Assembly (NCBI RefSeq): GCF_006442545.2
Contig: NZ_CP083952.1
Location: forward strand, 5,867,501 to 5,931,500
Origin: Mesorhizobium sp. B2-1-8
GTDB taxonomy: Bacteria > Pseudomonadota > Alphaproteobacteria > Rhizobiales > Rhizobiaceae
Direction of reading: 5' to 3'
DNA: 64,000 nt
Position numbers and translations under genes: made by a program. Shown here in pieces: positions 1-64,000 of this stretch. The notes beneath the pieces were generated by a model. The model worked only from the letters and a program-made list of their open reading frames with translations. It searched no databases and had not been told where the DNA came from. Within the stretch, counting starts at the first letter, position 1. Every line of letters begins with the position of its first letter.

Positions 1-172
1 AAAGACGCGTCAACACGACTTTCCCCAGCGTGTCGCTGCGCAAGGCATCCCTTGCCCGGCTGCCGATCAGAACTGCATCCGGCATGATCAGCCATGCGCC
101 CGCCCGGGCGTAAAAACCGGCGAGCGGCGGATCACAGGTAAAGACACCGAAATCGATCCCGCTCTGTTCCAT
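1..172 (-). pseudogene. C-terminal piece of a GNAT-type acetyltransferase
   Basis: Minus-strand reading from the ATG at 172 gives a peptide containing GIDFGVFTCDPPLAGFYARA, followed by a hydrophobic strand and LGKVVLTRL, and runs off the left edge. The pattern (F-x-C-x-P-x-L-x-x-FY-x-R-x-G) resembles the acetyl-CoA-proximal end of GNAT acetyltransferases. The roughly 90 residues that should precede it are absent: the same frame is closed by the tctA stop codon at 212. It is therefore either a truncated remnant or a short protein from an unusual start. Substrate unknown. Confidence 0.4.
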
Positions 173-211
173 CCAGTGTGGCGGCGCAAGGTGCGCCGGC
201 GGTGGATCGGC

Positions 212-1753
212 TCAATCGAGTCGGGGGGCGCCGTCGATTGCCGGCATCCGAGTGGCGCGGGCCATCTTCAATCGCCGCGAACGCCAGGACAGCATCGTCG
301 GCAGGACCGCCACCGCTGCCGCCATGACCCACAATACGATGCAGATGGTGCTGGAGAAGAGGATCGACAGCTCGCCGCCGCTGATCGCAAGCGCGTTGCG
401 CAGATTGATTTCCATGACATGGCCGAGCACGAAGCCGAGGATGATCGGTGCCATGTCGAAGCCCGCCTTACGCAGCAGCCAGCCGACCATGCCGATGCCG
501 AGCATCAGGAAGATCGCGAAGACGGAGGCGTGGGTCGAATAGACGCCGACGATCGACAGGACCAGAATGCCGGGAACCAGAAGCCAGTTCGGAACGGTCA
601 GCACGCGGGCGAAGATATTGACCAGCGGAAGATTGAGCAGCAGCAGCAGAAAGTTGCCTATGAACAGCGAAGCGACCAGGCCACCGACGATCTCCGGCCG
701 CTCTGTAAGCAGCATCGGCCCCGGCTGGATGTTGTAGAGCATCAAGGCGCCAAGCATGACGGCAGTGGTGCCGGAGCCTGGAATCCCGAGGGTCAGCATC
801 GGCACGAAGGCGCCGCAGGCGGTGGCGTTGTTGGCCGCTTCCGGCGCCGCCAACCCACGCACGTCACCCTTGCCGAAGGTGTCCTCTGTGTCCGACAGGC
901 GCTTCTCGGTGGTGTAGGCGATGGCGCTGGAAACGGAAGCACCGGTGCCGGGCAGCACGCCGACGACGAAGCCGATGACCGAGCTGCGCAGCATGGTGCC
1001 CGTGCATCTCGCGACATCGGCAGCGCGCACCGTCATGCGTCCGAGTTCGCGGATCACGGTGAAGCCGCGGCCCTGGTGCTCGAGGATGACCAGCGCTTCC
1101 GAGATCGAAAACAGGCCGATCACCAGCACCACGAATTCGATGCCGTCGCCGAGTTCGGGTTGATTGAAAGTGAAGCGGTAGGCGCCCGACGTGGCGTCGA
1201 GGCCGACGGTGGCGAGCATCAGGCCGAGCGTGCAGCCGATCAGCGTCTTGACCGGCTGGCTGCCGACCATCGAGCCGAGGGTGGCAAAAGCAAAGACCAT
1301 CAGCACGAAATATTCGGCCGGGCCGAAGCCGATCGCCAGGCGGGCGAGAACCGGCGCGAACCGCGCAAGGCCGATGGAGCCGAAAATGCCGCCGACGAAG
1401 GACGAGATGCCGGACAGCGTCAAAGCCTCGCCGGCCCGTCCCTGCCGCGCCATCGGATAGCCGTCGAGCGCCGTCATCACGGCGCCGGCATCGCCTGGCA
1501 CATTGAGCAGGATCGACGAAATGCGACCGCCATATTCGGCGCCGCAATAGATGGCCGACAAAAGGATCATCGTGCTTTCAGCGGGAAGGCCCATCGTGTA
1601 GGCGATCGGCAGCAACAGGGCGATGCCGTTGATAGGGCCGATGGCGGGAAGCGCACCGACAAGTGTGCCGATGAAACAGCCGATCAGGCCGACGAGAAGG
1701 TTCTGACCGGTCAGGGCGACGGTAAACCCATGCCAGAGATAATCGAGATTCAT
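212..1753 (-). CDS. tctA: Tripartite tricarboxylate transporter, large permease TctA
   Basis: A 513-residue polytopic membrane protein, the usual length for TctA (about 500). With TctB it forms the membrane part of a secondary transporter that takes up a carboxylate delivered by the periplasmic protein TctC. The family signature is visible near the N-terminus: a glycine-rich first helix (GALPAIGPINGIALLLPI), then AEYGGRISSILLNVPGDAGA, and later a PGTGASVSSAIAY segment and an LGIPGSGTTAVMLGAL loop. The ATG at 1753 was chosen because GGGAAAGG lies about 8 nt upstream. It follows tctB by 38 nt in the operon tctC-tctB-tctA. Substrate specificity cannot be read from the permease; citrate or another di/tricarboxylate is the family norm. 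Confidence 0.93.
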   Translation of the reverse strand: MNLDYLWHGFTVALTGQNLLVGLIGCFIGTLVGALPAIGPINGIALLLPIAYTMGLPAESTMILLSAIYCGAEYGGRISSILLNVPGDAGAVMTALDGYPMARQGRAGEALTLSGISSFVGGIFGSIGLARFAPVLARLAIGFGPAEYFVLMVFAFATLGSMVGSQPVKTLIGCTLGLMLATVGLDATSGAYRFTFNQPELGDGIEFVVLVIGLFSISEALVILEHQGRGFTVIRELGRMTVRAADVARCTGTMLRSSVIGFVVGVLPGTGASVSSAIAYTTEKRLSDTEDTFGKGDVRGLAAPEAANNATACGAFVPMLTLGIPGSGTTAVMLGALMLYNIQPGPMLLTERPEIVGGLVASLFIGNFLLLLLNLPLVNIFARVLTVPNWLLVPGILVLSIVGVYSTHASVFAIFLMLGIGMVGWLLRKAGFDMAPIILGFVLGHVMEINLRNALAISGGELSILFSSTICIVLWVMAAAVAVLPTMLSWRSRRLKMARATRMPAIDGAPRLD

Positions 1754-1791
1754 GATGTTTGCCTTTCCCGCAAGGAGCGGCCGATCCGCGA

Positions 1792-2250
1792 TCAGCCGAA
1801 CAGTGTGCCCGTGGGCAGATAGACTTGCAGCAGGTAGGAGAAGATGAACCACCACAGCGCCGCATGGCCGGCCGCGCCGGCCGCCGCGTAACCGAGCGGC
1901 GCGCCGAAGATCAGGCCCGTGCCGAGGGTCAGCAGGAAGATGGAGATCGCGAAACCCGCCGTCTCGAAGACCGCGACGCAGAAGACCAGCACCAGAGGGA
2001 TGGCGAGCACCCGCCACAAAAGCCGTCCGGATGGAAACGCCTCGGCGGTGCCGGGCGAGCGCACATAGAACACGCACAGCAGTCCGAGAATGAGGGCCAA
2101 GGCCACCGGCACCACGCGAGGCCCGAGCGGGTCGGACGAGAAGGCGTATTCGATGCTGGCGCCGCCGACGCCATAGGTAACGGCCAGGCCGAACAGACAC
2201 AATGCCGAAATTCGGCCGATCACAAGAGCAGTTCTGGCATTGTCGGACAT
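1792..2250 (-). CDS. tctB: Tripartite tricarboxylate transporter, small permease TctB
   Basis: A 152-residue membrane protein with four predicted hydrophobic helices, matching the small TctB subunit in size and layout. The first helix is followed by the family-typical PLGPRVVPVALALILG segment, then two central helices and a C-terminal helix ending LPTGTLFG. It is needed with TctA for substrate translocation. It lies between tctC and tctA. The 93-nt gap to tctC holds a strong inverted repeat, so tctB and tctA are probably expressed at a lower level than the binding protein. Confidence 0.9.
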   Translation of the reverse strand: MSDNARTALVIGRISALCLFGLAVTYGVGGASIEYAFSSDPLGPRVVPVALALILGLLCVFYVRSPGTAEAFPSGRLLWRVLAIPLVLVFCVAVFETAGFAISIFLLTLGTGLIFGAPLGYAAAGAAGHAALWWFIFSYLLQVYLPTGTLFG

Positions 2251-2295
2251 TGCGGGCCTCCGTCAGTCCGTTTGAAACTCATTCGTCCAGAAGTC

Positions 2296-2332
2296 GGCAG
2301 CGGACCTTCCAATCCGGGGAGGGTCCGCTGCC
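2296..2332 (-). promoter_or_regulatory. Intercistronic stem-loop between tctC and tctB
   Basis: Perfect 11-bp inverted repeat GGCAGCGGACC / GGTCCGCTGCC with a 15-nt loop, directly after the tctC stop. No T-run follows on the minus strand, so it is more likely an mRNA-stabilising or attenuating hairpin than a full terminator. Such hairpins behind the binding-protein gene commonly raise its yield relative to the permeases. Confidence 0.65.
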
Positions 2333-2343
2333 TTTTGAGGGAA

Positions 2344-3318
2344 TTACATCCCGGCTTCCTTGGCGAGTTGCTTGAAGCGCACGACGTCGGCCTTGACGCG
2401 CTCCTCGAACGGCTTGCCTACCATGGTGAATTCGAACAGGCCGCGCTCCTCACGCTCCTTGGCGAATTCAGGGGTCTTGCTGGCAGCCTCGAAGGCTTTC
2501 ACCCACCAGTCGAAATCGGCGTCGGAGACATCCTTGCCGACGTAGTAACCGCGCCAGATCGGCCAATCGATGTCAAAGCCCTGTTCATGCGCGGTTGGAA
2601 CGTCGGCCAATGCGCCCGTCAGCCGCTGCGGTGCCATGACGGCAAGGATGCGGATCTTGCCGGCGACATGATGCTTGACCATTTCGGCGGCATCGCCCGA
2701 TCCGACCTGGACGTGCCCGCCTTCGAGCGCCGTCAGCACGGCGCCACCGCCTTCGAGGGCCGCGTAGTGCATCTGCTTGGGCTCCTGGCCCGCGGCCTTG
2801 GCGAGAAGCGAGGCCTTCATCCAGTCCTGCGAACCGACGGCGCCACCGCCGGCGATGGCAAAGGAAGACGGATCGGCCTTGTAGGCGTCGACGAGATCCT
2901 TGAGCGTCTTGTAGGGCGAGTCGGCATTCACGACGAGAACCCCGTAATCCGCGCCAAGCGCGCCGAGCCACCGTACGGCGTTCTCGTCATACTGGCCGAA
3001 TTTGCCCTGGGCGATCAGCAGCGCCGAGCCCGACGAAGCGGCGGTGATGAGATTGCCGTCCTTGGCGCGCTTGGCAATGACATGGTTGTAGGCAACCGCG
3101 CCTACCCCGCCTTCCATGTAGGTCACGGCCATCGGCTGTGAAATCTGCTTGGTGGTGAGTAACGCGTTGGCGGCAAGCCGGCAGGTGAGATCGAAGCCGC
3201 CGCCGGGTTTGGCGCCGGCGAGGCATTCCGGCTTTGCCGGTTGGGCCAGGGCCATGCCGCCCGCGGCCACCGCCACAAGGGCGGCACCGGCCACCATTTT
3301 AGTCAGAAATCGGATCAT
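2344..3318 (-). CDS. tctC: Tripartite tricarboxylate transporter, periplasmic binding protein TctC
   Basis: A 324-residue periplasmic solute-binding protein of the Bug/TctC family. A signal peptide occupies about residues 1-25 (basic start, hydrophobic core, cleavage near ALAQP). The mature part carries the two-lobe TctC pattern, with KPGGGFDLTCRLAA near the N-terminus and FAIAGGGAVGSQDWMKA in the middle. The start at 3318 is supported by GAGGAG about 6 nt upstream. It is the first gene of the tct operon and is transcribed away from tctD across a 276-nt control region. It should capture the carboxylate and hand it to TctAB. The Cys in the early PECLAG segment is unusual, but its role is unknown. 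Confidence 0.92.
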   Translation of the reverse strand: MIRFLTKMVAGAALVAVAAGGMALAQPAKPECLAGAKPGGGFDLTCRLAANALLTTKQISQPMAVTYMEGGVGAVAYNHVIAKRAKDGNLITAASSGSALLIAQGKFGQYDENAVRWLGALGADYGVLVVNADSPYKTLKDLVDAYKADPSSFAIAGGGAVGSQDWMKASLLAKAAGQEPKQMHYAALEGGGAVLTALEGGHVQVGSGDAAEMVKHHVAGKIRILAVMAPQRLTGALADVPTAHEQGFDIDWPIWRGYYVGKDVSDADFDWWVKAFEAASKTPEFAKEREERGLFEFTMVGKPFEERVKADVVRFKQLAKEAGM

Positions 3319-3517
3319 CGTTTTCTCCTCATGGGCCTGGAATACCGGGACCGGAAAACCGTCCCGCCAGCGGCGGGCGAGTGCACGAAGCCTCTGGTCG
3401 CCGCGGCACCGGCCGCGTTCGATCAAACGTCTCGTCTGTTTTCGGGGCTCTCCTCCCCCGCGCATGTCCGCACACTCCTCGTGCCGCGGACAGACGCAGG
3501 TCTGATACACCTCAAAA

Positions 3518-3535
3518 CTGTCACCATGCTGTCAT
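3518..3535 (+). promoter_or_regulatory. Pho-box-like direct repeat in the tctC/tctD control region
   Basis: CTGTCAC-CATG-CTGTCAT: two 7-bp half sites with an 11-bp period, one helical turn. This is the arrangement bound by OmpR/PhoB-family regulators and is very close to the rhizobial PhoB box. It lies between the divergent tctC and tctD genes, 60 nt before the tctD start. Binding by TctD (same family) or by PhoB are both reasonable. Confidence 0.55.
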
Positions 3536-3594
3536 GCCCGCCGGTAGCGGCTTTGGCGCTTGAACGTCGCCGGGTTCAGTGCAAGACGTTGCTG

Positions 3595-4269
3595 ATGCGT
3601 ATTCTGCTGGTCGAAGACACCCACGATGTCGGCGAGGCCATCGTCCGTCGCTTCGAAGCGGTCGGACACACCGTCGATTGGGAAACACACGGCGATGCAG
3701 CGTCGGAGATTCTCGACTTCACTGAATTCGACCTGGTCATTCTCGACGTCATGCTGCCGGGTCTCGACGGCTTCGAGATCCTGCGACGGCTCAGGCAAGG
3801 CAGCAATGCCGTACCGGTGCTGATGCTGACCGCGCGCTCGGAAGTCGACGACCGCGTCAGCGCGCTGGATCTCGGCGCCGACGACTATCTGGTCAAGCCG
3901 TTCGATTTTCGCGAGCTCGAAGCGCGCGCAAGGGTGCTGATGCGCCGGCGTAGCGGCGAGGCGACGAACATGATCGTCTGCGGCGATATCGTGCTCGACC
4001 GGGCCAACCGCAGCGTGCGCGTCGGCAAGCGCGAGGTGCAGTTGAAGCGGCGCGAAATCAGCCTTCTCGAAATCCTGGCGGCCAAACCCGGCCGGGTTTT
4101 CGGCAAGGACGAATTGCTGGACCAATTGTTCGGTTTCGACGAGGCCGCCGGCGCCAACGCGATCGAGCTTTATATCGGTCGCCTGCGCAAGAAACTGGAA
4201 GGCGCCAGGGCGCACATCGTCACCGTGCGGCACATCGGCTATAAGCTTGTCTCCGATGCAGAGCATTGA
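3595..4269 (+). CDS. tctD: OmpR-family response regulator TctD
   Basis: A 224-residue two-component response regulator. The receiver domain (about 1-115) starts MRILLVEDTHD with the acidic pair, has the phospho-acceptor Asp in LVILDVMLPGLDGFEI, the Thr in MLTARSE, and the Lys in DYLVKPFDF. A winged-helix DNA-binding domain follows (about 125-220), with LKRREISLLEIL and the recognition-helix region ANAIELYIGRLRKKLE. The ATG at 3595 starts directly at the receiver strand. The 3' end overlaps tctE by 14 nt, so the pair is co-translated. By analogy with Salmonella TctDE it should activate the divergent tctCBA operon when its carboxylate substrate is present. Confidence 0.9.
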   Translation: MRILLVEDTHDVGEAIVRRFEAVGHTVDWETHGDAASEILDFTEFDLVILDVMLPGLDGFEILRRLRQGSNAVPVLMLTARSEVDDRVSALDLGADDYLVKPFDFRELEARARVLMRRRSGEATNMIVCGDIVLDRANRSVRVGKREVQLKRREISLLEILAAKPGRVFGKDELLDQLFGFDEAAGANAIELYIGRLRKKLEGARAHIVTVRHIGYKLVSDAEH

Positions 4270-5647
4270 GCGCTCCCTCTTCTCGCGGCTGGTGCTGCGC
4301 GTCGCGCTGGTGTTGGCGGTGGGTGCGGCCATTTTGGTCACCGCCGCCTGGTACTATGCGCGTGCCGCCGCCGACGATGCCTATGATCGCCTGCTGCAAG
4401 GCGCGGCGTTCCAGATGACCGAGAGCCTGACGGTCGAGGAGGGAACGCTTACCTTCGATCTGCCGCCGTCCGCATTCGAACTGCTCGGCCTGGCCGGGCG
4501 GGACCGCATCTTCTATCGGGTGATGGCGCCGTCGGGCCGGACGCTGACCGGCTATGACGATCTTCCGCCCGGGATCGACCTTGGCAAGGTACGGTCAAGC
4601 CCGGTGTTCCATTCGGCCGTCTATCGCGGCGTGCCGGTTCGGGTGGCGGTCACCGGTCGCGCACTGTCCGATCCGGCGGTGTCCGGATGGGCTCACATCA
4701 TCATCGCCCAGACCACCGAAGCGCGGGCGGAGCTGGCGTCGCAGCTGACGCTGCGGGCCAGCGTCTTGGTCGCCGTCATGAGCGTTCTGGCACTGGCCGG
4801 CTCGGCCTTGGCGGTGCGCTATTCGCTGCGTCCGGTGGCCGATCTTGGCGAGGCGCTGCGCTCGCGCGATCCGCAAGACCTGACGCCGCTTGCCGTGGCG
4901 GTGCCGCGCGAGCTATCGCCCTTCGTCGCTTCAATCAACCATTTCATGAACCGGCTCGACGACCGGATGAAGCTGCTGCAACGCTTCGTCGCCGACAGTG
5001 CCCATCAGCTGCGCACACCGCTTACCGCCCTGTCGGCACAGGTGAGCCTGATCAATGACGAACGCCTGTCCGAAGGCGACCGCCGCCATCTGACAAGGGT
5101 GCGCGACCGCACGGCGGAGCTGTCGCGCTTCACCAATCAGCTGCTCAGCCACGCGATGGTCATACACCGGTTCGATTCGGCGCAACTGGCGCCGGTCGAT
5201 CTGACCGAAGCGGCGCGCAAGGCCTTTCGTGCCGCCGTTCCGATCACCATAGATCCGGACATCGTCGTTTCCTTCGAGGCCCCGGACGAGGAGGTGACCG
5301 TTCTCGGCGATGCGCTCAGCCTGCGCGAGGCGATCGTCAACGTCATCGACAATGCCTTGCGCCATGGGACCATCTCCCGGCTCGAAGTGCGCGTCGCCAC
5401 CGGCAATGGGCTGGCGATAGTCGCCGTTGAGGATGACGGGCCAGGTCTGTCGGCGGCGGACTTCGACCATCTGACCAGGCGGTTTACCTCCACCAAAAGT
5501 GGCGAGGGCAGCGCAGGACTTGGCTTCGCCATCGCTTCCGAGGTCGCGGCCGTTCTCGGCGGCGCGCTTCGATTTCGCGAGAAGACCGGTGCACACGGTT
5601 TCACCGTGGTGCTGGAATTGCCGCTTCACGCGCAGGAGAGGTCATGA
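4256..5647 (+). CDS. tctE: Sensor histidine kinase TctE
   Basis: A 463-residue inner-membrane sensor kinase. It has a first membrane helix (about 13-35), a periplasmic sensing part (about 36-165), a second helix (about 166-190) and a HAMP-like linker. The dimerisation/phospho-acceptor helix carries His in DSAHQLRTPLTALSAQV, and the ATPase domain has N box VNVIDNALRHG, G1 box VEDDGPGL and G2 region SAGLGFAIA. The ATG at 4256 is preferred over an in-frame TTG three codons earlier; either overlaps the end of tctD. The final codons overlap the next gene by 4 nt (ATGA), so all three genes form one operon. It phosphorylates TctD. Confidence 0.88.
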   Translation: MQSIERSLFSRLVLRVALVLAVGAAILVTAAWYYARAAADDAYDRLLQGAAFQMTESLTVEEGTLTFDLPPSAFELLGLAGRDRIFYRVMAPSGRTLTGYDDLPPGIDLGKVRSSPVFHSAVYRGVPVRVAVTGRALSDPAVSGWAHIIIAQTTEARAELASQLTLRASVLVAVMSVLALAGSALAVRYSLRPVADLGEALRSRDPQDLTPLAVAVPRELSPFVASINHFMNRLDDRMKLLQRFVADSAHQLRTPLTALSAQVSLINDERLSEGDRRHLTRVRDRTAELSRFTNQLLSHAMVIHRFDSAQLAPVDLTEAARKAFRAAVPITIDPDIVVSFEAPDEEVTVLGDALSLREAIVNVIDNALRHGTISRLEVRVATGNGLAIVAVEDDGPGLSAADFDHLTRRFTSTKSGEGSAGLGFAIASEVAAVLGGALRFREKTGAHGFTVVLELPLHAQERS

Positions 5648-6729
5648 GAGCGACCCTGGCCACGCTGTGCGCCCTGGCCCTGCTGCTGTTTGCCGGCGTC
5701 GCCAGCGCCGTCGAAGGCGACCGGGTGTTCTTCAAGTCGAAACAGGCGCAGTCGGCCGTGCTGACCATCCATGCAGCGACCGATCTCGACGCGATGCGGC
5801 CGCTCGTCCTCGACTTCCAGCAAATTGCGCCCGGCGTGTCGGTGGAGCTCTCCGACTACGTCACCAACGACCTGTTCCGCGAGGCGGAGCAGGCGTGCCG
5901 CCAGGGCAGCGGGCCGGGCGACATCCTTTTGTCGTCGTCGGTGGATCAACTGGTGAAACTGGCTAATGACGGCTGCGCCCTGCAGCATGTCTCGGCCGAA
6001 GCGCGATCGGCGCCGGCCTGGGCCGACTGGCGCGAGGAGGTGTACGGCTTCACCTTCGAGCCGGCCGTCATCGTCTACGATTCCACGAAAGTACCGCCCG
6101 GGGACGTCCCGCATACACATGACGAGCTCGCCGATCTTCTGCGCCGCAAGCCCGAGGTCTACCGCGGCCGCATCGGCACCTACGATGTCGCCGCCTCCGG
6201 CATCGGCTATCTGCTGGCCTTCAACGACGCACGCCAGGCGCCGACGATCTACGGGCGGCTGCTGGAAAGCTTCAGCCGGGCGGAAGCGGTCAAACGTTGC
6301 TGCAACGCCGAGGTTCTCGGCGAAGTCGCCAGCGGCAACATTCGTATCGCCTACAACATTCTGGGGTCCTACGCCTATGCCGCCTACCGCAAGAACCCCA
6401 ACCTGAAGATCGTCGTGCCGCGCGACTACGCGCTGATCCTGTCCAGGGGCGTGATGATCCCAACGACCACCGGCAACCGCGATCTCGCGGCGCGGTTTCT
6501 CGACTATCTGCTGTCCGAGCGCGGCCAGCGCGTCGCCCGCGAGCAGGCGTTTTTCTTCTCGGAGAAATCGCCCTTGCCCGACGGTGTCGACGGGCCGGCG
6601 GCACTGATGGAATCGGGCATAGGACGGCCCATCCGCATCGGCCCCGCCCTGCTTGCCGCTCAGGACAGGATTCTGCGTGAGCGCTTCATCGCCGACTGGG
6701 CGAGCTTGATCGCCAAGCCGTCACCCTGA
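5644..6729 (+). CDS. Periplasmic substrate-binding protein linked to TctDE
   Basis: A 361-residue exported protein with a clear signal peptide (about residues 1-22, ending VASA). The mature part resembles type-2 periplasmic binding proteins of the iron/polyamine class: LTIHAATDLDAMRPLVLDF near the start, a GDILLSSSVDQLVKL segment and a hinge region around residues 130-190. It overlaps tctE by 4 nt and no permease or ATPase gene follows. It is therefore more likely to act as an accessory sensor that presents ligand to TctE than as part of its own transporter. That role is inferred from gene position only. Confidence 0.75.
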   Translation: MRATLATLCALALLLFAGVASAVEGDRVFFKSKQAQSAVLTIHAATDLDAMRPLVLDFQQIAPGVSVELSDYVTNDLFREAEQACRQGSGPGDILLSSSVDQLVKLANDGCALQHVSAEARSAPAWADWREEVYGFTFEPAVIVYDSTKVPPGDVPHTHDELADLLRRKPEVYRGRIGTYDVAASGIGYLLAFNDARQAPTIYGRLLESFSRAEAVKRCCNAEVLGEVASGNIRIAYNILGSYAYAAYRKNPNLKIVVPRDYALILSRGVMIPTTTGNRDLAARFLDYLLSERGQRVAREQAFFFSEKSPLPDGVDGPAALMESGIGRPIRIGPALLAAQDRILRERFIADWASLIAKPSP

Positions 6730-6763
6730 CTTCTATGCCAGTCGCGCGGCTCAGGTACACCGA

Positions 6764-8467
6764 CTATTCAAGGTCATCCGAATCTGTCGCATCGGCGCCG
6801 GATAATGACGCCTTCGCCGCAGCAACTGCCGATACCAATTCAACGGCGATGAAAAACCTTGCGTTGATTGCAGCTTCTGTCTCAAGCGCGCCGCCTCGTG
6901 CAAGCGCTGCGGCTTCAGCCAGATGAGCACCGGCGACAACGTTGGCCAAGGCACGCTGGAATGGCACGGCAACCGCGAGTGACAATGAACTACCGGGCGC
7001 ATCGCAGAGCATTTTCGCCAAATCCACCGTGTCAGCTACAGCCTCCATGGCCGGCAAACAGCTTTCGAAGGCGGACAATGTCCTGCGACAAGATTCCAAA
7101 ATCTGAGACAGCGTCTCACCGCCCCCAAGGAGCAGTTTGCGCGTGACGAGGTCGATAGCCTGGATGCCATTCGTGCCTTCGTAGATCGGAAGAATGCGCG
7201 CATCGCGGTAGTATTGCGCCACACCGGTCTCCTCGACGTAGCCCATGCCGCCGTGAACCTGGATTGCGGTCGAGGTCACGTCCACCGCGATATCCGTCGA
7301 GTACGCCTTGGCCAAAGGCGTCAGCAACGAAGCTCGCGCATAGGCGCGGTGCCTTTCGTTTTCTGTCGGCGCGTTCACGCTTGAATCGAGCGCGGAAGCC
7401 GTCGCCATGCACAGCATGCGCGCCGCGGCCGTCCGGGTTCGCATCTCGAGCAGCATTCGCCTAACATCGGGATGGCGGATGATGGGGCTTGTAGTTCCAT
7501 CTCTACCCGGGGCGCTGCCCTGGAGACGTTCCCTTGCATAGGCGAAGGCCGCCTGCGTCGCCCGCTCCGCGAGCGCGACACCCTGGGTCCCGACCAGGAG
7601 CCGCGCATTGTTCATCATCGTGAACATGCAATTGAGACCGCGATTCTCCTCGCCGATGAGCCAGCCCCTTGCGCCTCCGTTGTCGCCATAAGCCATGGCG
7701 CAGGTGGGCGAGCCGTGAATGCCGAGTTTGTGCTCGAGCGAAAGACACCGCAGATCATTGTGCGAGCCGTCAGGAAGGATCTTCGGAACCAGGAACAGGG
7801 AAATGCCGCGCGTGCCCGCGGGCGCATCCTCCAGCCGTGCAAGAACCAGATGTACGATATTCGGCGAGCAATTATGCTCGCCATAGGTGATGAAGATCTT
7901 GTTGCCGGTAATGCGGTAGCTGCCGTCGCCCGTCCGTTTGGCTTTGCAACGAAGATTTGAAAGATCGGAACCGGCCTGTGGCTCCGTCAGGTTCATTGTC
8001 CCGGTCCATTCACCGGACACAAGCTTGGGCAGGTAGCGGTCCTTGAGCTCCTGAGAGGCGTGCTCGGAGATGGCTTCGATGGCGCCAGCAGTCAAAAGCG
8101 GGCAGAGGGCGAAAGCCATGGAGGACGAATTCCAGAACTCGGTGCAGGCCACGGCCAGCGAGATCGGAAGCCCCTGGCCGCCATATTCGGTTGGTCCTGT
8201 AAGGCTGTTCCAGCCCGCCTCGCACCAGGCCTGGTAGGTTTCGCGCCAGCCCGGCGGCGTGGTCACCTTTCCGCTTTCGTCGAGGGTCGAAGGGGTTCGG
8301 TCGCCAACCGGATTCAAGGGCGCGATGCGCTCGCTCGCAAAACGCCCTGCTTCGGAGAGGATGGCCTGGACGTCTTCGGGGGAAAGGTCCCCGCTCTGCG
8401 TCGTGGCAAACCGATCGGCGGTCTGCATCGCCAGAAGGATTTGGGGGATGGGCGGATTGTAGGTCAT
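6764..8467 (-). CDS. dmdC: Acyl-CoA dehydrogenase, DmdC-like (methylmercaptopropionyl-CoA dehydrogenase)
   Basis: A 567-residue flavoprotein of the long acyl-CoA dehydrogenase class (DmdC/AidB group); ordinary family members have about 380 residues. The FAD/substrate signatures are visible: GEWTGTMNLTEPQAGSDL, FITYGEHN, QVHGGMGYVEETGVAQYYRD, and the catalytic-Glu region PIYEGTNGIQAIDL, followed by an extra C-terminal helical domain. In the DMSP pathway DmdC oxidises 3-methylmercaptopropionyl-CoA to methylthioacryloyl-CoA. The ATG at 8467 is used; a TTG at 8479 would overlap the dmdD stop (TTGA) and is a real alternative. It is the last gene of the proXWV-dmdABDC run. Alone it could be any DmdC-type dehydrogenase; the neighbours give the specific call. 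Confidence 0.8.
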   Translation of the reverse strand: MTYNPPIPQILLAMQTADRFATTQSGDLSPEDVQAILSEAGRFASERIAPLNPVGDRTPSTLDESGKVTTPPGWRETYQAWCEAGWNSLTGPTEYGGQGLPISLAVACTEFWNSSSMAFALCPLLTAGAIEAISEHASQELKDRYLPKLVSGEWTGTMNLTEPQAGSDLSNLRCKAKRTGDGSYRITGNKIFITYGEHNCSPNIVHLVLARLEDAPAGTRGISLFLVPKILPDGSHNDLRCLSLEHKLGIHGSPTCAMAYGDNGGARGWLIGEENRGLNCMFTMMNNARLLVGTQGVALAERATQAAFAYARERLQGSAPGRDGTTSPIIRHPDVRRMLLEMRTRTAAARMLCMATASALDSSVNAPTENERHRAYARASLLTPLAKAYSTDIAVDVTSTAIQVHGGMGYVEETGVAQYYRDARILPIYEGTNGIQAIDLVTRKLLLGGGETLSQILESCRRTLSAFESCLPAMEAVADTVDLAKMLCDAPGSSLSLAVAVPFQRALANVVAGAHLAEAAALARGGALETEAAINARFFIAVELVSAVAAAKASLSGADATDSDDLE

Positions 8468-8475
8468 CGCGAACG

Positions 8476-9264
8476 TCAACTCGTGCCGGGTTCGAGGCGC
8501 TTGGTCTTTTTGGAAAAGAACGCCTCCAGCCGATCCCTGATCTCCGGATTGGTCTGAACCGCCATTGCGAGCAGGCCCTCCGCAAACAGGCCGTCCGTGG
8601 TGGACATGTCGTTGATGCGGGATATGCCGGTGACGATGGCGAAATTGGTGGTCGGCGGATTACGTGCGACCTGTGCGGCCAATTCTCTGGCGCGCGACAA
8701 TGCTTGCCCGGCCTCCACCACTTCATGGCACAGGCCAAGGTCCAGGCCACGCCGCGCATCGTATGTGCGGGCCGACAGCATCATATCGACCATGCGCGCC
8801 GGGGTAACGATCCGGGCCACGCGCACGGTCGCCCCGCCGCCCGTGAAAATGCCGCGCTGGCCTTCCGGGAGGGCAAAGAAGGTTCCTTCTTCGGCGATGC
8901 GTACATGGGCCGCCGCTGCCAGTTCAAGCCCTCCGCCGACGACCGCTCCCTTCAGGGCGGCAATCACCGGGATTCCGCTGAACTGAATGATATCGAAAGC
9001 ACGGTGCCATTTCTGGCACATGGTCATGAACTCGATCGGAGACCGGTCCTTGTCATAGTGCTCGCGAAGATCCAGCCCAGCGCAGAAGTGGTCGCCCTTA
9101 GCCGCAAGCACGAAGGATCGCGTGCCCTCCGGCGGCGCACGAAACACGTTTTCGATTTCCAGCAGCATATCTTCGCTGATTGCGTTGCGCCGGTCCTCGC
9201 GCACCAGCGTTACGATCGTTACCGGGCCGTCCGTCTCGATGGTGATGTAGTTCGGTTTCGTCAT
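8476..9264 (-). CDS. dmdD: Crotonase-family enzyme, DmdD-like (methylthioacryloyl-CoA hydratase)
   Basis: A 262-residue enoyl-CoA hydratase/isomerase-family protein. The oxyanion-hole strand is AAKGDHFCAGLDL. Two candidate catalytic Glu residues lie 20 positions apart: E114 in GGGLELAAAAHVRIA and E134 in ALPEGQRGIFTGGG. The same 20-residue spacing separates the two Glu residues of characterised DmdD. DmdD hydrates methylthioacryloyl-CoA and hydrolyses the product, releasing methanethiol and acetaldehyde. The start codon overlaps the stop of the upstream ligase gene by 4 nt (ATGA), indicating coupled translation. A general enoyl-CoA hydratase is the alternative reading. Confidence 0.8.
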   Translation of the reverse strand: MTKPNYITIETDGPVTIVTLVREDRRNAISEDMLLEIENVFRAPPEGTRSFVLAAKGDHFCAGLDLREHYDKDRSPIEFMTMCQKWHRAFDIIQFSGIPVIAALKGAVVGGGLELAAAAHVRIAEEGTFFALPEGQRGIFTGGGATVRVARIVTPARMVDMMLSARTYDARRGLDLGLCHEVVEAGQALSRARELAAQVARNPPTTNFAIVTGISRINDMSTTDGLFAEGLLAMAVQTNPEIRDRLEAFFSKKTKRLEPGTS

Positions 9265-10877
9265 GGTGTTGTCTTCACTTTTTCACGCAGTTTGTATTTT
9301 TCGATCTTTCCCGTTGAGGTCTTGGGCAAGCTCCCGAAGACGTAGCTCTTGGGAACCTTGAAGCCGGAAAGATGCTGGCGGCAAAATTGGTTCAACTCGT
9401 CAGCAGTGACGCTCGCACCCGGCTTCAATTCCACGAAGGCACAGGGCGTTTCGCCCCACTTGGCATCCGGCTTGGCCACGACAGCGGCGGCGCTGACGGC
9501 GGGGTGGCGATACAAGGCGGATTCCACTTCGATCGAGGAAATGTTCTCCCCGCCGGAGATAATGATGTCCTTGTAGCGATCGCGTATTTCGAGGAAGCCG
9601 TCGGGATGTTGCACGGCGACGTCGCCGCTATGAAACACGCCGCCGGCAAAGGCTGCTTCCGTAGCCGCTTCATCCTTGTGATAGCCTTTCATGATCGTGT
9701 TGCCACGCAACAAGATCTCACCCATCGCGGTCCCGTCCTTCGGCAGACGTTTTCCCGATTCGACATCCCGGATCTCGGCAGTCTCCATCATCGGGAAACG
9801 CACGCCCTGGCGTGCCTTGATCGTCGCGCGCTGCGCGACATCCATTTCGTTCCACTCTTCCTCCCAAATGGACTGAACGACGTGGCCGTATGTTTCCGTG
9901 AGGCCGTAGACCTGCATGACGTCGAAGCCCAATGCCTCGACTTTCTCGAGGATCGCCGCTGGCGGAGGCGCCCCCGCCGTCATCACCCGCACCTTGTGCG
10001 GAAGCACCGGCCGTTCTGCTTCCGCGGCCTCGACCAGCATGCCCAGCACGATTGGCGCACCGCCGAAATGCGTGACGCCGAAGGAACCGATGGCATCGTA
10101 AACGGCCTTGGCCGATATCTGCCGGCAGCAGACGATCGTCGCGGCGAGCGCGGTCATGGTCCACGCATGGCCCCAGCCATTGCAGTGGAACATGGGCACT
10201 GTGTAGAGATAGGTCGGATGACCCGCCAGACCCCAGCCGGCAATGGTACCGAGCGCCATCAGGTAGGCGCCACGGTGATGGTAGAGCACCCCCTTCGGCC
10301 TGCCACTGGTACCGGACGTATAGTTGAGGCACAGGGTCTGCCACTCGTCGGTCGGGAACACCGGGTGGAAGTCGGCGGGCGCGGATCGAACCAGATCCGA
10401 ATGGCGCTGGCTGCCTGGCAGGGCGTCCCCTGGCCCGCCGAGATCGATGATGACGGGTCGGCCGCAGTTGGTGCGCTGCAACGCCTCCTCAGCCGTCGAT
10501 GCGAACTGCCTGTCCAGCATCAGGACCCGGGTTTCCGCATGGTCCAGGATATAGGCCACCGTGTCGGCATCAAGGCGGATGTTGATGGTGTTAAGAACGG
10601 CGCCGGCCATTGCGACAGCAAACTGCGCCTCGAACATCTCCGCCGTATTCGGAGCAAGCACGGAAACCACGTCACCCGGCTTGACACCGATATCCATGAG
10701 GGCGGCGGCCAGAGTTTCGCAGCGTTGGCGCACCTCCTGCCAGGTGAAGCGTCGATCCTCATCGATAAGCGCCAATCGGTCTGGATAGAGTTCGGCCGTT
10801 CGCCCTAGAAATGAAAGGGGCGTCAGCGGGACATAGTTTGCGGGCCTTGGTCGTAGGTAGGGTGCTTCGGTGTTCAT
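9261..10877 (-). CDS. dmdB: Acyl-CoA ligase, DmdB-like (methylmercaptopropionate-CoA ligase)
   Basis: A 538-residue AMP-forming acyl-CoA synthetase. The P-loop-like motif YTSGTSGRPKGVLYHHRG is followed by the adenylation motif QVYGLTETYGH, the SGDVAVQHPDGFLEIRDR hinge, KDIIISGGENISSIEVE, and the catalytic Lys near the end in KTSTGKIEKYKLR. In the DMSP demethylation pathway DmdB activates 3-methylmercaptopropionate to its CoA ester. It starts inside the dmdA stop (ATGA at 10874-10877) and its own stop overlaps dmdD, so three pathway genes are translationally coupled. Family membership is certain; the substrate is inferred from context. Confidence 0.82.
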   Translation of the reverse strand: MNTEAPYLRPRPANYVPLTPLSFLGRTAELYPDRLALIDEDRRFTWQEVRQRCETLAAALMDIGVKPGDVVSVLAPNTAEMFEAQFAVAMAGAVLNTINIRLDADTVAYILDHAETRVLMLDRQFASTAEEALQRTNCGRPVIIDLGGPGDALPGSQRHSDLVRSAPADFHPVFPTDEWQTLCLNYTSGTSGRPKGVLYHHRGAYLMALGTIAGWGLAGHPTYLYTVPMFHCNGWGHAWTMTALAATIVCCRQISAKAVYDAIGSFGVTHFGGAPIVLGMLVEAAEAERPVLPHKVRVMTAGAPPPAAILEKVEALGFDVMQVYGLTETYGHVVQSIWEEEWNEMDVAQRATIKARQGVRFPMMETAEIRDVESGKRLPKDGTAMGEILLRGNTIMKGYHKDEAATEAAFAGGVFHSGDVAVQHPDGFLEIRDRYKDIIISGGENISSIEVESALYRHPAVSAAAVVAKPDAKWGETPCAFVELKPGASVTADELNQFCRQHLSGFKVPKSYVFGSLPKTSTGKIEKYKLREKVKTTP

Positions 10878-11977
10878 AGGAATGGGAGTTCCACAAGCCG
10901 CGCGGCGGTCGGACCGCCGGCGCGGTGAACGACGACAGTCTCGCCCGCCTTCATGCCGGCGGAGATAAGGGCGTATCCGATGTTCGCCTTCATGCGAGGC
11001 GACCATGTGCAATTGGTCATCACACCGACCATGGAGCCGTCGCGCGTGATATCCTCGCGTTTCGTGCCGAGCGGTGCCGCCGTTGCACCGTCGAGCACGA
11101 GACCCAGTTGGTGCCGCTTCGGCCCCTCGGCCTTGATCCTGCGTAGCGCCTTGATGCCGACGACATCGTCCGCAACATCGAGGTCCACATATTTGCCCAG
11201 CCGCACTTCGAAGGGATTGGTATCCTCGTCGGTGTCACCGCCAACGGAAACCAGCCCGCTCTCCGTGCGCTCGGCCGTCGCGGGCGCTCCCGGTCCGATC
11301 CCCCAGGGTTTGCCTGCCTCCTTGAAGATGTTCCAGAGCTTCGTGCCCTTCGTGCCATCCTTCAGGTAGATCTCAAACCCGCCCTGCTTGGACCACCCCG
11401 ACCGCTGCACTGCGACGGGAATGCCTTCAATCTCGGTTTCCTTGAACCAGAAGTACTTGAGCGTGCGTACCCAATCGCCGACGACGTGGGCCACCACGTC
11501 TTCGGCCTTGGGTCCCTGAAGAGCCATCGGAGAAACGTCGGGTTCGCTGATATCGACCTTTAGACCACGCTCCGCCGCGACGGCGCTTGCCCACAGCCAC
11601 ATGTCGCAGTCCGCGATTGAAAACCAGAAGAGATCGTCGGCGTGCTTTAACAGGATAGGGTCATTGATGATCGTGCCGCGATGATTACAAAGCGGCACAT
11701 ATTTGCCCTGGCCGACCTTGCAAGTGGAGAGATCGCGCGGCGACAGGATCTGCGCAAGCCGGCCGGCGTCCTGTCCCTTGAGCTGCACTTGGCGTTCCAC
11801 GCCCACATCCCATTGTGAAACCCCGTTAATGAGGCGCCAGTATTCGCCCTCGGGATCGCCGTAGGACGTCGGCATGATCATTCGGTTGTAGACGTTCGCG
11901 GCCACCATGCCCTCCGCCACCGCGGCCTCGAAAAAGGGGGACGGTCGAACACGTGCCGTCGGTGAAAATGAAAACAT
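10874..11977 (-). CDS. dmdA: DMSP demethylase DmdA (GcvT-fold, tetrahydrofolate-dependent)
   Basis: A 367-residue GcvT/aminomethyltransferase-fold protein, the same length as marine DmdA (about 369). It departs from plain glycine-cleavage T protein in the DmdA manner: ANVYNRMIMPTSY early, QWDVGVERQVQLKGQDAGRL, ADCDMWLWASAVAAERGL, DVSPMALQGPKAEDV, and QRSGWSKQGGFEIYLKDG in the centre, then NPFEVRLGKYVDLD. DmdA moves a methyl group from DMSP to tetrahydrofolate, leaving 3-methylmercaptopropionate. The ATG at 11977 has AGGAG about 8 nt upstream. It follows proV by 121 nt and overlaps dmdB by 4 nt. A demethylase for another sulfonium or quaternary ammonium compound cannot be excluded without modelling the active site. 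Confidence 0.82.
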   Translation of the reverse strand: MFSFSPTARVRPSPFFEAAVAEGMVAANVYNRMIMPTSYGDPEGEYWRLINGVSQWDVGVERQVQLKGQDAGRLAQILSPRDLSTCKVGQGKYVPLCNHRGTIINDPILLKHADDLFWFSIADCDMWLWASAVAAERGLKVDISEPDVSPMALQGPKAEDVVAHVVGDWVRTLKYFWFKETEIEGIPVAVQRSGWSKQGGFEIYLKDGTKGTKLWNIFKEAGKPWGIGPGAPATAERTESGLVSVGGDTDEDTNPFEVRLGKYVDLDVADDVVGIKALRRIKAEGPKRHQLGLVLDGATAAPLGTKREDITRDGSMVGVMTNCTWSPRMKANIGYALISAGMKAGETVVVHRAGGPTAARLVELPFL

Positions 11978-12098
11978 CGAGGTCTCCTGTTGCGTCCCGA
12001 CGGGCACGGGAATTCCGATTGCCGGTTCTTGCGGTTACGCTGCCCTCGCGGCCGCGATATCTTGACAGAAATGTGCCGCCCAGAGAACGGCCGTCAGT

Positions 12099-13145
12099 TC
12101 AACCGATGTCATCAGCCGGAGTCACGATCGCGCGCAAAAGCTGTCGCAGGCTGATCTGGCCGACCGGCGTTCCGGCTTCGTCCATCACGGTGAGATGCTC
12201 ACAGCAATGCTGCATCAGCACATTCGCGGCGGCATCAAGCGTCGTTTGCCTTGGCACGGTAGCCAACGACCGATCCTCCGGATTGAACGGCGCCATGACT
12301 GCCTCGACATAGACGACGCGGCCCCGGCTGACCTCCTTGACGAACGCCTTGACGTAGTCGTCTGCGGGTCGCAGGACGATGTCTTGGCTGGTGCCCTGTT
12401 GCACCACTTCCCCGTCGCGCAGAATGGCGATTCGGTCGCCTAGCCGAAGGGCCTCGTCGAGATCGTGGGTGATGAAGACGATGGTTTTCCTGATTTCCTT
12501 CTGGATATCGAGCAGCACCGTCTGCATGTCCGTGCGAATGAGGGGATCGAGCGCCGAAAACGCCTCGTCCATCAGCAGGATCGGAGCATCGTTTGCGAGC
12601 GCCCGAGCAAGCCCAACACGCTGCTGCATGCCCCCGGACAATTGGTTGGGATAGTGCTTTTCGAAACCGGCAAGACCCACACGGTCGACCCAGCGGGTGG
12701 CCGCCTCGACTTGCCGGCGTCGCGGCACACCTTGTATCTCCAGGCCGTAGACAACGTTTTCCAGCACGTTGCGGTGCGGTAGCAGCGCAAACTTCTGAAA
12801 CACCATCGCCGTCTTATGCCGCCTGAACTCGCGCAGTTCATGAGCCCCCATTTGCACGACGTCTTCGTCGCCAACCAGGATCTCGCCCGCGGTCGGGTCG
12901 ACCAGTCTGTTGATGTGGCGGATCAACGTCGATTTGCCGGAGCCGGAAAGGCCCATGATGACCTGTATCGCTCCGGCCGGCATGGTGATGTTGACGTTCC
13001 TGAGACCGAGGACGTGGCCGTGGCGCCCGTTCAGTTCGGCTTTGGAAGTCCCCTGCTCCAGCAAGGGAACCATGGCTTTGGCATTCGGTCCGAAAACCTT
13101 CCAGAGGTTCCTGATGTCGATCCCGGGCTGGTTCGCTTCAGCCAT
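12099..13145 (-). CDS. proV: Betaine/DMSP-type ABC transporter ATP-binding protein (ProV/OpuAA)
   Basis: A 348-residue ATPase of the quaternary-amine importer family. The ABC core has Walker A GLSGSGKST, Q-loop MVFQKFALLPH, signature LSGGMQQRVGLARAL, Walker B ILLMDEAFSALD and switch His in VFITHDLDEAL. The N-terminal extension (WKVFGPNAKAM) and the C-terminal CBS-like region (about 270-345) are typical of ProV/OpuAA, where they sense ionic strength or nucleotides. It overlaps proW by 8 nt. Together with proW and proX it would import glycine betaine, choline or, given the dmd genes downstream, DMSP. Confidence 0.9.
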   Translation of the reverse strand: MAEANQPGIDIRNLWKVFGPNAKAMVPLLEQGTSKAELNGRHGHVLGLRNVNITMPAGAIQVIMGLSGSGKSTLIRHINRLVDPTAGEILVGDEDVVQMGAHELREFRRHKTAMVFQKFALLPHRNVLENVVYGLEIQGVPRRRQVEAATRWVDRVGLAGFEKHYPNQLSGGMQQRVGLARALANDAPILLMDEAFSALDPLIRTDMQTVLLDIQKEIRKTIVFITHDLDEALRLGDRIAILRDGEVVQQGTSQDIVLRPADDYVKAFVKEVSRGRVVYVEAVMAPFNPEDRSLATVPRQTTLDAAANVLMQHCCEHLTVMDEAGTPVGQISLRQLLRAIVTPADDIG

Positions 13146-14025
13146 GGACGATCTCTCGGTGTTTTTGCAGGCGGCTGCCGTATGCCTGGCTGATGCGGTC
13201 GAAGATGATGGCGATACCGACAATGGCGAGGCCGTTGAAGACGCCCAGAGTGAAGTATTGGTTGGCGATTGCCTTGAGCACCGGTTGGCCGAGCCCCTGC
13301 ACGCCGATCATCGAAGCGATCACCACCATGGAAAGCGCCATCATGATCGTTTGGTTGACGCCTGCCATGATCGTGGGCAGCGCAAGCGGGAGCTGGACAT
13401 TGCGCAGCTTCTGCCAGCTCGATGAGCCGAAGGCGTCCGCCGCCTCCAGCACATCCTTGTCGACCATACGAATTCCGAGATTGGTAAGACGTATCATCGG
13501 CGGAACAGCGTAGATAACGACCGCAATGACGCCGGGCACGCGGCCGATCCCCAGCAACATGACGACTGGGATCAGATAAACGAAGCTGGGCATTGTCTGC
13601 ATGACGTCGAGTACCGGATTGACGATGCGTTGCAACCGGTTCGAACGGGCCATTCCGATCCCGATCGGTATTCCGATCACGATTGCAAGCACGGTGCAGA
13701 CGAAGATCATCGACACCGTCTTCATCGTGTCATCCCACATATCGAACCAGCCGATGACCAGAAGCGTCACGACACAGCCTGCGACAATCTTCATGCTGCG
13801 ACTTGCGATCCAGGCAATGACCGCGACCGCCGCAATCACGACCGGCCATGGGGTTGCGAGGAGCAGGCGTTCAGCCCAGATGAGGAAGCTCTGAAGCGGG
13901 TTGAAAAGGCTCTCTATGCTGTCGCCGTAGGCGCGTGTGAATGCACGGAAGCCTTCATCGATATTCTTCTTCAAGAGACGCAGCGTATCTGCGTCCATCG
14001 TCGGAAATTTCCAGAACGAATCCAT
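13138..14025 (-). CDS. proW: Betaine/DMSP-type ABC transporter permease (ProW/OpuAB)
   Basis: A 295-residue inner-membrane permease with about six to seven hydrophobic helices. The importer EAA loop is visible as DVLEAADAFGSSSWQKLRNV followed by QLPLALPTIMAG, and the QTMPSFVYLIPVVMLLGIG segment is typical of ProW/OpuAB. The start MDSFWKF at 14025 gives the usual family length; no longer N-terminus is needed. It forms the channel for the binding protein ProX and the ATPase ProV. It lies 73 nt after proX and overlaps proV by 8 nt. Confidence 0.9.
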   Translation of the reverse strand: MDSFWKFPTMDADTLRLLKKNIDEGFRAFTRAYGDSIESLFNPLQSFLIWAERLLLATPWPVVIAAVAVIAWIASRSMKIVAGCVVTLLVIGWFDMWDDTMKTVSMIFVCTVLAIVIGIPIGIGMARSNRLQRIVNPVLDVMQTMPSFVYLIPVVMLLGIGRVPGVIAVVIYAVPPMIRLTNLGIRMVDKDVLEAADAFGSSSWQKLRNVQLPLALPTIMAGVNQTIMMALSMVVIASMIGVQGLGQPVLKAIANQYFTLGVFNGLAIVGIAIIFDRISQAYGSRLQKHREIVHG

Positions 14026-14050
14026 TCCCAGTTTCCCCGTGGAAAAGGCG

Positions 14051-14078
14051 GGGCGGCGCCAGCTCAGCGATGCCGCCC
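14051..14078 (-). promoter_or_regulatory. Intercistronic stem-loop between proX and proW
   Basis: Inverted repeat GGGCGGC / GCCGCCC (14051-14057 and 14072-14078) with a 14-nt loop, just after the proX stop and before proW. No T-run follows. Its position behind the binding-protein gene parallels the hairpin after tctC. Confidence 0.5.
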
Positions 14079-14098
14079 TCGACCGCTTGCGCGGGCAG

Positions 14099-15109
14099 TT
14101 AGAGGGAGGCCTTGATCTTTTCGGCCACCTCGGGAGAAACCCAGGCTTTCCAGATGTCCTCATCGTTTTTGAGGAAATGCTTGGCGCCGTCCTCGCCGGT
14201 CGCCTGATTGTCCGTCATCCAGGCGATCAGCTTGTTGACGGTATCGTTCGACCATGCGCGCTTGTTCAAATAGTCCATGATTGCCGGACCGGCGCGATCG
14301 GCGAAAGTCTTGCTGACAAGCGTCTGCACGTCGTCTGCGGGCCATGCATTCGGCTTTGGGTCGGGGCAGTCGCCGATCGATGTGCAGCGCTTCCATTCAG
14401 CTGCATCATAGTCAACTCCATACCCGAGCTTGACCATCGGGTACTTGCCGAGGAGCGAGGTCGGAGCCCAATAGTAGCCGACCCAGGGCTGCTTGGCCTC
14501 GTAGGCTTTCGCGATCGAGCCATCGAGCCCGGCCGCGGATCCGGTGTCGATCAGCGTGAAACCGGCTTTCTCTCCACCGAACGCCTTGAAGAGCTGCGTG
14601 GTTACGACCGTACCGCCCCAGCCTTGCGGACCATTGTAGACGGCACCCTTGCTCTTGTCCTCCGGAGCGGGAAAGAGTTCGGGATGCTTGAAAAGGTCGG
14701 GGATCGTCTTGATGTCAGGATGTGCCTCGGCGACGTATTGCGGAATCCACCAACCTTGGATCGCCCCGTCGGAAAGGATTTTCGATGCGGCTATCGCCTT
14801 GCCTCCGTCCAGAGCGCTTTTGACCAGTTCCGGCTGCAGGCTGACCCAGGCCTCGGGAACGATATCCGGTTGCCCCTTGCCGGCGAGCGAGGTCAGGGTT
14901 GGCACGGTGTCGCCGGAAACGATTTCAGCGGAACAGCCGTAGCCCTTCTCCAAGATGAATTTGTCGAGACTGGCCGCCACGTCAGCGGATTGCCAGTTCA
15001 TCGTGGCGATTGTCACTTCGCCGCATCCGGCCGCAAGCGATGCCGATGCCATCGACAGAAGGCCGAGGGTTGTTCCGGCGAGGCATGCAACAATGTGTCT
15101 GTATTTCAT
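14099..15109 (-). CDS. proX: Betaine/DMSP-type periplasmic binding protein (ProX/OpuAC)
   Basis: A 336-residue exported binding protein with a signal peptide (about 1-26, MKYRHIVACL... to SLAA). The mature sequence matches the OpuAC family: EVTIATMNWQSADVAASLDK at the start, then GQPDIVPEAWVS and a Trp-rich ligand region (GWWIPQY, NGPQGWGG, PWVGYYWAP). Aromatic boxes of this kind hold trimethylammonium or dimethylsulfonium head groups. It is the promoter-proximal gene of the putative uptake-plus-degradation operon, divergent from the LysR gene. It ends 73 nt before proW. Confidence 0.88.
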   Translation of the reverse strand: MKYRHIVACLAGTTLGLLSMASASLAAGCGEVTIATMNWQSADVAASLDKFILEKGYGCSAEIVSGDTVPTLTSLAGKGQPDIVPEAWVSLQPELVKSALDGGKAIAASKILSDGAIQGWWIPQYVAEAHPDIKTIPDLFKHPELFPAPEDKSKGAVYNGPQGWGGTVVTTQLFKAFGGEKAGFTLIDTGSAAGLDGSIAKAYEAKQPWVGYYWAPTSLLGKYPMVKLGYGVDYDAAEWKRCTSIGDCPDPKPNAWPADDVQTLVSKTFADRAGPAIMDYLNKRAWSNDTVNKLIAWMTDNQATGEDGAKHFLKNDEDIWKAWVSPEVAEKIKASL

Positions 15110-15393
15110 TTCTTCCTCCCAAGCGGTTGATGCAGACTTCGCTATTTGACGACCACCGCCTCCTCAAACAGCTATCGAGAACAGCGCCAGCTTTCGTCTA
15201 TGAAAGCCTTCCTCCAAGCCGGCGATGGCCGAGGCCGGGCCAACTCCCATTCCCGTTCTCCCAGACTGTTTTTCTCACCCGGCTTGAGGCATGGACAGGC
15301 AGATAAGATTCATCGGTGCATTACTTTTTTTGATGATGGCTGCTAATCTTCACATTGCCGTTCGGCATCGACAGGCAAAATGGCTACTCCAGA
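15110..15393. promoter_or_regulatory. Divergent control region, proX operon / LysR gene
   Basis: The 284-nt space between the divergent proX and LysR genes must carry both promoters. It contains an AT-rich tract near 15320-15350 and an imperfect dyad TCATC (15310-15314) / GATGA (15332-15336). This is too weak to call a LysR box but lies where one is expected, close to the regulator gene. Confidence 0.4.
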
Positions 15394-16305
15394 ATGCATG
15401 ATTTACCTCCTTTGAAATCGTTGCGTGTTTTCGAGGCCTGTATCCGGCTCGGGAACTTTACCCGGGCGGCAAGAGAACTGAATGTCGGCCAACCCGCCAT
15501 CAGTCACCAGATTCATGCTCTGGAAAGAGACCTCAACGTCCAGCTGTTCGAAAGGAAGGGCTCGCTCACGGTGCCAACTGCCGAGGCGCTGTCGTACTAC
15601 CAGACGATAGCGAACGGCCTCTCGGATATGGCCAGGGCGAGCGCCAAGCTCCGAAGAAATAATCGACAGGATGCCCTGACGCTCGCGACCTATCCGGGCA
15701 TTGCCATGTTCTGGCTTATGGCGCGTCTGGAGAGAGTCAGGCGCCTCTATCCCGATCTGGCTGTCAGGGTAACGACGGCGGAACGCGATCAAGACATTCC
15801 GTTGGAGGAGGTGGACTGCGCTATTCTTTTTGGCAGCGGCGATTGGTCAGGGTACGAAAGCCGCTTGCTGATGCAGGAAATTGTGGTTCCGGTGGCAGCG
15901 CCCGCTCTCGCTTCGCGCCTTGCCGGCGTTTCTCGCGCCGAAATGCTCGCTCAGGGGCCTTTGATCCACCTTGAGGATCGAGAACAGCGCTGGTTCACTT
16001 GGTCGGACTGGCGGGACCTAAGGTCGCCGGACAGTCAGAGTATCAATGCTGGCATCACAGTGACCAACCATGGCATTGCCATTCATCAGACTTTGATGGG
16101 GTACGGAATTGGGCTGGGCTGGAGCGGCGTGATCGACGAGATGATCGCGAATGGGCTTCTGATTGCAATGGATCCAGAACCGATCTCATCCGAACGAGGG
16201 TATTTCTTGGTCGCACGGCAGGATTTTCTGGATAGCAAGATCGGAAGGCTTGTGATCCAGTCCTTGGTCGATAAGAAGACGACATCCCAGGGCAACTCAT
16301 TGTGA
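15394..16305 (+). CDS. LysR-family transcriptional regulator (GcvA-like)
   Basis: A 303-residue LysR-type regulator. The N-terminal winged helix-turn-helix reads LKSLRVFEACIRLGNFTRAA, then ELNVGQPAISHQIHALE and LFERKGSLTVPTAEAL; an effector-binding domain follows (about 90-295), with TLATYPGIAMFWLMARL and VTNHGIAIHQTLMGYGIGL. The start at 15394 (MHDLPPL) fits the usual N-terminus; an in-frame TTG at 15355 is less likely. It is transcribed away from proXWV-dmdABDC, the standard arrangement for a LysR activator and its target operon, so it probably controls that operon in response to the transported substrate or a pathway intermediate. Confidence 0.87.
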   Translation: MHDLPPLKSLRVFEACIRLGNFTRAARELNVGQPAISHQIHALERDLNVQLFERKGSLTVPTAEALSYYQTIANGLSDMARASAKLRRNNRQDALTLATYPGIAMFWLMARLERVRRLYPDLAVRVTTAERDQDIPLEEVDCAILFGSGDWSGYESRLLMQEIVVPVAAPALASRLAGVSRAEMLAQGPLIHLEDREQRWFTWSDWRDLRSPDSQSINAGITVTNHGIAIHQTLMGYGIGLGWSGVIDEMIANGLLIAMDPEPISSERGYFLVARQDFLDSKIGRLVIQSLVDKKTTSQGNSL

Positions 16306-16630
16306 AGTTCGTGTCTGTTTGTAAGCTGCCATATCGCCGCTTTTCACTTGGCGTAATGGTATCGAGCCGCCTGTTCGATGACCTTCGCCGATCAAACCAT
16401 CCGAGTGCGGCGTTCATTCACGGGCATATCCAAGCCATCCAATCGGTTGCGCAGTAGCGATCCGCAATATTGAGCTATTGGAAGGCGGATTGCTTGAGCG
16501 CGCGCGAGATCGCGCCCTATTTTCAGATTGCGAACCCTTGAAGATATCCCGTCAGTCGGAGAGTTCCGCGGCGCCTACAGCATGTCGCGGCGAATAGGAT
16601 TCGCCCGACCTGCTGTAAGCTTCTGATTTT

Positions 16631-16678
16631 ATGCATGTCGTTATCCAAGAACCGAGGACACTTCCGGGCGACATGCAT
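16631..16678. repeat. Intergenic palindromic repeat, copy 1
   Basis: Perfect 10-bp arms ATGCATGTCG (16631-16640) and CGACATGCAT (16669-16678) around a 28-nt centre. The same outline recurs imperfectly at about 22730-22784. It matches the style of the short palindromic elements scattered between genes in Mesorhizobium. Confidence 0.6.
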
Positions 16679-16683
16679 TAACA

Positions 16684-16726
16684 AGCGTAGGGAGCAGGGC
16701 CCCGTTAGCGGGGTGATTACTACGCT
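16684..16726. repeat. Nested dyad / possible structured RNA
   Basis: Outer arms AGCGTAG (16684-16690) and CTACGCT (16720-16726) enclose inner arms CCCCG (16700-16704) and CGGGG (16709-16713). The nested pairing would fold as one long hairpin in either strand. No T-run follows, so it is not an intrinsic terminator. Function unknown. Confidence 0.4.
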
Positions 16727-16863
16727 GTAGTCGAGCCGCAGGCCTCGTGGCAGGGCTTGGATGGGATGTCGGCCAGTGACATCGTGGAGTTCAGTCGCAG
16801 TCTCTTCGACGCGCTCGAACCGTCTGCAATCCAGTTCATCCTGAAGACGAGAGGATACGCGGC

Positions 16864-17035
16864 GTGCACCACGTCATCTGGTGCGACAGGCCCTCGAGTA
16901 GCAAGGCCGACGGCCGCGGCGCGGCATCTTACGGCGACAAGGCGATCGACCGTTCGTCAGGCGGCACCGGCACTTCGGCTCGCATGGCGCAACTTCATGG
17001 GAAAGGCCGACTGAAGGTCGGCGACACCTTCCGCC
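16864..17035 (+). pseudogene. Proline racemase / hydroxyproline epimerase family remnant
   Basis: The plus-strand reading has HHVIWCD followed by YGDKAIDRSSGGTGTSARMA and QLHGKGRLKVGDTFRQE. This is the C-terminal active-site block of the proline racemase family, where DRSPxGTGTSAR is conserved. About 250 upstream residues and the rest of the C-terminus are missing. The homology stops abruptly next to a transposase fragment at 17035, which suggests that insertion and deletion destroyed the gene. Confidence 0.55.
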
Positions 17036-17095
17036 AGGAAAAACGTCCCGAAACTTCTGCATTCCCCGGCCCTGTAGCCATGCTGTCGGTCTCAT
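17035..17095 (-). pseudogene. Transposase N-terminal fragment (ISNCY-like)
   Basis: Minus-strand reading from the ATG at 17095: MRPTAWLQGRGMQKFRDV, which resembles the start of ISNCY-type transposases. The match ends after about 18 residues where the racemase remnant begins. Element-end repeats lie just upstream at 17124-17166. Confidence 0.4.
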
Positions 17096-17123
17096 CCCCA
17101 GCCTCCTTTGGCTGGCGATAAAA

Positions 17124-17166
17124 CCGGACAACTCATGTGCTACCTAATCCGGACAACTCATGTGCT
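17124..17166. repeat. Element-end direct repeats, CCGGACAACTCATGTGCT twice
   Basis: An 18-bp sequence occurs twice with a 25-nt period (17124-17141 and 17149-17166). Multiple short repeats at an element end are typical transposase-binding sites. It sits directly upstream of the transposase fragment, so it probably marks one end of a lost insertion sequence. Confidence 0.55.
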
Positions 17167-18523
17167 TACGACATGTGGCCACGGGACGACTTGACGGACT
17201 CACCGGTAGGTTTAATTTGGTGATCGTTCTCATGTGCCTAGCCGTCCTTCCCTGTGGCTTGGTTGCATCAACGGCGGTGATTCGGGAAAATCACCGCCGT
17301 TTGCATTCAGATAGAAAACCCAGCTAGCAACCCTAAATTTCCTTTGGTGCGCGGTTCCGTTCCACTACCGCCAGCAGATTGTACAGATGGTTTTCAATGA
17401 GCAGCAGGGTTGCGGGCTTCCCGCATACCACAGCAGCCATAGCGAAGCCGCCCATCAGTCCCAAGACGGTTCCAAAAATAGTTCCTGGTGCCGCAATGTG
17501 ACAAGCTGGCGTGCCGCTTTGAATGGCACCTGGGCCATGACCATGCTGGAAGACAAACCGATCCGCCAGAGATAGTCTCAACTCCATACTGCGACACTCG
17601 CGCCCGCGATTGCTACCAACCACGATTTAATCAGCTTGCGCTAAAGTGGCTCCGAGGCATGGCTGTTTTCGCTCCCCTTTGGATCAAACCGTTGAATACC
17701 GTTGAGGCCCTCGCTCGGAAGGAACTGTTTAGTCCCGGCATCGGCAAGCGCTCCACGCCATTCTTTCTACTTTGGAGCAAATGGCAGACCAACTCAACTA
17801 TTCGTTGATGCGCTTTTGCATCGGAGTGGACGACGGGTCGATGCCTTTGCCGAGCCTGTCGAACTGCTTCTTCTAGGTGCCTGAAGTGGTCTGGCCTAAG
17901 TCGCCCATCGGCTGCTTAAGATTGCGCTTTATGGTGGAGAGGTCGGCGCTTATCGAGATTAAGAGGTTGTCTGTCTTATCCCCCATCACCTCAACGGCCA
18001 TCCTGCTCGAGCAGGCCGGCCCATGCCGCTTTGTTCGGCATGGCGCGGATAGGCCTTCGTGCGGCAAGCAGGCTGGCGCGACGTAAGGATCCGAGAAGTC
18101 GTAGCGCGCCGCGTACCGCGGCCCCGCAATCCTGCTAGCGAAACTTCGCATTTCCGGACACTTCAAATAGTCAGCGATACGCCGCCGCCCAGCCGCGGGC
18201 ACGGCACGGGCGAGAGCTTAGGCCATGATGCGCGCGCTGATGGTTGTGACCGCGTTGATAACAGCTGCTGGTTGGCGGCCACCACGGCGCCCATCTCGAC
18301 ACTGCCGGCAGGCGCTCGGCGTGGTGCAAGGATGTCCCCATCCACTTCTTCGTCGGCGGCGCCGAGGACTGCTTTCGGCACCATGGTCGATCTGCCGGCC
18401 CAACTAGAAGGCCACAGCGATCGACAAGCAACTGGTCTTGCACACGCCCTCCTGCGGGCGGTGCGTTGTGAGCGCTGGCATCCACTCGATTCTTGCTGAA
18501 ATTCCGGCTAGCTTGGGCGACAG

Positions 18524-19012
18524 ATGGCTCAGTTCTGGTCGGTGAATCACCATAAGACCGCCAGTCAAGAGATTGATAGGCAGCACCTTTGGTCCCCCAA
18601 GACCAAGAGCAATGGCGCGCGAAATGAGGTCTACAACAATATGGGCCGTGCGACGCCCGGCGACCGATCAATTGGCTATATGGGCAGGATAGCGGAATTC
18701 GCCTTCACCGCTCCGAAACCAATGGAGTTCGGAGACACCGGAACTTTTTGGAATCACGAGGGTGATTTCTGCCGACCTTTTGGATACCACATTCCTTCGA
18801 TCCTTCCCAAATCGACAACAGCGAGTCTCGGCCCGCTGCTGCCGAGGCGATATTCGCCAACTCAACAATCAGAAAGCCTATCTGACAAGCTTTCCACGGA
18901 AGAAATACACATTGAAAATGGCGGCCTCATTTTTCAAAATCAGGATGATTTCGAAGCCGGCGCGTCGCTCACGGTCCTCAAGGCGAGAATTCTAAGAGAC
19001 GTTCAACAATGA
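18524..19012 (+). pseudogene. Decayed HNH-endonuclease-type restriction gene
   Basis: The reading starts MAQFWSVNHHKTASQEID and continues LWSPKTKSNGARNEVYNNM, then RIAEFAFTAPKPMEFGDTG. This is the N-terminal signature of a family annotated as HNH endonucleases (usually W-x-VNHKQTF-x-QE ... LWSPK ... NM ... PGD). Residues between PGD and GYMGRIAEF appear deleted. After LGPLLPRRYSPTQQ the expected NQKAYL segment is found only in another frame (about 18870-18890), so there is at least one frameshift. The nuclease domain is not seen. Confidence 0.5.
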
Positions 19013-20223
19013 CCCAGCACGCAGAAAACGCTCGAATTCTCATGTACAGCCACGACACGTTCGGGCTCGGCCACTTGCAGCGCTGCCGGACTATCGCGCA
19101 TTCGCTGGTCGAGGATTTCCGCGGACTTCAGGTGCTTATCATTTCGGGTGCGACTATCGCTGGCGCCTTCGACTACCGCGCCCGTGTCGATTTCGTGAAG
19201 ATCCCCAGCGTCATCAAGTTGCGCAACGGCGAATACACCTCGCTGGAAAAGGATATCGATCTGCATGAGACGCTGAGGCTGCGCCAGTCGATCATCCGCC
19301 ACACAGCCGAGACCTTCCGGCCGGATATCTTCATCGTCGACAAGGAACCGCTCGGCCTGCGCGGTGAAATTGAGGATACGCTGTCCTACCTCAAGACGCG
19401 GGGCACCACGCTGGTGCTTGGCCTGCGCGAGGTGATGGATGCGCCGCACCTGCTTGAAGCAGAGTGGGCGCGCAGGGATGTGATGCGCAAGATAGGCCTG
19501 TTCTACGACAAGGTCTGGGCCTATGGGCCGCCGGATTTCTACGATCCGTTGACCGGCTTGGATGTGCCGCCGGCTGTCAGGGCAAAGATGAGTTTCGTCG
19601 GTTTCCTGCAACGGAGCCTGCAGCGGAACGAGTTGCCCGGCCACCGGCCCGAGGGCGACTATATCCTCATTACCACCGGTGGCGGCGGCGACGGTGCCGA
19701 ATTGATTCACGACGTCATCGATGCCTATCAGCAGGATCCGCGATTGCAGCACAGGGCGCTGATCGTGCTTGGGCCTTACATGCCGGCGCGCAAGCGCAAC
19801 AAGCTGCTCAAGAAGGGGTCCAAGATCCCCTACATCAAGATCATCGAGTTCGACAACCGCATGGAAGACCTGATTGCCGGCGCCAAGGCGGTAGTGGCGA
19901 TGGGCGGTTACAACACCTATTGCGAGATATTATCTTTCGACAAGCCGGCGCTGATCGTGCCGCGCATCGAGCCCCGCCAGGAACAACTGATCCGCGCTCG
20001 GCGCGCAGCCGAACTCGGCCTCATCGAGATGCTTTTGCCGGAGGAAGCCAAGGACTCCCAGCGGTTTGCCAATGCACTAGTGGCGCTGCCGGGCCGGTCC
20101 CGCCCCTCACAGAGTAATCCGCATCTGACGCTGGAAGGGCTGCCTCATATTTCCGAGATTGTCGCGGAACTGCTCGCCCGGCGGGCCGGCCATCACCTTT
20201 CGGTCATTGAAGGAATCAACTGA
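19009..20223 (+). CDS. MurG-like glycosyltransferase (GT28 C-terminal fold)
   Basis: A 404-residue GT-B-type glycosyltransferase-like protein. The N-terminal half opens with a nucleotide-sugar-enzyme pattern, ILMYSHDTFGLGHLQRC, and the C-terminal half has the donor-binding GTGGGGDGAEL-like loop (TTGGGGDGAELIHDV) and AVVAMGGYNTYCEILSFDKP, which resembles the MurG/GT28 sugar-nucleotide pocket. No signal peptide or membrane helix, so it is cytoplasmic or peripheral. It begins a run of three glycosyltransferase genes and shares the GxGHLxR opening with the third one. The sugars transferred are unknown; a role in surface polysaccharide or glycolipid assembly is inferred from the neighbours. Confidence 0.75.
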   Translation: MTQHAENARILMYSHDTFGLGHLQRCRTIAHSLVEDFRGLQVLIISGATIAGAFDYRARVDFVKIPSVIKLRNGEYTSLEKDIDLHETLRLRQSIIRHTAETFRPDIFIVDKEPLGLRGEIEDTLSYLKTRGTTLVLGLREVMDAPHLLEAEWARRDVMRKIGLFYDKVWAYGPPDFYDPLTGLDVPPAVRAKMSFVGFLQRSLQRNELPGHRPEGDYILITTGGGGDGAELIHDVIDAYQQDPRLQHRALIVLGPYMPARKRNKLLKKGSKIPYIKIIEFDNRMEDLIAGAKAVVAMGGYNTYCEILSFDKPALIVPRIEPRQEQLIRARRAAELGLIEMLLPEEAKDSQRFANALVALPGRSRPSQSNPHLTLEGLPHISEIVAELLARRAGHHLSVIEGIN

Positions 20224-20224
20224 C

Positions 20225-21469
20225 TTGCAACATCGCAAGATCGTCGTGGTTCTGAAGGGCTATCCGCGGCTGTCGGAAACTTTTATCGCGCAGGAACTGC
20301 TCGGTCTGGAACGCGCGGGATTCGACTTGATACTCGTCGCGCTCAGGCGGCCCACCGACGCAAAACGCCACCCCGTGCATGACGAGATCAAAGCGCCCGT
20401 CCACTACCTGCCGGAATATCTGCACGACGAGCCGCTACGCGTGCTTCGCTCGCTGTTTGCTTATTTGCCGCGGCCGGGCTTCTGGCGCGCGCTCGGATCG
20501 CTGGCCGCCGATATCCCCCGCGACTTTACGCGCAATCGCGTACGCCGCTTCGGGCAAGCACTCGTGCTGGCGGCCGAATGGCCGGAAGATGCGGGATGGT
20601 TGCATGCACATTTCGTGCACACGCCGGCATCGGTGACGCGCTATGCCAGCCAGCTTCGTAGCCTGCCCTGGAGCTGCTCAGCCCATGCCAAGGACATCTG
20701 GACTTCGGCGGACTGGGATCTGGCTGGCAAACTTTCCTCGGCGCGCTGGACAGTCACCTGCACGAAGACCGGCTTCGATCGTCTGAAAAAGCTCGCCAAC
20801 GGCAACTCGTCTGTGCATCTGAGCTATCATGGGCTCGACCTTCATCGCTTCGGCAGTTTCGGCGAGGCGCGAAAACAGCATGACGGCTCGGAGCCGAGCG
20901 GACCGGTTGTCGTTCTGAGTGTCGGGCGCGCCGTCGAAAAGAAAGGTTACGATACCTTGCTGGAGGCCCTTGCCCTCTTGCCTGGCGATTTGGCCTGGCG
21001 TTTCGAGCATATCGGCGACGGCGAGGAACTGGAACGGCTCAAGGCGCTGGCGCAAAAGCTCGGCCTCGATGATCGCGTCTCTTGGAAAGGCGCGCTTGCG
21101 CAGGAGCAGGTGCTTGAGCACTACCGCTGCGCCGACATCTTCGCCCTGGCCTGCAGGATCACGGCAAATGGCGACCGGGACGGTCTGCCAAATGTTCTTG
21201 TGGAGGCAGCTAGCCAGCGGCTTGCCTGCGTGTCCACCGATGTTTCTGGTGTGCCGGAGCTTATATCGCCGGATGAAACCGGGCTGCTGGTACCGACCGG
21301 TAGCCCAATTGCCCTGGCACAAGCGCTGGAGCGCCTGATCCGTGATCCCGTGCTGCGCGCCCGCCTCGGCGACGCCGCAGAGCGGCATGTGCGCGGCAAT
21401 TTCGATCATATGGCGAGCATTGGACAGCTCAAGGAACTGTTCGAGCGCGAGTGGCGGGCCGCCGATTGA
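20225..21469 (+). CDS. GT4-family glycosyltransferase (WcaL/AmsK-like)
   Basis: A 414-residue GT-B glycosyltransferase. The N-terminal KGYPRLSETFIAQELLGLER is the hallmark of colanic-acid-type WcaL/AmsK transferases. The C-terminal GT4 domain has VGRAVEKKGYDTLLEAL and a donor site with DGLPNVLVEAASQRLACVST. No ATG is available near the expected N-terminus; the TTG at 20225 lies 1 nt after the previous stop with GAAGGA 11 nt upstream, and gives MQHRKIVVVLKGYPR. Its 3' end overlaps the next transferase gene. It should add a sugar to a lipid-linked oligosaccharide. Confidence 0.82.
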   Translation: MQHRKIVVVLKGYPRLSETFIAQELLGLERAGFDLILVALRRPTDAKRHPVHDEIKAPVHYLPEYLHDEPLRVLRSLFAYLPRPGFWRALGSLAADIPRDFTRNRVRRFGQALVLAAEWPEDAGWLHAHFVHTPASVTRYASQLRSLPWSCSAHAKDIWTSADWDLAGKLSSARWTVTCTKTGFDRLKKLANGNSSVHLSYHGLDLHRFGSFGEARKQHDGSEPSGPVVVLSVGRAVEKKGYDTLLEALALLPGDLAWRFEHIGDGEELERLKALAQKLGLDDRVSWKGALAQEQVLEHYRCADIFALACRITANGDRDGLPNVLVEAASQRLACVSTDVSGVPELISPDETGLLVPTGSPIALAQALERLIRDPVLRARLGDAAERHVRGNFDHMASIGQLKELFEREWRAAD

Positions 21470-22662
21470 AGCAGCTGCGTGCCTTCCTCTATGTCCAGCA
21501 CCTGCTCGGTATCGGCCATCTCGCACGCACCAGCCGCGTTGCGGCGGCTCTGGTCGATGACGGGTTTGACGTAACCGTCGTGACCGGCGGAGCTCCGGTC
21601 GCGGGGTTTCCGGGACTGGGAGTAAAATCTGTCACCCTGCCACCTGTTACCTCCGGCGATGAAGTATTTTCCGGACTTGTCGACCTGCAGGGCAAACCCA
21701 TCGACGATGATTTCAAGAAACGGCGTTCGGAGATGCTGCTGCAGGCATTCAGGGATTGCGGGCCTGATATCGTCATTGTCGAGGCGTTTCCATTTGGACG
21801 TCGGCAGATGCGTTTCGAACTCTTGCCGCTGATCGAGGCCATCGACGCAATGTCGCCCAGACCGCTGCTGGCGACGTCCGTCCGTGATATCCTTCAGGAG
21901 CGCGTCAAGCCGGGCCGAAATGAGGAAACGGTTGATCTTGTCAATAGGCATTTCGATCTGGTTATGGTCCACGGCGACCCGGCTTTCGCAACCATCGACA
22001 AGACATTTCCCCTGGCCGGGGCGATCAAGGCCGAGGTCACCTACACGGGGCTCGTTGCCGCGCCGTCGTCGCCCGCGGCCTCCGAGCGCTTCGACGTTCT
22101 GGTGTCAGTTGGCGGCGGAGCTGCCGGAAAGAGCCTTGTCAGCTCCACCATCGCAGCGGCGCGGAGTGCCAACAACGGTTGGAAATGGTGTTTGATCACC
22201 GGCCCAAACCTGCCGAAAGACGAGTTTGACGCGATCGCACGCGATGTCACGCCGGGCCTGTCGATCTTCCGGTTCCGCGAAGATTTCGCCAGCCTGCTGA
22301 CCGGCGCCCGCCTGTCAGTCTCGCAGGCTGGTTACAACACGGTCTGCGATGTCCTGCGCGCGGGTTGTCGCTCCCTGCTCGTCCCATTTGCAACCGGCGG
22401 GGAAACAGAACAAACGGTTCGCGCCCTGAGGCTAGAAGAACTCGGTCTTGCGACGGTTGTGATGGAAAGGGACTTAACGCCTGAAGGCTTGGCGCAAGCG
22501 ATCAAAGAGGCGCTTGTGGCACCGAGACCATCCGCGCATCGTCTCGATCTGGAAGGCGCCCGCCACTCGGCGCAAATCCTGCGCGAGCGGTATCGAACAT
22601 GGCCCGTAAAAAGGGGACCGGATTTCGGAAAAGTACATGATCAAACGGACGATGCATCCTAG
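21466..22662 (+). CDS. MurG-like glycosyltransferase, second copy
   Basis: A 398-residue GT-B protein related to the one at 19009: the opening RAFLYVQHLLGIGHLARTSR has the same GxGHLxR loop, and the C-terminal half has VSVGGGAAGKSLV and SVSQAGYNTVCDVLRAGCRS. A TTG at 21466 overlaps the upstream TGA (TTGA) and puts the first strand at the normal position; a GTG at 21451 is the alternative. The stop codon lies at the edge of a palindromic repeat. With the two preceding genes it forms a three-gene, overlapping operon. Acceptor and donor are unknown. Confidence 0.75.
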   Translation: MKQLRAFLYVQHLLGIGHLARTSRVAAALVDDGFDVTVVTGGAPVAGFPGLGVKSVTLPPVTSGDEVFSGLVDLQGKPIDDDFKKRRSEMLLQAFRDCGPDIVIVEAFPFGRRQMRFELLPLIEAIDAMSPRPLLATSVRDILQERVKPGRNEETVDLVNRHFDLVMVHGDPAFATIDKTFPLAGAIKAEVTYTGLVAAPSSPAASERFDVLVSVGGGAAGKSLVSSTIAAARSANNGWKWCLITGPNLPKDEFDAIARDVTPGLSIFRFREDFASLLTGARLSVSQAGYNTVCDVLRAGCRSLLVPFATGGETEQTVRALRLEELGLATVVMERDLTPEGLAQAIKEALVAPRPSAHRLDLEGARHSAQILRERYRTWPVKRGPDFGKVHDQTDDAS

Positions 22663-22784
22663 AACGGTTTATCGTTTCACGGAAACGCAGAACCGCTCTA
22701 TCTCGTGCGACGCGGTTCAAGCCGTTGTTTTTATGTATGTCGTAGTCCCAAAACCGCTACGCAATTTTTGGGCGAAATGCATTA
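22661..22784. repeat. Intergenic palindromic repeat, copy 2
   Basis: Two adjoining dyads: AGAACGGTTTATCGTTTC paired imperfectly with GGAAACGCAGAACCGCTCT (22661-22699), then a longer one whose arms include CCCAAAA / TTTTTGGG and ATGTATGTCG / CGAAATGCAT (22732-22782). The second half resembles the copy at 16631. The convergent genes on both sides have their stop codons inside its edges, so it may also serve as a bidirectional transcription end. Confidence 0.65.
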
Positions 22785-23456
22785 GACAGTTCCGATCAGC
22801 ATGAAGCGCGTATAATTTTTTGTCGGCAGTTCGCCGGAGAACCGCACCTGCCGTAGCGCCGCCATTGCTTCGAAGGCTGCCAGCGAAGCCACGCAGTTGA
22901 CGTGCGTCGGCTCGCTGAAATAATCGTTCGATTGCAGCAGAACATTCGTGCCCAGCGGAAGCAGAGCAAGCCAGGCGCGCAGATCGGCTATATGTTCGCA
23001 GCTCGTATTGACCGTCAGGTCGGGCCGCTCGGCCGCATAGTCGAGTGCATACATATCTGCCGTCAGCGCCCGGAACCGGTCGCCGGCTTCCCGATTGAGG
23101 GTCCGGGCGACGGGCGCGACTTCGGGATCGATGTCGATGCTATCGACCGCCGCGATGTCGAAGCGGGCATCGTTGAAAAGCATTGCCGGCAACACGCCAT
23201 ACCAACCACCCAGAACCCATATGCGCCCGAACCGGCCGCCGCAGCTTTCGAACAGCCTATCGAGCGCCCACATCTTGCAGGCGACCTGTTTGTGATTGAA
23301 GGCGTTGGCGATATCGGCGTTCGGGTGCTTGGCGATGACGCGCGCCAGCCCTGCCACGAGAGGGTTTTTGACATAGGCCGCAATTCCTCGGGTGAGGTCC
23401 AAGGCTTGCTCGTGCCCGTCCATGCCGGCATTGCGCGGTTGCGTGACATCCATCAT
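22782..23456 (-). CDS. Class I SAM-methyltransferase-like protein
   Basis: A 224-residue soluble protein with a Rossmann-type methyltransferase outline: the glycine loop IWVLGGWYGVLPAML, an acidic strand end VDSIDIDPEV, and a later PDLTVNTSCEHIADLRAW in the motif where substrate or catalysis residues lie. It has no recognisable target-specific domain. The ATG at 23456 is preceded by AAGGCG and is preferred over a GTG at 23489. It is transcribed towards the glycosyltransferase operon and ends in the repeat at 22661-22784. Its substrate may be a sugar of the local polysaccharide, but that is a guess from position. Confidence 0.6.
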   Translation of the reverse strand: MMDVTQPRNAGMDGHEQALDLTRGIAAYVKNPLVAGLARVIAKHPNADIANAFNHKQVACKMWALDRLFESCGGRFGRIWVLGGWYGVLPAMLFNDARFDIAAVDSIDIDPEVAPVARTLNREAGDRFRALTADMYALDYAAERPDLTVNTSCEHIADLRAWLALLPLGTNVLLQSNDYFSEPTHVNCVASLAAFEAMAALRQVRFSGELPTKNYTRFMLIGTV

Positions 23457-23629
23457 ATTCGCCTTGTATGTTGGGATTTCGGGCGACACAACGCAATCTT
23501 GCTGAGCGCAGCACTACTTCCGTGCACTGCAGCTTCGAGCTTGTCATTGGCGACGAAGAAATTGCCGATACGCCATTCGCCAGCAGGTGCTTTTGCATCC
23601 ATCCTTCCAACTGAGGTCCACAGTCGCAT

Positions 23630-26344
23630 ATGGAACCCAGCCTAGCCCGCTATATCTGGATGCACACCAAGAAGCAGCAGGTCTGGATATTGCTGATCGT
23701 CGTGCTCTCGATGATCCCGTATTTCATGTCCTTCAACTTGCCGAAGCTCATCGTCAACGGCCCGATCCAAGGCCGCGGCTTCGAGCAACCCGGCGCGACC
23801 CTGCCTTTCATGAGGTTGCACTATAACCTGCCGTTTATTGGCGAGGTCCTGTTCTTCTCCGGTTTTCAGCTCGGCCGCAAGGCGACGCTGCTTGCCCTGA
23901 GCATCGTGTTCCTCTTGCTGGTCGTCATCAACGGCCTGTTCAAACTCTACATCAACACCTACAAGGGCCGTCTCGGCGAACGCATGCTGCGGCGTATCCG
24001 CTTCGATCTGGTCGATCGTGTGCTGCGGTTTCCGCCGATTTACTTCAAGCGGGTGAAATCCGCCGAAGTGGCGACCATGGTGAAGGACGAGGTCGAGCCC
24101 TTGGGCGGCTTCATCGGCGATGCCTTCCTGCAGCCGGTGCTGCTCGGCGGCCAGGCGCTGACGGCCATGCTGTTCATCATGGTCCAGAACGTCTGGCTCG
24201 GAATGATAGCGGTCGTGATCGTGGTGATCCAGATCGTGCTCATCCCGCGAATGCGGCGGCGGCTACTCGTGCTCGGGCGCCAACGACAATTGACGGCGCG
24301 CGCGCTTTCGGGCCGGGTTGGCGAAATCGTCGACGGCATCGGCGCGGTTCACGTCCACGATACGTCAAACTACGAGCGCGCCGACATAGCTGCCCGGCTC
24401 GGGCTCATCTTCAAGATCCGCTTCGATCTTTACCAATGGAAATTCATGGTAAAGTTCCTCAACAATTTTCTCGCGCAGCTCACGCCCTTTCTGTTCTACA
24501 TGATCGGCGGGTATCTGGTCATCGGGGGCCGGCTGGACGTCGGCCAACTCGTGGCCGTGATCGGCGCCTACAAGGACTTGCCCGGACCGATGAAGGAACT
24601 GATCGACTGGGATCAGGATCGGCAGGATGTCCAGGTCAAATATCAACAGGTCGTTGAACAGTTTACCGTCGATGACATCATTGCGCCGGGAATCGGAGCA
24701 CTGACGATCGACGATCCCGGTCCGATGACAAACCCGCTGTCGGCGGTCGGTCTGTCCATGGCAGACGATGGCGGTTCAATGCTCCTCAACCGTATCTCCA
24801 TGCAGGTCAAGCCGGCTGAGACGGTGGCGCTGGTAAGCACCCCAACAGGTGGAGCGGAGGCGCTAGCAGAAGCCTTCGCGCGGCTGAACTGGCCGGACAG
24901 TGGAAGGGTCACTTCGGGCACCGACGACCTGCTTGAACTCCCGGAAGCGGTGACCGGCCGGCGCATGTCCTATGCCTCGTCGGATGTTTTCCTGTTCCAG
25001 GCAAGCCTCCGCGATAACCTGCTCTACGGGTTGAAACATGCGCCGCTGACACAGGTGACTTATGACGGTGCCGCGGCAGACCAGCACCGCTGGAACATTG
25101 ACGAGGCGCGTCGGTCGGGCAATCCGGATCTCGACATCCACAGCGACTGGATCAACTATGCTTCCGCCGGGGCTACCGGACCGCACGACCTCTTTGAAGC
25201 CGTGCGCCGGGTGCTCGACGCGGTTCTTCTGTCGCGCGACATTCTGGATCTTGGCTTGCGCTCTTCGGCCGACCTCACGCGTCACACGAAGCTTGCCGGG
25301 CGGATCGTCGAACTGCGTGCAGCGCTGCGAACCCGGCTAGAACAGGAAGGGCTGCGCGAACTGGTGGTTCCTTTCGAGCCGGGCGCTTACAACACGGAAG
25401 CGACGATCGGCCAGAACCTGCTTTTCGGCGCGGCCGCCGGCCCCGAACTGGCCGACAAGGCTCTGGCGGCCAATCCCTATTTTGCTTCCGTGCTGAAGCA
25501 AGCCGGCCTCGACCGCACGCTCTACGAAATGGGCATGGAGATCGCCGAACAGGCGATCGAGCTGTTTGCCGACCTGCCGCCCGATCACCAATTCCTTCAG
25601 CAGCTCGCCTTCATGAGCGCCGAAGAGATCCCCACCTACGAGACCTTGCTGCAGCGGCTCAAGAACCGTCCCTACGAGGCGGTTTCGGAGGCCGACCGCG
25701 CCATGATTATCACCTTGAGCTTTGCCTATATCGAGCCCCGGCACCGCTTCGGCCTGCTGACCGGCGAGCTGATGAGCAAGATCGTCGCCGCACGCAACCA
25801 GTTCTATGAAAACCTGCCGTCCGAGCTGCAAAACGCGATCGAACGGTATGATCCTGCCAAATACATTGCCGCGGCGACCGTCATGGACAATGTCCTGTTC
25901 GGGCGTGTAGGTAACAACCATCCCGACGCGCCGGACCGCATACGCTCCATCGTCTATGAAATTCTTGACGAGCTGGGGCTTTATGCCGAGCTTCTGGATG
26001 TCGGCCTGGATTTCAACGTCGGCGCCGGCGGCAGGCGGCTGACCGCTGGGCAGCGACAGAAGCTCGATGTTGCCCGGGCCCTGCTCAAACGTCCCGATTT
26101 TCTCATTCTCAACCGGCCGCTGTCGGCGCTCGATCAGCGCATTCAGGACAAGGTGCTGCGAAACGTGCTCGAGGAGGCCAGACGCGACAGCCATTCGCCG
26201 GCAATTGTGTGGGTCGTGACGAGTCCGGCAATGGCGATAGGGTTCGATCGCGTTATCGTCTTTGACTCGGGTCAATTGGTGGAAGACGGTACACACGAGA
26301 CACTTTTGGCAGGGAACGGTATTTTCAAGGAACTTCTGTCATAG
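23630..26344 (+). CDS. ABC exporter-like protein with a degenerate, expanded ATPase domain
   Basis: A 904-residue protein. Residues 1-330 form an exporter-type six-helix membrane domain. From about 370 there is an ABC ATPase fold, but every catalytic motif is altered: Walker A position reads VSTPTGGAEALAE (no Lys), the Q-loop is SYASSDVFLF (no Gln), the signature is LTAGQRQKLDVARAL, Walker B is DFLILNRPLSALD (no Asp-Glu) and the switch His is Ser in VVTSPAMA. About 290 residues are inserted between Q-loop and signature. A motif normally seen once occurs three times: SLRDNLLYG, TIGQNLLFG, TVMDNVLFG (about 459, 592, 750). The reading frame is long and unbroken, so this looks like a functional non-hydrolysing or repurposed ABC protein. 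Confidence 0.8.
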   Translation: MEPSLARYIWMHTKKQQVWILLIVVLSMIPYFMSFNLPKLIVNGPIQGRGFEQPGATLPFMRLHYNLPFIGEVLFFSGFQLGRKATLLALSIVFLLLVVINGLFKLYINTYKGRLGERMLRRIRFDLVDRVLRFPPIYFKRVKSAEVATMVKDEVEPLGGFIGDAFLQPVLLGGQALTAMLFIMVQNVWLGMIAVVIVVIQIVLIPRMRRRLLVLGRQRQLTARALSGRVGEIVDGIGAVHVHDTSNYERADIAARLGLIFKIRFDLYQWKFMVKFLNNFLAQLTPFLFYMIGGYLVIGGRLDVGQLVAVIGAYKDLPGPMKELIDWDQDRQDVQVKYQQVVEQFTVDDIIAPGIGALTIDDPGPMTNPLSAVGLSMADDGGSMLLNRISMQVKPAETVALVSTPTGGAEALAEAFARLNWPDSGRVTSGTDDLLELPEAVTGRRMSYASSDVFLFQASLRDNLLYGLKHAPLTQVTYDGAAADQHRWNIDEARRSGNPDLDIHSDWINYASAGATGPHDLFEAVRRVLDAVLLSRDILDLGLRSSADLTRHTKLAGRIVELRAALRTRLEQEGLRELVVPFEPGAYNTEATIGQNLLFGAAAGPELADKALAANPYFASVLKQAGLDRTLYEMGMEIAEQAIELFADLPPDHQFLQQLAFMSAEEIPTYETLLQRLKNRPYEAVSEADRAMIITLSFAYIEPRHRFGLLTGELMSKIVAARNQFYENLPSELQNAIERYDPAKYIAAATVMDNVLFGRVGNNHPDAPDRIRSIVYEILDELGLYAELLDVGLDFNVGAGGRRLTAGQRQKLDVARALLKRPDFLILNRPLSALDQRIQDKVLRNVLEEARRDSHSPAIVWVVTSPAMAIGFDRVIVFDSGQLVEDGTHETLLAGNGIFKELLS

Positions 26345-26378
26345 TCTGGCAGACGCGAATTTAGGAAGGTTTGCGACA

Positions 26379-26825
26379 ATGCTGCTCAAGGATGAAGTTG
26401 GAATGCTGCAACGCGTTCCCTTGTTCTCTGGCATTGAGCCGGCAAAGCTCAAGCTGCTCGCGTTCACATCCGATCGCGTGAACTACGGCGCCGGCCAGAT
26501 TCTTTTCCGGCAGGGCGACGAGGCAGACGCCGCCTATGTCATCCTTTCAGGCAGGGCGGATATTCTGGTCGATTCCGACAGCGGGCCGATAAAAGTTGCC
26601 GAACTGCTGCCAAATTCGATCGTCGGCGAGATCGCCATATTGTGCAACAGCTCCCGCACTGCCACCGTCAGAGCGGCAAGTGATCTGGAGGCTTTGAGAA
26701 TCCGCAAGGATCATTTCCTGAGGCTTATGAAGGAATTCCCGGAAATGACGATCGAGATATTGCGGGTTCTTGCCGATCGGCTGAGCCATACGACCGCGGA
26801 TCTGATCGACGCACGAACCGCCTAG
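26379..26825 (+). CDS. Single-domain cyclic-nucleotide-binding protein
   Basis: A 148-residue Crp-type cNMP-binding domain with little else. Residues 10-125 have the beta-roll: VPLFSGIEPAKLKLLAF, GQILFRQGDEADAAYVILSG, and the phosphate-binding cassette region NSIVGEIAILCNSSRTATVRA, which keeps the Gly-Glu and Arg that contact cyclic phosphate. No helix-turn-helix follows, so it does not bind DNA by itself. ATG at 26379 has AGGAAGG 9 nt upstream. It starts 34 nt after the degenerate ABC gene and 23 nt before the MBL gene, so it probably regulates one of these proteins when cAMP or cGMP rises. Confidence 0.85.
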   Translation: MLLKDEVGMLQRVPLFSGIEPAKLKLLAFTSDRVNYGAGQILFRQGDEADAAYVILSGRADILVDSDSGPIKVAELLPNSIVGEIAILCNSSRTATVRAASDLEALRIRKDHFLRLMKEFPEMTIEILRVLADRLSHTTADLIDARTA

Positions 26826-26848
26826 AGCCACGATGGGCGAAAAGTAGT

Positions 26849-27703
26849 ATGGACGACGATTTTTTCCTGGTCAGATTTTGGGGCGTGCGCGGCAGCATCG
26901 CGGTATCCGGGCCAGAATTCGCTCGCTATGGCGGCAACACAAGCTCCATTGAGATGCGATGCGGCAAGCATACGCTTCTGTTCGACGCGGGCTCTGGCCT
27001 GCGGGCTGCCGGCAGGGCGTTTCAGGCGGCGGACGTGACCGATTTCGACCTGCTTTTCACCCATTGCCATTACGATCACATCATCGGGCTGCCGGCTTTT
27101 GCGCCGATCTTTGACCCGAGTGTCAAGCTTACCGTTTGGTCCGGGCATCTTGCAGGACGCATGACGACCCGGCAGATGATCGATGAGTTCATACGTCCGC
27201 CGTGGTTTCCGGTGAAAATGGACGTCTGCAAGGCAAAGCTCGACTGCCGCGATTTCGTGTCCGGAGACGTGCTTCGGCCGCGCGAAGGGGTGGTGGTTCG
27301 GACCGACAGCCTTACCCATCCGGGCGGCTGCATAGGCTACCGAGTCGAATGGGGCGGCCGCGTCGTGGCGGTGATCACGGACACCGAGCACGAGACGGGC
27401 AAGCTCGATCAGTCGGTGCTCGGCCTGATCGACGATGCCGACCTCGTCGTTTACGATTGCACCTATACCGAGAAGGAAATGGAACGCCGCCGCGGTAACG
27501 GCCACTCGACATGGCAACAGGGCGTCAAGCTCTGTGAGGCGGCCGGTGCGCGGGGGCTCGCGCTGTTTCACCACGATCCAGCACGCACCGACGAGCAACT
27601 GGACGAGATGGAGAAACTGGCCAAGGACAGGTTTGCCGGCGCGTTTGCCGCGCGGGATGGCCAGACGCTCAAATTTCCAGTCTCATCGCATAAAAAGCGC
27701 TGA
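26849..27703 (+). CDS. MBL-fold metallo-hydrolase
   Basis: A 284-residue metallo-beta-lactamase-fold hydrolase. Metal ligands are visible: THCHYDHIIG (HxHxDH), His in DSLTHPGG, Asp in AVITDTEHE and a late His in LALFHHDPA. The start FFLVRFWGVRGSI and GGNTSSIEM are typical of the PhnP/RNase Z-like branch, which contains phosphodiesterases including cyclic-nucleotide ones. It is in a run with a cNMP-binding protein and near two cyclase genes, so a role in cyclic-nucleotide breakdown is attractive but unproven. It ends one base before the convergent deacetylase gene. Confidence 0.8.
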   Translation: MDDDFFLVRFWGVRGSIAVSGPEFARYGGNTSSIEMRCGKHTLLFDAGSGLRAAGRAFQAADVTDFDLLFTHCHYDHIIGLPAFAPIFDPSVKLTVWSGHLAGRMTTRQMIDEFIRPPWFPVKMDVCKAKLDCRDFVSGDVLRPREGVVVRTDSLTHPGGCIGYRVEWGGRVVAVITDTEHETGKLDQSVLGLIDDADLVVYDCTYTEKEMERRRGNGHSTWQQGVKLCEAAGARGLALFHHDPARTDEQLDEMEKLAKDRFAGAFAARDGQTLKFPVSSHKKR

Positions 27704-27704
27704 G

Positions 27705-28469
27705 CTATTTTCTTCTACCGGCGCTGCGCGCGATCAATGTCCTGATCGGAAGCCATGCGCAGGCTTCAGTCCGTGCGGTGACCGCGAACAGCCGTTCGAG
27801 GAAAAGCCATGCCGATTCATCATGTACGAGATGGTGAGTGAGCAGGCCGACCGGTTCGTCGTCGAATGCATGCTGCAAGTGCGCGATGATTGCCTGGACC
27901 AATAGGCCGTGATCGCGGCAGCCGCGCGTGCCAGGCCAATCCATGATGTCGACATTGCTGTTGATGACCGCCAGCGAAGCCTGCTTCGGCGGCCCATAGA
28001 CCGACAATGCCGCAAATCCTATCGATCCAAGGTCGGATACCAGGCCGGCGTCGATCCTGTTCCAGGGGGGCACCAGCATCGGAACGGTGCGCGCGCCGTG
28101 CAGGCCGGTTACGTGCGACAGCCCGCCAGCCAGTTCATCGAGCACCGCCTCGCGTGGCCGATGGGCGCCGAGTTCCTGCTTTTTCTGACCCTCGGGCGCA
28201 TGATTTCGATGCACCCATCCATGGATGGCGACCGTGGCATGCGGCGCCTCGTCAAGCCGGGCGACAAGCTTCTCATCAGTGAGGGCCGGAATGACGGCCA
28301 GAGTGACCGGAACCGCGAATTCACCGGTGAGGTCGAGCAGCCGATCAAGCGCAGGCGTCGGATCCACGGCATCATCGTCGCGCAGCCAGAACTCTGCCTT
28401 ACGACCCGCCCGTTGCCGGCCCGCCAGTTCTTCCACCAAGGGCTGCCAGATCCGATCGGACGATGTCAT
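27705..28469 (-). CDS. Polysaccharide deacetylase-family protein
   Basis: A 254-residue NodB-fold (CE4-like) protein. The metal-site pattern is partly recognisable: the first motif as AEFWLRDDDAVD (acidic pair), the second as VAIHGWVHRNHAP (HxxxH), then LVPPWNRID in place of the RxPY loop, and a late LLTHHLVHDE. This variant (WLRDDDA, HGWxHxNH) is a known subgroup in sugar-polymer gene clusters. It has no signal peptide, so it may act in the cytoplasm on a lipid-linked sugar. Its start overlaps the end of the upstream glycosyltransferase by 4 nt. Confidence 0.75.
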   Translation of the reverse strand: MTSSDRIWQPLVEELAGRQRAGRKAEFWLRDDDAVDPTPALDRLLDLTGEFAVPVTLAVIPALTDEKLVARLDEAPHATVAIHGWVHRNHAPEGQKKQELGAHRPREAVLDELAGGLSHVTGLHGARTVPMLVPPWNRIDAGLVSDLGSIGFAALSVYGPPKQASLAVINSNVDIMDWPGTRGCRDHGLLVQAIIAHLQHAFDDEPVGLLTHHLVHDESAWLFLERLFAVTARTEACAWLPIRTLIARSAGRRK

Positions 28470-29554
28470 GAAACCGGGACCTTCGGAAGAAGTTCGGCCA
28501 GATGCGCCGCTGCAACGCCGAGGGAACGTTCTTCAAGGATGAAACGTCTGGCCTCTGCAGCCATGGTGGTTCTTTCATCGTTACGGGCCAGAAGCCTTTC
28601 AATGGCAGAAGCGAACGCCGCCACATCGCGCGGCGGGGTGAGAAACCCGGTCTGGCCATCTCGCACGACTTCCGGCACGCCGGCGATGTGCTGAGCCACC
28701 ACCGGAAGGCCGGCGGCCTGTGCTTCAAGATAGGCAACGCCATAGGCCTCGCCGTAACCCGGCCAGACGTAAATTCCTCCGCCATAAAGGATATCCGGCA
28801 CTGCGGCTGGCTCAATCGCGCCAAGCCATTCGATACGGTCGGCGGCAAAGCCGGCGAATTGCGCCTTGACCTCGTCACGGGCAGGCCCGTCGCCGACGAC
28901 CGACATGGTCCAGGGCAGGTGGCCGATCAGACCGAGCGCTTGTGCCAGCATGCGATAGCTTTCGACTTTGTCGCCCGGGCGCATCATGGCAACGGCAACG
29001 AGGCGCGTTGGACAACCTCGTGCCGGCATCTCCTGGAATACCGATGTGTCGATAAAGGGCGACAGCATATCAACAGCGACCCCGGGTATCGCATCTGCCA
29101 GTCCCCGACGATCCCTTTGCGTGAAGCAGATGTTCAGTGCCGCCTGTTCGACGGCGCGCACCACCAACGCTTGCGTATCGGCCCACAAACCGGCATTGCG
29201 CCGCCTCGAATAGGAGGCTTCCGCCGTCACATATGGGACAGCAAAGGTCGACGCCAGCTCGGGCCCGATCAGGTCGGGCGCTTTGTAATAGGGATGATAG
29301 CAGAACCATAGATCGGGCTTGCCGTCACGATCCCAAAGTCTGGTCAGTCGCGCGGCTTCCTCTCGGGCCTCTATCTTGAGCGCATCGAAACTTTTCGGCT
29401 CCGGTTCGCGTAGATAGAAGCGCAATTCGGATGCCAGTTCGACGCTGTGTCCTCCATGCTCCAGCGCCTTGACCAGCGTGCGTGCCATCTGGCGGTCGCC
29501 GGAGGCAACGGAATGATTGGGCGACTTCAGCGGTGCGTAGAAGGCAATTCGCAT
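28466..29554 (-). CDS. GT4-family glycosyltransferase
   Basis: A 362-residue GT-B glycosyltransferase. The N-terminal acceptor domain starts MRIAFYAPLKSPNHSVASGD, and the GT4 domain carries VAVAMMRPGDKVESYRMLAQ, a donor-site block VWPGYGEAYGVAYLEAQAAG with the E-x7-E type acidic residues, and PVVAQHIAGVPEVV. No membrane helix. It precedes and overlaps (ATGA, 28466-28469) the polysaccharide deacetylase gene, so transfer and deacetylation probably act on the same glycan. Donor sugar unknown. Confidence 0.85.
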   Translation of the reverse strand: MRIAFYAPLKSPNHSVASGDRQMARTLVKALEHGGHSVELASELRFYLREPEPKSFDALKIEAREEAARLTRLWDRDGKPDLWFCYHPYYKAPDLIGPELASTFAVPYVTAEASYSRRRNAGLWADTQALVVRAVEQAALNICFTQRDRRGLADAIPGVAVDMLSPFIDTSVFQEMPARGCPTRLVAVAMMRPGDKVESYRMLAQALGLIGHLPWTMSVVGDGPARDEVKAQFAGFAADRIEWLGAIEPAAVPDILYGGGIYVWPGYGEAYGVAYLEAQAAGLPVVAQHIAGVPEVVRDGQTGFLTPPRDVAAFASAIERLLARNDERTTMAAEARRFILEERSLGVAAAHLAELLPKVPVS

Positions 29555-29640
29555 TGCGCGACCCTATCATCGGAAAGCATGCGCAAGTCAATTTCGAACC
29601 ATCATCGACTTCACCTTCAAGCAGTGGAATGTGCTATCTG

Positions 29641-30807
29641 ATGCTCATGGAAACAGCTGCCGCGTCGGACCCGTTTGTCGCTTCTCTGCCGGTCTTCGCA
29701 AAGTTCGAAAGCGTTGCCGATATCGACAACTATCGGCCTCTCCCCGATGGCTGGGCGCTGGCCACCGCCGACATCGTCGGCTCGACAAAGGCGATCGAGA
29801 CTGGACGCTATAAAACAGTCAATATGGCTGGCGCCAGTGTCATTTCGGCCCTGCTCAATGCGCTGGGTCGGCAAGATCTTCCCTTTGTCTTCGGCGGCGA
29901 CGGCGCGCTCGTCGCATTTCCCGGCTCGGCGGTGGAGACCACCCGCAACGCGCTGGCGGCTGTCCAGAGATGGGTGGCGGACGAACTGGACCTAACCCTG
30001 CGTGCCGCAATCGTGCCTATAAAGGATATTCGAGCGCAAGGCCTCGACGTTCGCGTGGCAAGGTTCCAAGCATCCGATGCGGTCTTCTATGCCATGTTCG
30101 CCGGCGGTGGCGGCAGTTGGGCGGAAGCCGAGATGAAAGCGGGGCGCTACCGCGTCGATCCTGCGCCGGCCGGCGCACGGCCGGATCTGACCGGCCTCTC
30201 CTGCCGCTGGAACCCGATCGAAACCCGGCATGGCGAAATCGTCTCGATCATAGCCATACCGGGGGCGTCGCGCGACCTGCGCGGTTTTCAGTTTCTGGCA
30301 TCCGACATCATCGCCCTTGCCGGCAGGCAGGAACGCGATGGCCACCCTGTGCCGGTGAACGGGCCGGATTACAGCTTGCTGCCCGCCGGCCTCGATATTG
30401 AGGCGCGGGCCACGGCGCCGGCAGGACGGCGGTGGCTGTCGAAGCTGTGGATAGTGTTCCTGATGACGCTTACGGCCGTCACCGACAGATATGGCTGGAC
30501 GATCGGCAGTTTCGATCCGAAGATCTACAAACGCGACGTGGCCAGCAATTCGGATTTCCGGAAATTCGACGACGGCTTGAAGATGACCATCGACGTTGAC
30601 GCTGATGTGTTGCAACGGATCGAGAACCGGCTGAAACAGGCGGAAGAGGCGGGCATCTGCAACTATGGCCTGCACCGCCAGAAATCGGCCTTGATGACAT
30701 GCCTGGTCGCCTCGCCGCTGCAGCGCGATCACGTTCATTTCATAGATGGTGCCGCCGGCGGCTATGCGATGGCTGCCGCAAGTTTGAAGGCAAAGTTGCC
30801 GGTCTGA
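29641..30807 (+). CDS. DUF3095 family protein, cyclase-like
   Basis: A 388-residue protein of the DUF3095 family. Its first half resembles a nucleotide-cyclase catalytic fold: an Asp-bearing strand ATADIVGSTKAIETGRY where class III cyclases have the first metal Asp, and FVFGGDGALVAFPG where they have the second. The second half (about 250-388) holds SDFRKFDDGLKMTIDVD and is specific to the family. Several starts are possible; ATG at 29641 is used, with in-frame ATGs at 29629 and 29647. It is divergent from the glycosyltransferase and precedes a UDP-sugar dehydrogenase. Whether it makes a cyclic nucleotide is untested. Confidence 0.75.
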   Translation: MLMETAAASDPFVASLPVFAKFESVADIDNYRPLPDGWALATADIVGSTKAIETGRYKTVNMAGASVISALLNALGRQDLPFVFGGDGALVAFPGSAVETTRNALAAVQRWVADELDLTLRAAIVPIKDIRAQGLDVRVARFQASDAVFYAMFAGGGGSWAEAEMKAGRYRVDPAPAGARPDLTGLSCRWNPIETRHGEIVSIIAIPGASRDLRGFQFLASDIIALAGRQERDGHPVPVNGPDYSLLPAGLDIEARATAPAGRRWLSKLWIVFLMTLTAVTDRYGWTIGSFDPKIYKRDVASNSDFRKFDDGLKMTIDVDADVLQRIENRLKQAEEAGICNYGLHRQKSALMTCLVASPLQRDHVHFIDGAAGGYAMAAASLKAKLPV

Positions 30808-30921
30808 TGACGGCTTGCGAGAATCCATTTTCCGCAATATGCCCCGGCCATGGCTCCTGGGACCATGGTAAGCCGCGCCTGGTAGCGGCCAGCCTATCCG
30901 AATTGACGGGAAAGCAGTTTT

Positions 30922-32265
30922 TTGGACGCTTCACGATCGGCATATGACCGTCTGCTGAACCGTATCTCGACGCACGCCGCGCGAGTCGGCGTGATCGGAT
31001 TGGGCTATGTCGGGTTGCCGCTGGCAATCGCGGTCGCACGCGCCGGCTTCCCGGTTTTCGGCTTCGATATCGAAGCCCAGAAGGTTGAGAGCCTGAACAA
31101 CGGCCAATCCTACGTTGAGGCGGTGACGTCGACAGCCCTTGCCGGCCACGTGGCGAGTGGACGGTTCCGCGCCACGGCGGATTTTGCCGAACTGTCCGTC
31201 TGCGATATCATCATCATCTGCGTTCCGACGCCGCTGACGAAAAACCGTGAGCCGGACCTCTCCTTTGTCAGGAACACGACTGGCGTCATCGCAAAGCATC
31301 TGCGTCTCGGCCACCTCATCGTGCTGGAATCTACCACCTATCCCGGCACCACCGACGACGTGATCAAGCCCATACTGGAAGAAACCGGTTTGCAGTCGAA
31401 GATAGACTTCTTCCTCGGCTTCTCGCCCGAACGCGAGGATCCCGGCAACCGCAACTTTGAAGTCGCGACGATCCCCAAGGTCGTGGCAGGTGACGGCATC
31501 GAAGCTGCGACGCTCGTGCAGGCTTTCTACCAAGGCGTGGTCAAAACCGTCGTTCCGGTTTCCAGCACGGCGACCGCCGAGGCAGTCAAGCTGACGGAAA
31601 ACATCTTCCGTTCGGTCAACATAGCCCTCGTCAACGAATTGAAGGTCGTGCTCGGGGCGATGGGCATCGACATCTGGGAGGTGATCGAGGCGGCCAAGAG
31701 CAAGCCCTTCGGCTACATGCCTTTCTATCCTGGCCCCGGATTGGGCGGGCACTGCGTTCCGATCGATCCCTTCTACCTGACGTGGAAGGCGCGCGAATAC
31801 GAACTGCCGACCCGCTTCATCGAGCTGGCGGCAGAGATCAACACTGCTATGCCGCGTCATGTGGTCGATGAACTGGCGAAAGCGCTGGACCGGCGCTGCG
31901 GCAAGGCGCTCAGCCGCTCGCGCATTCTCATCATCGGGCTCGCCTACAAGAAGAATGTGCCCGACATCCGCGAAAGCCCCTCATTGCGGCTCATTGAACT
32001 CATCGAGGAATGGGGCGGCAGGGCGGAATTCCACGATCCGCATGTTCCCGAGATCCCGACCACAAGAGAGCATATGGCGATCAAGGGGCGCCGCTCGGTC
32101 GAATTGACCGAGGCGGCCTTGAAGGATTTCGATGCCGTCGTCGTTGCAACCGACCATGACGCGATCGACTATCAGACAATCGCTGATCACGCCCTTCTGA
32201 TCGTCGACACACGCAATGTTTTTGGCCGTCTCGGGCTGCTCCGAGAGACGGTGGTGAAGGCCTGA
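30922..32265 (+). CDS. UDP-N-acetylglucosamine 6-dehydrogenase-like enzyme (WbpA type)
   Basis: A 447-residue nucleotide-sugar dehydrogenase. The NAD-binding loop is VGVIGLGYVGLPLAIAVARA; the catalytic block has ESTTYPGTTDDV, LTENIFRSVNIALVNEL and the active-site Cys in GPGLGGHCVPIDPFYLTWK; the C-terminal UDP-binding domain has LIIGLAYKKNVPDIRESPS. The pattern fits enzymes that oxidise UDP-GlcNAc or UDP-ManNAc to the uronate, precursors of acidic surface polysaccharides. The start is a TTG at 30922 with GGGAAAG about 8 nt upstream; no nearer ATG keeps the first strand. It is the only sugar-nucleotide enzyme in the locus. Confidence 0.87.
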   Translation: MDASRSAYDRLLNRISTHAARVGVIGLGYVGLPLAIAVARAGFPVFGFDIEAQKVESLNNGQSYVEAVTSTALAGHVASGRFRATADFAELSVCDIIIICVPTPLTKNREPDLSFVRNTTGVIAKHLRLGHLIVLESTTYPGTTDDVIKPILEETGLQSKIDFFLGFSPEREDPGNRNFEVATIPKVVAGDGIEAATLVQAFYQGVVKTVVPVSSTATAEAVKLTENIFRSVNIALVNELKVVLGAMGIDIWEVIEAAKSKPFGYMPFYPGPGLGGHCVPIDPFYLTWKAREYELPTRFIELAAEINTAMPRHVVDELAKALDRRCGKALSRSRILIIGLAYKKNVPDIRESPSLRLIELIEEWGGRAEFHDPHVPEIPTTREHMAIKGRRSVELTEAALKDFDAVVVATDHDAIDYQTIADHALLIVDTRNVFGRLGLLRETVVKA

Positions 32266-32526
32266 CGGCGTCCCAGCCGGCAAATTTTTTGCCCGATGCC
32301 AGGATCGTGATTGCACTCCGGCCGCGGCTTCGCCACATAACGCCACAAGACATGAATGCAGTTAAGCCTGTCCCTTGGTTGCAAGGACAGTCATTCGGGA
32401 AATTCCTTCGCCGTTCTGCCGTCGAAGCCGACGTCGTTGACTTTGGGGTATCTTTGGGTCGCCGGCGGACTGTATTATGGCGGATCGACGGATAATGGCT
32501 CCGTCTTCGACGGGTTTCGAGGTGGT

Positions 32527-33867
32527 ATGAGCACGGCGCAAGCAGAAATTTCCACAATTCTCATGGATAAGGTTGCCGACTGGCTGACTCAGTCGGCGCT
32601 GGCGGGCAATGAGCTGGAAACATTGGTAAAGGGGTTTTGCGAACGGCTGGCTGCTGCCGGCCTGCCACTGAAGCGGGTGCATTTGAGCTTTTCGATGCTT
32701 CATCCGCTTTATGACGCGCTTGGCTTCACCTGGATTCGCGGCCAAGGCATGGAAGTGGAAGGCTTCCGCAAAAAGGACGGCGTTCATTCTGACAGGTTCC
32801 TGACCAGCCCATACTACTATCTGCTCAGCAACAAGCTCGACCATCTGCGGCGCCGGCTCGACCCGTCGGTCCCGACGGAATTTCCTGTTTTCGATGAACT
32901 CAGGCTTATGGGCGTGACCGATTACATGGCTTTCGTCCATCCCTTCAACGGCAATACCAGTCAGGGCATGATCGGGTCCTGGTCCACCGACAGTGCTTCA
33001 GGTTTCAGCGAGAGCATGATTTCGGCGCTGCTGCGTATCCAAAACCATCTCGCCATCGCAACCAAAATGGCGGTGCTCACCAAGTTGGCCGACAACATGA
33101 TGACCACTTATCTCGGCGGCGACGCCGGCAGACGCGTGCTGGACGGCCAGATCAAGCGCGGCGAGGGCGACACAATCCGGGCCGCACTGGTCATGGCCGA
33201 TATGCGCGGGTCAACAAGGCTTGCCGAAACTTCCGGCCGCGAAATCTACATCGATACGCTGAACCAGTTTTTCGATGCCATTGCTACACCTTTCAATCGC
33301 AAAGGCGGGCAGATCATGAGTTTCATAGGCGATGGCTTCATTGCCGTCTACCCTTGCGAAAGACATCGCTCGCATTCCGAGACCGCCTGCCAGTCTGCTC
33401 TGGCGGCAGCGCACAAGGCCACTGCGCGCATGGTGGATCTCAATCTGCGAAGGAAGGAAAAGGGGTTGTCCGACATAAAATTTGGCATCGGCCTGCATGT
33501 CGGCAACGTGATGTTCGGCAATGTCGGGCTTACCGACCGGCTCACATTCTCTGTCTTCGGCTCGGCTGTAAACGAGGTCCAGCGCCTCCAGACCCTGACC
33601 AAGAAATATCCGCACCGCGTTCTCGCCAGCAAAGACTTCGCCAGCTATTGCGGCGCCAGCAGCTGGCTGACGCTCGGCAGCGAGGAACTGGCGGGGATCA
33701 AGCAGAAGCTGACGGTGCTTTCACCCGATCTGTCGGGCGCTCTCGCACTCGATGAAGACGGTGCGCTGGAGCCGATTTACGACCGGAGATCGGAGGCCGA
33801 GCAGGTCATGCTGCTTCATCGCGATGCCGCACGGCAGTCGGCGGGCGACCCGAGGAAGCTCCAGTAG
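32527..33867 (+). CDS. Class III nucleotide cyclase with N-terminal sensor region
   Basis: A 446-residue protein. Residues 1-220 form a conserved N-terminal sensory region seen in Rhizobiales cyclases (LPLKRVHLSFSMLHPLYDAL, then a YMAFVHPF block). Residues 245-400 are the cyclase: first metal Asp in VMADMRGSTRLAE, second in MSFIGDGFIAVYP, then GIGLHVGNVMFGNVG and FSVFGSAVNEVQRLQ with the transition-state Asn. No membrane helix. ATG at 32527 has GAGGTGG close upstream. It lies at the right end of the polysaccharide locus and may supply the cyclic nucleotide for the cNMP-binding protein at 26379. Confidence 0.85.
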   Translation: MSTAQAEISTILMDKVADWLTQSALAGNELETLVKGFCERLAAAGLPLKRVHLSFSMLHPLYDALGFTWIRGQGMEVEGFRKKDGVHSDRFLTSPYYYLLSNKLDHLRRRLDPSVPTEFPVFDELRLMGVTDYMAFVHPFNGNTSQGMIGSWSTDSASGFSESMISALLRIQNHLAIATKMAVLTKLADNMMTTYLGGDAGRRVLDGQIKRGEGDTIRAALVMADMRGSTRLAETSGREIYIDTLNQFFDAIATPFNRKGGQIMSFIGDGFIAVYPCERHRSHSETACQSALAAAHKATARMVDLNLRRKEKGLSDIKFGIGLHVGNVMFGNVGLTDRLTFSVFGSAVNEVQRLQTLTKKYPHRVLASKDFASYCGASSWLTLGSEELAGIKQKLTVLSPDLSGALALDEDGALEPIYDRRSEAEQVMLLHRDAARQSAGDPRKLQ

Positions 33868-33906
33868 CCCACCCCAATCTGATCCGAACGCCTTTGGTAA
33901 GCAGTC

Positions 33907-33934
33907 CGGTCGCCGGTTCCGCCGCCGGCGACCG
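33907..33934. repeat. GC-rich stem-loop between cyclase and ABC-importer genes
   Basis: Perfect 10-bp inverted repeat CGGTCGCCGG (33907-33916) / CCGGCGACCG (33925-33934) with an 8-nt loop, 40 nt after the cyclase stop. No T-run follows, so it would be a weak or Rho-assisted stop separating the two transcription units. Confidence 0.5.
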
Positions 33935-34015
33935 TGTCGAATCCAAGTTGCTCTAGACTGGCAATGCGCTAGTCTCTCGCTTTCTGCACGTTGCCAGAGT
34001 GGGGCTGGTGTGAGA

Positions 34016-35911
34016 ATGAATTCGGGCGTTGATCTACTACGGGTCGAAGATCTTGGCATCTCTTTTGCCATTATCGGGGGACCGTTGCACGCCGTCAGGC
34101 GTGCAAATCTTCGCGTCCTTCCCGGCAAGGTCACCGCGCTTGTGGGCGAGTCCGGTTCCGGAAAATCGGTTCTTAGCCAGGCAGTGATGGGCATTTTGCC
34201 GAACACCGCCCATGTTCGTGGCCGTATCCTGTTTTCCGATCCTGAAAAGCCCGGCACGACACAGGATATCCTGCAGATGCCACGTGATGGACCCGAAATC
34301 CGGGCGCTGAGAGGCAGCCGCATCGGCAAGATCTTTCAGGAGCCGATGATATCGCTTTCGCCGCTGCACACGATCGGCAACCAGGTCAGCGAATCCCTGC
34401 AGATTCATACGCCCATGGCTCGGGCGGAGCGCAAGGCGCGGACCGAGGAAATGCTCAGCCTTGTCGGCTTTCCCAATCCCAAGCGCGCCTATGACATGTA
34501 TCCGTTTGAACTTTCGGGGGGATTGCGTCAGCGCGCCATGATCGCCATGGCGCTTATCTGCCGGCCCGCCCTGTTGATTGCCGACGAGCCGACGACGGCG
34601 TTGGATGTCACCATCCAGGCGCAGATCCTGCAATTGCTGCGCGGGCTTCAGAGCAAGCTGAATATGGCGATGCTGCTGATCACGCACGACCTCGGCGTTG
34701 TCGCCAATGTCGCCGACGAGGTGGTGGTCATGTACCATGGCGAGATCATGGAAGCGGGACCTGTCGAGGCGATATTCCGCCGGCCAGGTCACCCTTACCT
34801 AAAGGGCCTGATGGCGGCCGTTCCGCATTTCGACCTGAAGCCGGGCGAGAGGCTAAAGGCGCTCCGCGAGGTGCCGGTGAACGTCGGCACCCTGCTGGGC
34901 AAGCAGACGGCGCCGGCATCGAAAGGACCGGACGACATCCTGTTGTCGGTCAGGGATCTGACAAAGGTTTTTACCATCCGCAAGTCCGGATGGTTCGGCG
35001 GGGATCGTCAAACCTCTGTTCGCGCCGTGGACGGCGTGAGCTTCGATATCAGGCGGGGCGAGTGCCTGGGCCTGGTCGGCGAAAGTGGTTGCGGCAAAAC
35101 CACCGTCAGCAAGATGCTCATGCGGGCTGTCACGCCTAGCGGCGGCTCTGTGATCTTCAATGGCCGCGATGGACCGATCGACGTATTGGGAGGCGACAGA
35201 GACGCCCTGCGCCTGCTGCGCGCGAAAATCCAGATGGTCTTTCAGGATCCGGTTTCGTCGCTTTCACCTCGCATGACGGTGGAAAATATCTTGAGCGAGC
35301 CGCTGGAAATCCATCAACGTGGCAATGCCGCGTCCCGACTAGCCACCGTCAAGAGCCTGATGCAGGCAATCGGGCTCGATCCGCGCTTCATCAAGCGTTA
35401 TCCCCACAGTTTCTCCGGCGGGCAGCGTCAGCGTATCGGCATCGCGCGCGCGTTAGCCCTGGGGCCAGAACTCCTGATCTGCGACGAGCCGGTTTCGGCG
35501 CTCGATGTCTCTGTCCAGGCGCAGATCCTAAACCTCCTGAAGGACCTGCAGAAGGAACTGGGCCTGACCTACCTGTTCATATCCCACAATCTGGCGGTGG
35601 TGGACTACATGGCGGACCGCATCGCGGTGATGTGCGGCGGGCGTATCGTCGAGCTTGCGCCGCGCGAAATTCTGCTCAGGAAACCGGTCCACCCCTACAC
35701 GCGCTCACTGGTCGCCGCAGTCCCTTTCCCCGATCTCGACCGGCCGATGGATTTCAAGACGCTGAAGCTCGGCGGCGCTTCCGACGCCAGCGCATGGGGA
35801 CCGCAATTCCACGACGAGGGCGAAGAGGATACGCTGTCGCCGATCGATCTTGGCGGCGGCCACCTCGTGCTGGCCCGACGTTTGGCCGATGTCAGTGAGT
35901 TGCGCCATTGA
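34016..35911 (+). CDS. Peptide-type ABC importer, fused double ATPase (DppD-DppF type)
   Basis: A 631-residue protein with two complete ABC ATPase domains in one chain, the equivalent of DppD plus DppF. Domain 1: Walker [11 protein letters not shown]-loop [13 protein letters not shown], signature [15 protein letters not shown], Walker [13 protein letters not shown]. Domain 2 (from about 330): [48 protein letters not shown]. Each is followed by the oligopeptide-type tail HPY(L/T). ATG at 34016 was chosen because domain 1 begins within ten residues. It overlaps the binding-protein gene by 4 nt. It powers import through the two permeases downstream. Confidence 0.92.
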
Positions 35912-37806
35912 TCAGCCGTCGCACCCTCCTTGGACTCATGGCTTCGGCACTTCTGCCGGGCACGTCGCGCGCTGGCGATTTGGAGCCGGATTTTCTTCAG
36001 CCGGAGCTGAAGGCCAGGGCTCTGCCGGCACTCGCAGAGCGCCTGCCCAAGAGCCCGCGCGTATTGAACCTCGCTGCGATGGGCCGGCAACCCGGCCAGT
36101 ATGGCGGCACGCTGCGCACGATCATCGGCAGCCAGAAAGATATCCGGATGATGACGATCTACGGATATGCCCGCCTGGTCGGCTATGACGAAAAGCTCAA
36201 CTTGCAAGCCGACATTCTCGAAAGCTTCGACGTAGCGGATGATCGCGTCTTCACGTTCAAGATTCGGGAAGGGCATAAATGGTCCGACGGCAGCCTGCTG
36301 ACGCCGGAGGATTTTCGCTATTGCTGGGAAGATGTCTGGCTGAACGATGAGCTTTCGCAAGGCGGGCTCGCCCCTGCCCTGCTGGCGGACGGCAAGCCGC
36401 CACGTTTCGAGATCGTCGATCCGTTGACTGTCCGCTACAGTTGGGATGCGCCAAATCCCGACTTCCTGCCCAAGCTTGCCGCTGCCTCGCCGACACCGCT
36501 TGTTTTGCCGGCCGCCTATCTCAAGCAGTTCCACAAGAAATACCAGGATCCATTCCGGCTCGCCGGCCTTATGAAGGAGAACCGGGTCGCGAAATGGACG
36601 CTCCTGCATATCCGCATGTCGCGGCAGTATCGCCCGGAGAATCCGGAGCTGCCCACGCTCGATCCCTGGCAGAACCGGACCAAGCCGCCGGCTGAGCAGT
36701 TCATCTTCGAGCGCAACCCGTTCTTTCATCGAATAGACGAGAATGGCCGGCAACTGCCCTATGTCGACCGGATTGTCATGAATGTCAGCTCGTCGGCGAT
36801 CATTTCCGCCAAGACCGGTGCGGGCGAGAGCGACCTGCAATGCATGGGAATTGACTTCAGCGATTACTCCTTCCTGAAGGATGCGGAGAAGCGTTACCCC
36901 GTGAAGATGCATCTCTGGAAACGCACACAGGGTTCGCGGCTGGCGCTGCTGCCCAATCTGAATTGTGCCGACCCGGTGTGGCGTGGCCTTTTGCGTGACG
37001 TGCGCGTGCGCCGCGCACTTTCGCTCGCCGTGGACCGGCGCGAGATCAATATGGCCGTGTTCTACGGATTGGCGCAGGAAAGCGCCGATACGGTCCTGCC
37101 GGAGAGCCCGCTCTACCGGCCGGAATTCGCGAAGGCCTGGGTTGCCCATGATCCCGACCAGGCCAATGCCCTGCTAGACCAGGTCGGGCTTCAGACACGT
37201 GACGATGACGGCCTGCGGCTACTTCCCGATGGGCGCCCGGCGCAGATCATCGTGGAAACTGCCGGCGAAAGCACGCTGGAAACCGACGCGCTCGAACTCG
37301 TCACCGATCACTGGCGCAAGATCGGCATCGCCCTGTTCGTCCGGACTTCGCAGCGCGACATCTTCCGCAGCCGCGCGCTTGGCGGCGAGATCATGATGTC
37401 GATGTCGTCGGGCATCGACAATGGCGTGCCGACCGCAGACATGAACCCATACCAGCTGGCCCCCACCATCGACGACCAACTGCAATGGCCGCTCTGGGGC
37501 GCTTACTATCTGTCCCATGGCAAGATGGGTGAGGCGCCCGATCTTCCTGAAGTGGTCGAGTTGATGGCTTTGCTCAAGCGCTGGAACGCATCGACCAAAG
37601 CCACGGAGCGCGCCGAAATCTGGAATTCAATGCTGTCGATCTACACTGATCAGGTGTTCTCGATCGGTACGGTGAACGAAACACTTCAGCCCATTCTGGT
37701 GTCCTCGCGGCTGCGCAATCTGCCTGACAAGGCACTCTTCGGCTATGACCCGACCGCCTATTTCGGTGTCTACATGCCGGATACATTCTGGCTTGGAGGC
37801 TCCTGA
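35908..37806 (+). CDS. Extracellular solute-binding protein, family 5, with Tat-like signal
   Basis: A 632-residue family 5 (peptide/nickel-type) binding protein. The N-terminus [17 protein letters not shown] has a twin-arginine pattern rather than a plain Sec signal. Mature family features include GQYGGTLRTIIGS, the segment FTFKIREGHKWSDGSLLTPE, and the LSLAVDRREINMAVFYG block. The TTG at 35908 overlaps the upstream TGA (TTGA) and is needed to include the twin-Arg motif. Tat export implies folding in the cytoplasm, unusual for this family though known. It lies between ATPase and permease genes of one importer. Ligand probably a peptide or opine-like compound. Confidence 0.85.
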   Translation: MISRRTLLGLMASALLPGTSRAGDLEPDFLQPELKARALPALAERLPKSPRVLNLAAMGRQPGQYGGTLRTIIGSQKDIRMMTIYGYARLVGYDEKLNLQADILESFDVADDRVFTFKIREGHKWSDGSLLTPEDFRYCWEDVWLNDELSQGGLAPALLADGKPPRFEIVDPLTVRYSWDAPNPDFLPKLAAASPTPLVLPAAYLKQFHKKYQDPFRLAGLMKENRVAKWTLLHIRMSRQYRPENPELPTLDPWQNRTKPPAEQFIFERNPFFHRIDENGRQLPYVDRIVMNVSSSAIISAKTGAGESDLQCMGIDFSDYSFLKDAEKRYPVKMHLWKRTQGSRLALLPNLNCADPVWRGLLRDVRVRRALSLAVDRREINMAVFYGLAQESADTVLPESPLYRPEFAKAWVAHDPDQANALLDQVGLQTRDDDGLRLLPDGRPAQIIVETAGESTLETDALELVTDHWRKIGIALFVRTSQRDIFRSRALGGEIMMSMSSGIDNGVPTADMNPYQLAPTIDDQLQWPLWGAYYLSHGKMGEAPDLPEVVELMALLKRWNASTKATERAEIWNSMLSIYTDQVFSIGTVNETLQPILVSSRLRNLPDKALFGYDPTAYFGVYMPDTFWLGGS

Positions 37807-37808
37807 GC

Positions 37809-38807
37809 GTGCTTCGATATATTGTCTGGCGCATCGCTGTGATGGTTCCAACGCTGCTGGTCATATCGGCGCTGGTGTTCACCATCATCGAACTTCCACC
37901 GGGTGACTATTTCGACAGCTATGTCGCCGAGCTTCGGGCCCAGGGCGAAGCGGTAGATTCCGATCGCATCCAAATGATGCGGAAGGAATATGGTTTCGAC
38001 CAGCCGCCCGTCATTCGCTACTTCTACTGGGTCGGCGGGATGCTGCACGGCGATTTCGGCTATTCCTTCGAGTATGAGCTGCCGGTTCGCGACGTCGTCG
38101 GGGACCGAATGTGGCTGACCGTGCTGGTTTCCTTCGTCACGATCATCTTCACCTGGCTCATCGCCTTTCCCATCGGCATGTACTCCGCCACACATCAATA
38201 CAGTTGGGGCGACTACGGCCTTACTCTCTTCGGCCTTCTCGGCCTTGCCATTCCGAATTTCATGCTGGCGCTGATCCTGATGTATTTCGCCAATATCTGG
38301 TTCGGCACCTCCATCGGCCATCTCATGGACCCGCAATATCTCAGTGAGCCGATGAGCTGGGCCAAGGCGAAGTCGATCCTCGCCCATCTCTGGATCCCGG
38401 TCTTGATCATCGGCACCGGGGGCACGGCAAGCATGATCCGGCGGCTGCGCGCCAATCTACTCGATGAGCTTCACAAGCAATATGTCGTGACCGCGCGCGC
38501 CAAAGGCCTTCATCCCTTCAAGGCGCTCGTCAAATATCCGCTGCGCATGGCGCTCAATTTCTTCATTTCCGACATCGGCTCCATCCTGCCGGCCATCATA
38601 TCCGGTGCCGAAATCACTGCGATAGTGCTGTCTTTGGAAACGACGGGGCCGATGCTGATCAGAGCGCTGCAAAGCCAGGACATGTATCTGGCAGGGTCTT
38701 TCCTGATGTTCCTCGCCTTCCTGACGGTGATCGGTGTCCTGATTTCCGACCTGGCGCTGGCGCTGCTTGATCCACGAATTCGTTTGCAGGGCGGCAGCAC
38801 CAAATGA
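37809..38807 (+). CDS. Peptide-type ABC importer permease 1 (DppB type)
   Basis: A 332-residue membrane protein with the DppB/OppB layout: an N-terminal helix (MLRYIVWRIAVMVPTLLVIS), a long periplasmic segment, then about five helices. The importer loop is seen as YVVTARAKGLHPFKALVKYP, followed by the conserved PAIISGAEITAIVLSLE. The start is GTG at 37809, 2 nt after the binding-protein stop. The last 4 nt overlap the second permease gene (ATGA). It forms half of the channel. Confidence 0.9.
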   Translation: MLRYIVWRIAVMVPTLLVISALVFTIIELPPGDYFDSYVAELRAQGEAVDSDRIQMMRKEYGFDQPPVIRYFYWVGGMLHGDFGYSFEYELPVRDVVGDRMWLTVLVSFVTIIFTWLIAFPIGMYSATHQYSWGDYGLTLFGLLGLAIPNFMLALILMYFANIWFGTSIGHLMDPQYLSEPMSWAKAKSILAHLWIPVLIIGTGGTASMIRRLRANLLDELHKQYVVTARAKGLHPFKALVKYPLRMALNFFISDIGSILPAIISGAEITAIVLSLETTGPMLIRALQSQDMYLAGSFLMFLAFLTVIGVLISDLALALLDPRIRLQGGSTK

Positions 38808-39985
38808 ACACGCAATCGCCCCTGCCCGCTCCGGGTGCCCCGCTGCAACACTACGTTTCCATCGCGCCTTTTGACCTGCAATCCGTCGAGGCGATGACGG
38901 CGGAGCAGTCGAAGGTCTTTCAGGCGTCGCAGTTGCGGCTGATGTGGTGGAAATTCCGACGGCACCGGCTTGCCCTTTTGTCCGGCATATTTCTGGCAGC
39001 GCTCTATTTCGGGATACTGATCTGCGAGTTCCTGGCGCCCTACAATCTGCACACGCGCAACATGGACTACATCTATTCGCCGCCGCAGCGGGTGCACCTG
39101 TTCCATAACGGCCAGCTTGTCGGGCCCTTCGTCTATGGTCGCCAGATGACGCTGGATATGGACACACTCAAGCGGAACTACATCGACAACCAGGATGATG
39201 TTCAGCGGATTCGTTTCTTCTGCAAGGGCGACAGTTACCGGTTCTGGGGCCTGGTCGAAGGTGACTGGCATTTTGTCTGTCCTGCCGAAAACGGCCAGCT
39301 CTTTCTGGCCGGCACCGACAGGCTGGGGCGCGATGTGCTCTCGCGTATCATCTATGGCGCACGCATTTCACTGACAATCGGCCTTGTCGGCATCAGTTTC
39401 AGCTTCCTGCTCGGCATTGTCATAGGCGGACTGGCTGGCTATCACGGCGGTATCTTCGACCTGATCGTTCAACGGATAATCGAAGTTCTGCAATCGATCC
39501 CCAGCATTCCGCTATGGCTGGCTCTGGCGGCGATCATGCCGATAACCTGGAGTCCAATCCTGATCTATTTCGGCATCACCGTTATCCTCGGGCTGCTCCA
39601 CTGGACCGGACTGGCGCGGGCCGTGCGTTCAAAGCTTCTGGCCTTGCGCGAGGAGGATTACGTTCTGGCCGCGCAATTGATGGGCGCCAGCAGCAGCCGC
39701 ATTATCCGGCGGCACCTCATTCCCGGTTTCATGTCGCATCTGATCGCGACGGCGACGATCTCCATACCCGGCATGATCCTGGGCGAGACGGCGCTGAGCT
39801 TCCTTGGGCTGGGCCTGAGGCCACCGACAACCAGCTGGGGCATCCTGCTAACCGAGGCGCGCAGCGTCAGCGTGATCGCGTTCTATCCATGGCTGCTTTT
39901 GCCGATGCTCCCCGTCGTTCTCGTCATCTTGGCGTTCAACTTCCTCGGCGACGGCTTGCGGGACGCCGCAGACCCCTACAAGTGA
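38804..39985 (+). CDS. Peptide-type ABC importer permease 2 (DppC type)
   Basis: A 393-residue DppC-type permease, somewhat longer than usual (about 300) because of a large periplasmic loop after the first helix (about residues 80-165). Recognisable blocks: FLAGTDRLGRDVLSRIIYGA at the start of the core, ALREEDYVLAAQLMGASSSR as the EAA loop, and GETALSFLGLGLRPPTTSWG near the end. The proline-rich N-terminus (about 1-40) is extra and cytoplasmic. It ends the four-gene importer operon. Confidence 0.9.
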   Translation: MNTQSPLPAPGAPLQHYVSIAPFDLQSVEAMTAEQSKVFQASQLRLMWWKFRRHRLALLSGIFLAALYFGILICEFLAPYNLHTRNMDYIYSPPQRVHLFHNGQLVGPFVYGRQMTLDMDTLKRNYIDNQDDVQRIRFFCKGDSYRFWGLVEGDWHFVCPAENGQLFLAGTDRLGRDVLSRIIYGARISLTIGLVGISFSFLLGIVIGGLAGYHGGIFDLIVQRIIEVLQSIPSIPLWLALAAIMPITWSPILIYFGITVILGLLHWTGLARAVRSKLLALREEDYVLAAQLMGASSSRIIRRHLIPGFMSHLIATATISIPGMILGETALSFLGLGLRPPTTSWGILLTEARSVSVIAFYPWLLLPMLPVVLVILAFNFLGDGLRDAADPYK

Positions 39986-40191
39986 GATCGCTATTCCGTC
40001 GCGCCGGGCCGCCGGCTCCACCCGGTATGGTCCCTGCCGGCCGCCCGTACGGTTATTGCAGTGTTCATCGTCCGCCCGTATATGTGCCGACACGCAATCG
40101 AGATTAGCGCCTCGCCTTCGGGATGCACTCGTGAACAATTCTTCGCGGGCATTGCCGATCTCTTGATCTGGTTCAGGACACACAAAAGCAT

Positions 40192-40671
40192 ATGAGTCGT
40201 CTCGAGAATTTCATCAGCAGGATGACCGCACAGCGTGACATTCTCGATCACGTCTGCCCCGAAGTGGCGAAGATGGAGGGGCTTGTGCTCGAGCTCGGAC
40301 TCGGCAATGGCCGGACGTTCCACCATCTGCGCGAGCGCCTGCCCGGGCGTCGGATCGTGGTGTTCGACCGCGAAGTCGGCGCACACACCAGTTCAATTCC
40401 CGAAGCTGAAAACCTCGTGCTCGGCGAAATACGCGAGACGGCCCGCAAGTTCATTGGCATCGAAGCCGCCCTTGTTCATGCCGACATCGGCACCGGCTAT
40501 GATGATCGCGATGCAGTGACCGCTACCTGGCTTCCCGATCTGATTGCGAGCCTGCTTCGCGTCGGCGGCTTCGCGGTCAGTGGCACGCCGCTCAATCACC
40601 CGCTGCTGCAACGCCTCCCGGCGCCGACGTCCGAGCCCGCCGATCGTTATTTCCTCTGCAAGCGCGTGTGA
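40192..40671 (+). CDS. Small class I SAM-methyltransferase-like protein
   Basis: A 159-residue protein with the methyltransferase glycine loop GLVLELGLGNGRTFHHL, an acidic end of strand 2 in RIVVFDREVGAHT, and VHADIGTGYDDRDA in the motif III region. It is short for a complete methyltransferase (usual core about 200), so it may lack a substrate cap or act on a small acceptor. The two flanking intergenic spaces are 206 nt and 132 nt, and the second one holds a palindromic repeat, so it is probably monocistronic. Substrate unknown. Confidence 0.7.
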   Translation: MSRLENFISRMTAQRDILDHVCPEVAKMEGLVLELGLGNGRTFHHLRERLPGRRIVVFDREVGAHTSSIPEAENLVLGEIRETARKFIGIEAALVHADIGTGYDDRDAVTATWLPDLIASLLRVGGFAVSGTPLNHPLLQRLPAPTSEPADRYFLCKRV

Positions 40672-40679
40672 GCGGCCGA

Positions 40680-40800
40680 GAGCGCTTCACGGAAACGCTG
40701 CTCCAGCTCTTTGTTTTAACGCAATTCAATTCCCAAGAGAAAGCGTTACGCGCTTTCCCGGGAAAGCCGTTTCAGGCTTTTCCTGGAATTGCTCTGGAAT
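40680..40800. repeat. Intergenic palindromic repeat, copy 3
   Basis: About 120 nt with stacked dyads, for example GAGCGCTTCACGGAAACGCT near the left end, AAAGCG / CGCTTT around 40745-40755, CAATTC / GAATTG at the outer positions, and GGAAAGCC / GGCTTTTCC. This is the best-known Mesorhizobium type of intergenic element (ending TTCCTGGAATTGCTC). It lies between convergent genes and could end both transcripts. Confidence 0.7.
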
Positions 40801-40803
40801 TCC

Positions 40804-42219
40804 TCAGGTGATTGTATACACCGCGATCTCCCGCTCAATGCCGCGCAGCGAGACCTCGTGAGGCACGGGCGTCAGCGCGTTCCTGCGCAACAGATCGGCG
40901 GTGAGATTGTCGTCGACCACCGCACGGGTGGCGAAGATTGCCTGTGGGTTGGCCAGGTTCTGGACCCGTGATGCAATGTTGACCGTCTGGCCAAAATAGT
41001 CCTGCCGCTCGTTCATGGACACTGCGATGCAAGGGCCGGCATGGACTCCGATCTTGAGCAGCAGATCCTCGCGCCCGCTTTTTTCATTGAGCGCACGCAT
41101 GGCCTCGCGCATCCTGAGGGCCGCGGCAATCGCACGATCAGGCGTCGCGAAGGTCGCCATCACCGCATCACCGATCGTCTTCACCACCGCGCCCGCCTCC
41201 GCCGCGACAATCTCGTGCAGCACCTGGAAATGCTCGCGCACGAGATCGAAGGCTGAAAGATCGCCCACCCGCTCGTAAAGCTCGGTCGATCCGCGCAGGT
41301 CGGTGAACAGGAAGGTCAGGCTGGTGATCTTCAGCCGCTGGTTGATGTCGAGCGTGTCTGTGCGATAGAGATCGCGGAACGTCTGGTTGGTTAGCAGGCG
41401 CTTGGCGGTCAGGAAGGGCCGGCGCTTGCCCAGGAAATCATGCAATGCGTGGCCGGCGATGAAGACCGTCGGCAGCACGCGGGTGTCGGTCCTGTTTTCC
41501 AGCGAAATGCGCAAAGGGCCTGGTTGCATCTCCAACGTCTGGTTCTGGACATGGTCGCGGTCGAAAACCAATGAGAGGCTTCGGCGCTCCTTTGTTGGTT
41601 CGCCCTTAGCGTCGATGAACTGCGCTGAATGCGTGACCGGCTCGAAGACGATGACGAATTCAGATGGAAGCTGTATGGGCAGAACCGCCTTTTCACCGGG
41701 CGCAAGCTCGATATCCTCCAGCGAGAACGCTTCAATCTTCTCCGCGAAATCCTCTTCCGGCAGATCGGCGCCGGACGCCCAGTAGATCTGGCGGAAGTAT
41801 TCTATCAACGGCAGTTCGTGCGGATTGTGGGCGGCAATCCTGCGTATGCGGGGACTGACGGTGAATGTCACCTCGACCATCTCGTCGAGGGTCGGCGAAT
41901 AGCCCTGGGAGCACAGCGCGCAGGTGTATTCGTCCTTCTGCATTGTTTTCAGCGTGGCGTTGGTGTCGAGCACGCCGCCGCAGCCGGGGCACAGAACATT
42001 CCAGGAGATGTCGAAGATGCCCACCCGCGCCGCATGGAGAAAGGCGCTGATGGTGCGTTCCTCGTCGAGGCCATTCTTGCTGGCGAAGGCCAGCGCATTG
42101 ATGCGGCAAAGTTCGTGGTCCTTGCCCTCGGCGATGGTTCGCCGGATCGCGTCGATTGCCTGCGGATCGACATCGGTCGATTGCCGCAGAAGCGAGAACA
42201 GATCCTGAGCTTCGGTCAT
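40804..42219 (-). CDS. Adenylate cyclase with DUF5939 and zinc-knuckle N-terminus
   Basis: A 471-residue soluble cyclase. The N-terminal DUF5939 region (about 1-280) contains two Cys pairs, VLCPGCGGVLD and YTCALCSQGY, that can bind zinc. The C-terminal class III domain (about 300-465) has the metal Asp residues in FLFTDLRGSTELYERVGD and VKTIGDAVMATF, and the final block FGQTVNIASRVQNLA. ATG at 42219 has CCGGAG upstream. A second member of the same family, lacking the first Cys pair, is encoded at 60476 on the other strand. The ligand of the N-terminal region is unknown. Confidence 0.88.
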   Translation of the reverse strand: MTEAQDLFSLLRQSTDVDPQAIDAIRRTIAEGKDHELCRINALAFASKNGLDEERTISAFLHAARVGIFDISWNVLCPGCGGVLDTNATLKTMQKDEYTCALCSQGYSPTLDEMVEVTFTVSPRIRRIAAHNPHELPLIEYFRQIYWASGADLPEEDFAEKIEAFSLEDIELAPGEKAVLPIQLPSEFVIVFEPVTHSAQFIDAKGEPTKERRSLSLVFDRDHVQNQTLEMQPGPLRISLENRTDTRVLPTVFIAGHALHDFLGKRRPFLTAKRLLTNQTFRDLYRTDTLDINQRLKITSLTFLFTDLRGSTELYERVGDLSAFDLVREHFQVLHEIVAAEAGAVVKTIGDAVMATFATPDRAIAAALRMREAMRALNEKSGREDLLLKIGVHAGPCIAVSMNERQDYFGQTVNIASRVQNLANPQAIFATRAVVDDNLTADLLRRNALTPVPHEVSLRGIEREIAVYTIT

Positions 42220-42395
42220 CGTGCAGGCTCCGGAAAATGCGCCTCCCAGGCGTGTTCGCCGGACCGGTCTTCGGTCCGCGCACACCATCTTACGTCGAAA
42301 GGGATCAAACGGCCATTCGAATGGATAGATCTGGTGACAGCTCAATTTGAATTCGGCGGATTTTCACCGGCCGCAAGCGGCACTATGATGGGTAC

Positions 42396-43250
42396 ATGGC
42401 GCATTCATCTTTGGGGCTTTCTCCCGTGCCGACATCCGACAACCCGCCATTTCCCGCGGCGTTTCGGCTTTTCTCGGCAGGGGTCATTATCGTCCTGATC
42501 GTCGGCGCCGGCCTGTTTTTCGCGCCTGCGTTGGTCAAGCCGCGCTGGCCCTGGCCCGTCACGCCATTCAGTGCCCGCTTTCTCGGCGGCTTCTACACCG
42601 CCGAAATGGCAGTGATGGCGGCGCTCTTGTTCTGGAATCGTTGGTCGCCGGGCAGGCTCGTGCTGGTCATGGCTCTCATCTTCACCGTAATCGTGTCGGC
42701 GGTTTCGTTGATCAATCTCGGCTATTTCAACTTTGGGCGCAAAGCGACCTGGCTCTGGTTTCTGGTCTATCTTGGTTCGGTCGCGGTGTCCGGGTTGTTC
42801 CTGTGGCGGGCAAGGGCCCGTCCGTCAGCAAATGGCGTGACCCTAAGCCCCGCATGGCGCAGCTACATGTTGGCGGAAACGGCCATCCTTGGGGTCTATG
42901 GCTTCGGCATGTTGCTGTTTCCCCTGATGGTCAGCAGCACCTGGCCATGGCCGGTCGATCCCTTCCACGCCCAGGTCTACAGCGCCATCTTCCTCGCCGG
43001 CGCTGGCGGCACCTATCTCGTCTGGAAAAGTGCGCCGCGCGAAGAATTGCTGGTGCTAGGCCTGGCGCAATTTCTGGTCGGCTTGCTTTCCATTCTTGGC
43101 CTCGTTATCACCAACGCTGCGGTGCACCGGATCGACTGGACGGCGGCCGCTACATTGGGCTGGCTCGCCCTTTTCGGCTGGATCGGCATCAGCGGCGCCT
43201 TCAAACTCTACACCGCATCCCGGTATTTTGGTTCGCAATCGGCAGCATAG
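42396..43250 (+). CDS. Polytopic membrane protein of unknown function
   Basis: A 284-residue protein with about eight hydrophobic helices. It seems to be an internal duplication of a four-helix unit: KPRWPWPVTPFSARFLGGFY (about 49-68) corresponds to SSTWPWPVDPFHAQVYSAIF (about 184-203), each following a helix ending in a Pro-rich turn. I recognise no transporter or enzyme family. It is divergent from the cyclase gene at 40804, sharing a 176-nt upstream region, and is followed 74 nt later by an acetyltransferase gene. Confidence 0.75.
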   Translation: MAHSSLGLSPVPTSDNPPFPAAFRLFSAGVIIVLIVGAGLFFAPALVKPRWPWPVTPFSARFLGGFYTAEMAVMAALLFWNRWSPGRLVLVMALIFTVIVSAVSLINLGYFNFGRKATWLWFLVYLGSVAVSGLFLWRARARPSANGVTLSPAWRSYMLAETAILGVYGFGMLLFPLMVSSTWPWPVDPFHAQVYSAIFLAGAGGTYLVWKSAPREELLVLGLAQFLVGLLSILGLVITNAAVHRIDWTAAATLGWLALFGWIGISGAFKLYTASRYFGSQSAA

Positions 43251-43324
43251 GCTGCAGAGACGGCTGGATTTTCAGGTGACGTCCGGTGCATCGTGCCGGG
43301 CCGATTGCCTTCGCCGGGAAAGTC

Positions 43325-43846
43325 ATGACCAGCACGACCTCGCCATCCGAGAAAATCCAGCCGCAGCTCCGGGCCGTCCGGGCAAGCGATGCGGAGGCGC
43401 TTTGCGCTATCTTCAACATGCCGGGCTTCCGCTGGGGGACGCTGAGGATGCCCTTCGAGACGGTGGATCAGGTGGAGCGGCGCATCGCCAAGTCCGGCCA
43501 GGAAACCACCTGGATCGTCGCCGAATTGGACGGCAAGGTCGTCGGCCATGGCAGCCTGGTCGTGCAGGGTTCGCCGCGCCGTTCGCATATCGGCGAGATC
43601 AATATCGGCCTTGACGATGCCTTTGTCGGCAAGGGCATCGGCTCTGCCATCCTTGGCGCGCTGCTTGACGTGGCCGACAACTGGCGCGCCCTGAAGCGGG
43701 TCGAATTGACCGTCTATGCCGACAACGAGCCGGCCATCCGTCTCTACACCAGCCACGGCTTCGAGGTTGAAGGCCGGCATGTGAAGGCCGGTCTTACCAA
43801 CGGGCAGTATCACGACCTCCTGAGCATGGCCCGGTTGCGGTTCTGA
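43325..43846 (+). CDS. GNAT-family N-acetyltransferase
   Basis: A 173-residue acetyltransferase. The acetyl-CoA-binding loop is the clear mark: NIGLDDAFVGKGIGSAILGA (Q/RxxGxG/A region), followed by the C-terminal VELTVYADNEPAIRLYTSHG and FEVEGRHVKAGL of the RimJ/RimL-like branch. Start at 43325 (MTSTTSPS) has GGGAAAG upstream. Its stop overlaps the start of the next gene (TGATG). Acceptor unknown; small molecules or protein N-termini are both possible. Confidence 0.87.
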   Translation: MTSTTSPSEKIQPQLRAVRASDAEALCAIFNMPGFRWGTLRMPFETVDQVERRIAKSGQETTWIVAELDGKVVGHGSLVVQGSPRRSHIGEINIGLDDAFVGKGIGSAILGALLDVADNWRALKRVELTVYADNEPAIRLYTSHGFEVEGRHVKAGLTNGQYHDLLSMARLRF

Positions 43847-45219
43847 TGACCGCCGTCTTCGCCCCAGTCCCCCCCGTGGAAATTCTGGCTGTGCTGTCGC
43901 TGCTCTGCCCGGAAGTCGTGCGTGACATCGAGCAGAACTGGAATGCTCCAGTTTCCGACTACGCCCGCCATCTGTGGCGGCCGGTGGCAAGGCCTGCATC
44001 CGGCACGGCGATCGCTGCCCGCTCGATCCTGCGCGAAGTCCTGCATCAGCGCCTCGGCGTAACTATGCAGCCTGAGGAGATCGGCAAAACCCTCGACGAG
44101 TTCGAGCACAGACCGGTGATTCAGTCCGGTCTGCACTGCCTGCTTCTGATGGACCGGATCACCTTCGATGCCCTCCTGCTTGCCTGGCTCGGCGCGGTCG
44201 AAAACGAGCTGTCAGCCTTCGTCGGCTTCATGGGAACGACGATGACCATGGAGACAACTGGCCGGGAGGGGCCCGGATGGCTCGATCTCGGAGACGACAA
44301 GGTCAACCTGTTTGGCATGGGGCGCCACAAGCTGTGCAGCAAAAGCGCCTGCGCGGCCGGTCCCGTCTCCCTCAACAAGCGCGCGCTCGAAACGGCGGGT
44401 GATGAAACGGATGCCAGCCGCTGGCTAGGTACATTGCTTGCCAGTAAGGATAAGGTCTTCGGAACCGCGGCCGATGCCATGACAGCCCTCAACGAGGATC
44501 TGGTCGCCAATTGGGATCGTTCCGGCATGGCCCTGCCGGTTTTCATCGATGATCGGCTCGCCGCGGCTGTCATGGCGCGGCATCTACAATATGACGGCAG
44601 TCTTCTTTCCAGGCTGCTCATCGAACCCGCAAGACGCCAGCGTCTCGAACATGAATTGCAAGAGGCCGCATCGGGCCCATTCGGCAGATTCCTGCCCAAT
44701 GCCACGGACTATTTCTGGGGCATCCGCGAGGAGCGCGTGCGCAAGCTCGTTCTTGAGAACGGGCACCTGATCGAGCCTGACAAGCCGCATGGTCTTTCCA
44801 TCCCGTTTGAGCGGCCACATCTCAACCAGGCGCTGCTGGACGGCATGCTGCTGCCGAACTTGTTCCTGACGTTCCTCGTTCTTGCCATATTGCCGCGGGT
44901 GCGGGTTGTCGGCGGCCTGAGACAGATTGGCTATGTAGCGCTTTTCCACTCGATCCTCCTGGCTGCGTTGGACGAAACCGCGCCGGAAGAACGTGATCTG
45001 GCTGCGGAGCTGCGGGTAAGGGAAAATGCCTGGGGCACCCGGGTCATCGATGAAAAGATCTCGGTCCGCGAGCAGCTTGCCGGCCTGCCGGACGGGGCGC
45101 TCTTCGCGGACCTGCTCCGGCAATACCGTTCGCGGACATTTGCCGAAACCACCGACAACCTGAAACTGGTTCGCGAAAACGCGCGATGGCGCAAGATCGG
45201 CCAAGCCTACGGCGTCTGA
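43846..45219 (+). CDS. Conserved hypothetical protein coupled to an acetyltransferase
   Basis: A 457-residue, largely helical protein that I cannot assign to a family. It is acidic and soluble except for one hydrophobic stretch (about 335-355, LPNLFLTFLVLAILPR). A Cys pair occurs at KLCSKSACAAG (about 164-174). Its start is embedded in the stop of the GNAT gene, so the two proteins are translated together and probably act in one process. It ends 22 nt before the convergent cyclase-TPR gene. Confidence 0.65.
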   Translation: MTAVFAPVPPVEILAVLSLLCPEVVRDIEQNWNAPVSDYARHLWRPVARPASGTAIAARSILREVLHQRLGVTMQPEEIGKTLDEFEHRPVIQSGLHCLLLMDRITFDALLLAWLGAVENELSAFVGFMGTTMTMETTGREGPGWLDLGDDKVNLFGMGRHKLCSKSACAAGPVSLNKRALETAGDETDASRWLGTLLASKDKVFGTAADAMTALNEDLVANWDRSGMALPVFIDDRLAAAVMARHLQYDGSLLSRLLIEPARRQRLEHELQEAASGPFGRFLPNATDYFWGIREERVRKLVLENGHLIEPDKPHGLSIPFERPHLNQALLDGMLLPNLFLTFLVLAILPRVRVVGGLRQIGYVALFHSILLAALDETAPEERDLAAELRVRENAWGTRVIDEKISVREQLAGLPDGALFADLLRQYRSRTFAETTDNLKLVRENARWRKIGQAYGV

Positions 45220-45241
45220 TCCGGCCGCATGGCCTCACCTG

Positions 45242-47014
45242 TCATTGCACTATACCGGCCTTGCGGAGCCCCTCCACCACGAGTTCGAAATCGGCAGGGT
45301 TCTTGTAGGGCAGGACTTTGCGACGGTATTCCAGCGAATAGTCGGGATTGACGCGAAGCACCTCCTGCCATGCTGCCCGGGCCTCGGCGAAACGGCCCAG
45401 ATGGCCGTAGCTGGCGGCCAGAAGCGCCCGCGAGACGTCGGTGACAGCGTTGCGAGCCAGCCGTTGCATCAGGAGGTCAACGGCCTCTTCGTACCTTCCC
45501 AGTTGAAACAAGGCCAAAGCCTGGAAGTGCAGAAGCACATCCGGAAAATAGGGATTCAAGATCTTCCCCCGGGCAAAACTCTCGAGGGCGTCCTCGGATC
45601 TGCCCGAATAGTACAGCGCCTCGCCGAGAACGACGTGCGCTTCGGCGAAGTTCGGATTGAGGACTAGCGCGCGCTCAGCCTCGTAGATGGCCCCATCGTG
45701 TCGTCGTGTGTACAGCTTGGCAATAGCAAGCGCCCAGTGCGCCCAGGGATCGCTGCCATCCAGCGTTACCGCTCGCGTTGCGGCCTCTTCCGCTTGCGCC
45801 ATCGATTCCGGCGGCGACGCACTCCACCGGTTCAGGTAATCGAGTCCGTGCGTGAGGGCCAGGAATGCGTGGGCAGAGGCAAACTTCGGGTCCAGTTCGA
45901 TGGCACGTTGCAAGAGGTCGCGGGCCGCGACGTTCGTTTCCCTCGTCAGCCGGTGCCACAGCTCCCTGCCCCGCAGGAAATAGTCATACGCCTCCGTGTT
46001 GCGCGGGTCCTCGGGCGCCAGCCGCTGCCGATCACCCTCAGTCAGATTGAGCGCCAGCGCGCCGACGATCTGCTGCGTCACGTCGTCCTGCACGGCGAAT
46101 ATGTCGGTCAGGTCGCGATCGAACCGCTCCGCCCAAAGATGGCCGCCCGAGGTTGCATCGATGAGCTGCGCGGTGATGCGCACCCGGTTCCCCGACTTGC
46201 GTACGCTGCCCTCAAGGACATGCCGCACGCCGAGTTTCGTGCCCACCTCCTGCACATGGACGTTCTGGCCCTTGAACGTGAACGACGAATTGCGTGCGAT
46301 GACGAAGAGTTGCGACAGTTTCGACAGCGCTGTGATGATGTCTTCGGAGATGCCGTCGGCGAAGTAGTCCTGTTCGGCGTCACCGCTCATGTTAGCGAAC
46401 GGCAGCACGGCGATCGACAGCTTCGGCGGCGCTGCCGTCGCCGGCCGGCTCGTCGCGGTTTCCGAGGTCGCGGCCGCCTTGGTCCCGGCGCTGCCGACTA
46501 GCAGCGAATAGACCCTGATCGGCTCGGCGATGTTCTTGAGCTGTGTGCTGCCGAGATCGCTGACCGAGAGGTCGAGCCTCGCCTTGACCTGGCGATAGGC
46601 ATCCTCGGACAGGCAGATGGCGCCGGGTGCCGCGAGTCCCTCCAGACGCGAGGCGATGTTGACGCCGTCGCCCATCAGGTCGCCGTCGCTTTCTTCGACC
46701 ACATCTCCCAGATGGATGCCGATCCTGAACTCGATACGTCGGTCCTGCGGCACGCCGGCATTGCGCTCAACCATACCATTCTGAACCTCTATGGCGCAGC
46801 GCACGGCATCCACCACACTCCGGAATTCAACCAGCGCCCCATCGCCGGTGCGCTTGATCACCTGGCCGTGGTGCACTGCGATGATCGGATCGATCAGGTC
46901 GCTGCGCAGTGCCCGCAACCTCGCCAAAGTGCGATCTTCGTCCGCGCTCGCGAGCCGGCTATATCCGACCACATCCGCAGCTAGAATTGCGGCTAGCTTC
47001 CGATTCTCGCTCAA
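45242..47014 (-). CDS. Class III cyclase with TolB-like domain and TPR repeats
   Basis: A 590-residue protein of an architecture common in Rhizobiales. Residues 1-175: cyclase domain with metal Asp in ILAADVVGYSRLASADE and IKRTGDGALVEF, plus MGDGVNIASRLEGLA. Residues about 198-330: FlgO/TolB-like nucleotide- or ligand-binding domain starting LSIAVLPFANMSGDAEQDYF. Residues about 340-585: helical TPR repeats (for example NPNFAEAHVVLGEALYYSGR). Such proteins often serve in stress or host responses. It is divergent from the AAA-cyclase gene at 47253, with a 238-nt gap. Whether this cyclase group is active varies between members. Confidence 0.87.
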   Translation of the reverse strand: MSENRKLAAILAADVVGYSRLASADEDRTLARLRALRSDLIDPIIAVHHGQVIKRTGDGALVEFRSVVDAVRCAIEVQNGMVERNAGVPQDRRIEFRIGIHLGDVVEESDGDLMGDGVNIASRLEGLAAPGAICLSEDAYRQVKARLDLSVSDLGSTQLKNIAEPIRVYSLLVGSAGTKAAATSETATSRPATAAPPKLSIAVLPFANMSGDAEQDYFADGISEDIITALSKLSQLFVIARNSSFTFKGQNVHVQEVGTKLGVRHVLEGSVRKSGNRVRITAQLIDATSGGHLWAERFDRDLTDIFAVQDDVTQQIVGALALNLTEGDRQRLAPEDPRNTEAYDYFLRGRELWHRLTRETNVAARDLLQRAIELDPKFASAHAFLALTHGLDYLNRWSASPPESMAQAEEAATRAVTLDGSDPWAHWALAIAKLYTRRHDGAIYEAERALVLNPNFAEAHVVLGEALYYSGRSEDALESFARGKILNPYFPDVLLHFQALALFQLGRYEEAVDLLMQRLARNAVTDVSRALLAASYGHLGRFAEARAAWQEVLRVNPDYSLEYRRKVLPYKNPADFELVVEGLRKAGIVQ

Positions 47015-47252
47015 CGGTCCGTCTCCTCACCTCCATGATAGCAGGAAGACCAAACCAAGAGGGAACTTTCGCAACCGACAGCCACGCAGAAACCCGAATT
47101 GGCTTCGCGCTGCCACGGGCCCCACCCGATCGCGATGCCCATTTGCGCTACCGCTTGCCGGTCGACGGCTATCGGTTCATGCTTGTGAATACCCTGGCCG
47201 TGAAGTGCGTAGGGAGATCACGCCGTCACGGCCCCTAGTGAGGTCTGGTTCG

Positions 47253-50200
47253 ATGGACTGCGCAGGCTGCGGTTTCAAAGTTGAGGGCGGTTATGCTTTC
47301 TGTCCGAAGTGTGGCAAGCGCCAGCCCGTGCCATGCGCCAGTTGCGGCTATCCTTGCGCACCTGATTTCGAGTTCTGTCCGAAATGTGGGGCAAGCGTCG
47401 GTGCGCCTGCAAAAGCCGTCGAACGGCCTGCTCCGACACCAAGCCGAACCATTGTGCCGCCTTCTCGAACTCCGTCGCTGCTTGCGAACATCGATAGCGA
47501 CGAAGGGCTGCATCCCATCTCTGACGCCGATCGCCGGACGGTAACCGTCCTCTTTGCCGACCTTTGCGGCTTCACCACACTCAGCGAGCAGCTCGACCCC
47601 GAGGTCATGCAAACGCTGCAGAACGAACTGTTCAAGGAATTGACGGCGGCCGTGCGAAACTTTGGTGGTTTCGTCGACAAATTCATCGGCGATGCATTGC
47701 TCGCTTTGTTCGGTGCGCCGGTCGCGCATGAGGACGATCCGGAACGTGCGCTTCGCGCCGCTCTCGACATGATCGCCCGGACGGCGCGGCTCGGCAAAAG
47801 CCCCCCCCACGCCGGCTCGCCTCTATTACTCCACATCGGCATAAACACTGGTCCGGTCGTTACTGGACGATTAGGCATCGGCACCGCCAAATCCTATTCG
47901 GTGACCGGCGACACGGTAAATACAGCGCAACGCCTGCAATCGCTGGCCGCACCGGGTGAAGTGCTGGTAGGCGAACTCACTCACAGACTGACCCGGCATG
48001 CCTTCTCTTACGAGTCGATGGGTGATGTCGTGCTTCGCGGCAAGGCTGGCAGTGTGCTCGTCCATCGACTGGATGCACCGCTTGCGGCGCCGCGTGCAGC
48101 GCGTGGGCTCGAGGCGCTCGGCCTCAGCGCGCCGATGATAGGTCGTGCTGCGGAGCTCAATAGAATGCTGGCGAGCCTGGATCAGGCGTGCGGCGGCTCG
48201 GCCCAACTTGTCCGCCTCGTCGGAGAAGCCGGCATCGGGAAATCGCGGCTGGTGAAGGAGTTCGTCGCCCGTGTCGGCGACGAGGATCGTTTCCGCAACG
48301 TCGCCGTGCGACAGGCCACGTGCTCACCGCTGGGCGAACAATCATTTGGCGCTTTGGGTGCAGTGGTGCGCAGTGCTGCCGGGATAATGCAAAACGACAA
48401 TGGGGACGAAATGCGCGGGAAGCTCGCAGGCTTGCTTGCCGATCTCGGCCTGCGGGGCGAGGAGGCGAACCAGCTGATGCCTTTGCTCTACCATGTGCTT
48501 GGCCTTGGCGACCCCGATGCCACCTTGCAGCATGTCGAACCCGAGCAGCTACGGCGGCAAATTCTCTACGCGGTCCGTACCATCATCGAACGGCGGCTTG
48601 CGTTGTCGCCGCTGTTGATTGTCGTCGAAGACCTGCACTGGGCCGACGCCGTTTCGCTCGAGGCACTGCGTTTCGTGATGGACAGGTTGGAACGCACGCG
48701 GTTGATGGTGCTGGTCACGCATCGCTCGGCGCCGGACAGCGGCCAGCTCGACTCAAGTCGGGTCAGTCACACGGCACTCAGGCTTTCGCCGCTCAACAGC
48801 GATGAAGGACGCAGCCTGCTGGCCGCGCTTTTCGGCGAGAGCTGGGTAAGCTCCGCGGGAGGGCTCGTCGATCAGATCCTCGAGCGGGCGGGCGGCAACC
48901 CTCTTTTTGTAGAGGAGATCGTTCGCGGCCTTATCGATCGCGGTGTACTGATGCGCGAGGGCCAGCGATGGCGGACTGTGGCAGGCGAAGTCGCAACCGA
49001 CATTCCCGCCACTATCCAGGCAATGTTGCTTGCTCGCGTCGACCGGCTGCCACAAGAGGTGCGCCGGTTGGCCCAGGAAGCCGCGGTAATCGGCCCGCGC
49101 TTCGATGCCACACTTCTGAAGACCGTGACAGCCGACCCCGCCCGGCTAGAAGCCGGCTGCGAACTGCTTTGCGATGCGGAAATCATCGAGGAAGTTGCCG
49201 GATCAGGCTCTGTCTCGTCGCAAAGCTACCGCTTTACGCAAACCTTGCTGCAGGACGTGATCTACCAGAATCTGCTCCTGCAACGCCGGACCGAAATCCA
49301 CGGGCGGATAGGTGCTGCCTTGGAGCAACTGTGCGGCGATAATCCGGAACGGCTCGAGGATTTGACCGTGCTCGGTCATCAGTTCGCCCAGAGCGCCGAG
49401 CGGGAGAAGGGCGCGCATTACCTGCAGGCGGCCGGCGATCGCGCTCGCATGATATACGCCAACGACGACGCCCTTCGTTTCTACGAGCGAGCACTGGCTG
49501 CGTTGGAGGCGACCGGGCAAACACCGCTCAAACTGACGATTGCCGAGCGCATTGCCGATTTGAGCGGCCCGGCGGGCCGCCGCGAGATCGCGCACCACCA
49601 CTATGAGGCGGCGTTGCAGGCATACCGCGAGTCGGCCGATCGCGTAGCGTCGGCGCGAATTTTGCGTAAGATCGGTCGGCTGCTCTGGGACGTCGGCAAG
49701 CGGGACAAAGCAGAATCCCGCTACGCTGAAGCGGCAGCGCTCCTCGATGGAGCGGATGCTCCGATCGAGCAGGCGCATCTCTGGGAAGAACGTGGCCGAC
49801 AGGCGTTCCGGAGCGGAGATCACGCTCTCGCGGCAAAATGGGCGGACGCGGCGTTGGATTGCGTACGCACTCTGACAACGGAGCATGTCTCCGAGGTAGG
49901 GCGTGAGGCCACTCTTGTGACCGCCGAGGCCCTCAATACCAAGGCTGTCGCGCTGGCTCGCCTTGGGCGAAACCGTGAAGCCGTGGGTCAGGTCGAGCAC
50001 AGCATTGAATTGGCCGAAGCCGCCGGTCTGCTGGGCGCGGCCTGCCGTGGCTACACCAATCTCGGCGTGCTTTACACGACCATCGATCCGGCAAAGGCGA
50101 TGGAGGTCTGCCGACGCGGTCTTGAAGTCGCGCGCCATATTGGTGATTTGGGCTTCCAGGCGCGCCTTCTCGCCAATCTGGCGGTCGCTTGTTGTACTTT

Positions 50201-50552
50201 CACGGATCGCTGCCCAACGGAGGGCGTGCCTGCTGCCGAGAAGGCCATCGAGATCGACCGGGCGCTCGACCAGCGCGAGCACCTGCCGGTACCATTGATC
50301 GTGCTTGGGCAGATCCACCAGTGCAACGGCCGTCCGGAACTGGCCGTTGGCTTGTTCCACGAAGCACTGGACGTAGCCCGCGAAACGGGCGAACCCCAAC
50401 TGCTGTTTCCGTGCTATGATGGTCTCGCAACGCTTAATCTCGACCTCGACAATCTGGCTGAGGCCGAACGGTACTTTTCCCTGGCGCAGGGTATATGCGC
50501 CCAGCACGGGCTCGACCCGGAAGCGCTTGTGGTGCTGCCCTTTCTCGATTAG
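47253..50552 (+). CDS. Zinc-ribbon, class III cyclase, AAA ATPase and TPR fusion
   Basis: A 1099-residue four-part protein. Two zinc ribbons lie at the N-terminus (C3, C6, C17, C20 and C28, C31, C42, C45). The cyclase domain follows (about 95-260) with FADLCGFTTLSEQLD, VDKFIGDALLALFGAP and VTGDTVNTAQRLQSLA. An AAA/STAND-type ATPase begins near 295 with Walker A GEAGIGKSR (324-332) and Walker B LLIVVEDLHWAD. TPR repeats fill about 680-1095. The design matches signal-gated ATPases in which TPRs sense a ligand and the ATPase controls the cyclase. ATG at 47253 has AGGT about 9 nt upstream. A peroxiredoxin gene follows after 19 nt. Confidence 0.88.
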   Translation: MDCAGCGFKVEGGYAFCPKCGKRQPVPCASCGYPCAPDFEFCPKCGASVGAPAKAVERPAPTPSRTIVPPSRTPSLLANIDSDEGLHPISDADRRTVTVLFADLCGFTTLSEQLDPEVMQTLQNELFKELTAAVRNFGGFVDKFIGDALLALFGAPVAHEDDPERALRAALDMIARTARLGKSPPHAGSPLLLHIGINTGPVVTGRLGIGTAKSYSVTGDTVNTAQRLQSLAAPGEVLVGELTHRLTRHAFSYESMGDVVLRGKAGSVLVHRLDAPLAAPRAARGLEALGLSAPMIGRAAELNRMLASLDQACGGSAQLVRLVGEAGIGKSRLVKEFVARVGDEDRFRNVAVRQATCSPLGEQSFGALGAVVRSAAGIMQNDNGDEMRGKLAGLLADLGLRGEEANQLMPLLYHVLGLGDPDATLQHVEPEQLRRQILYAVRTIIERRLALSPLLIVVEDLHWADAVSLEALRFVMDRLERTRLMVLVTHRSAPDSGQLDSSRVSHTALRLSPLNSDEGRSLLAALFGESWVSSAGGLVDQILERAGGNPLFVEEIVRGLIDRGVLMREGQRWRTVAGEVATDIPATIQAMLLARVDRLPQEVRRLAQEAAVIGPRFDATLLKTVTADPARLEAGCELLCDAEIIEEVAGSGSVSSQSYRFTQTLLQDVIYQNLLLQRRTEIHGRIGAALEQLCGDNPERLEDLTVLGHQFAQSAEREKGAHYLQAAGDRARMIYANDDALRFYERALAALEATGQTPLKLTIAERIADLSGPAGRREIAHHHYEAALQAYRESADRVASARILRKIGRLLWDVGKRDKAESRYAEAAALLDGADAPIEQAHLWEERGRQAFRSGDHALAAKWADAALDCVRTLTTEHVSEVGREATLVTAEALNTKAVALARLGRNREAVGQVEHSIELAEAAGLLGAACRGYTNLGVLYTTIDPAKAMEVCRRGLEVARHIGDLGFQARLLANLAVACCTFTDRCPTEGVPAAEKAIEIDRALDQREHLPVPLIVLGQIHQCNGRPELAVGLFHEALDVARETGEPQLLFPCYDGLATLNLDLDNLAEAERYFSLAQGICAQHGLDPEALVVLPFLD

Positions 50553-50571
50553 CCGGGGTTGGAGGTCCGAA

Positions 50572-51252
50572 ATGTCCGCGCGTATTGACTTGGTACCGCT
50601 TCAACCGGGCGACCGTGCGCCGAACTTGGTACTCGACGCCATTACCCAGGAAGGCAAGATCGCGCTTGACGACTTTCGCGGACAAAAGCCGGTGTTGGTT
50701 GGCCTGTTTCGAGGTCTGCATTGTGCGTTTTGCCGGCGCCATATCGCCGCCCAGGCGCGGCTCGATCCGGAGCTGCGTGAAAAGGGCGTGCAGAGCCTGA
50801 CGGTGGTAAACACGCCGATCGAACGGGCGCGTCTCTATTTCCGCTACCACCCGATGCCGAATCTGCTTGCGGCCTCCGACCCTGAACGCGCTTCACATCG
50901 TGCTTTTGGACTGCCCAATCTCGAATTCACCCAAGACGAGACGAACTGGCCGTACAAGGTCTCGATGGCAGCGGCAAAGGATATGCGGGTCGACATACCA
51001 GGCGAGTTGCCCGGTCCAATGGATCCTTTTGCGGCCAGCGAATTCCTCGACAAGAAGGACAATTACGAAGTGACCGAAGCCGACGCGCAGATGATGGCGA
51101 CGGGACACGGACAACTGATCGGTCAGTTCCTATTGGACCGGCAGGGGATCGTTCGCTGGAGCTTCACGGAGGTTCCAGAAGGTGGACGATATATGTTTGG
51201 GGCGGCGAGCCCGCAGGAGCTGATGTCAGCCGTGTCCCAAGTCGCCCAATAG
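50572..51252 (+). CDS. Peroxiredoxin-like thiol protein (AhpC/TSA)
   Basis: A 226-residue thioredoxin-fold protein. The N-terminal part has GDRAPNLVLDAITQEGK, and the active-site helix reads FRGLHCAFCRRHIAAQARL, a CxxC pair in place of the single peroxidatic Cys of typical 2-Cys enzymes. It has no signal peptide. The start at 50572 has GGAGG 6 nt upstream, a strong site. It lies 19 nt after the AAA-cyclase gene and probably shares its transcript, hinting that the cyclase responds to redox state. Confidence 0.82.
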   Translation: MSARIDLVPLQPGDRAPNLVLDAITQEGKIALDDFRGQKPVLVGLFRGLHCAFCRRHIAAQARLDPELREKGVQSLTVVNTPIERARLYFRYHPMPNLLAASDPERASHRAFGLPNLEFTQDETNWPYKVSMAAAKDMRVDIPGELPGPMDPFAASEFLDKKDNYEVTEADAQMMATGHGQLIGQFLLDRQGIVRWSFTEVPEGGRYMFGAASPQELMSAVSQVAQ

Positions 51253-51380
51253 ATCGTCGGAAGACTGCATTGCTGCCATTTGCAAGCGGACAATGAAGGT
51301 CACGATTGGGTCAAAACTTCGCGTTACAGCTTAGGGCTTGAGGCGCGTGGGCTCCAGGGTCGGCACTGTCGCGCGGCAAA

Positions 51381-52451
51381 TCAGGCCGGGAGCCGCCACA
51401 TTCGCACACGACCGGTACCACGCAATTCCGTTTCCTCGAGTGGGTCGCAAGCAAAATTTGGTCCAAGCATTTGGCGAGTTGCATCCGAAATACGGATTTC
51501 ATCGGGCTCCGCGGACGTTTGAATACGCGAGGCGAGATTAACGGTGTCGCCCCACAGGTCATAGGCGAACCGCCTCTTGCCTATGACGCCCGCGACGATT
51601 GGGCCTGAGTGAATTCCAATTCTGAGTGTCAGCGGTTCTCCCGCGAAGCGTTCGCGCTTAACCGCCTTGCGCAGCTCAAGTGCATAGCGCGCGAGGGCCT
51701 TTGCATGATCGGATCGCGCGGTGGGCAGGCCAGCGACCACCATCACACAATCGCCGATTGTCTTGATCTTTTCGCAGCCGTATCGTTCCGAGAGCCGATC
51801 CGCCGCCTTGAAGAAGTAATTTAAAATAGCGAGCGTCGTCACGGCTCCGACGCTCCGCGCTCGTTCCGTAAAACCGACTATGTCGGCAAAAAGCACACTC
51901 ACTTCTGCGTGGTTGTCAGCAATTTTTTTGTGCGCTTTTAACCGCTCCGCGATCGACGCCGGAAGAATGTTGAGGAGCAGGGTTTCGGCGCGCTGGTATT
52001 CACGCGCCAATCCCTCCTGGCTCTTCCTCAACGCCTCGTTCGTCGATTGTAATTTCTCGTTGAGTTGACGCTCCCTCTCTTGCAGGAGTGTCATTTCATA
52101 AGCCTTTTGTTGAAGCCGCTGCCTATTGTCGCGTTCGGCAGTGGCGTCAAGAAAGAGCAGCCACACGCAGGCATTGTCAGCAAAAAAATGAAGGTCCGCG
52201 ACACGCCCGCCGGGCAGCTCGACCATCGCAATGTGAAACGGAAGCTCCGGGCAAGGCAGCAAACCTTCCATGAATTCAAGCTGCTCGGCAACAGGCTCGC
52301 CAATGCGAAGCGACGAGAGCCCGTAGTGCTCAACATTACCGCCCTTAGCAGCTATGCAAAGCTGGGCGTCGATTTTCAGATATGCGACAGAGTTGCCATT
52401 GTAGAAGAAATTGAAAATCCAACTTTCAACTTCTTTTGGCAATCCATGCAT
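51381..52451 (-). CDS. Adenylate cyclase with PAS-like sensor and coiled coil
   Basis: A 356-residue protein, the last gene of the GTPase operon. Residues 1-110 look PAS- or H-NOX-associated-like (YLKIDAQLCIAAKGGNVEHY), residues about 112-155 form a signalling coiled coil rich in Gln, Glu and Arg, and residues 160-355 are a class III cyclase. The junction has LLNILPASIAERLKAHKK, as in receptor-type cyclases. Catalytic residues are present: FADIVGFTERAR, EKIKTIGDCVMVVAG with an adenine-specifying Lys, and LWGDTVNLASRIQ. It starts 3 nt after the small GTPase gene stop, so GTPase state may control cAMP synthesis. Confidence 0.87.
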   Translation of the reverse strand: MHGLPKEVESWIFNFFYNGNSVAYLKIDAQLCIAAKGGNVEHYGLSSLRIGEPVAEQLEFMEGLLPCPELPFHIAMVELPGGRVADLHFFADNACVWLLFLDATAERDNRQRLQQKAYEMTLLQERERQLNEKLQSTNEALRKSQEGLAREYQRAETLLLNILPASIAERLKAHKKIADNHAEVSVLFADIVGFTERARSVGAVTTLAILNYFFKAADRLSERYGCEKIKTIGDCVMVVAGLPTARSDHAKALARYALELRKAVKRERFAGEPLTLRIGIHSGPIVAGVIGKRRFAYDLWGDTVNLASRIQTSAEPDEIRISDATRQMLGPNFACDPLEETELRGTGRVRMWRLPA

Positions 52452-52454
52452 GGT

Positions 52455-52949
52455 CTATTTGGCTACCATCGAAGCAAGTTGACGAAACGCATCATCAACA
52501 TGTTCACCCGAAAGCGCACTTGTTAGATAGATTTGCCATCCACGTTGCCTCAGTTCGTCAATCTCACTATCCGATACTGCCCACCGATCGGCCAGATCAG
52601 ATTTGTTGAACAGCAATACAAACGGCATGGCGCCGAATTCGGCCTCGACCCGTTCCCGTAGCGTGAGCGCCACGGCAAGAGTGGCAGGGCGCGTTCCATC
52701 GACGACAAGCACAAGCCCGGTTGCACCTCGCACATAGCTGACGCGGAATGAGCCGATATCGTCTTCACCGGCTAAATCCCACAAAATCAGATCCACGGTT
52801 TTGTCCGGGAGCGCGACACTCTTCTTGTCGATTTTCACTCCCACCGTGGTCAAGTAGGTTTCTGAAAAGATGCTCTGCACATACCTGCGAACCAGACTCG
52901 TCTTTCCGACAGAGAACCCGCCCAGCATGCATATCTTTCTTTGCAACAT
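52455..52949 (-). CDS. Ras/Rab-like small GTPase
   Basis: A 164-residue Ras-superfamily GTPase. G1 is GGFSVGKTS (10-18), switch I has YLTTVGVKI with the Thr, G3 is WDLAGED (57-63), G4 is NKSD (115-118) and G5 is TSAL (143-146). The Ras catalytic Gln after DxAG is Glu here (E62), as in several prokaryotic small GTPases that depend on an external activator. No lipidation motif. It lies between the OmpA-repeat gene (11-nt gap) and the cyclase gene (3-nt gap). It is probably the switch of the four-gene system. Confidence 0.9.
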   Translation of the reverse strand: MLQRKICMLGGFSVGKTSLVRRYVQSIFSETYLTTVGVKIDKKSVALPDKTVDLILWDLAGEDDIGSFRVSYVRGATGLVLVVDGTRPATLAVALTLRERVEAEFGAMPFVLLFNKSDLADRWAVSDSEIDELRQRGWQIYLTSALSGEHVDDAFRQLASMVAK

Positions 52950-52960
52950 CTTGGGCCCCG

Positions 52961-55900
52961 CTAGTCCAGGTTTACCGAAATCGAGACCCGGCGATTGGTG
53001 GAGCTCCCGGTTTGACTATTTTCTGGCACCAGCGGCTCAAAAGTGCCCGCGCCCCGAACCAGCAGCAGTTCCGGAGCGACTCCGCGCTTGTTGAGAAGCG
53101 CGCGAACTGTCTCGGCGCGGGCTGCACTGATCGACGCGTTGGCCGTCTCACGGCCCGTGGTGTCCGAATGCCCGGTCAACATGAACCGTGCTGTTACGCC
53201 TGACTTGCGGGCATCTTGGGCGAATTCCTTTATTTGATCCGCCAACCTGTCGAGAACCGGCAACTGCTCCGGTCCCGGCACAACTTTGCCGGAAGAGAAG
53301 AAAATATCGGTCGCCTGGATGGCTTCTCTCAAATAATTAAGGTCTGCAAGGTTCAGCTCACGCAGCTGCGAGACATCCAGAACCACTCCGTCCGCCGAAA
53401 GTTGTTCGGCGGCGGCCTGCGCCCGGTTGATCCAGCCGGCAGAAGCCTCACCCACGACAAGGATGCGACCCTGGACGATCGAAAGCTGAACCGATTTCGG
53501 CGGGGACAGCGACGCCGTCAGCCGCTTCACCACGAACTTCGGATCAAGGCTCTGATAGAATTGCCACTGCGAATGAACGCGGGCAGGATCAATCTGCGTT
53601 CCGGACAGCAGAGCTTGCGGGTCGGCGGCAAGCGGGTCTCTCAGGCCGGAAATGTAGAATTGTCCGCCGCTCGTCCGTTGTTGGGCGACGATGATTCCCG
53701 ATTGGGCCTCAAGTCGCGACACATAATACTGCCAGTGCTCCGCCTCGCGTGCTTCGGGGCTCACATCACGAACCTTGGAGATGTCGAATTCCGGTCCGCC
53801 TGCCGAAAGCTGTCGGGCCGCTACGCGCGCCCGATCTATCCAGGTGTCGGGAGCCTCACCCTCGGCAACGATGCGACCCTCGACGATCGAAAGCCGAACC
53901 GATTTCAGCGGATACAGCAACGCCGTCAGCCGCTTCAACACGAACTCGGGCTCAAGGCTCTGATAGAATTGCCACTGCGAATGAACCCGGGCGGGATCGA
54001 CCTGCGTTCCCGACAACAGCGACTGCGGGTCGGCGCCAAGCGGGTCTCTCATGCCGGAAATGTAGAATTGGCCGTCGCGTATCTTTTGTTCGGCAACGAT
54101 GATGCCCGGCTGGGTCTTCAGTTGCGACACATAGGCCTGCCAGCGCTCCGCCTCGCGTTCTTCGGGGTCACGGACCCTGGAAATATCGAATACCGGCCCG
54201 CCTGCTGAAAGCTGCCGTGCGGCGGCCTGCGCCTGGTCGATCCACGTGGCAGCAGCCTCACCTTCGGCAACGATGTGATCATTGACGATTGAAAGCCGCA
54301 CTGAATTCGGCGGGGACAGCGACGCCGTCAGCCGCTTCACCACGAACTTCGGATCAAGGCTCTGATAGGATTGCCACTGCGAATGGACCCTGCCGGGATC
54401 GACCTGCGTTCCGGACAGCAGAGCTTGCGGGTCGGCGGCAAGCGGGTCTCTCAGGCCGGAAATGTAGAATTGGCCATCTCGTATCTTTTGTTCGGCAACG
54501 ATGATGCCCGGCTGGGTCCCCAGTCGCGACACATAGGCTTGCCAGTGCTCTGCCGCGCGTGCTTGGGGGCTCACATCACGAACCTTGGAGATGTCGAATT
54601 CCGGTCCGCCTGCCGAAAGCTGTCGGGCCGCTGCGCGCGCCCGATCTATCCAGGTGTCGGGAGCCTCACCCTCGGCAACGATGCGATCCCCTACGATCGA
54701 AAGTCGTACTGAGTCCGGAGGAGCCAGCGACGCCGTCAGGCGCTTCAACACGAACTCCGGTTCAAGGCTCTGATAAAAATGCCACTGCGAATGAACCCGG
54801 GCTGGATCGACCTGCGTTCCAGACAACAGCGACTGCGGGTCGGCGGCAAGCGGGTCTCTGAGGCCGGCAATATAAAATTGGCCGCCGCGTATCTCTTGTT
54901 CGGCAACGATGATGCCCGGCTGGGTCTCCAGTCGCGACACGTAGGCCTGCCATCGCTGCCCGGATTGCCAGGAAAGAAAGAACCAACCGCCTGCCAGACT
55001 CAAAAGCAGCAGAGCCAGAGCCACCACCAGCCACGGAAAACCCTCGTTTGACTCCTCCTGCTTCAGCTCGACGCAGGTCCGCAACTGCGCCTCTATGCCG
55101 GCCAACTGCGAACTGTCCCCGTCAAACTCCACTAAAGCCTGCGAGCATTCCTCATGGATACGAAGCAATACATCGCGAACTATTTCATGCAGTTCTTCTG
55201 GCGGATTTCCTCGGATCACCGAAACCAGGGTCGCAAACGGTCCAACTTCCGACCAGAGACGAAGGTCGCCAAAACGAATTGTGTCCAGGCCGCTCTGCTC
55301 TTTCTCGTTAAATGAATCTTTCACAAAATCTTGAATTGCACTAAGCATCGAAGAAATGAGTTGAGGATCTTCGCTCGTCGCATTGTCCGCAGTTACATGC
55401 GCTATCAAAAGACCCGAATTGCGATTAATGAGAAAGACGTGCTCGACACGATAGATAAGAGAATGCTTCAGTACAACTTCAGAGAAGCTAGCACCAGTCC
55501 TCCAGGATTCGAGTCTCCACTTGAGCCCATGCCAGGTAAATATATGTCTTAAAGTTTCATTCAGCGACTGAAAGGTCTGGTCGATCTTTTCCCCGATCGA
55601 CTTGCGAATTGCTGGCAGAAACACCGGGTATAATATATCCGTCAGCGTACGCGGGCTCTTCTGGATCGACCGTTGCACAGCCCTTTCGACAGCTGGCGCA
55701 AGGGCCTCGCCGAGTTGCGCATGAGGCGCTCGTGCGGCCGCACTGGGAAGCACGTCGCCCACTGCTGCCGCAAGCTGCTCCGGTTCGTCGAGCAGATGCG
55801 TAACTCGTGAAAGCTCCGAAATTTCGCGGCTGACCAGCAACTGGCGCAGCGTTTCCATGCGAGGATCGGCGGTTGGAACTCCGCCGAGACGCGCACGGTA

Positions 55901-56020
55901 GTCCGGATCAACGTTCCGGGCAATTTCGATCAAAAGACGGGCCAGAGCCTCGCGATCAATCTCTGTATCGTTCGAGGCTGTTTTTTTTGGAAGGCTGATT
56001 GGGTCGACGGTCGACGTCAA
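52961..56020 (-). CDS. Membrane-anchored repeat protein with OmpA-like C-terminal domain
   Basis: A 1019-residue protein. Residues 1-325 are cytoplasmic; 190-245 (VEHVFLINRNSGLLIAHV and a following helix) resemble a roadblock/longin-type fold that partners small GTPases. One membrane helix lies at 329-350 (FPWLVVALALLLLSLAGGWF). Four tandem repeats follow: 357-492, 493-626, 627-762 and 763-902, each with WQxYVSxLxxQxGIIVA and LSGTQxDPxRVHSQW. The OmpA peptidoglycan-binding domain is at 903-1019, with TGHSDTTGRETANASISAAR and STNRRVSI. It would link the cytoplasmic switch to the cell wall. No signal peptide precedes the long cytoplasmic part. Confidence 0.85.
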   Translation of the reverse strand: MTSTVDPISLPKKTASNDTEIDREALARLLIEIARNVDPDYRARLGGVPTADPRMETLRQLLVSREISELSRVTHLLDEPEQLAAAVGDVLPSAAARAPHAQLGEALAPAVERAVQRSIQKSPRTLTDILYPVFLPAIRKSIGEKIDQTFQSLNETLRHIFTWHGLKWRLESWRTGASFSEVVLKHSLIYRVEHVFLINRNSGLLIAHVTADNATSEDPQLISSMLSAIQDFVKDSFNEKEQSGLDTIRFGDLRLWSEVGPFATLVSVIRGNPPEELHEIVRDVLLRIHEECSQALVEFDGDSSQLAGIEAQLRTCVELKQEESNEGFPWLVVALALLLLSLAGGWFFLSWQSGQRWQAYVSRLETQPGIIVAEQEIRGGQFYIAGLRDPLAADPQSLLSGTQVDPARVHSQWHFYQSLEPEFVLKRLTASLAPPDSVRLSIVGDRIVAEGEAPDTWIDRARAAARQLSAGGPEFDISKVRDVSPQARAAEHWQAYVSRLGTQPGIIVAEQKIRDGQFYISGLRDPLAADPQALLSGTQVDPGRVHSQWQSYQSLDPKFVVKRLTASLSPPNSVRLSIVNDHIVAEGEAAATWIDQAQAAARQLSAGGPVFDISRVRDPEEREAERWQAYVSQLKTQPGIIVAEQKIRDGQFYISGMRDPLGADPQSLLSGTQVDPARVHSQWQFYQSLEPEFVLKRLTALLYPLKSVRLSIVEGRIVAEGEAPDTWIDRARVAARQLSAGGPEFDISKVRDVSPEAREAEHWQYYVSRLEAQSGIIVAQQRTSGGQFYISGLRDPLAADPQALLSGTQIDPARVHSQWQFYQSLDPKFVVKRLTASLSPPKSVQLSIVQGRILVVGEASAGWINRAQAAAEQLSADGVVLDVSQLRELNLADLNYLREAIQATDIFFSSGKVVPGPEQLPVLDRLADQIKEFAQDARKSGVTARFMLTGHSDTTGRETANASISAARAETVRALLNKRGVAPELLLVRGAGTFEPLVPENSQTGSSTNRRVSISVNLD
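53315..54952 (-). repeat. Four tandem 134-140 codon repeats inside the OmpA-repeat gene
   Basis: Unit boundaries: 54952-54545, 54544-54143, 54142-53735 and 53734-53315. The units are near-identical in long stretches at the nucleotide level (for example CGGACAGCAGAGCTTGCGGG appears in two), so they arose by recent duplication and copy number may vary among strains. The second unit is 2 codons shorter; the last one grades into the OmpA domain. Confidence 0.85.
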
Positions 56021-56027
56021 GTTCCGA

Positions 56028-56693
56028 TCAACTCACTTTCCAGCTACGCTCCGAGTTGGTCTTGCTGCCGACGGGATCCTGATTCAGACATTTTGCAACC
56101 TCGACAAACAGGCCAGCCAAAAGATTTCGGTCGGTCTTGACATTGCCGAGATCGGAAAACATTTTCTCCATCAGCATCTGAATGCCTTCATTCTTTTGCT
56201 TGATTTCCTCACGCAGCAAATGATCGTTTCGATTTATCCGGTCCGCAATTTCGCGCTCAAGCTCGTTCAATTGATCCGACAACGCGCGCACCTGCTTTTC
56301 AAGCGCTTGATTTTGCTCGCGAAGATTCCGGTCAATCTCCTTGTCGGCGTCGGCTCGCGCGTCTTTTTCGTTCCGCAATTGCGCCGCAAGCGAGTCGACC
56401 TGCTTTTTCGCATTTGACTCGTACATTTCAAGATTGCGCTTGGCCTCGGATTCGACATCCTTGAAGCGCTGCAAGACCCGTTCTTCAAGCTTGGAAAAGC
56501 GGCGGTCATAGTCCTGCATCTGGTTGCCGAACAGCAGATCACGTATCTTGTCGACACCTACAGCGTCGCCGGGGGTCCCGCTCTCGCGAGCCTGGCCCGC
56601 CATGAAGGCCAGCCCGTTTGCTTCTGCATTACTTGTTAGATTTCCGTCCGCTTTATTTGCCGGAGAAGCGGTACTCGAAGATTCCTTGGCCAT
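56028..56693 (-). CDS. Coiled-coil protein of the GTPase operon
   Basis: A 221-residue, highly charged protein. After a disordered Ser/Ala/Asn-rich start, residues about 65-175 form long heptad-type coiled coil (KLEERVLQRFKDVESEAKRN, later EQNQALEKQVRALSDQLNEL). The C-terminal part (about 180-215) has DRNLLAGLFVEVAKCLNQ. No signal peptide or membrane helix. ATG at 56693 is preferred over 56708 because AAGGG lies about 8 nt upstream. It is promoter-proximal, 7 nt before the OmpA-repeat gene. It may be a scaffold or GTPase effector; I know no characterised homologue. Confidence 0.75.
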   Translation of the reverse strand: MAKESSSTASPANKADGNLTSNAEANGLAFMAGQARESGTPGDAVGVDKIRDLLFGNQMQDYDRRFSKLEERVLQRFKDVESEAKRNLEMYESNAKKQVDSLAAQLRNEKDARADADKEIDRNLREQNQALEKQVRALSDQLNELEREIADRINRNDHLLREEIKQKNEGIQMLMEKMFSDLGNVKTDRNLLAGLFVEVAKCLNQDPVGSKTNSERSWKVS

Positions 56694-56763
56694 CCCTATA
56701 CCCTTCATTTGAACAGCAGCCACCGCACTAATTTAGCAACTTGTAAAGATGTCAGCAAAATAC

Positions 56764-56787
56764 CCGGCTCGCAAGCCGGAATTTTTT
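56764..56787 (+). terminator. Terminator-like hairpin in the divergent gap
   Basis: CCGGCT-CGCA-AGCCGG (56764-56779) followed by AATTTTTT on the plus strand. No plus-strand gene ends just upstream, so it may serve as an attenuator or insulate the divergent unit. A second palindrome, CGGCTTAAGCCG (56788-56799), follows directly. Confidence 0.45.
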
Positions 56788-56799
56788 CGGCTTAAGCCG

Positions 56800-57109
56800 G
56801 CTCGCGCGCAATTTCGAGCGCCTTAGATCCATCATTAACCAACTGCAGCGCTCGCAGTTCGGCCGCAGTTCCGAGTGGTCGATCCGGATCAGCTTGCGCT
56901 CGCGTCTTCGCCGCGATTATCTTTTTTGCCGAGGGCCGCAGCTCTAAGGCGTCGGGCATGAGTGCTTGCCATTCAAGCCTGTCTTCAAGTCTTTTTTCTT
57001 ACCCTAATTCGCCCCGATCTTGACAGGGCAGTGCAGCCATCCGATGCCGTTATGCGGTTTTGACATTCGCCGACTCTTGCCGAAGAAAACGAAAGCTCGA
57101 TGATCCAGA
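56800..57109. other. Non-coding stretch left of the glycosyltransferase remnant
   Basis: About 310 nt with no gene that I can support. It presumably carries the promoter of the minus-strand GTPase operon near its left end. No repeat or RNA gene recognised. Confidence 0.5.
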
Positions 57110-57316
57110 ATGCTACCGCAAGGCGGTGTGGTACCGATGTTCAATGTCGAGCAAAGCATCGGCGCAATGCATGCCGGCAGCCGCCGGCAGACCTACCAGA
57201 TAGTGGATATAGTCGTGGTGGACGATGGGTCGAATGGATCGGCGTCGATCGTGACGGCCTGCGCCGACAAAGATCGACGCAACTTGTACTACCTCTTACG
57301 AACCAGGCGCGGGTAA
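57110..57316 (+). pseudogene. GT2 glycosyltransferase N-terminal remnant
   Basis: A 68-codon reading with MFNVEQSIGAMHAGSRRQTY and QIVDIVVVDDGSNGSASIV, the start of a GT2 glycosyltransferase (the nucleotide-binding DDGS motif is intact). It stops after about 65 residues, just before the complete GT2-containing gene at 57323. It looks like a duplicated and truncated N-terminal part of a related gene. Confidence 0.5.
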
Positions 57317-57322
57317 GACAAC

Positions 57323-60235
57323 GTGGCGCATAATCCATTGGTTTCAATCGTAGTTCCTGCGCACAACGCGGAGGTAACGCTGACGCGCGCACTCGATTGC
57401 CTTCTCGATCAGGAAATCGCGGATTGGGAGGCGATCATCGTCGACGACGCCTCCACGGACCGCACCCCCGCGCTCATCGCCGCTTATGTGGAACAAGATG
57501 CCCGATTTCGGACGTTGAGTTCTTGCGCGAATAGCCCCGCGGGGGCGCGCAATATAGGGGTTTCGATGGCGCGTGGCCGCTGGCTGATGTTCCTGGACGC
57601 CGACGATTGGGTGGATGCCAGCTTCCTTGCGACAATGCTGGCCACACTGAAAACCGCTCCCGATGCGGTGGCCGCCTATTGCGGTTCGCGGCGCGTGATG
57701 CCCGATGGAGCACTCACGCCGTCGAGCATCGACCCCGAGATCGCGATCCAGCCCTTCGAAACATTCGCCCGCCGATGTGCCATCGCCACTCACGCGCTGC
57801 TGGTCGACCGGGAAACAATCGTCGAGTTGGGCGGTTTCGATGTGTCGCTGCGCACCTGCGAGGACTGGGATTTGTGGCAGCGCGTCGCACGTCAAAGCAA
57901 ACCTTGGGTGATGGTCGACGAGCCGCTCGCTTTTTATCGGGCAAGCTCCAACTCGCTCACCCGCAATTCGACGCAGATGCTGGCAGACGCGGAAATCGTC
58001 ATCGCCCGCGGCTTTTCCGCCGACCCAAGGGTCAAGCACCCAGCTTCGGCGCATGCCAATGGGGCGACCTCGGCGGACGGCCGCACCGCTTCCGAGGCAC
58101 TGGCGTGGTTCGCGCTGTGGATCGCGGCAGCTGATTGCGGCCGCGGCGGGGGCTCGATCGACCCGAAATCCGTGCGCGCGCTCCCGGCAGGGCGCAAATG
58201 GGCGCGTGAGATCGCCAAGGTGGCCTTCGATGGCCTTATGGTAGGAAGCCTATCGGTGCCAGCGCATTTGGCTGCCCGATGGAACAGGTTTGGCGGCGCC
58301 CTCACCGAGTTGATCATCGAACTCGGCAAGGTCTGGGGCGATCCGGTCGCGGGTCGTCGCGTCCAGTATCATCTCGAGCAAATGCTTCTCGATGCCGATG
58401 ATCTTGCCGCACCTCGCAGGCTGGCGCGGACACTCGGAATTCGTGTCGACGCTCGAAATCCAACCTCGACCGAGCTTCCGGAAGGAATCGATCAAATCTA
58501 TGCCTACCTGATGATGGATGGCCAGATCGAAGCTGTCGTGCAGTTCGGCGTACTCGGGAAAGTGACAAGGCGTCACTGGATTGAACTGATCCTGAATTTC
58601 GCACCGCAAAAGGACGACGGTGCCGACACGTCAAACACGCTTGCAGCCGAGGCACTGTCGACCACAGCGGAACGCCGGCCTGATCCGGACAGCCACTTCG
58701 GCAGACTCGCGCGATTGGTCTCGGAAGCGCGGGAACTGGTTCGGTCGAGCGCCGAAGCTACGCAGCCTATTCCGGCGCCGCGCCGTGCACCGGCCTCGGA
58801 TGGCCACGACAAGGATCGTACTTTGTTCTGGAATCGCTATTTCGCGATAGAGGATCCCTGGAATTACAGCTCGCCCTACGAGCAGGAAAAATATGAGCGC
58901 CAGCTCGAGATTCTGCCGGCCGGTCCCATCGGACGAGCGCTTGAGCTGGCCTGCGCGGAGGGCCATTTCACGCGACAACTGGCGCCGCTGGTGGGCCATT
59001 TGACCGCAACCGACATTTCCGCCGTAGCCATCGAACGGGCGCGCGCGCGCTGCTCGGACCAGCCGAATGTCGAGTTCGGCGTCCTGGATTTTTTTGCGGA
59101 CACACTGCCCGGTGAGATGGATCTGATCGTCTGTTCGGAAGTGCTCTACTACCTGGATGATCTCGCCGGGTTGCGTCGCATCGCCAAGAAATTCGTTGAG
59201 GCATTGGCGCCTGGCGGCAGTTTCATCAACGCACACGCATTCGTGCTACGCGACAATGTTGAAAGGACGGGCTTCGACTGGAACACATTCGGTGCACAAA
59301 CGATCTCGCAAACCCTGGCAGAGACCGAAGGACTCGTTCTTGCGCAATCGATCCAGACCGAACTCTATCGCATAGATCGCTTCCGCCGCCTGTCACCGGA
59401 CCACATGGCGACGGAGCCGGTGATCGATCATGTGCCGGTCCGCGCACCCCTCGGAATCGGGGTCGCGCGAAATATCGTCTGGGGCGGGGCGCGGGTCTTG
59501 CGCCGCGACGTCGCGCGCAGCGAGCGGCGGCAACGCATCCCTGTCCTCATGTATCACAGCGTCGCCGATGAAGGTCCGGCCGCGCTCGCCCGTTTCCGGC
59601 TCACGCCCGCCGCATTCGCGAGCCAGATGGCATGGCTGCGCGCAAACGGCTTTCACGCGATCATGTCCGAGCAGCTGGAATGGTCCGTCGCCAACCGTCA
59701 GCCTTTCGCTGGCCGCCCGGTGCTCATCACCTTCGATGACGGCTTTCAGAACTTTGCCGACCATGCCTGGCCGATTCTGCGTGCGCACGACCTGACCGCG
59801 GAAGTGTTCCTGGTGACGGACCTGGTGGGTGAAAGTGCAAAGTGGGACGCCGTCAGCGGTCCGCCGGCGCCGCTTATGGACGCCGCGACGGTGCGACGTC
59901 TCGCCGCCGAAGGTGCGTTCTTCGGAAGCCATCTGGCGACGCATCGCGCTATCGATGGTCTTTCGAGCTCTGACCTGGCGGCCGAACTCCTGCGCTCTCG
60001 GATGTTCATCGAACGGTGGACCGGCCGGCCAATCTCGGCGTTCGCGGCACCCTTCTCCGTCACCGACCGACGGCTCGGCGGGCTGGCCAAGGAGTCCGGC
60101 TATCGGATCGGCTTCGGCGGCAGACACGGGCCGGCGGACCTTGATAGCGATCCCATCGACCTTCCACGCATCGAGATTCGTGGGGATCGTTCGCTCGATG
60201 ACTTTGTTGCCACCGTCGAGGCCGTGCTCAATTGA
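57323..60235 (+). CDS. GT2 glycosyltransferase, NodS-like methyltransferase and NodB-like deacetylase fusion
   Basis: A 970-residue protein. Residues 1-230: GT2 domain with SIVVPAHNAEVTLTRALDCL, IIVDDASTDRTPAL and the DxD-like MFLDADDWVDA, then CEDWDLWQRVA. Residues about 240-490: linker with helical segments. Residues about 502-690: SAM-methyltransferase with FWNRYFAIEDPWNYSSPYEQ and RALELACAEGHFTRQLAP, closest in pattern to NodS. Residues about 737-965: polysaccharide deacetylase with PVLMYHSVADEG, LITFDDGFQNFADH and GSHLATHRAID as the metal site. The start is GTG at 57323. All three catalytic domains look intact. It could build a modified N-acetylated glycan in one chain; the product is unknown. 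Confidence 0.87.
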   Translation: MAHNPLVSIVVPAHNAEVTLTRALDCLLDQEIADWEAIIVDDASTDRTPALIAAYVEQDARFRTLSSCANSPAGARNIGVSMARGRWLMFLDADDWVDASFLATMLATLKTAPDAVAAYCGSRRVMPDGALTPSSIDPEIAIQPFETFARRCAIATHALLVDRETIVELGGFDVSLRTCEDWDLWQRVARQSKPWVMVDEPLAFYRASSNSLTRNSTQMLADAEIVIARGFSADPRVKHPASAHANGATSADGRTASEALAWFALWIAAADCGRGGGSIDPKSVRALPAGRKWAREIAKVAFDGLMVGSLSVPAHLAARWNRFGGALTELIIELGKVWGDPVAGRRVQYHLEQMLLDADDLAAPRRLARTLGIRVDARNPTSTELPEGIDQIYAYLMMDGQIEAVVQFGVLGKVTRRHWIELILNFAPQKDDGADTSNTLAAEALSTTAERRPDPDSHFGRLARLVSEARELVRSSAEATQPIPAPRRAPASDGHDKDRTLFWNRYFAIEDPWNYSSPYEQEKYERQLEILPAGPIGRALELACAEGHFTRQLAPLVGHLTATDISAVAIERARARCSDQPNVEFGVLDFFADTLPGEMDLIVCSEVLYYLDDLAGLRRIAKKFVEALAPGGSFINAHAFVLRDNVERTGFDWNTFGAQTISQTLAETEGLVLAQSIQTELYRIDRFRRLSPDHMATEPVIDHVPVRAPLGIGVARNIVWGGARVLRRDVARSERRQRIPVLMYHSVADEGPAALARFRLTPAAFASQMAWLRANGFHAIMSEQLEWSVANRQPFAGRPVLITFDDGFQNFADHAWPILRAHDLTAEVFLVTDLVGESAKWDAVSGPPAPLMDAATVRRLAAEGAFFGSHLATHRAIDGLSSSDLAAELLRSRMFIERWTGRPISAFAAPFSVTDRRLGGLAKESGYRIGFGGRHGPADLDSDPIDLPRIEIRGDRSLDDFVATVEAVLN

Positions 60236-60475
60236 ACGGTGAGCTTTGTCAGTGTCATTATTTCCGCTCACAATGCGCAAGATCGACGAGACACTTCGCA
60301 GCGTGACCTTGCGGTCCTACGCTCGTGACGACCCTATGCCGACGTTCAGAGCACCTGCACCAGCGTGGCACGTGCCGCCCTAAGGCTCGAGACAGACGAA
60401 GGATTTCCATCCATTCGCATCGGGGCCGAATTTTGGTAAGCTGCCGCAGGGCAAACGGGTGGAGCTGTTGTTCCG

Positions 60476-61915
60476 GTGGTCAACGATCGTCTTCTCGAAC
60501 GCAAGATGACCGAGATCGAGCAAGCGCGAGCATGGAGCCCGCGCGTCATCTCAAAATTCGAAACGCTTGTCAGGAGCGGCGACGACCTTGCGCTGTATCG
60601 GGTCAATCCGCTGGCCTTCGCCCGCGACCGCGCAATCGCCGAGCCTGAAGCAATCGACCTCTTCCTTCACGCGGCTCGCTGCGGCCTGTTCGATATGAGC
60701 TGGGACGTGCTCTGTCCCCAGTCCGGGATGGTGCTCGACAGTTTCGGCGCCCTGCGCACGCTGCAGACCCATTACGTCTGCGGCCTGTGCGACGTATCGG
60801 GCGATACCGACCTCGACGACTTCATCGAGGTCTCCTTCTCTGTATCGCCCCATTTGCGGCGGCTTCCGTTCCACGAGCCCGAGACGCTCTCTGTCGAGGA
60901 TTTTCATTGGAAGCTACGCTTTGGCAATGACGGACGGCTGCCCGGGCAGGACGTACGCTTTCTGGACCTTTTGCGAGGCTTGGTGCGGGGCATGACGTTC
61001 CTGCCTCCGGGCACCACAACAATGCTGCGCGCCGACCTCGATGCCGGATCCCTGTCGGGCGTGAACGTGCAGACACAGGCTGCGTTCGCTGTACCTATAT
61101 CAGGGGATCCGGTGTCGGCACCGACACTTCTTAAGATCAATTATGACGGCAAGCGTTTCTTGCCGGCGTTGCCGGTCGTGCCGCCCGGTCCGGTTGTCAT
61201 TGAGGTTGCGAATACCGGGCCCGGTCGTGGCGCGTTGCTTCTCATCAACTGGCCGCCCGAGCTTGTCGCGTTGAAGACCAAACCGGCGCTCGATTTCGAT
61301 CCATATGTTTCCGGCGGGGCTCTGCTTGCGCGGCAAACCTTCCGCCAGCTCTTCCGTTCCGAGCGTGTCGACGAGAAGGAGGGGCTCGGCATCCGGCAGA
61401 TCACCTTCCTGTTTACGGACCTCAAGGGTTCCACCGCCATGTATGAGCGCCTGGGCGATCTCAACGCCTATGCCCTCGTCCGCGAGCATTTCGCGCTTCT
61501 CAATGCTGCGGTCCACCAGCATTCCGGCGCCGTTGTAAAGACGATCGGAGATGCGGTGATGGCAGTATTCTCGCGGCCACCGGATGCGATTTCGGCCGCT
61601 CTTCACATCTTTGAAGAAATCGATCGCTTCAATGGCGACAATGTCAGGCCGGGTATTATCCTAAAGATGGGTGCCCACTGCGGTCCATCGATCGCCGTCA
61701 CGCTCAACGAGAACCTCGACTACTTCGGCCAGACCGTTAATGTCGCCGCACGCGTGCAGTCACTGGCGGAAGCCGGGCAGATTTGCATCTCCGAAGCGCT
61801 CTATTCCGCGCCAGGCGTGAGCGACCTGCTTGCTGGCCTAGGCATCGTCGCGTTTGATGCGCCTCTTCGAGGTGTAGAGGGCGATGCGACTGTCTATCGC
61901 ATTGTGCGAGGATAG
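60476..61915 (+). CDS. Adenylate cyclase with DUF5939 N-terminus, second copy
   Basis: A 479-residue paralogue of the cyclase at 40804. The N-terminal part aligns (LFLHAARCGLFDMSWDVLCP) but the first Cys pair is lost (CPQSG instead of CPGCG), while CGLCDVS keeps the second. The class III domain (about 305-475) is complete: FLFTDLKGSTAMYERLGD, VKTIGDAVMAVFS, and FGQTVNVAARVQSLA. The GTG at 60476 with GGTGGAG upstream is used; ATG at 60506 is an alternative. It stands alone, 240 nt after the fusion gene. Zinc binding in the N-terminal region is probably weakened. Confidence 0.86.
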   Translation: MVNDRLLERKMTEIEQARAWSPRVISKFETLVRSGDDLALYRVNPLAFARDRAIAEPEAIDLFLHAARCGLFDMSWDVLCPQSGMVLDSFGALRTLQTHYVCGLCDVSGDTDLDDFIEVSFSVSPHLRRLPFHEPETLSVEDFHWKLRFGNDGRLPGQDVRFLDLLRGLVRGMTFLPPGTTTMLRADLDAGSLSGVNVQTQAAFAVPISGDPVSAPTLLKINYDGKRFLPALPVVPPGPVVIEVANTGPGRGALLLINWPPELVALKTKPALDFDPYVSGGALLARQTFRQLFRSERVDEKEGLGIRQITFLFTDLKGSTAMYERLGDLNAYALVREHFALLNAAVHQHSGAVVKTIGDAVMAVFSRPPDAISAALHIFEEIDRFNGDNVRPGIILKMGAHCGPSIAVTLNENLDYFGQTVNVAARVQSLAEAGQICISEALYSAPGVSDLLAGLGIVAFDAPLRGVEGDATVYRIVRG

Positions 61916-61959
61916 ACGCACACGGCGATGCTTTTGGCTGCCTTCATGTGTTACAGCTG

Positions 61960-62106
61960 TGTCGGAACCCAGATAGTCAGCGCCTATCCGCTCGTCTGCA
62001 ATCAGTTCCTCGGCGGCCCTGCATGGTCATGCGCCCGGTTTCCATCACATAGCCTCGGTCCGCGATGCCCAACGCGGCGTACGCGTTCTGGTCTACCAGA
62101 AGCACA
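61960..62106 (-). pseudogene. LivF-type ABC ATPase C-terminal remnant
   Basis: Minus-strand reading has [20 protein letters not shown] followed by [10 protein letters not shown], the C-terminal block of LivF branched-chain amino acid ATPases. The expected continuation, [15 protein letters not shown], is present in another frame, so about 2 nt were lost after MTMQG. The 5' part of the gene is absent; it is replaced at about 62108 by the istB fragment. Confidence 0.65.
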
Positions 62107-62108
62107 CG

Positions 62109-62541
62109 CAACGCCGCGCTCATCGGCGGCACAGGAACCGGCAAGTCGCATCTGGCAATCGCCATTGCCCGCGCCCTGATCCGCAACGGCTCGCGCGGTC
62201 GCTTCTTCAACGTCGTCGATCTCGTCAACCGGCTCGAGACCGAGCACCGCGGCGGCAAGCAGGGCCGCATTGCCGATCATCTTACTCGGCTCGACTTCGT
62301 CGTCTTCGATGAACTCGGCTATCTGCCCTTCGCCCAGGCCGGCGGACAATTGCTTTTCCACCTGATCAGCAGACTCTATGAACGGACCTCGATCATCGTC
62401 ACCACCAACCTGGCGTTCGGCGAATGGCCCGCCGTCTTCGGCGACGCCAAGATGACGACAGCGCTGCTCGACCGTCTCACCCATCATTGCGAGATCATCG
62501 AGACCGGAAACGAATCCTGGCGCTTCAAGAACCGCGCCTGA
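62109..62541 (+). pseudogene. istB: IstB (IS21-type helper ATPase), 5'-truncated
   Basis: About 143 codons of the IstB ATPase: Walker [20 protein letters not shown], Walker [19 protein letters not shown], then [20 protein letters not shown] and the C-terminal [20 protein letters not shown]. The N-terminal 90-100 residues are missing at the junction with the livF remnant, and no istA is seen, so the element cannot move by itself. The C-terminus and one element end are intact. Confidence 0.8.
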
Positions 62542-62634
62542 TCACCTGCCAAGCGTCATCCGCCTTCGCCCGGGCTGCGCAACCCTGACCAGCTCCGCCC
62601 GGGCGAACGCTGACCGCCGCGCATTACATAAGGG

Positions 62635-62680
62635 GGGGTCAAAATTGGACGCCGATCGGGGGTCAGTTTTGGAAGCCGTT
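62635..62680. repeat. IS21-type element end with two internal repeats
   Basis: GGGGTCAAAATTGGACGCCG (from 62635) and the related GGGGTCAGTTTTGGAAGCCG (from 62659), 24 nt apart, lie about 95 nt after the istB stop. Repeated transposase-binding sites at this distance are normal for IS21-family right ends. Confidence 0.6.
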
Positions 62681-62852
62681 TGACAGTGAGGCGTTGCTCG
62701 TCGAGGGGGAGAGCGTCTACAGGCTTCCGTCAGCCTCAACGTCAGCGTAGCTGAACAGTTCGCCAGTTCGATCGTCGCCCCCGCGCACTCGTCACCTCCG
62801 AATCCCTTCCGAACCAGTGAGTCACCGCTGCGGTCCGGTGGCGAGTGCCGTT

Positions 62853-63956
62853 TCAAAAGTCTGCTAGACTGTATTCGATATCCGCCTTTCCCGTGCAGAT
62901 GGATTTCAGATTACGGACAAACAAGGAAATGTTCCCGAAATAATTCGGGTACATTTCAATAAGTTTTTCAAATTTATCTACTTCGACCAAGGCGGCCGTT
63001 ACATCAATACCTCTTATCTCGATCTTTTTCTCTATCTCCTCCAACGTCCGCACGCCTAACATAATAGTTCTGTATGGTTCAATTGTTACGTTATGATCTT
63101 TGCTATATTGGAGCAAATAGTATCGAAATTTTTCCGTCTTCTGGACGACGTTCTCTGAGTAGAGGGGAAGATCCTTGATGTCGTCTAATATGCTTGTCGC
63201 ACCTATACGCGTGTTGATATCCCGCAATTCCCGCACTCGGTCATCGTGATCCGGAACACCGATAGGAACGGGACACTGCTCAACGTACGCGAATTCCGCC
63301 GACATAAGCTGGAAAAGGCGTAGCCAATCCTGCTCGCCGTTTCCGTGCTTCAAGTCCTGGCGCCGGAATAGCCCGACGGCCTCAACTGCAGTTGCCCATG
63401 AGTGCTGAAGTGTGGTCCGAACTTGCAATTCGATGCGTCGTCCCTCGAAAGCCTCAGTGTCGGCAGCTCTGGGTCGGTACTGGAAAACAATATGGTGACT
63501 TCGATAGCCGTCCGGCTTCGGCTCATCGATATAGTCAAATTCCCGAGAGTGTATCTCATGGGGGAACCTGTCTCGCATCGATGCGAGAAGCATGCGAACA
63601 CTTTTGATGTCGGGCATGACTGCTCGGCAGCCGCCGATATCGTTCATGGTATCCAAATTGGTGGTGGACTCTCGAAGCTTCCGACGAATGGATGCCATGC
63701 GCTTCGGACGCGATGCCATGTCGCCCTTCAACCGCAGGGCTCTCATGTGGTGACCGACAGAGAACCGAACGCTCCGCATCGGCAGAAAGTGCGAGTCGCG
63801 CCAGCTATTGGCGATTGAGAAGATTTCGAGTGCGTCCACATACTGGCCGGCAGTGATGTCTCGTCCGAACTGCATAGGTTTTGCCAGCCGATCGCCTGCC
63901 TTGCGAACGGCTTTCATGCTGTATTCAAGGCGCGGGTACTCAGTCATTGGACCCAT
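62853..63956 (-). CDS. RelA/SpoT-domain alarmone synthetase-like protein
   Basis: A protein of at least 367 residues with a (p)ppGpp synthetase-type domain and no HD hydrolase domain. Motifs: RPKRMASIRRKLRES (83-97), NDIGGCRAVM (105-114), DYIDEPKPDGYRSHH (141-155) and RIELQVRTTLQHSWATAVE (174-192). A C-terminal helical part (about 230-367) is unrecognised. ATG at 63956 is used, but the frame stays open to 64000, so the true start may lie beyond the window. The DNA is AT-richer than its surroundings, a sign of transfer, and it abuts an IS21 end. It may be a small alarmone synthetase or a toxin-type synthetase; no antitoxin gene is visible. Confidence 0.78.
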   Translation of the reverse strand: MGPMTEYPRLEYSMKAVRKAGDRLAKPMQFGRDITAGQYVDALEIFSIANSWRDSHFLPMRSVRFSVGHHMRALRLKGDMASRPKRMASIRRKLRESTTNLDTMNDIGGCRAVMPDIKSVRMLLASMRDRFPHEIHSREFDYIDEPKPDGYRSHHIVFQYRPRAADTEAFEGRRIELQVRTTLQHSWATAVEAVGLFRRQDLKHGNGEQDWLRLFQLMSAEFAYVEQCPVPIGVPDHDDRVRELRDINTRIGATSILDDIKDLPLYSENVVQKTEKFRYYLLQYSKDHNVTIEPYRTIMLGVRTLEEIEKKIEIRGIDVTAALVEVDKFEKLIEMYPNYFGNISLFVRNLKSICTGKADIEYSLADF

Positions 63957-64000
63957 ATAATCAAGGTAGGCCGCCTCATTCTGGACTGGCGGGACTACCG

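Follow-up and report, generated by a model that had tools for sequence, protein, structure and literature searches.

Gene organization of the locus

The window, that is, the whole 64,000-nucleotide stretch of DNA that was analysed, carries an operon of four genes on its minus strand. They are transcribed in the order coiled-coil protein, membrane protein, Ras-like GTPase, class III cyclase, and are separated by 7, 11 and 3 nt. The original prediction had pointed out such a four-gene operon, and all four genes are confirmed at this place. The genes and the domains of the membrane protein are as follows.

56028..56693, minus strand: gene for the coiled-coil protein, 221 aa from ATG, with the N-terminal motif IRDLLFG
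52961..56020, minus strand: gene for the membrane protein, 1019 aa from a TTG start
55058..55453, minus strand: predicted longin domain, residues 190 to 321 of the membrane protein
53327..54952, minus strand: four tandem periplasmic units, residues 357 to 898 of the membrane protein, 134 to 136 aa each
52991..53254, minus strand: OmpA peptidoglycan-binding domain, residues 923 to 1010 of the membrane protein (Pfam OmpA, 5e-11)
52455..52949, minus strand: gene for the Rup (Ras superfamily) GTPase, 164 aa, with the G3 motif DLAGE
51381..52451, minus strand: gene for the output enzyme, 356 aa, with a PAS-like module containing Gln115, a long helix and a class III cyclase domain

For the coiled-coil gene, the reading frame extends upstream without a stop to a GTG at 56723, a second possible start that would give a protein of 231 aa.

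The GC3 of the operon, 0.57 to 0.64, lies below that of 19 of the 21 ORFs around it, from 27.7 to 64 kb (0.68 to 0.82 in these 19; 0.65 and 0.59 in the remaining two), in a comparison whose ORFs were chosen partly by GC3 itself. A close copy of the GTPase is found in 22 of 37 genomes of the genus, its own genome counted, and is absent from 15. Among the matches listed, the GTPase is 90 to 95% identical to Mesorhizobium proteins, 65 to 69% identical to a few proteins from alphaproteobacterial MAGs (loci L130 to L132) and 52 to 60% identical to proteins of Variovorax, cyanobacteria, acidobacteria and myxobacteria, whereas it shares only about 35% identity with the other Rup type present in its genus and order. 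The low GC3, this pattern of identities and the patchy presence in the genus together fit a horizontal gain of the operon.

A neighbouring cyclase cluster was considered for a role in the operon, and this was set aside: the two lie far apart in genomes G009, G011 and G021, and the cluster is also present in G003, which has no such operon. In G011 and G021, the operon has individual other cyclases at distances of 10 to 25 kb.

The Rup GTPase

The GTPase matches the Pfam Ras family at 2.4e-28. In its G3 motif, Glu62 occupies the position of Gln61 of Ras, and in 82 nonredundant relatives this column holds Glu in 67 and Gln in none. The Gln-to-Glu exchange proposed earlier is confirmed. With its 164 residues and its Ras match, it counts as a Rup-type GTPase of the Ras superfamily, small (<240 aa) and uncoupled from MglB; Robl_LC7 has no match at an E value of 0.001 anywhere in the genome.

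The membrane protein and the coiled-coil protein

The membrane protein begins with about 330 cytoplasmic residues; one transmembrane helix follows, then four tandem units, with an OmpA domain at the end. The helix is its single hydrophobic segment (peak window at residues 331 to 349), located between the cytoplasmic part and the periplasmic units. The Pfam OmpA match bears out the periplasmic OmpA end that had been read from the sequence before.

The four units (residues 357 to 492, 493 to 626, 627 to 762 and 763 to 898) share 77 to 91% of their DNA sequence in pairwise comparisons, so that the array looks recent. Their number varies. Among 57 Mesorhizobium membrane ORFs, a set that includes duplicates as well as cut and split ORFs, four units are found in 26, three in 23, two in 4, one in 3 and five in 1. 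Of the 43 membrane ORFs from outside Mesorhizobium, 33 have one unit of about 135 residues, 8 have none and 2 have two units, one of these being partial. A match to the winged-helix family HTH_91 (30.7 bits against a cut-off of 27) covers residues 619 to 649, at the junction of units 2 and 3, and spans 30 of the 77 profile positions.

The cytoplasmic coiled-coil protein, judged to be a coiled coil by its composition and by weak matches to coiled-coil families, has its short motif IRDLLFG in common with the membrane protein.

The predicted longin domain

Residues 190 to 321 of the membrane protein are predicted to adopt a longin fold. In the structural model, the elements follow the order b-b-a-b-b-b-a-a, which agrees with that of solved longins in structure comparison, and longins take the top rank by structure. 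The model was built from 34 sequences and has a mean pLDDT of 71 and a pTM of 0.52, with residues 211 to 250 scoring 65 to 75. None of the 34 family members has a Pfam match to a longin or roadblock family at E values up to 0.1, and neither name appears among the 25 Pfam families listed at E values up to 1. In the absence of a longin profile match the case is a structural one, and we therefore speak of a predicted longin fold and not of a longin family member.

Three other assignments were not adopted. The Roadblock/LC7 fold lacks a Pfam match at E values up to 0.1, comparison by hhalign with nine bacterial roadblock stretches gives a probability of 1 to 2%, that is, no profile similarity, and longins come first by structure. 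Peptidase_M16_C, the best Pfam match of the region (E value of 0.0066, in 5 of 34 members), falls short of the family's cut-off and was taken as a chance match. So were the matches to G-alpha-12/13, which make up all 13 profile matches to solved structures, with E values of at least 0.1 over about 40 residues. The roadblock-type cytoplasmic domain of the original prediction thus came close, longin being related to roadblock, and the predicted fold itself is longin. Foldseek also lists MglB (3t12 and 3t1r; 22 to 25% identity, E values of 3.5e-4 to 4e-3) for this domain; MglB is absent among the 50 VIA matches listed.

The output enzyme and its N-terminal module

The output enzyme has a Pfam Guanylate_cyc match at 6.7e-50 and no evident transmembrane helix. 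It contains the catalytic-type residues D190, D234, K230, D298, N305 and R309, of which we take D190 and D234 to be the metal-binding aspartates, K230 and D298 to select adenine, and N305 and R309 to act on the transition state. By its sequence it is a class III cyclase of the adenylate type, as had been claimed for the fourth gene. A weak Pfam match to HNOBA falls below the cut-off of that family.

In the structural model, the N-terminal part forms a PAS-like domain, so named by the order of its elements (residues 23 to 102, approximately), followed by a helix at residues 104 to 161. Residues 1 to 160 align with the N termini of phosphatase outputs and with free-standing cyanobacterial proteins. 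Across 30 outputs that represent all five kinds, the column of Gln115, at the junction of module and helix, holds Gln in 29, L051 being the exception; it was read by eye, and its alignment is less sure for the diverged N termini of the kinase, HD and GGDEF outputs. Gln57, in an EQLEF motif, is common and not invariant.

Five output kinds were recognised in Pfam scans, and loci other than those listed here were labelled by similarity to them: class III cyclases (the window, L130, L137, L155, L161, L168 and L175), SpoIIE phosphatases (L050, L132, L133, L136, L138 and L160), histidine-kinase-type proteins (L051, L135, L148, L153, L158, L159, L163, L165, L166, L171, L182 and L201), HD_5 or HD-GYP-like proteins (L141, L156 and L174) and GGDEF-EAL proteins (L206, L207, L209 and L210). 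In four cyanobacterial loci (L153, L163, L165 and L166), the module stands alone and is followed by a kinase-type protein; at L167 it stands alone and no enzyme was recognised. One Mesorhizobium genome (G027) encodes a cyclase cassette and a second cassette with a phosphatase, the output of the latter (L050) being in two overlapping ORFs.

On a GTPase tree of 82 rows (L058, L212 to L215, short rows and near-copies left out), the five output labels require at least 8 changes, the minimum possible being 4, against an average of 33 for shuffled labels, so that output kinds are strongly clustered; the labels of L050, L132, L160 and L201 were assigned by hand and agree with Pfam. The cyclase label requires 5 changes, at least 2 of which are imposed by branches with good support. 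The Mesorhizobium clade (support of 100) lies within a group of 27 rows (support of 99) that has 17 phosphatase and 10 cyclase outputs. All supports are SH-aLRT values, and the tree carries a warning of long branches that meet.

Co-occurrence of the four genes

Three sets of loci were searched with profiles derived from the cassette. Among the close orthologous loci of the genus, all four genes are found in 20 of 21; locus L035 is cut by the contig end, and L047, whose membrane gene is broken up into two ORFs, is counted as complete. In the named loci, the best 80 of at least 551 relatives (at least 588 matched stretches), the coiled-coil protein, the membrane protein and the output module occur together in 64, comprising 36 of the 42 Mesorhizobium-like loci, the other 6 being cut at a contig end, and 28 of the 38 from outside Mesorhizobium. 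The genus set (21 loci) and the named set overlap, several contigs being identical.

The third set, a phylum sample of 398 genomes, has 56 matches in 53 genomes. Gene contexts for 51 matches come from this sample and those for the remaining five (the genome of the window, G012, G021, G029 and G037) from the other sets; L216 to L218 repeat loci of other sets. With L213 to L215 left out, the coiled-coil and membrane genes are both found at 38 of the 39 loci whose upstream sequence is 3.5 kb or longer (38 of 40 with these three kept). The three were omitted because they are weak non-Rup matches (E values of about 1e-13 to 1e-14) that lack the partner genes; two of them lie inside proteins of 773 to 793 aa. 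A cyclase output is found at 33 of the 46 phylum loci with at least 1.2 kb downstream, and 30 of these 33 come from family f59.

Several loci count against this picture. At L174 and L156, the genes for the GTPase and an HD output lack a coiled-coil or membrane gene in their vicinity; at L167 a coiled-coil gene was not recognised, and in four distant Mesorhizobium copies (L052 to L055) no output gene was recognised downstream. A lack of co-occurrence in other genomes had been named with the original prediction as one outcome that would overturn it; at the phylum loci, this outcome did not arise.

Assignment to the Group 1 Rup systems

The original prediction knew of no described system with this composition. 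That was wrong: the composition is that of the Group 1 Rup systems (Wuichet and Sogaard-Andersen 2014; PMC4316618), which are described as a Rup GTPase without the G3 Gln together with a coiled-coil protein. A further gene encodes an unknown domain, a transmembrane helix and an OmpA domain, and the output protein has an N-terminal region with an invariant Gln that, as discussed there, might stand in for the missing residue (PMC4316618). A member is named in Mesorhizobium loti, mll3243 (PMC4316618). In the window, the membrane gene encodes a conserved domain, a transmembrane helix and a C-terminal OmpA domain, and the coiled-coil gene lies in the neighbourhood of the GTPase gene. The operon thus matches a Group 1 Rup system in these features, its kind of output apart, and Gln115 is the candidate for its invariant output Gln.

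The gene set itself was therefore already described in outline in 2014, and the cassette is real, widely conserved and of a described but uncharacterised kind. As of PMC4316618, no Rup protein had been characterised by experiment, and among the matches listed in literature searches, which left subscription journals mostly outside, no experimental study of a Rup GTPase was found. The words adenylate, cAMP and longin are absent from the main text of PMC4316618, and a literature search joining longin, bacterial, OmpA, GTPase and roadblock found no paper. What is new here is the longin fold predicted in the wall protein, a fold familiar mainly from proteins that partner eukaryotic Rabs.

Proposed mechanism and alternatives

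With moderate confidence, we propose that this Group 1 Rup cassette forms a chain from a wall anchor through a longin platform and the Rup switch to a PAS-like module and its adenylate cyclase. The membrane protein would sit in the inner membrane by its one helix, with its tandem units across the periplasm and its OmpA end at the peptidoglycan. Its cytoplasmic longin domain would serve as the docking platform for Rup and most likely as its exchange factor, and the state of the wall would alter this docking; against a role in exchange, SNARE longins are not regulators of GTPases (PMC10933270). Rup-GTP would bind the PAS-like module, from which the long helix would transmit to the catalytic domain and set the level of cAMP synthesis. 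Because Rup is without its own Gln, the nearly invariant Gln115 may complete GTP hydrolysis in trans. The coiled-coil protein, which has a short motif in common with the membrane protein, probably scaffolds the complex. The wall-to-GTPase-to-cAMP pathway suggested earlier is partly supported. Its idea of signalling across the membrane resembles what was hypothesised in 2014 (PMC4316618); the contacts, the direction of the signal, the GEF or GAP roles and the sensing of the wall are what we infer here.

The MglB structures listed by Foldseek would also suit a different arrangement, which we consider unlikely, in which the longin domain acts as a scaffold or helps to form a GAP, the part that MglB plays for MglA, exchange takes place elsewhere, and the signal may run from the cytoplasm to the wall or the GTPase may be the true output, as has been proposed for actinobacterial conservons. 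PMC4316618 lends itself to this arrangement by comparing the Group 1 Rup systems with the conservon and tying the output Gln to the missing catalytic Gln. However, the outputs are catalytic signalling enzymes (cyclase, phosphatase, kinase, HD and GGDEF-EAL), a natural end of a chain, and the VIA matches listed do not include MglB.

It is quite improbable that Rup and the wall protein mark a place, fixing the output enzyme at a pole or septum, with GTP cycling setting position rather than activity. MglA and its GAP establish a polarity axis (PMC2907295), and an OmpA end with a repeat spacer would tether the protein to the wall, but the long helix modelled between module and cyclase is of the signal-carrying kind of sensor cyclases, which suggests control of activity. 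Just as improbable is that the longin fold is a generic alpha/beta sensor fold that binds no GTPase, the genes being co-inherited for another reason; the lack of sequence matches to longin and roadblock families favours this, and the place of both within a wider profilin/PAS-like fold (PMC10933270) counts against the chain proposed above.

For the chain from wall to cyclase, the predicted longin partner and the shared effector region (the PAS-like module with Gln115) turn a gene list into a testable chain with cAMP as its read-out, in which a wall-tied protein probably signals through a Rab-like switch to a cAMP-making enzyme.

Comparison with known systems

The typical outputs of Group 1 Rup systems are GGDEF/EAL proteins or histidine kinases (PMC4316618), whereas the output here is an adenylate cyclase. 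The membrane protein of the window also has four wall-spanning units, unlike the single unit that prevails outside Mesorhizobium.

Sensor class III cyclases and soluble guanylate cyclase have, like the enzyme of the window, a PAS-like domain, a long helix and a class III domain. In contrast to theirs, the N-terminal module here is a component of the Rup cassette, and it recurs both on SpoIIE phosphatases and as a gene of its own.

The actinobacterial conservon (CvnA-D) likewise places a small GTPase in a conserved four-gene signalling operon. Its GTPase, unlike that of the window, is of the MglA type, and it comes with a homologue of MglB and a histidine kinase in the membrane (PMC4316618).

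In the MglA-MglB systems, a small GTPase likewise has a partner of the roadblock/longin superfold, the roadblock GAP MglB; for the window, that superfold is a prediction. However, MglA is of a family other than that of the GTPase of the window, where the putative partner is a wall-anchored membrane protein whose modelled elements follow the longin order.

In the eukaryotic longin-type Rab GEFs (Mon1-Ccz1, Fuzzy-Inturned and TRAPP), the longin fold occurs in partners of Rab GTPases, as predicted here. The window differs in having a single predicted longin domain, in a bacterial envelope protein, with no detectable sequence relation to those GEFs. Binding of Rup by this domain would bear on the source of the eukaryotic Rab-longin machinery. 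Longins are held to derive from MglB-type roadblocks (PMC3521125), and an archaeal origin has been proposed for the roadblock/longin families (PMC10933270). It is possible, and we suggest it tentatively, that the Rab-longin pair has a bacterial counterpart that serves as an envelope sensor, and that longins need not stem from MglB-type roadblocks or from an archaeal line.

Coiled-coil and membrane proteins of the Rup operon

The two proteins share an N-terminal motif, which reads IRDLLFG in the coiled-coil protein and LRQLLV in the membrane protein (profile comparison E 9.5e-4, probability 22%). The regions that carry it are as follows.

56028-56693, minus strand, coiled-coil gene
about 55830-55850, minus strand, N-terminal part of the membrane gene

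This motif possibly represents a common docking element of the two proteins. Residues 619-649 of the membrane protein match the Pfam winged-helix family HTH_91 with a score above the family cut-off. This match falls where two of the periplasmic units meet, and a winged helix is unexpected outside the cytoplasm.

Genomic surroundings

A 28.6-kb segment of the window (33184-61807) holds 6 of the 8 class III cyclase domains encoded in the whole genome. Genome comparison shows a similar cyclase cluster next to the Rup operon in G027, both of them, far apart, in G009, G011, and G021, and the cluster without the operon in G003. Two cyclases of the window contain the DUF5939 domain.

40807-42345, cyclase with DUF5939
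60476-61912, cyclase with DUF5939

A single ORF (57323-60235) encodes a fusion of glycosyltransferase 2, NodS-like methyltransferase, and polysaccharide deacetylase domains.

Related cassettes

Distant Rup cassettes, with GTPase identity of about 35%, are found in some Mesorhizobium genomes (loci L052 to L055). They include both the coiled-coil and the membrane genes, and no recognised output gene is seen on their downstream side. The second cassette of G027 (L050) has its output split between two overlapping ORFs (L050:7496-8741), one encoding the output module and the other a SpoIIE phosphatase; the split may stem from a frameshift in the gene or from faulty assembly. Locus L117, from a record that bears the name Rhizobium mongolense subsp. 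loessense, encodes a 91% identical GTPase; the record may be misnamed, or the gene may have been transferred horizontally.

In the cyanobacterial cassettes (L153, L163, L165, and L166), the output module is encoded by a free-standing gene followed by that of a kinase-type protein with an N-terminal region of its own, so that each operon encodes two module-type proteins.
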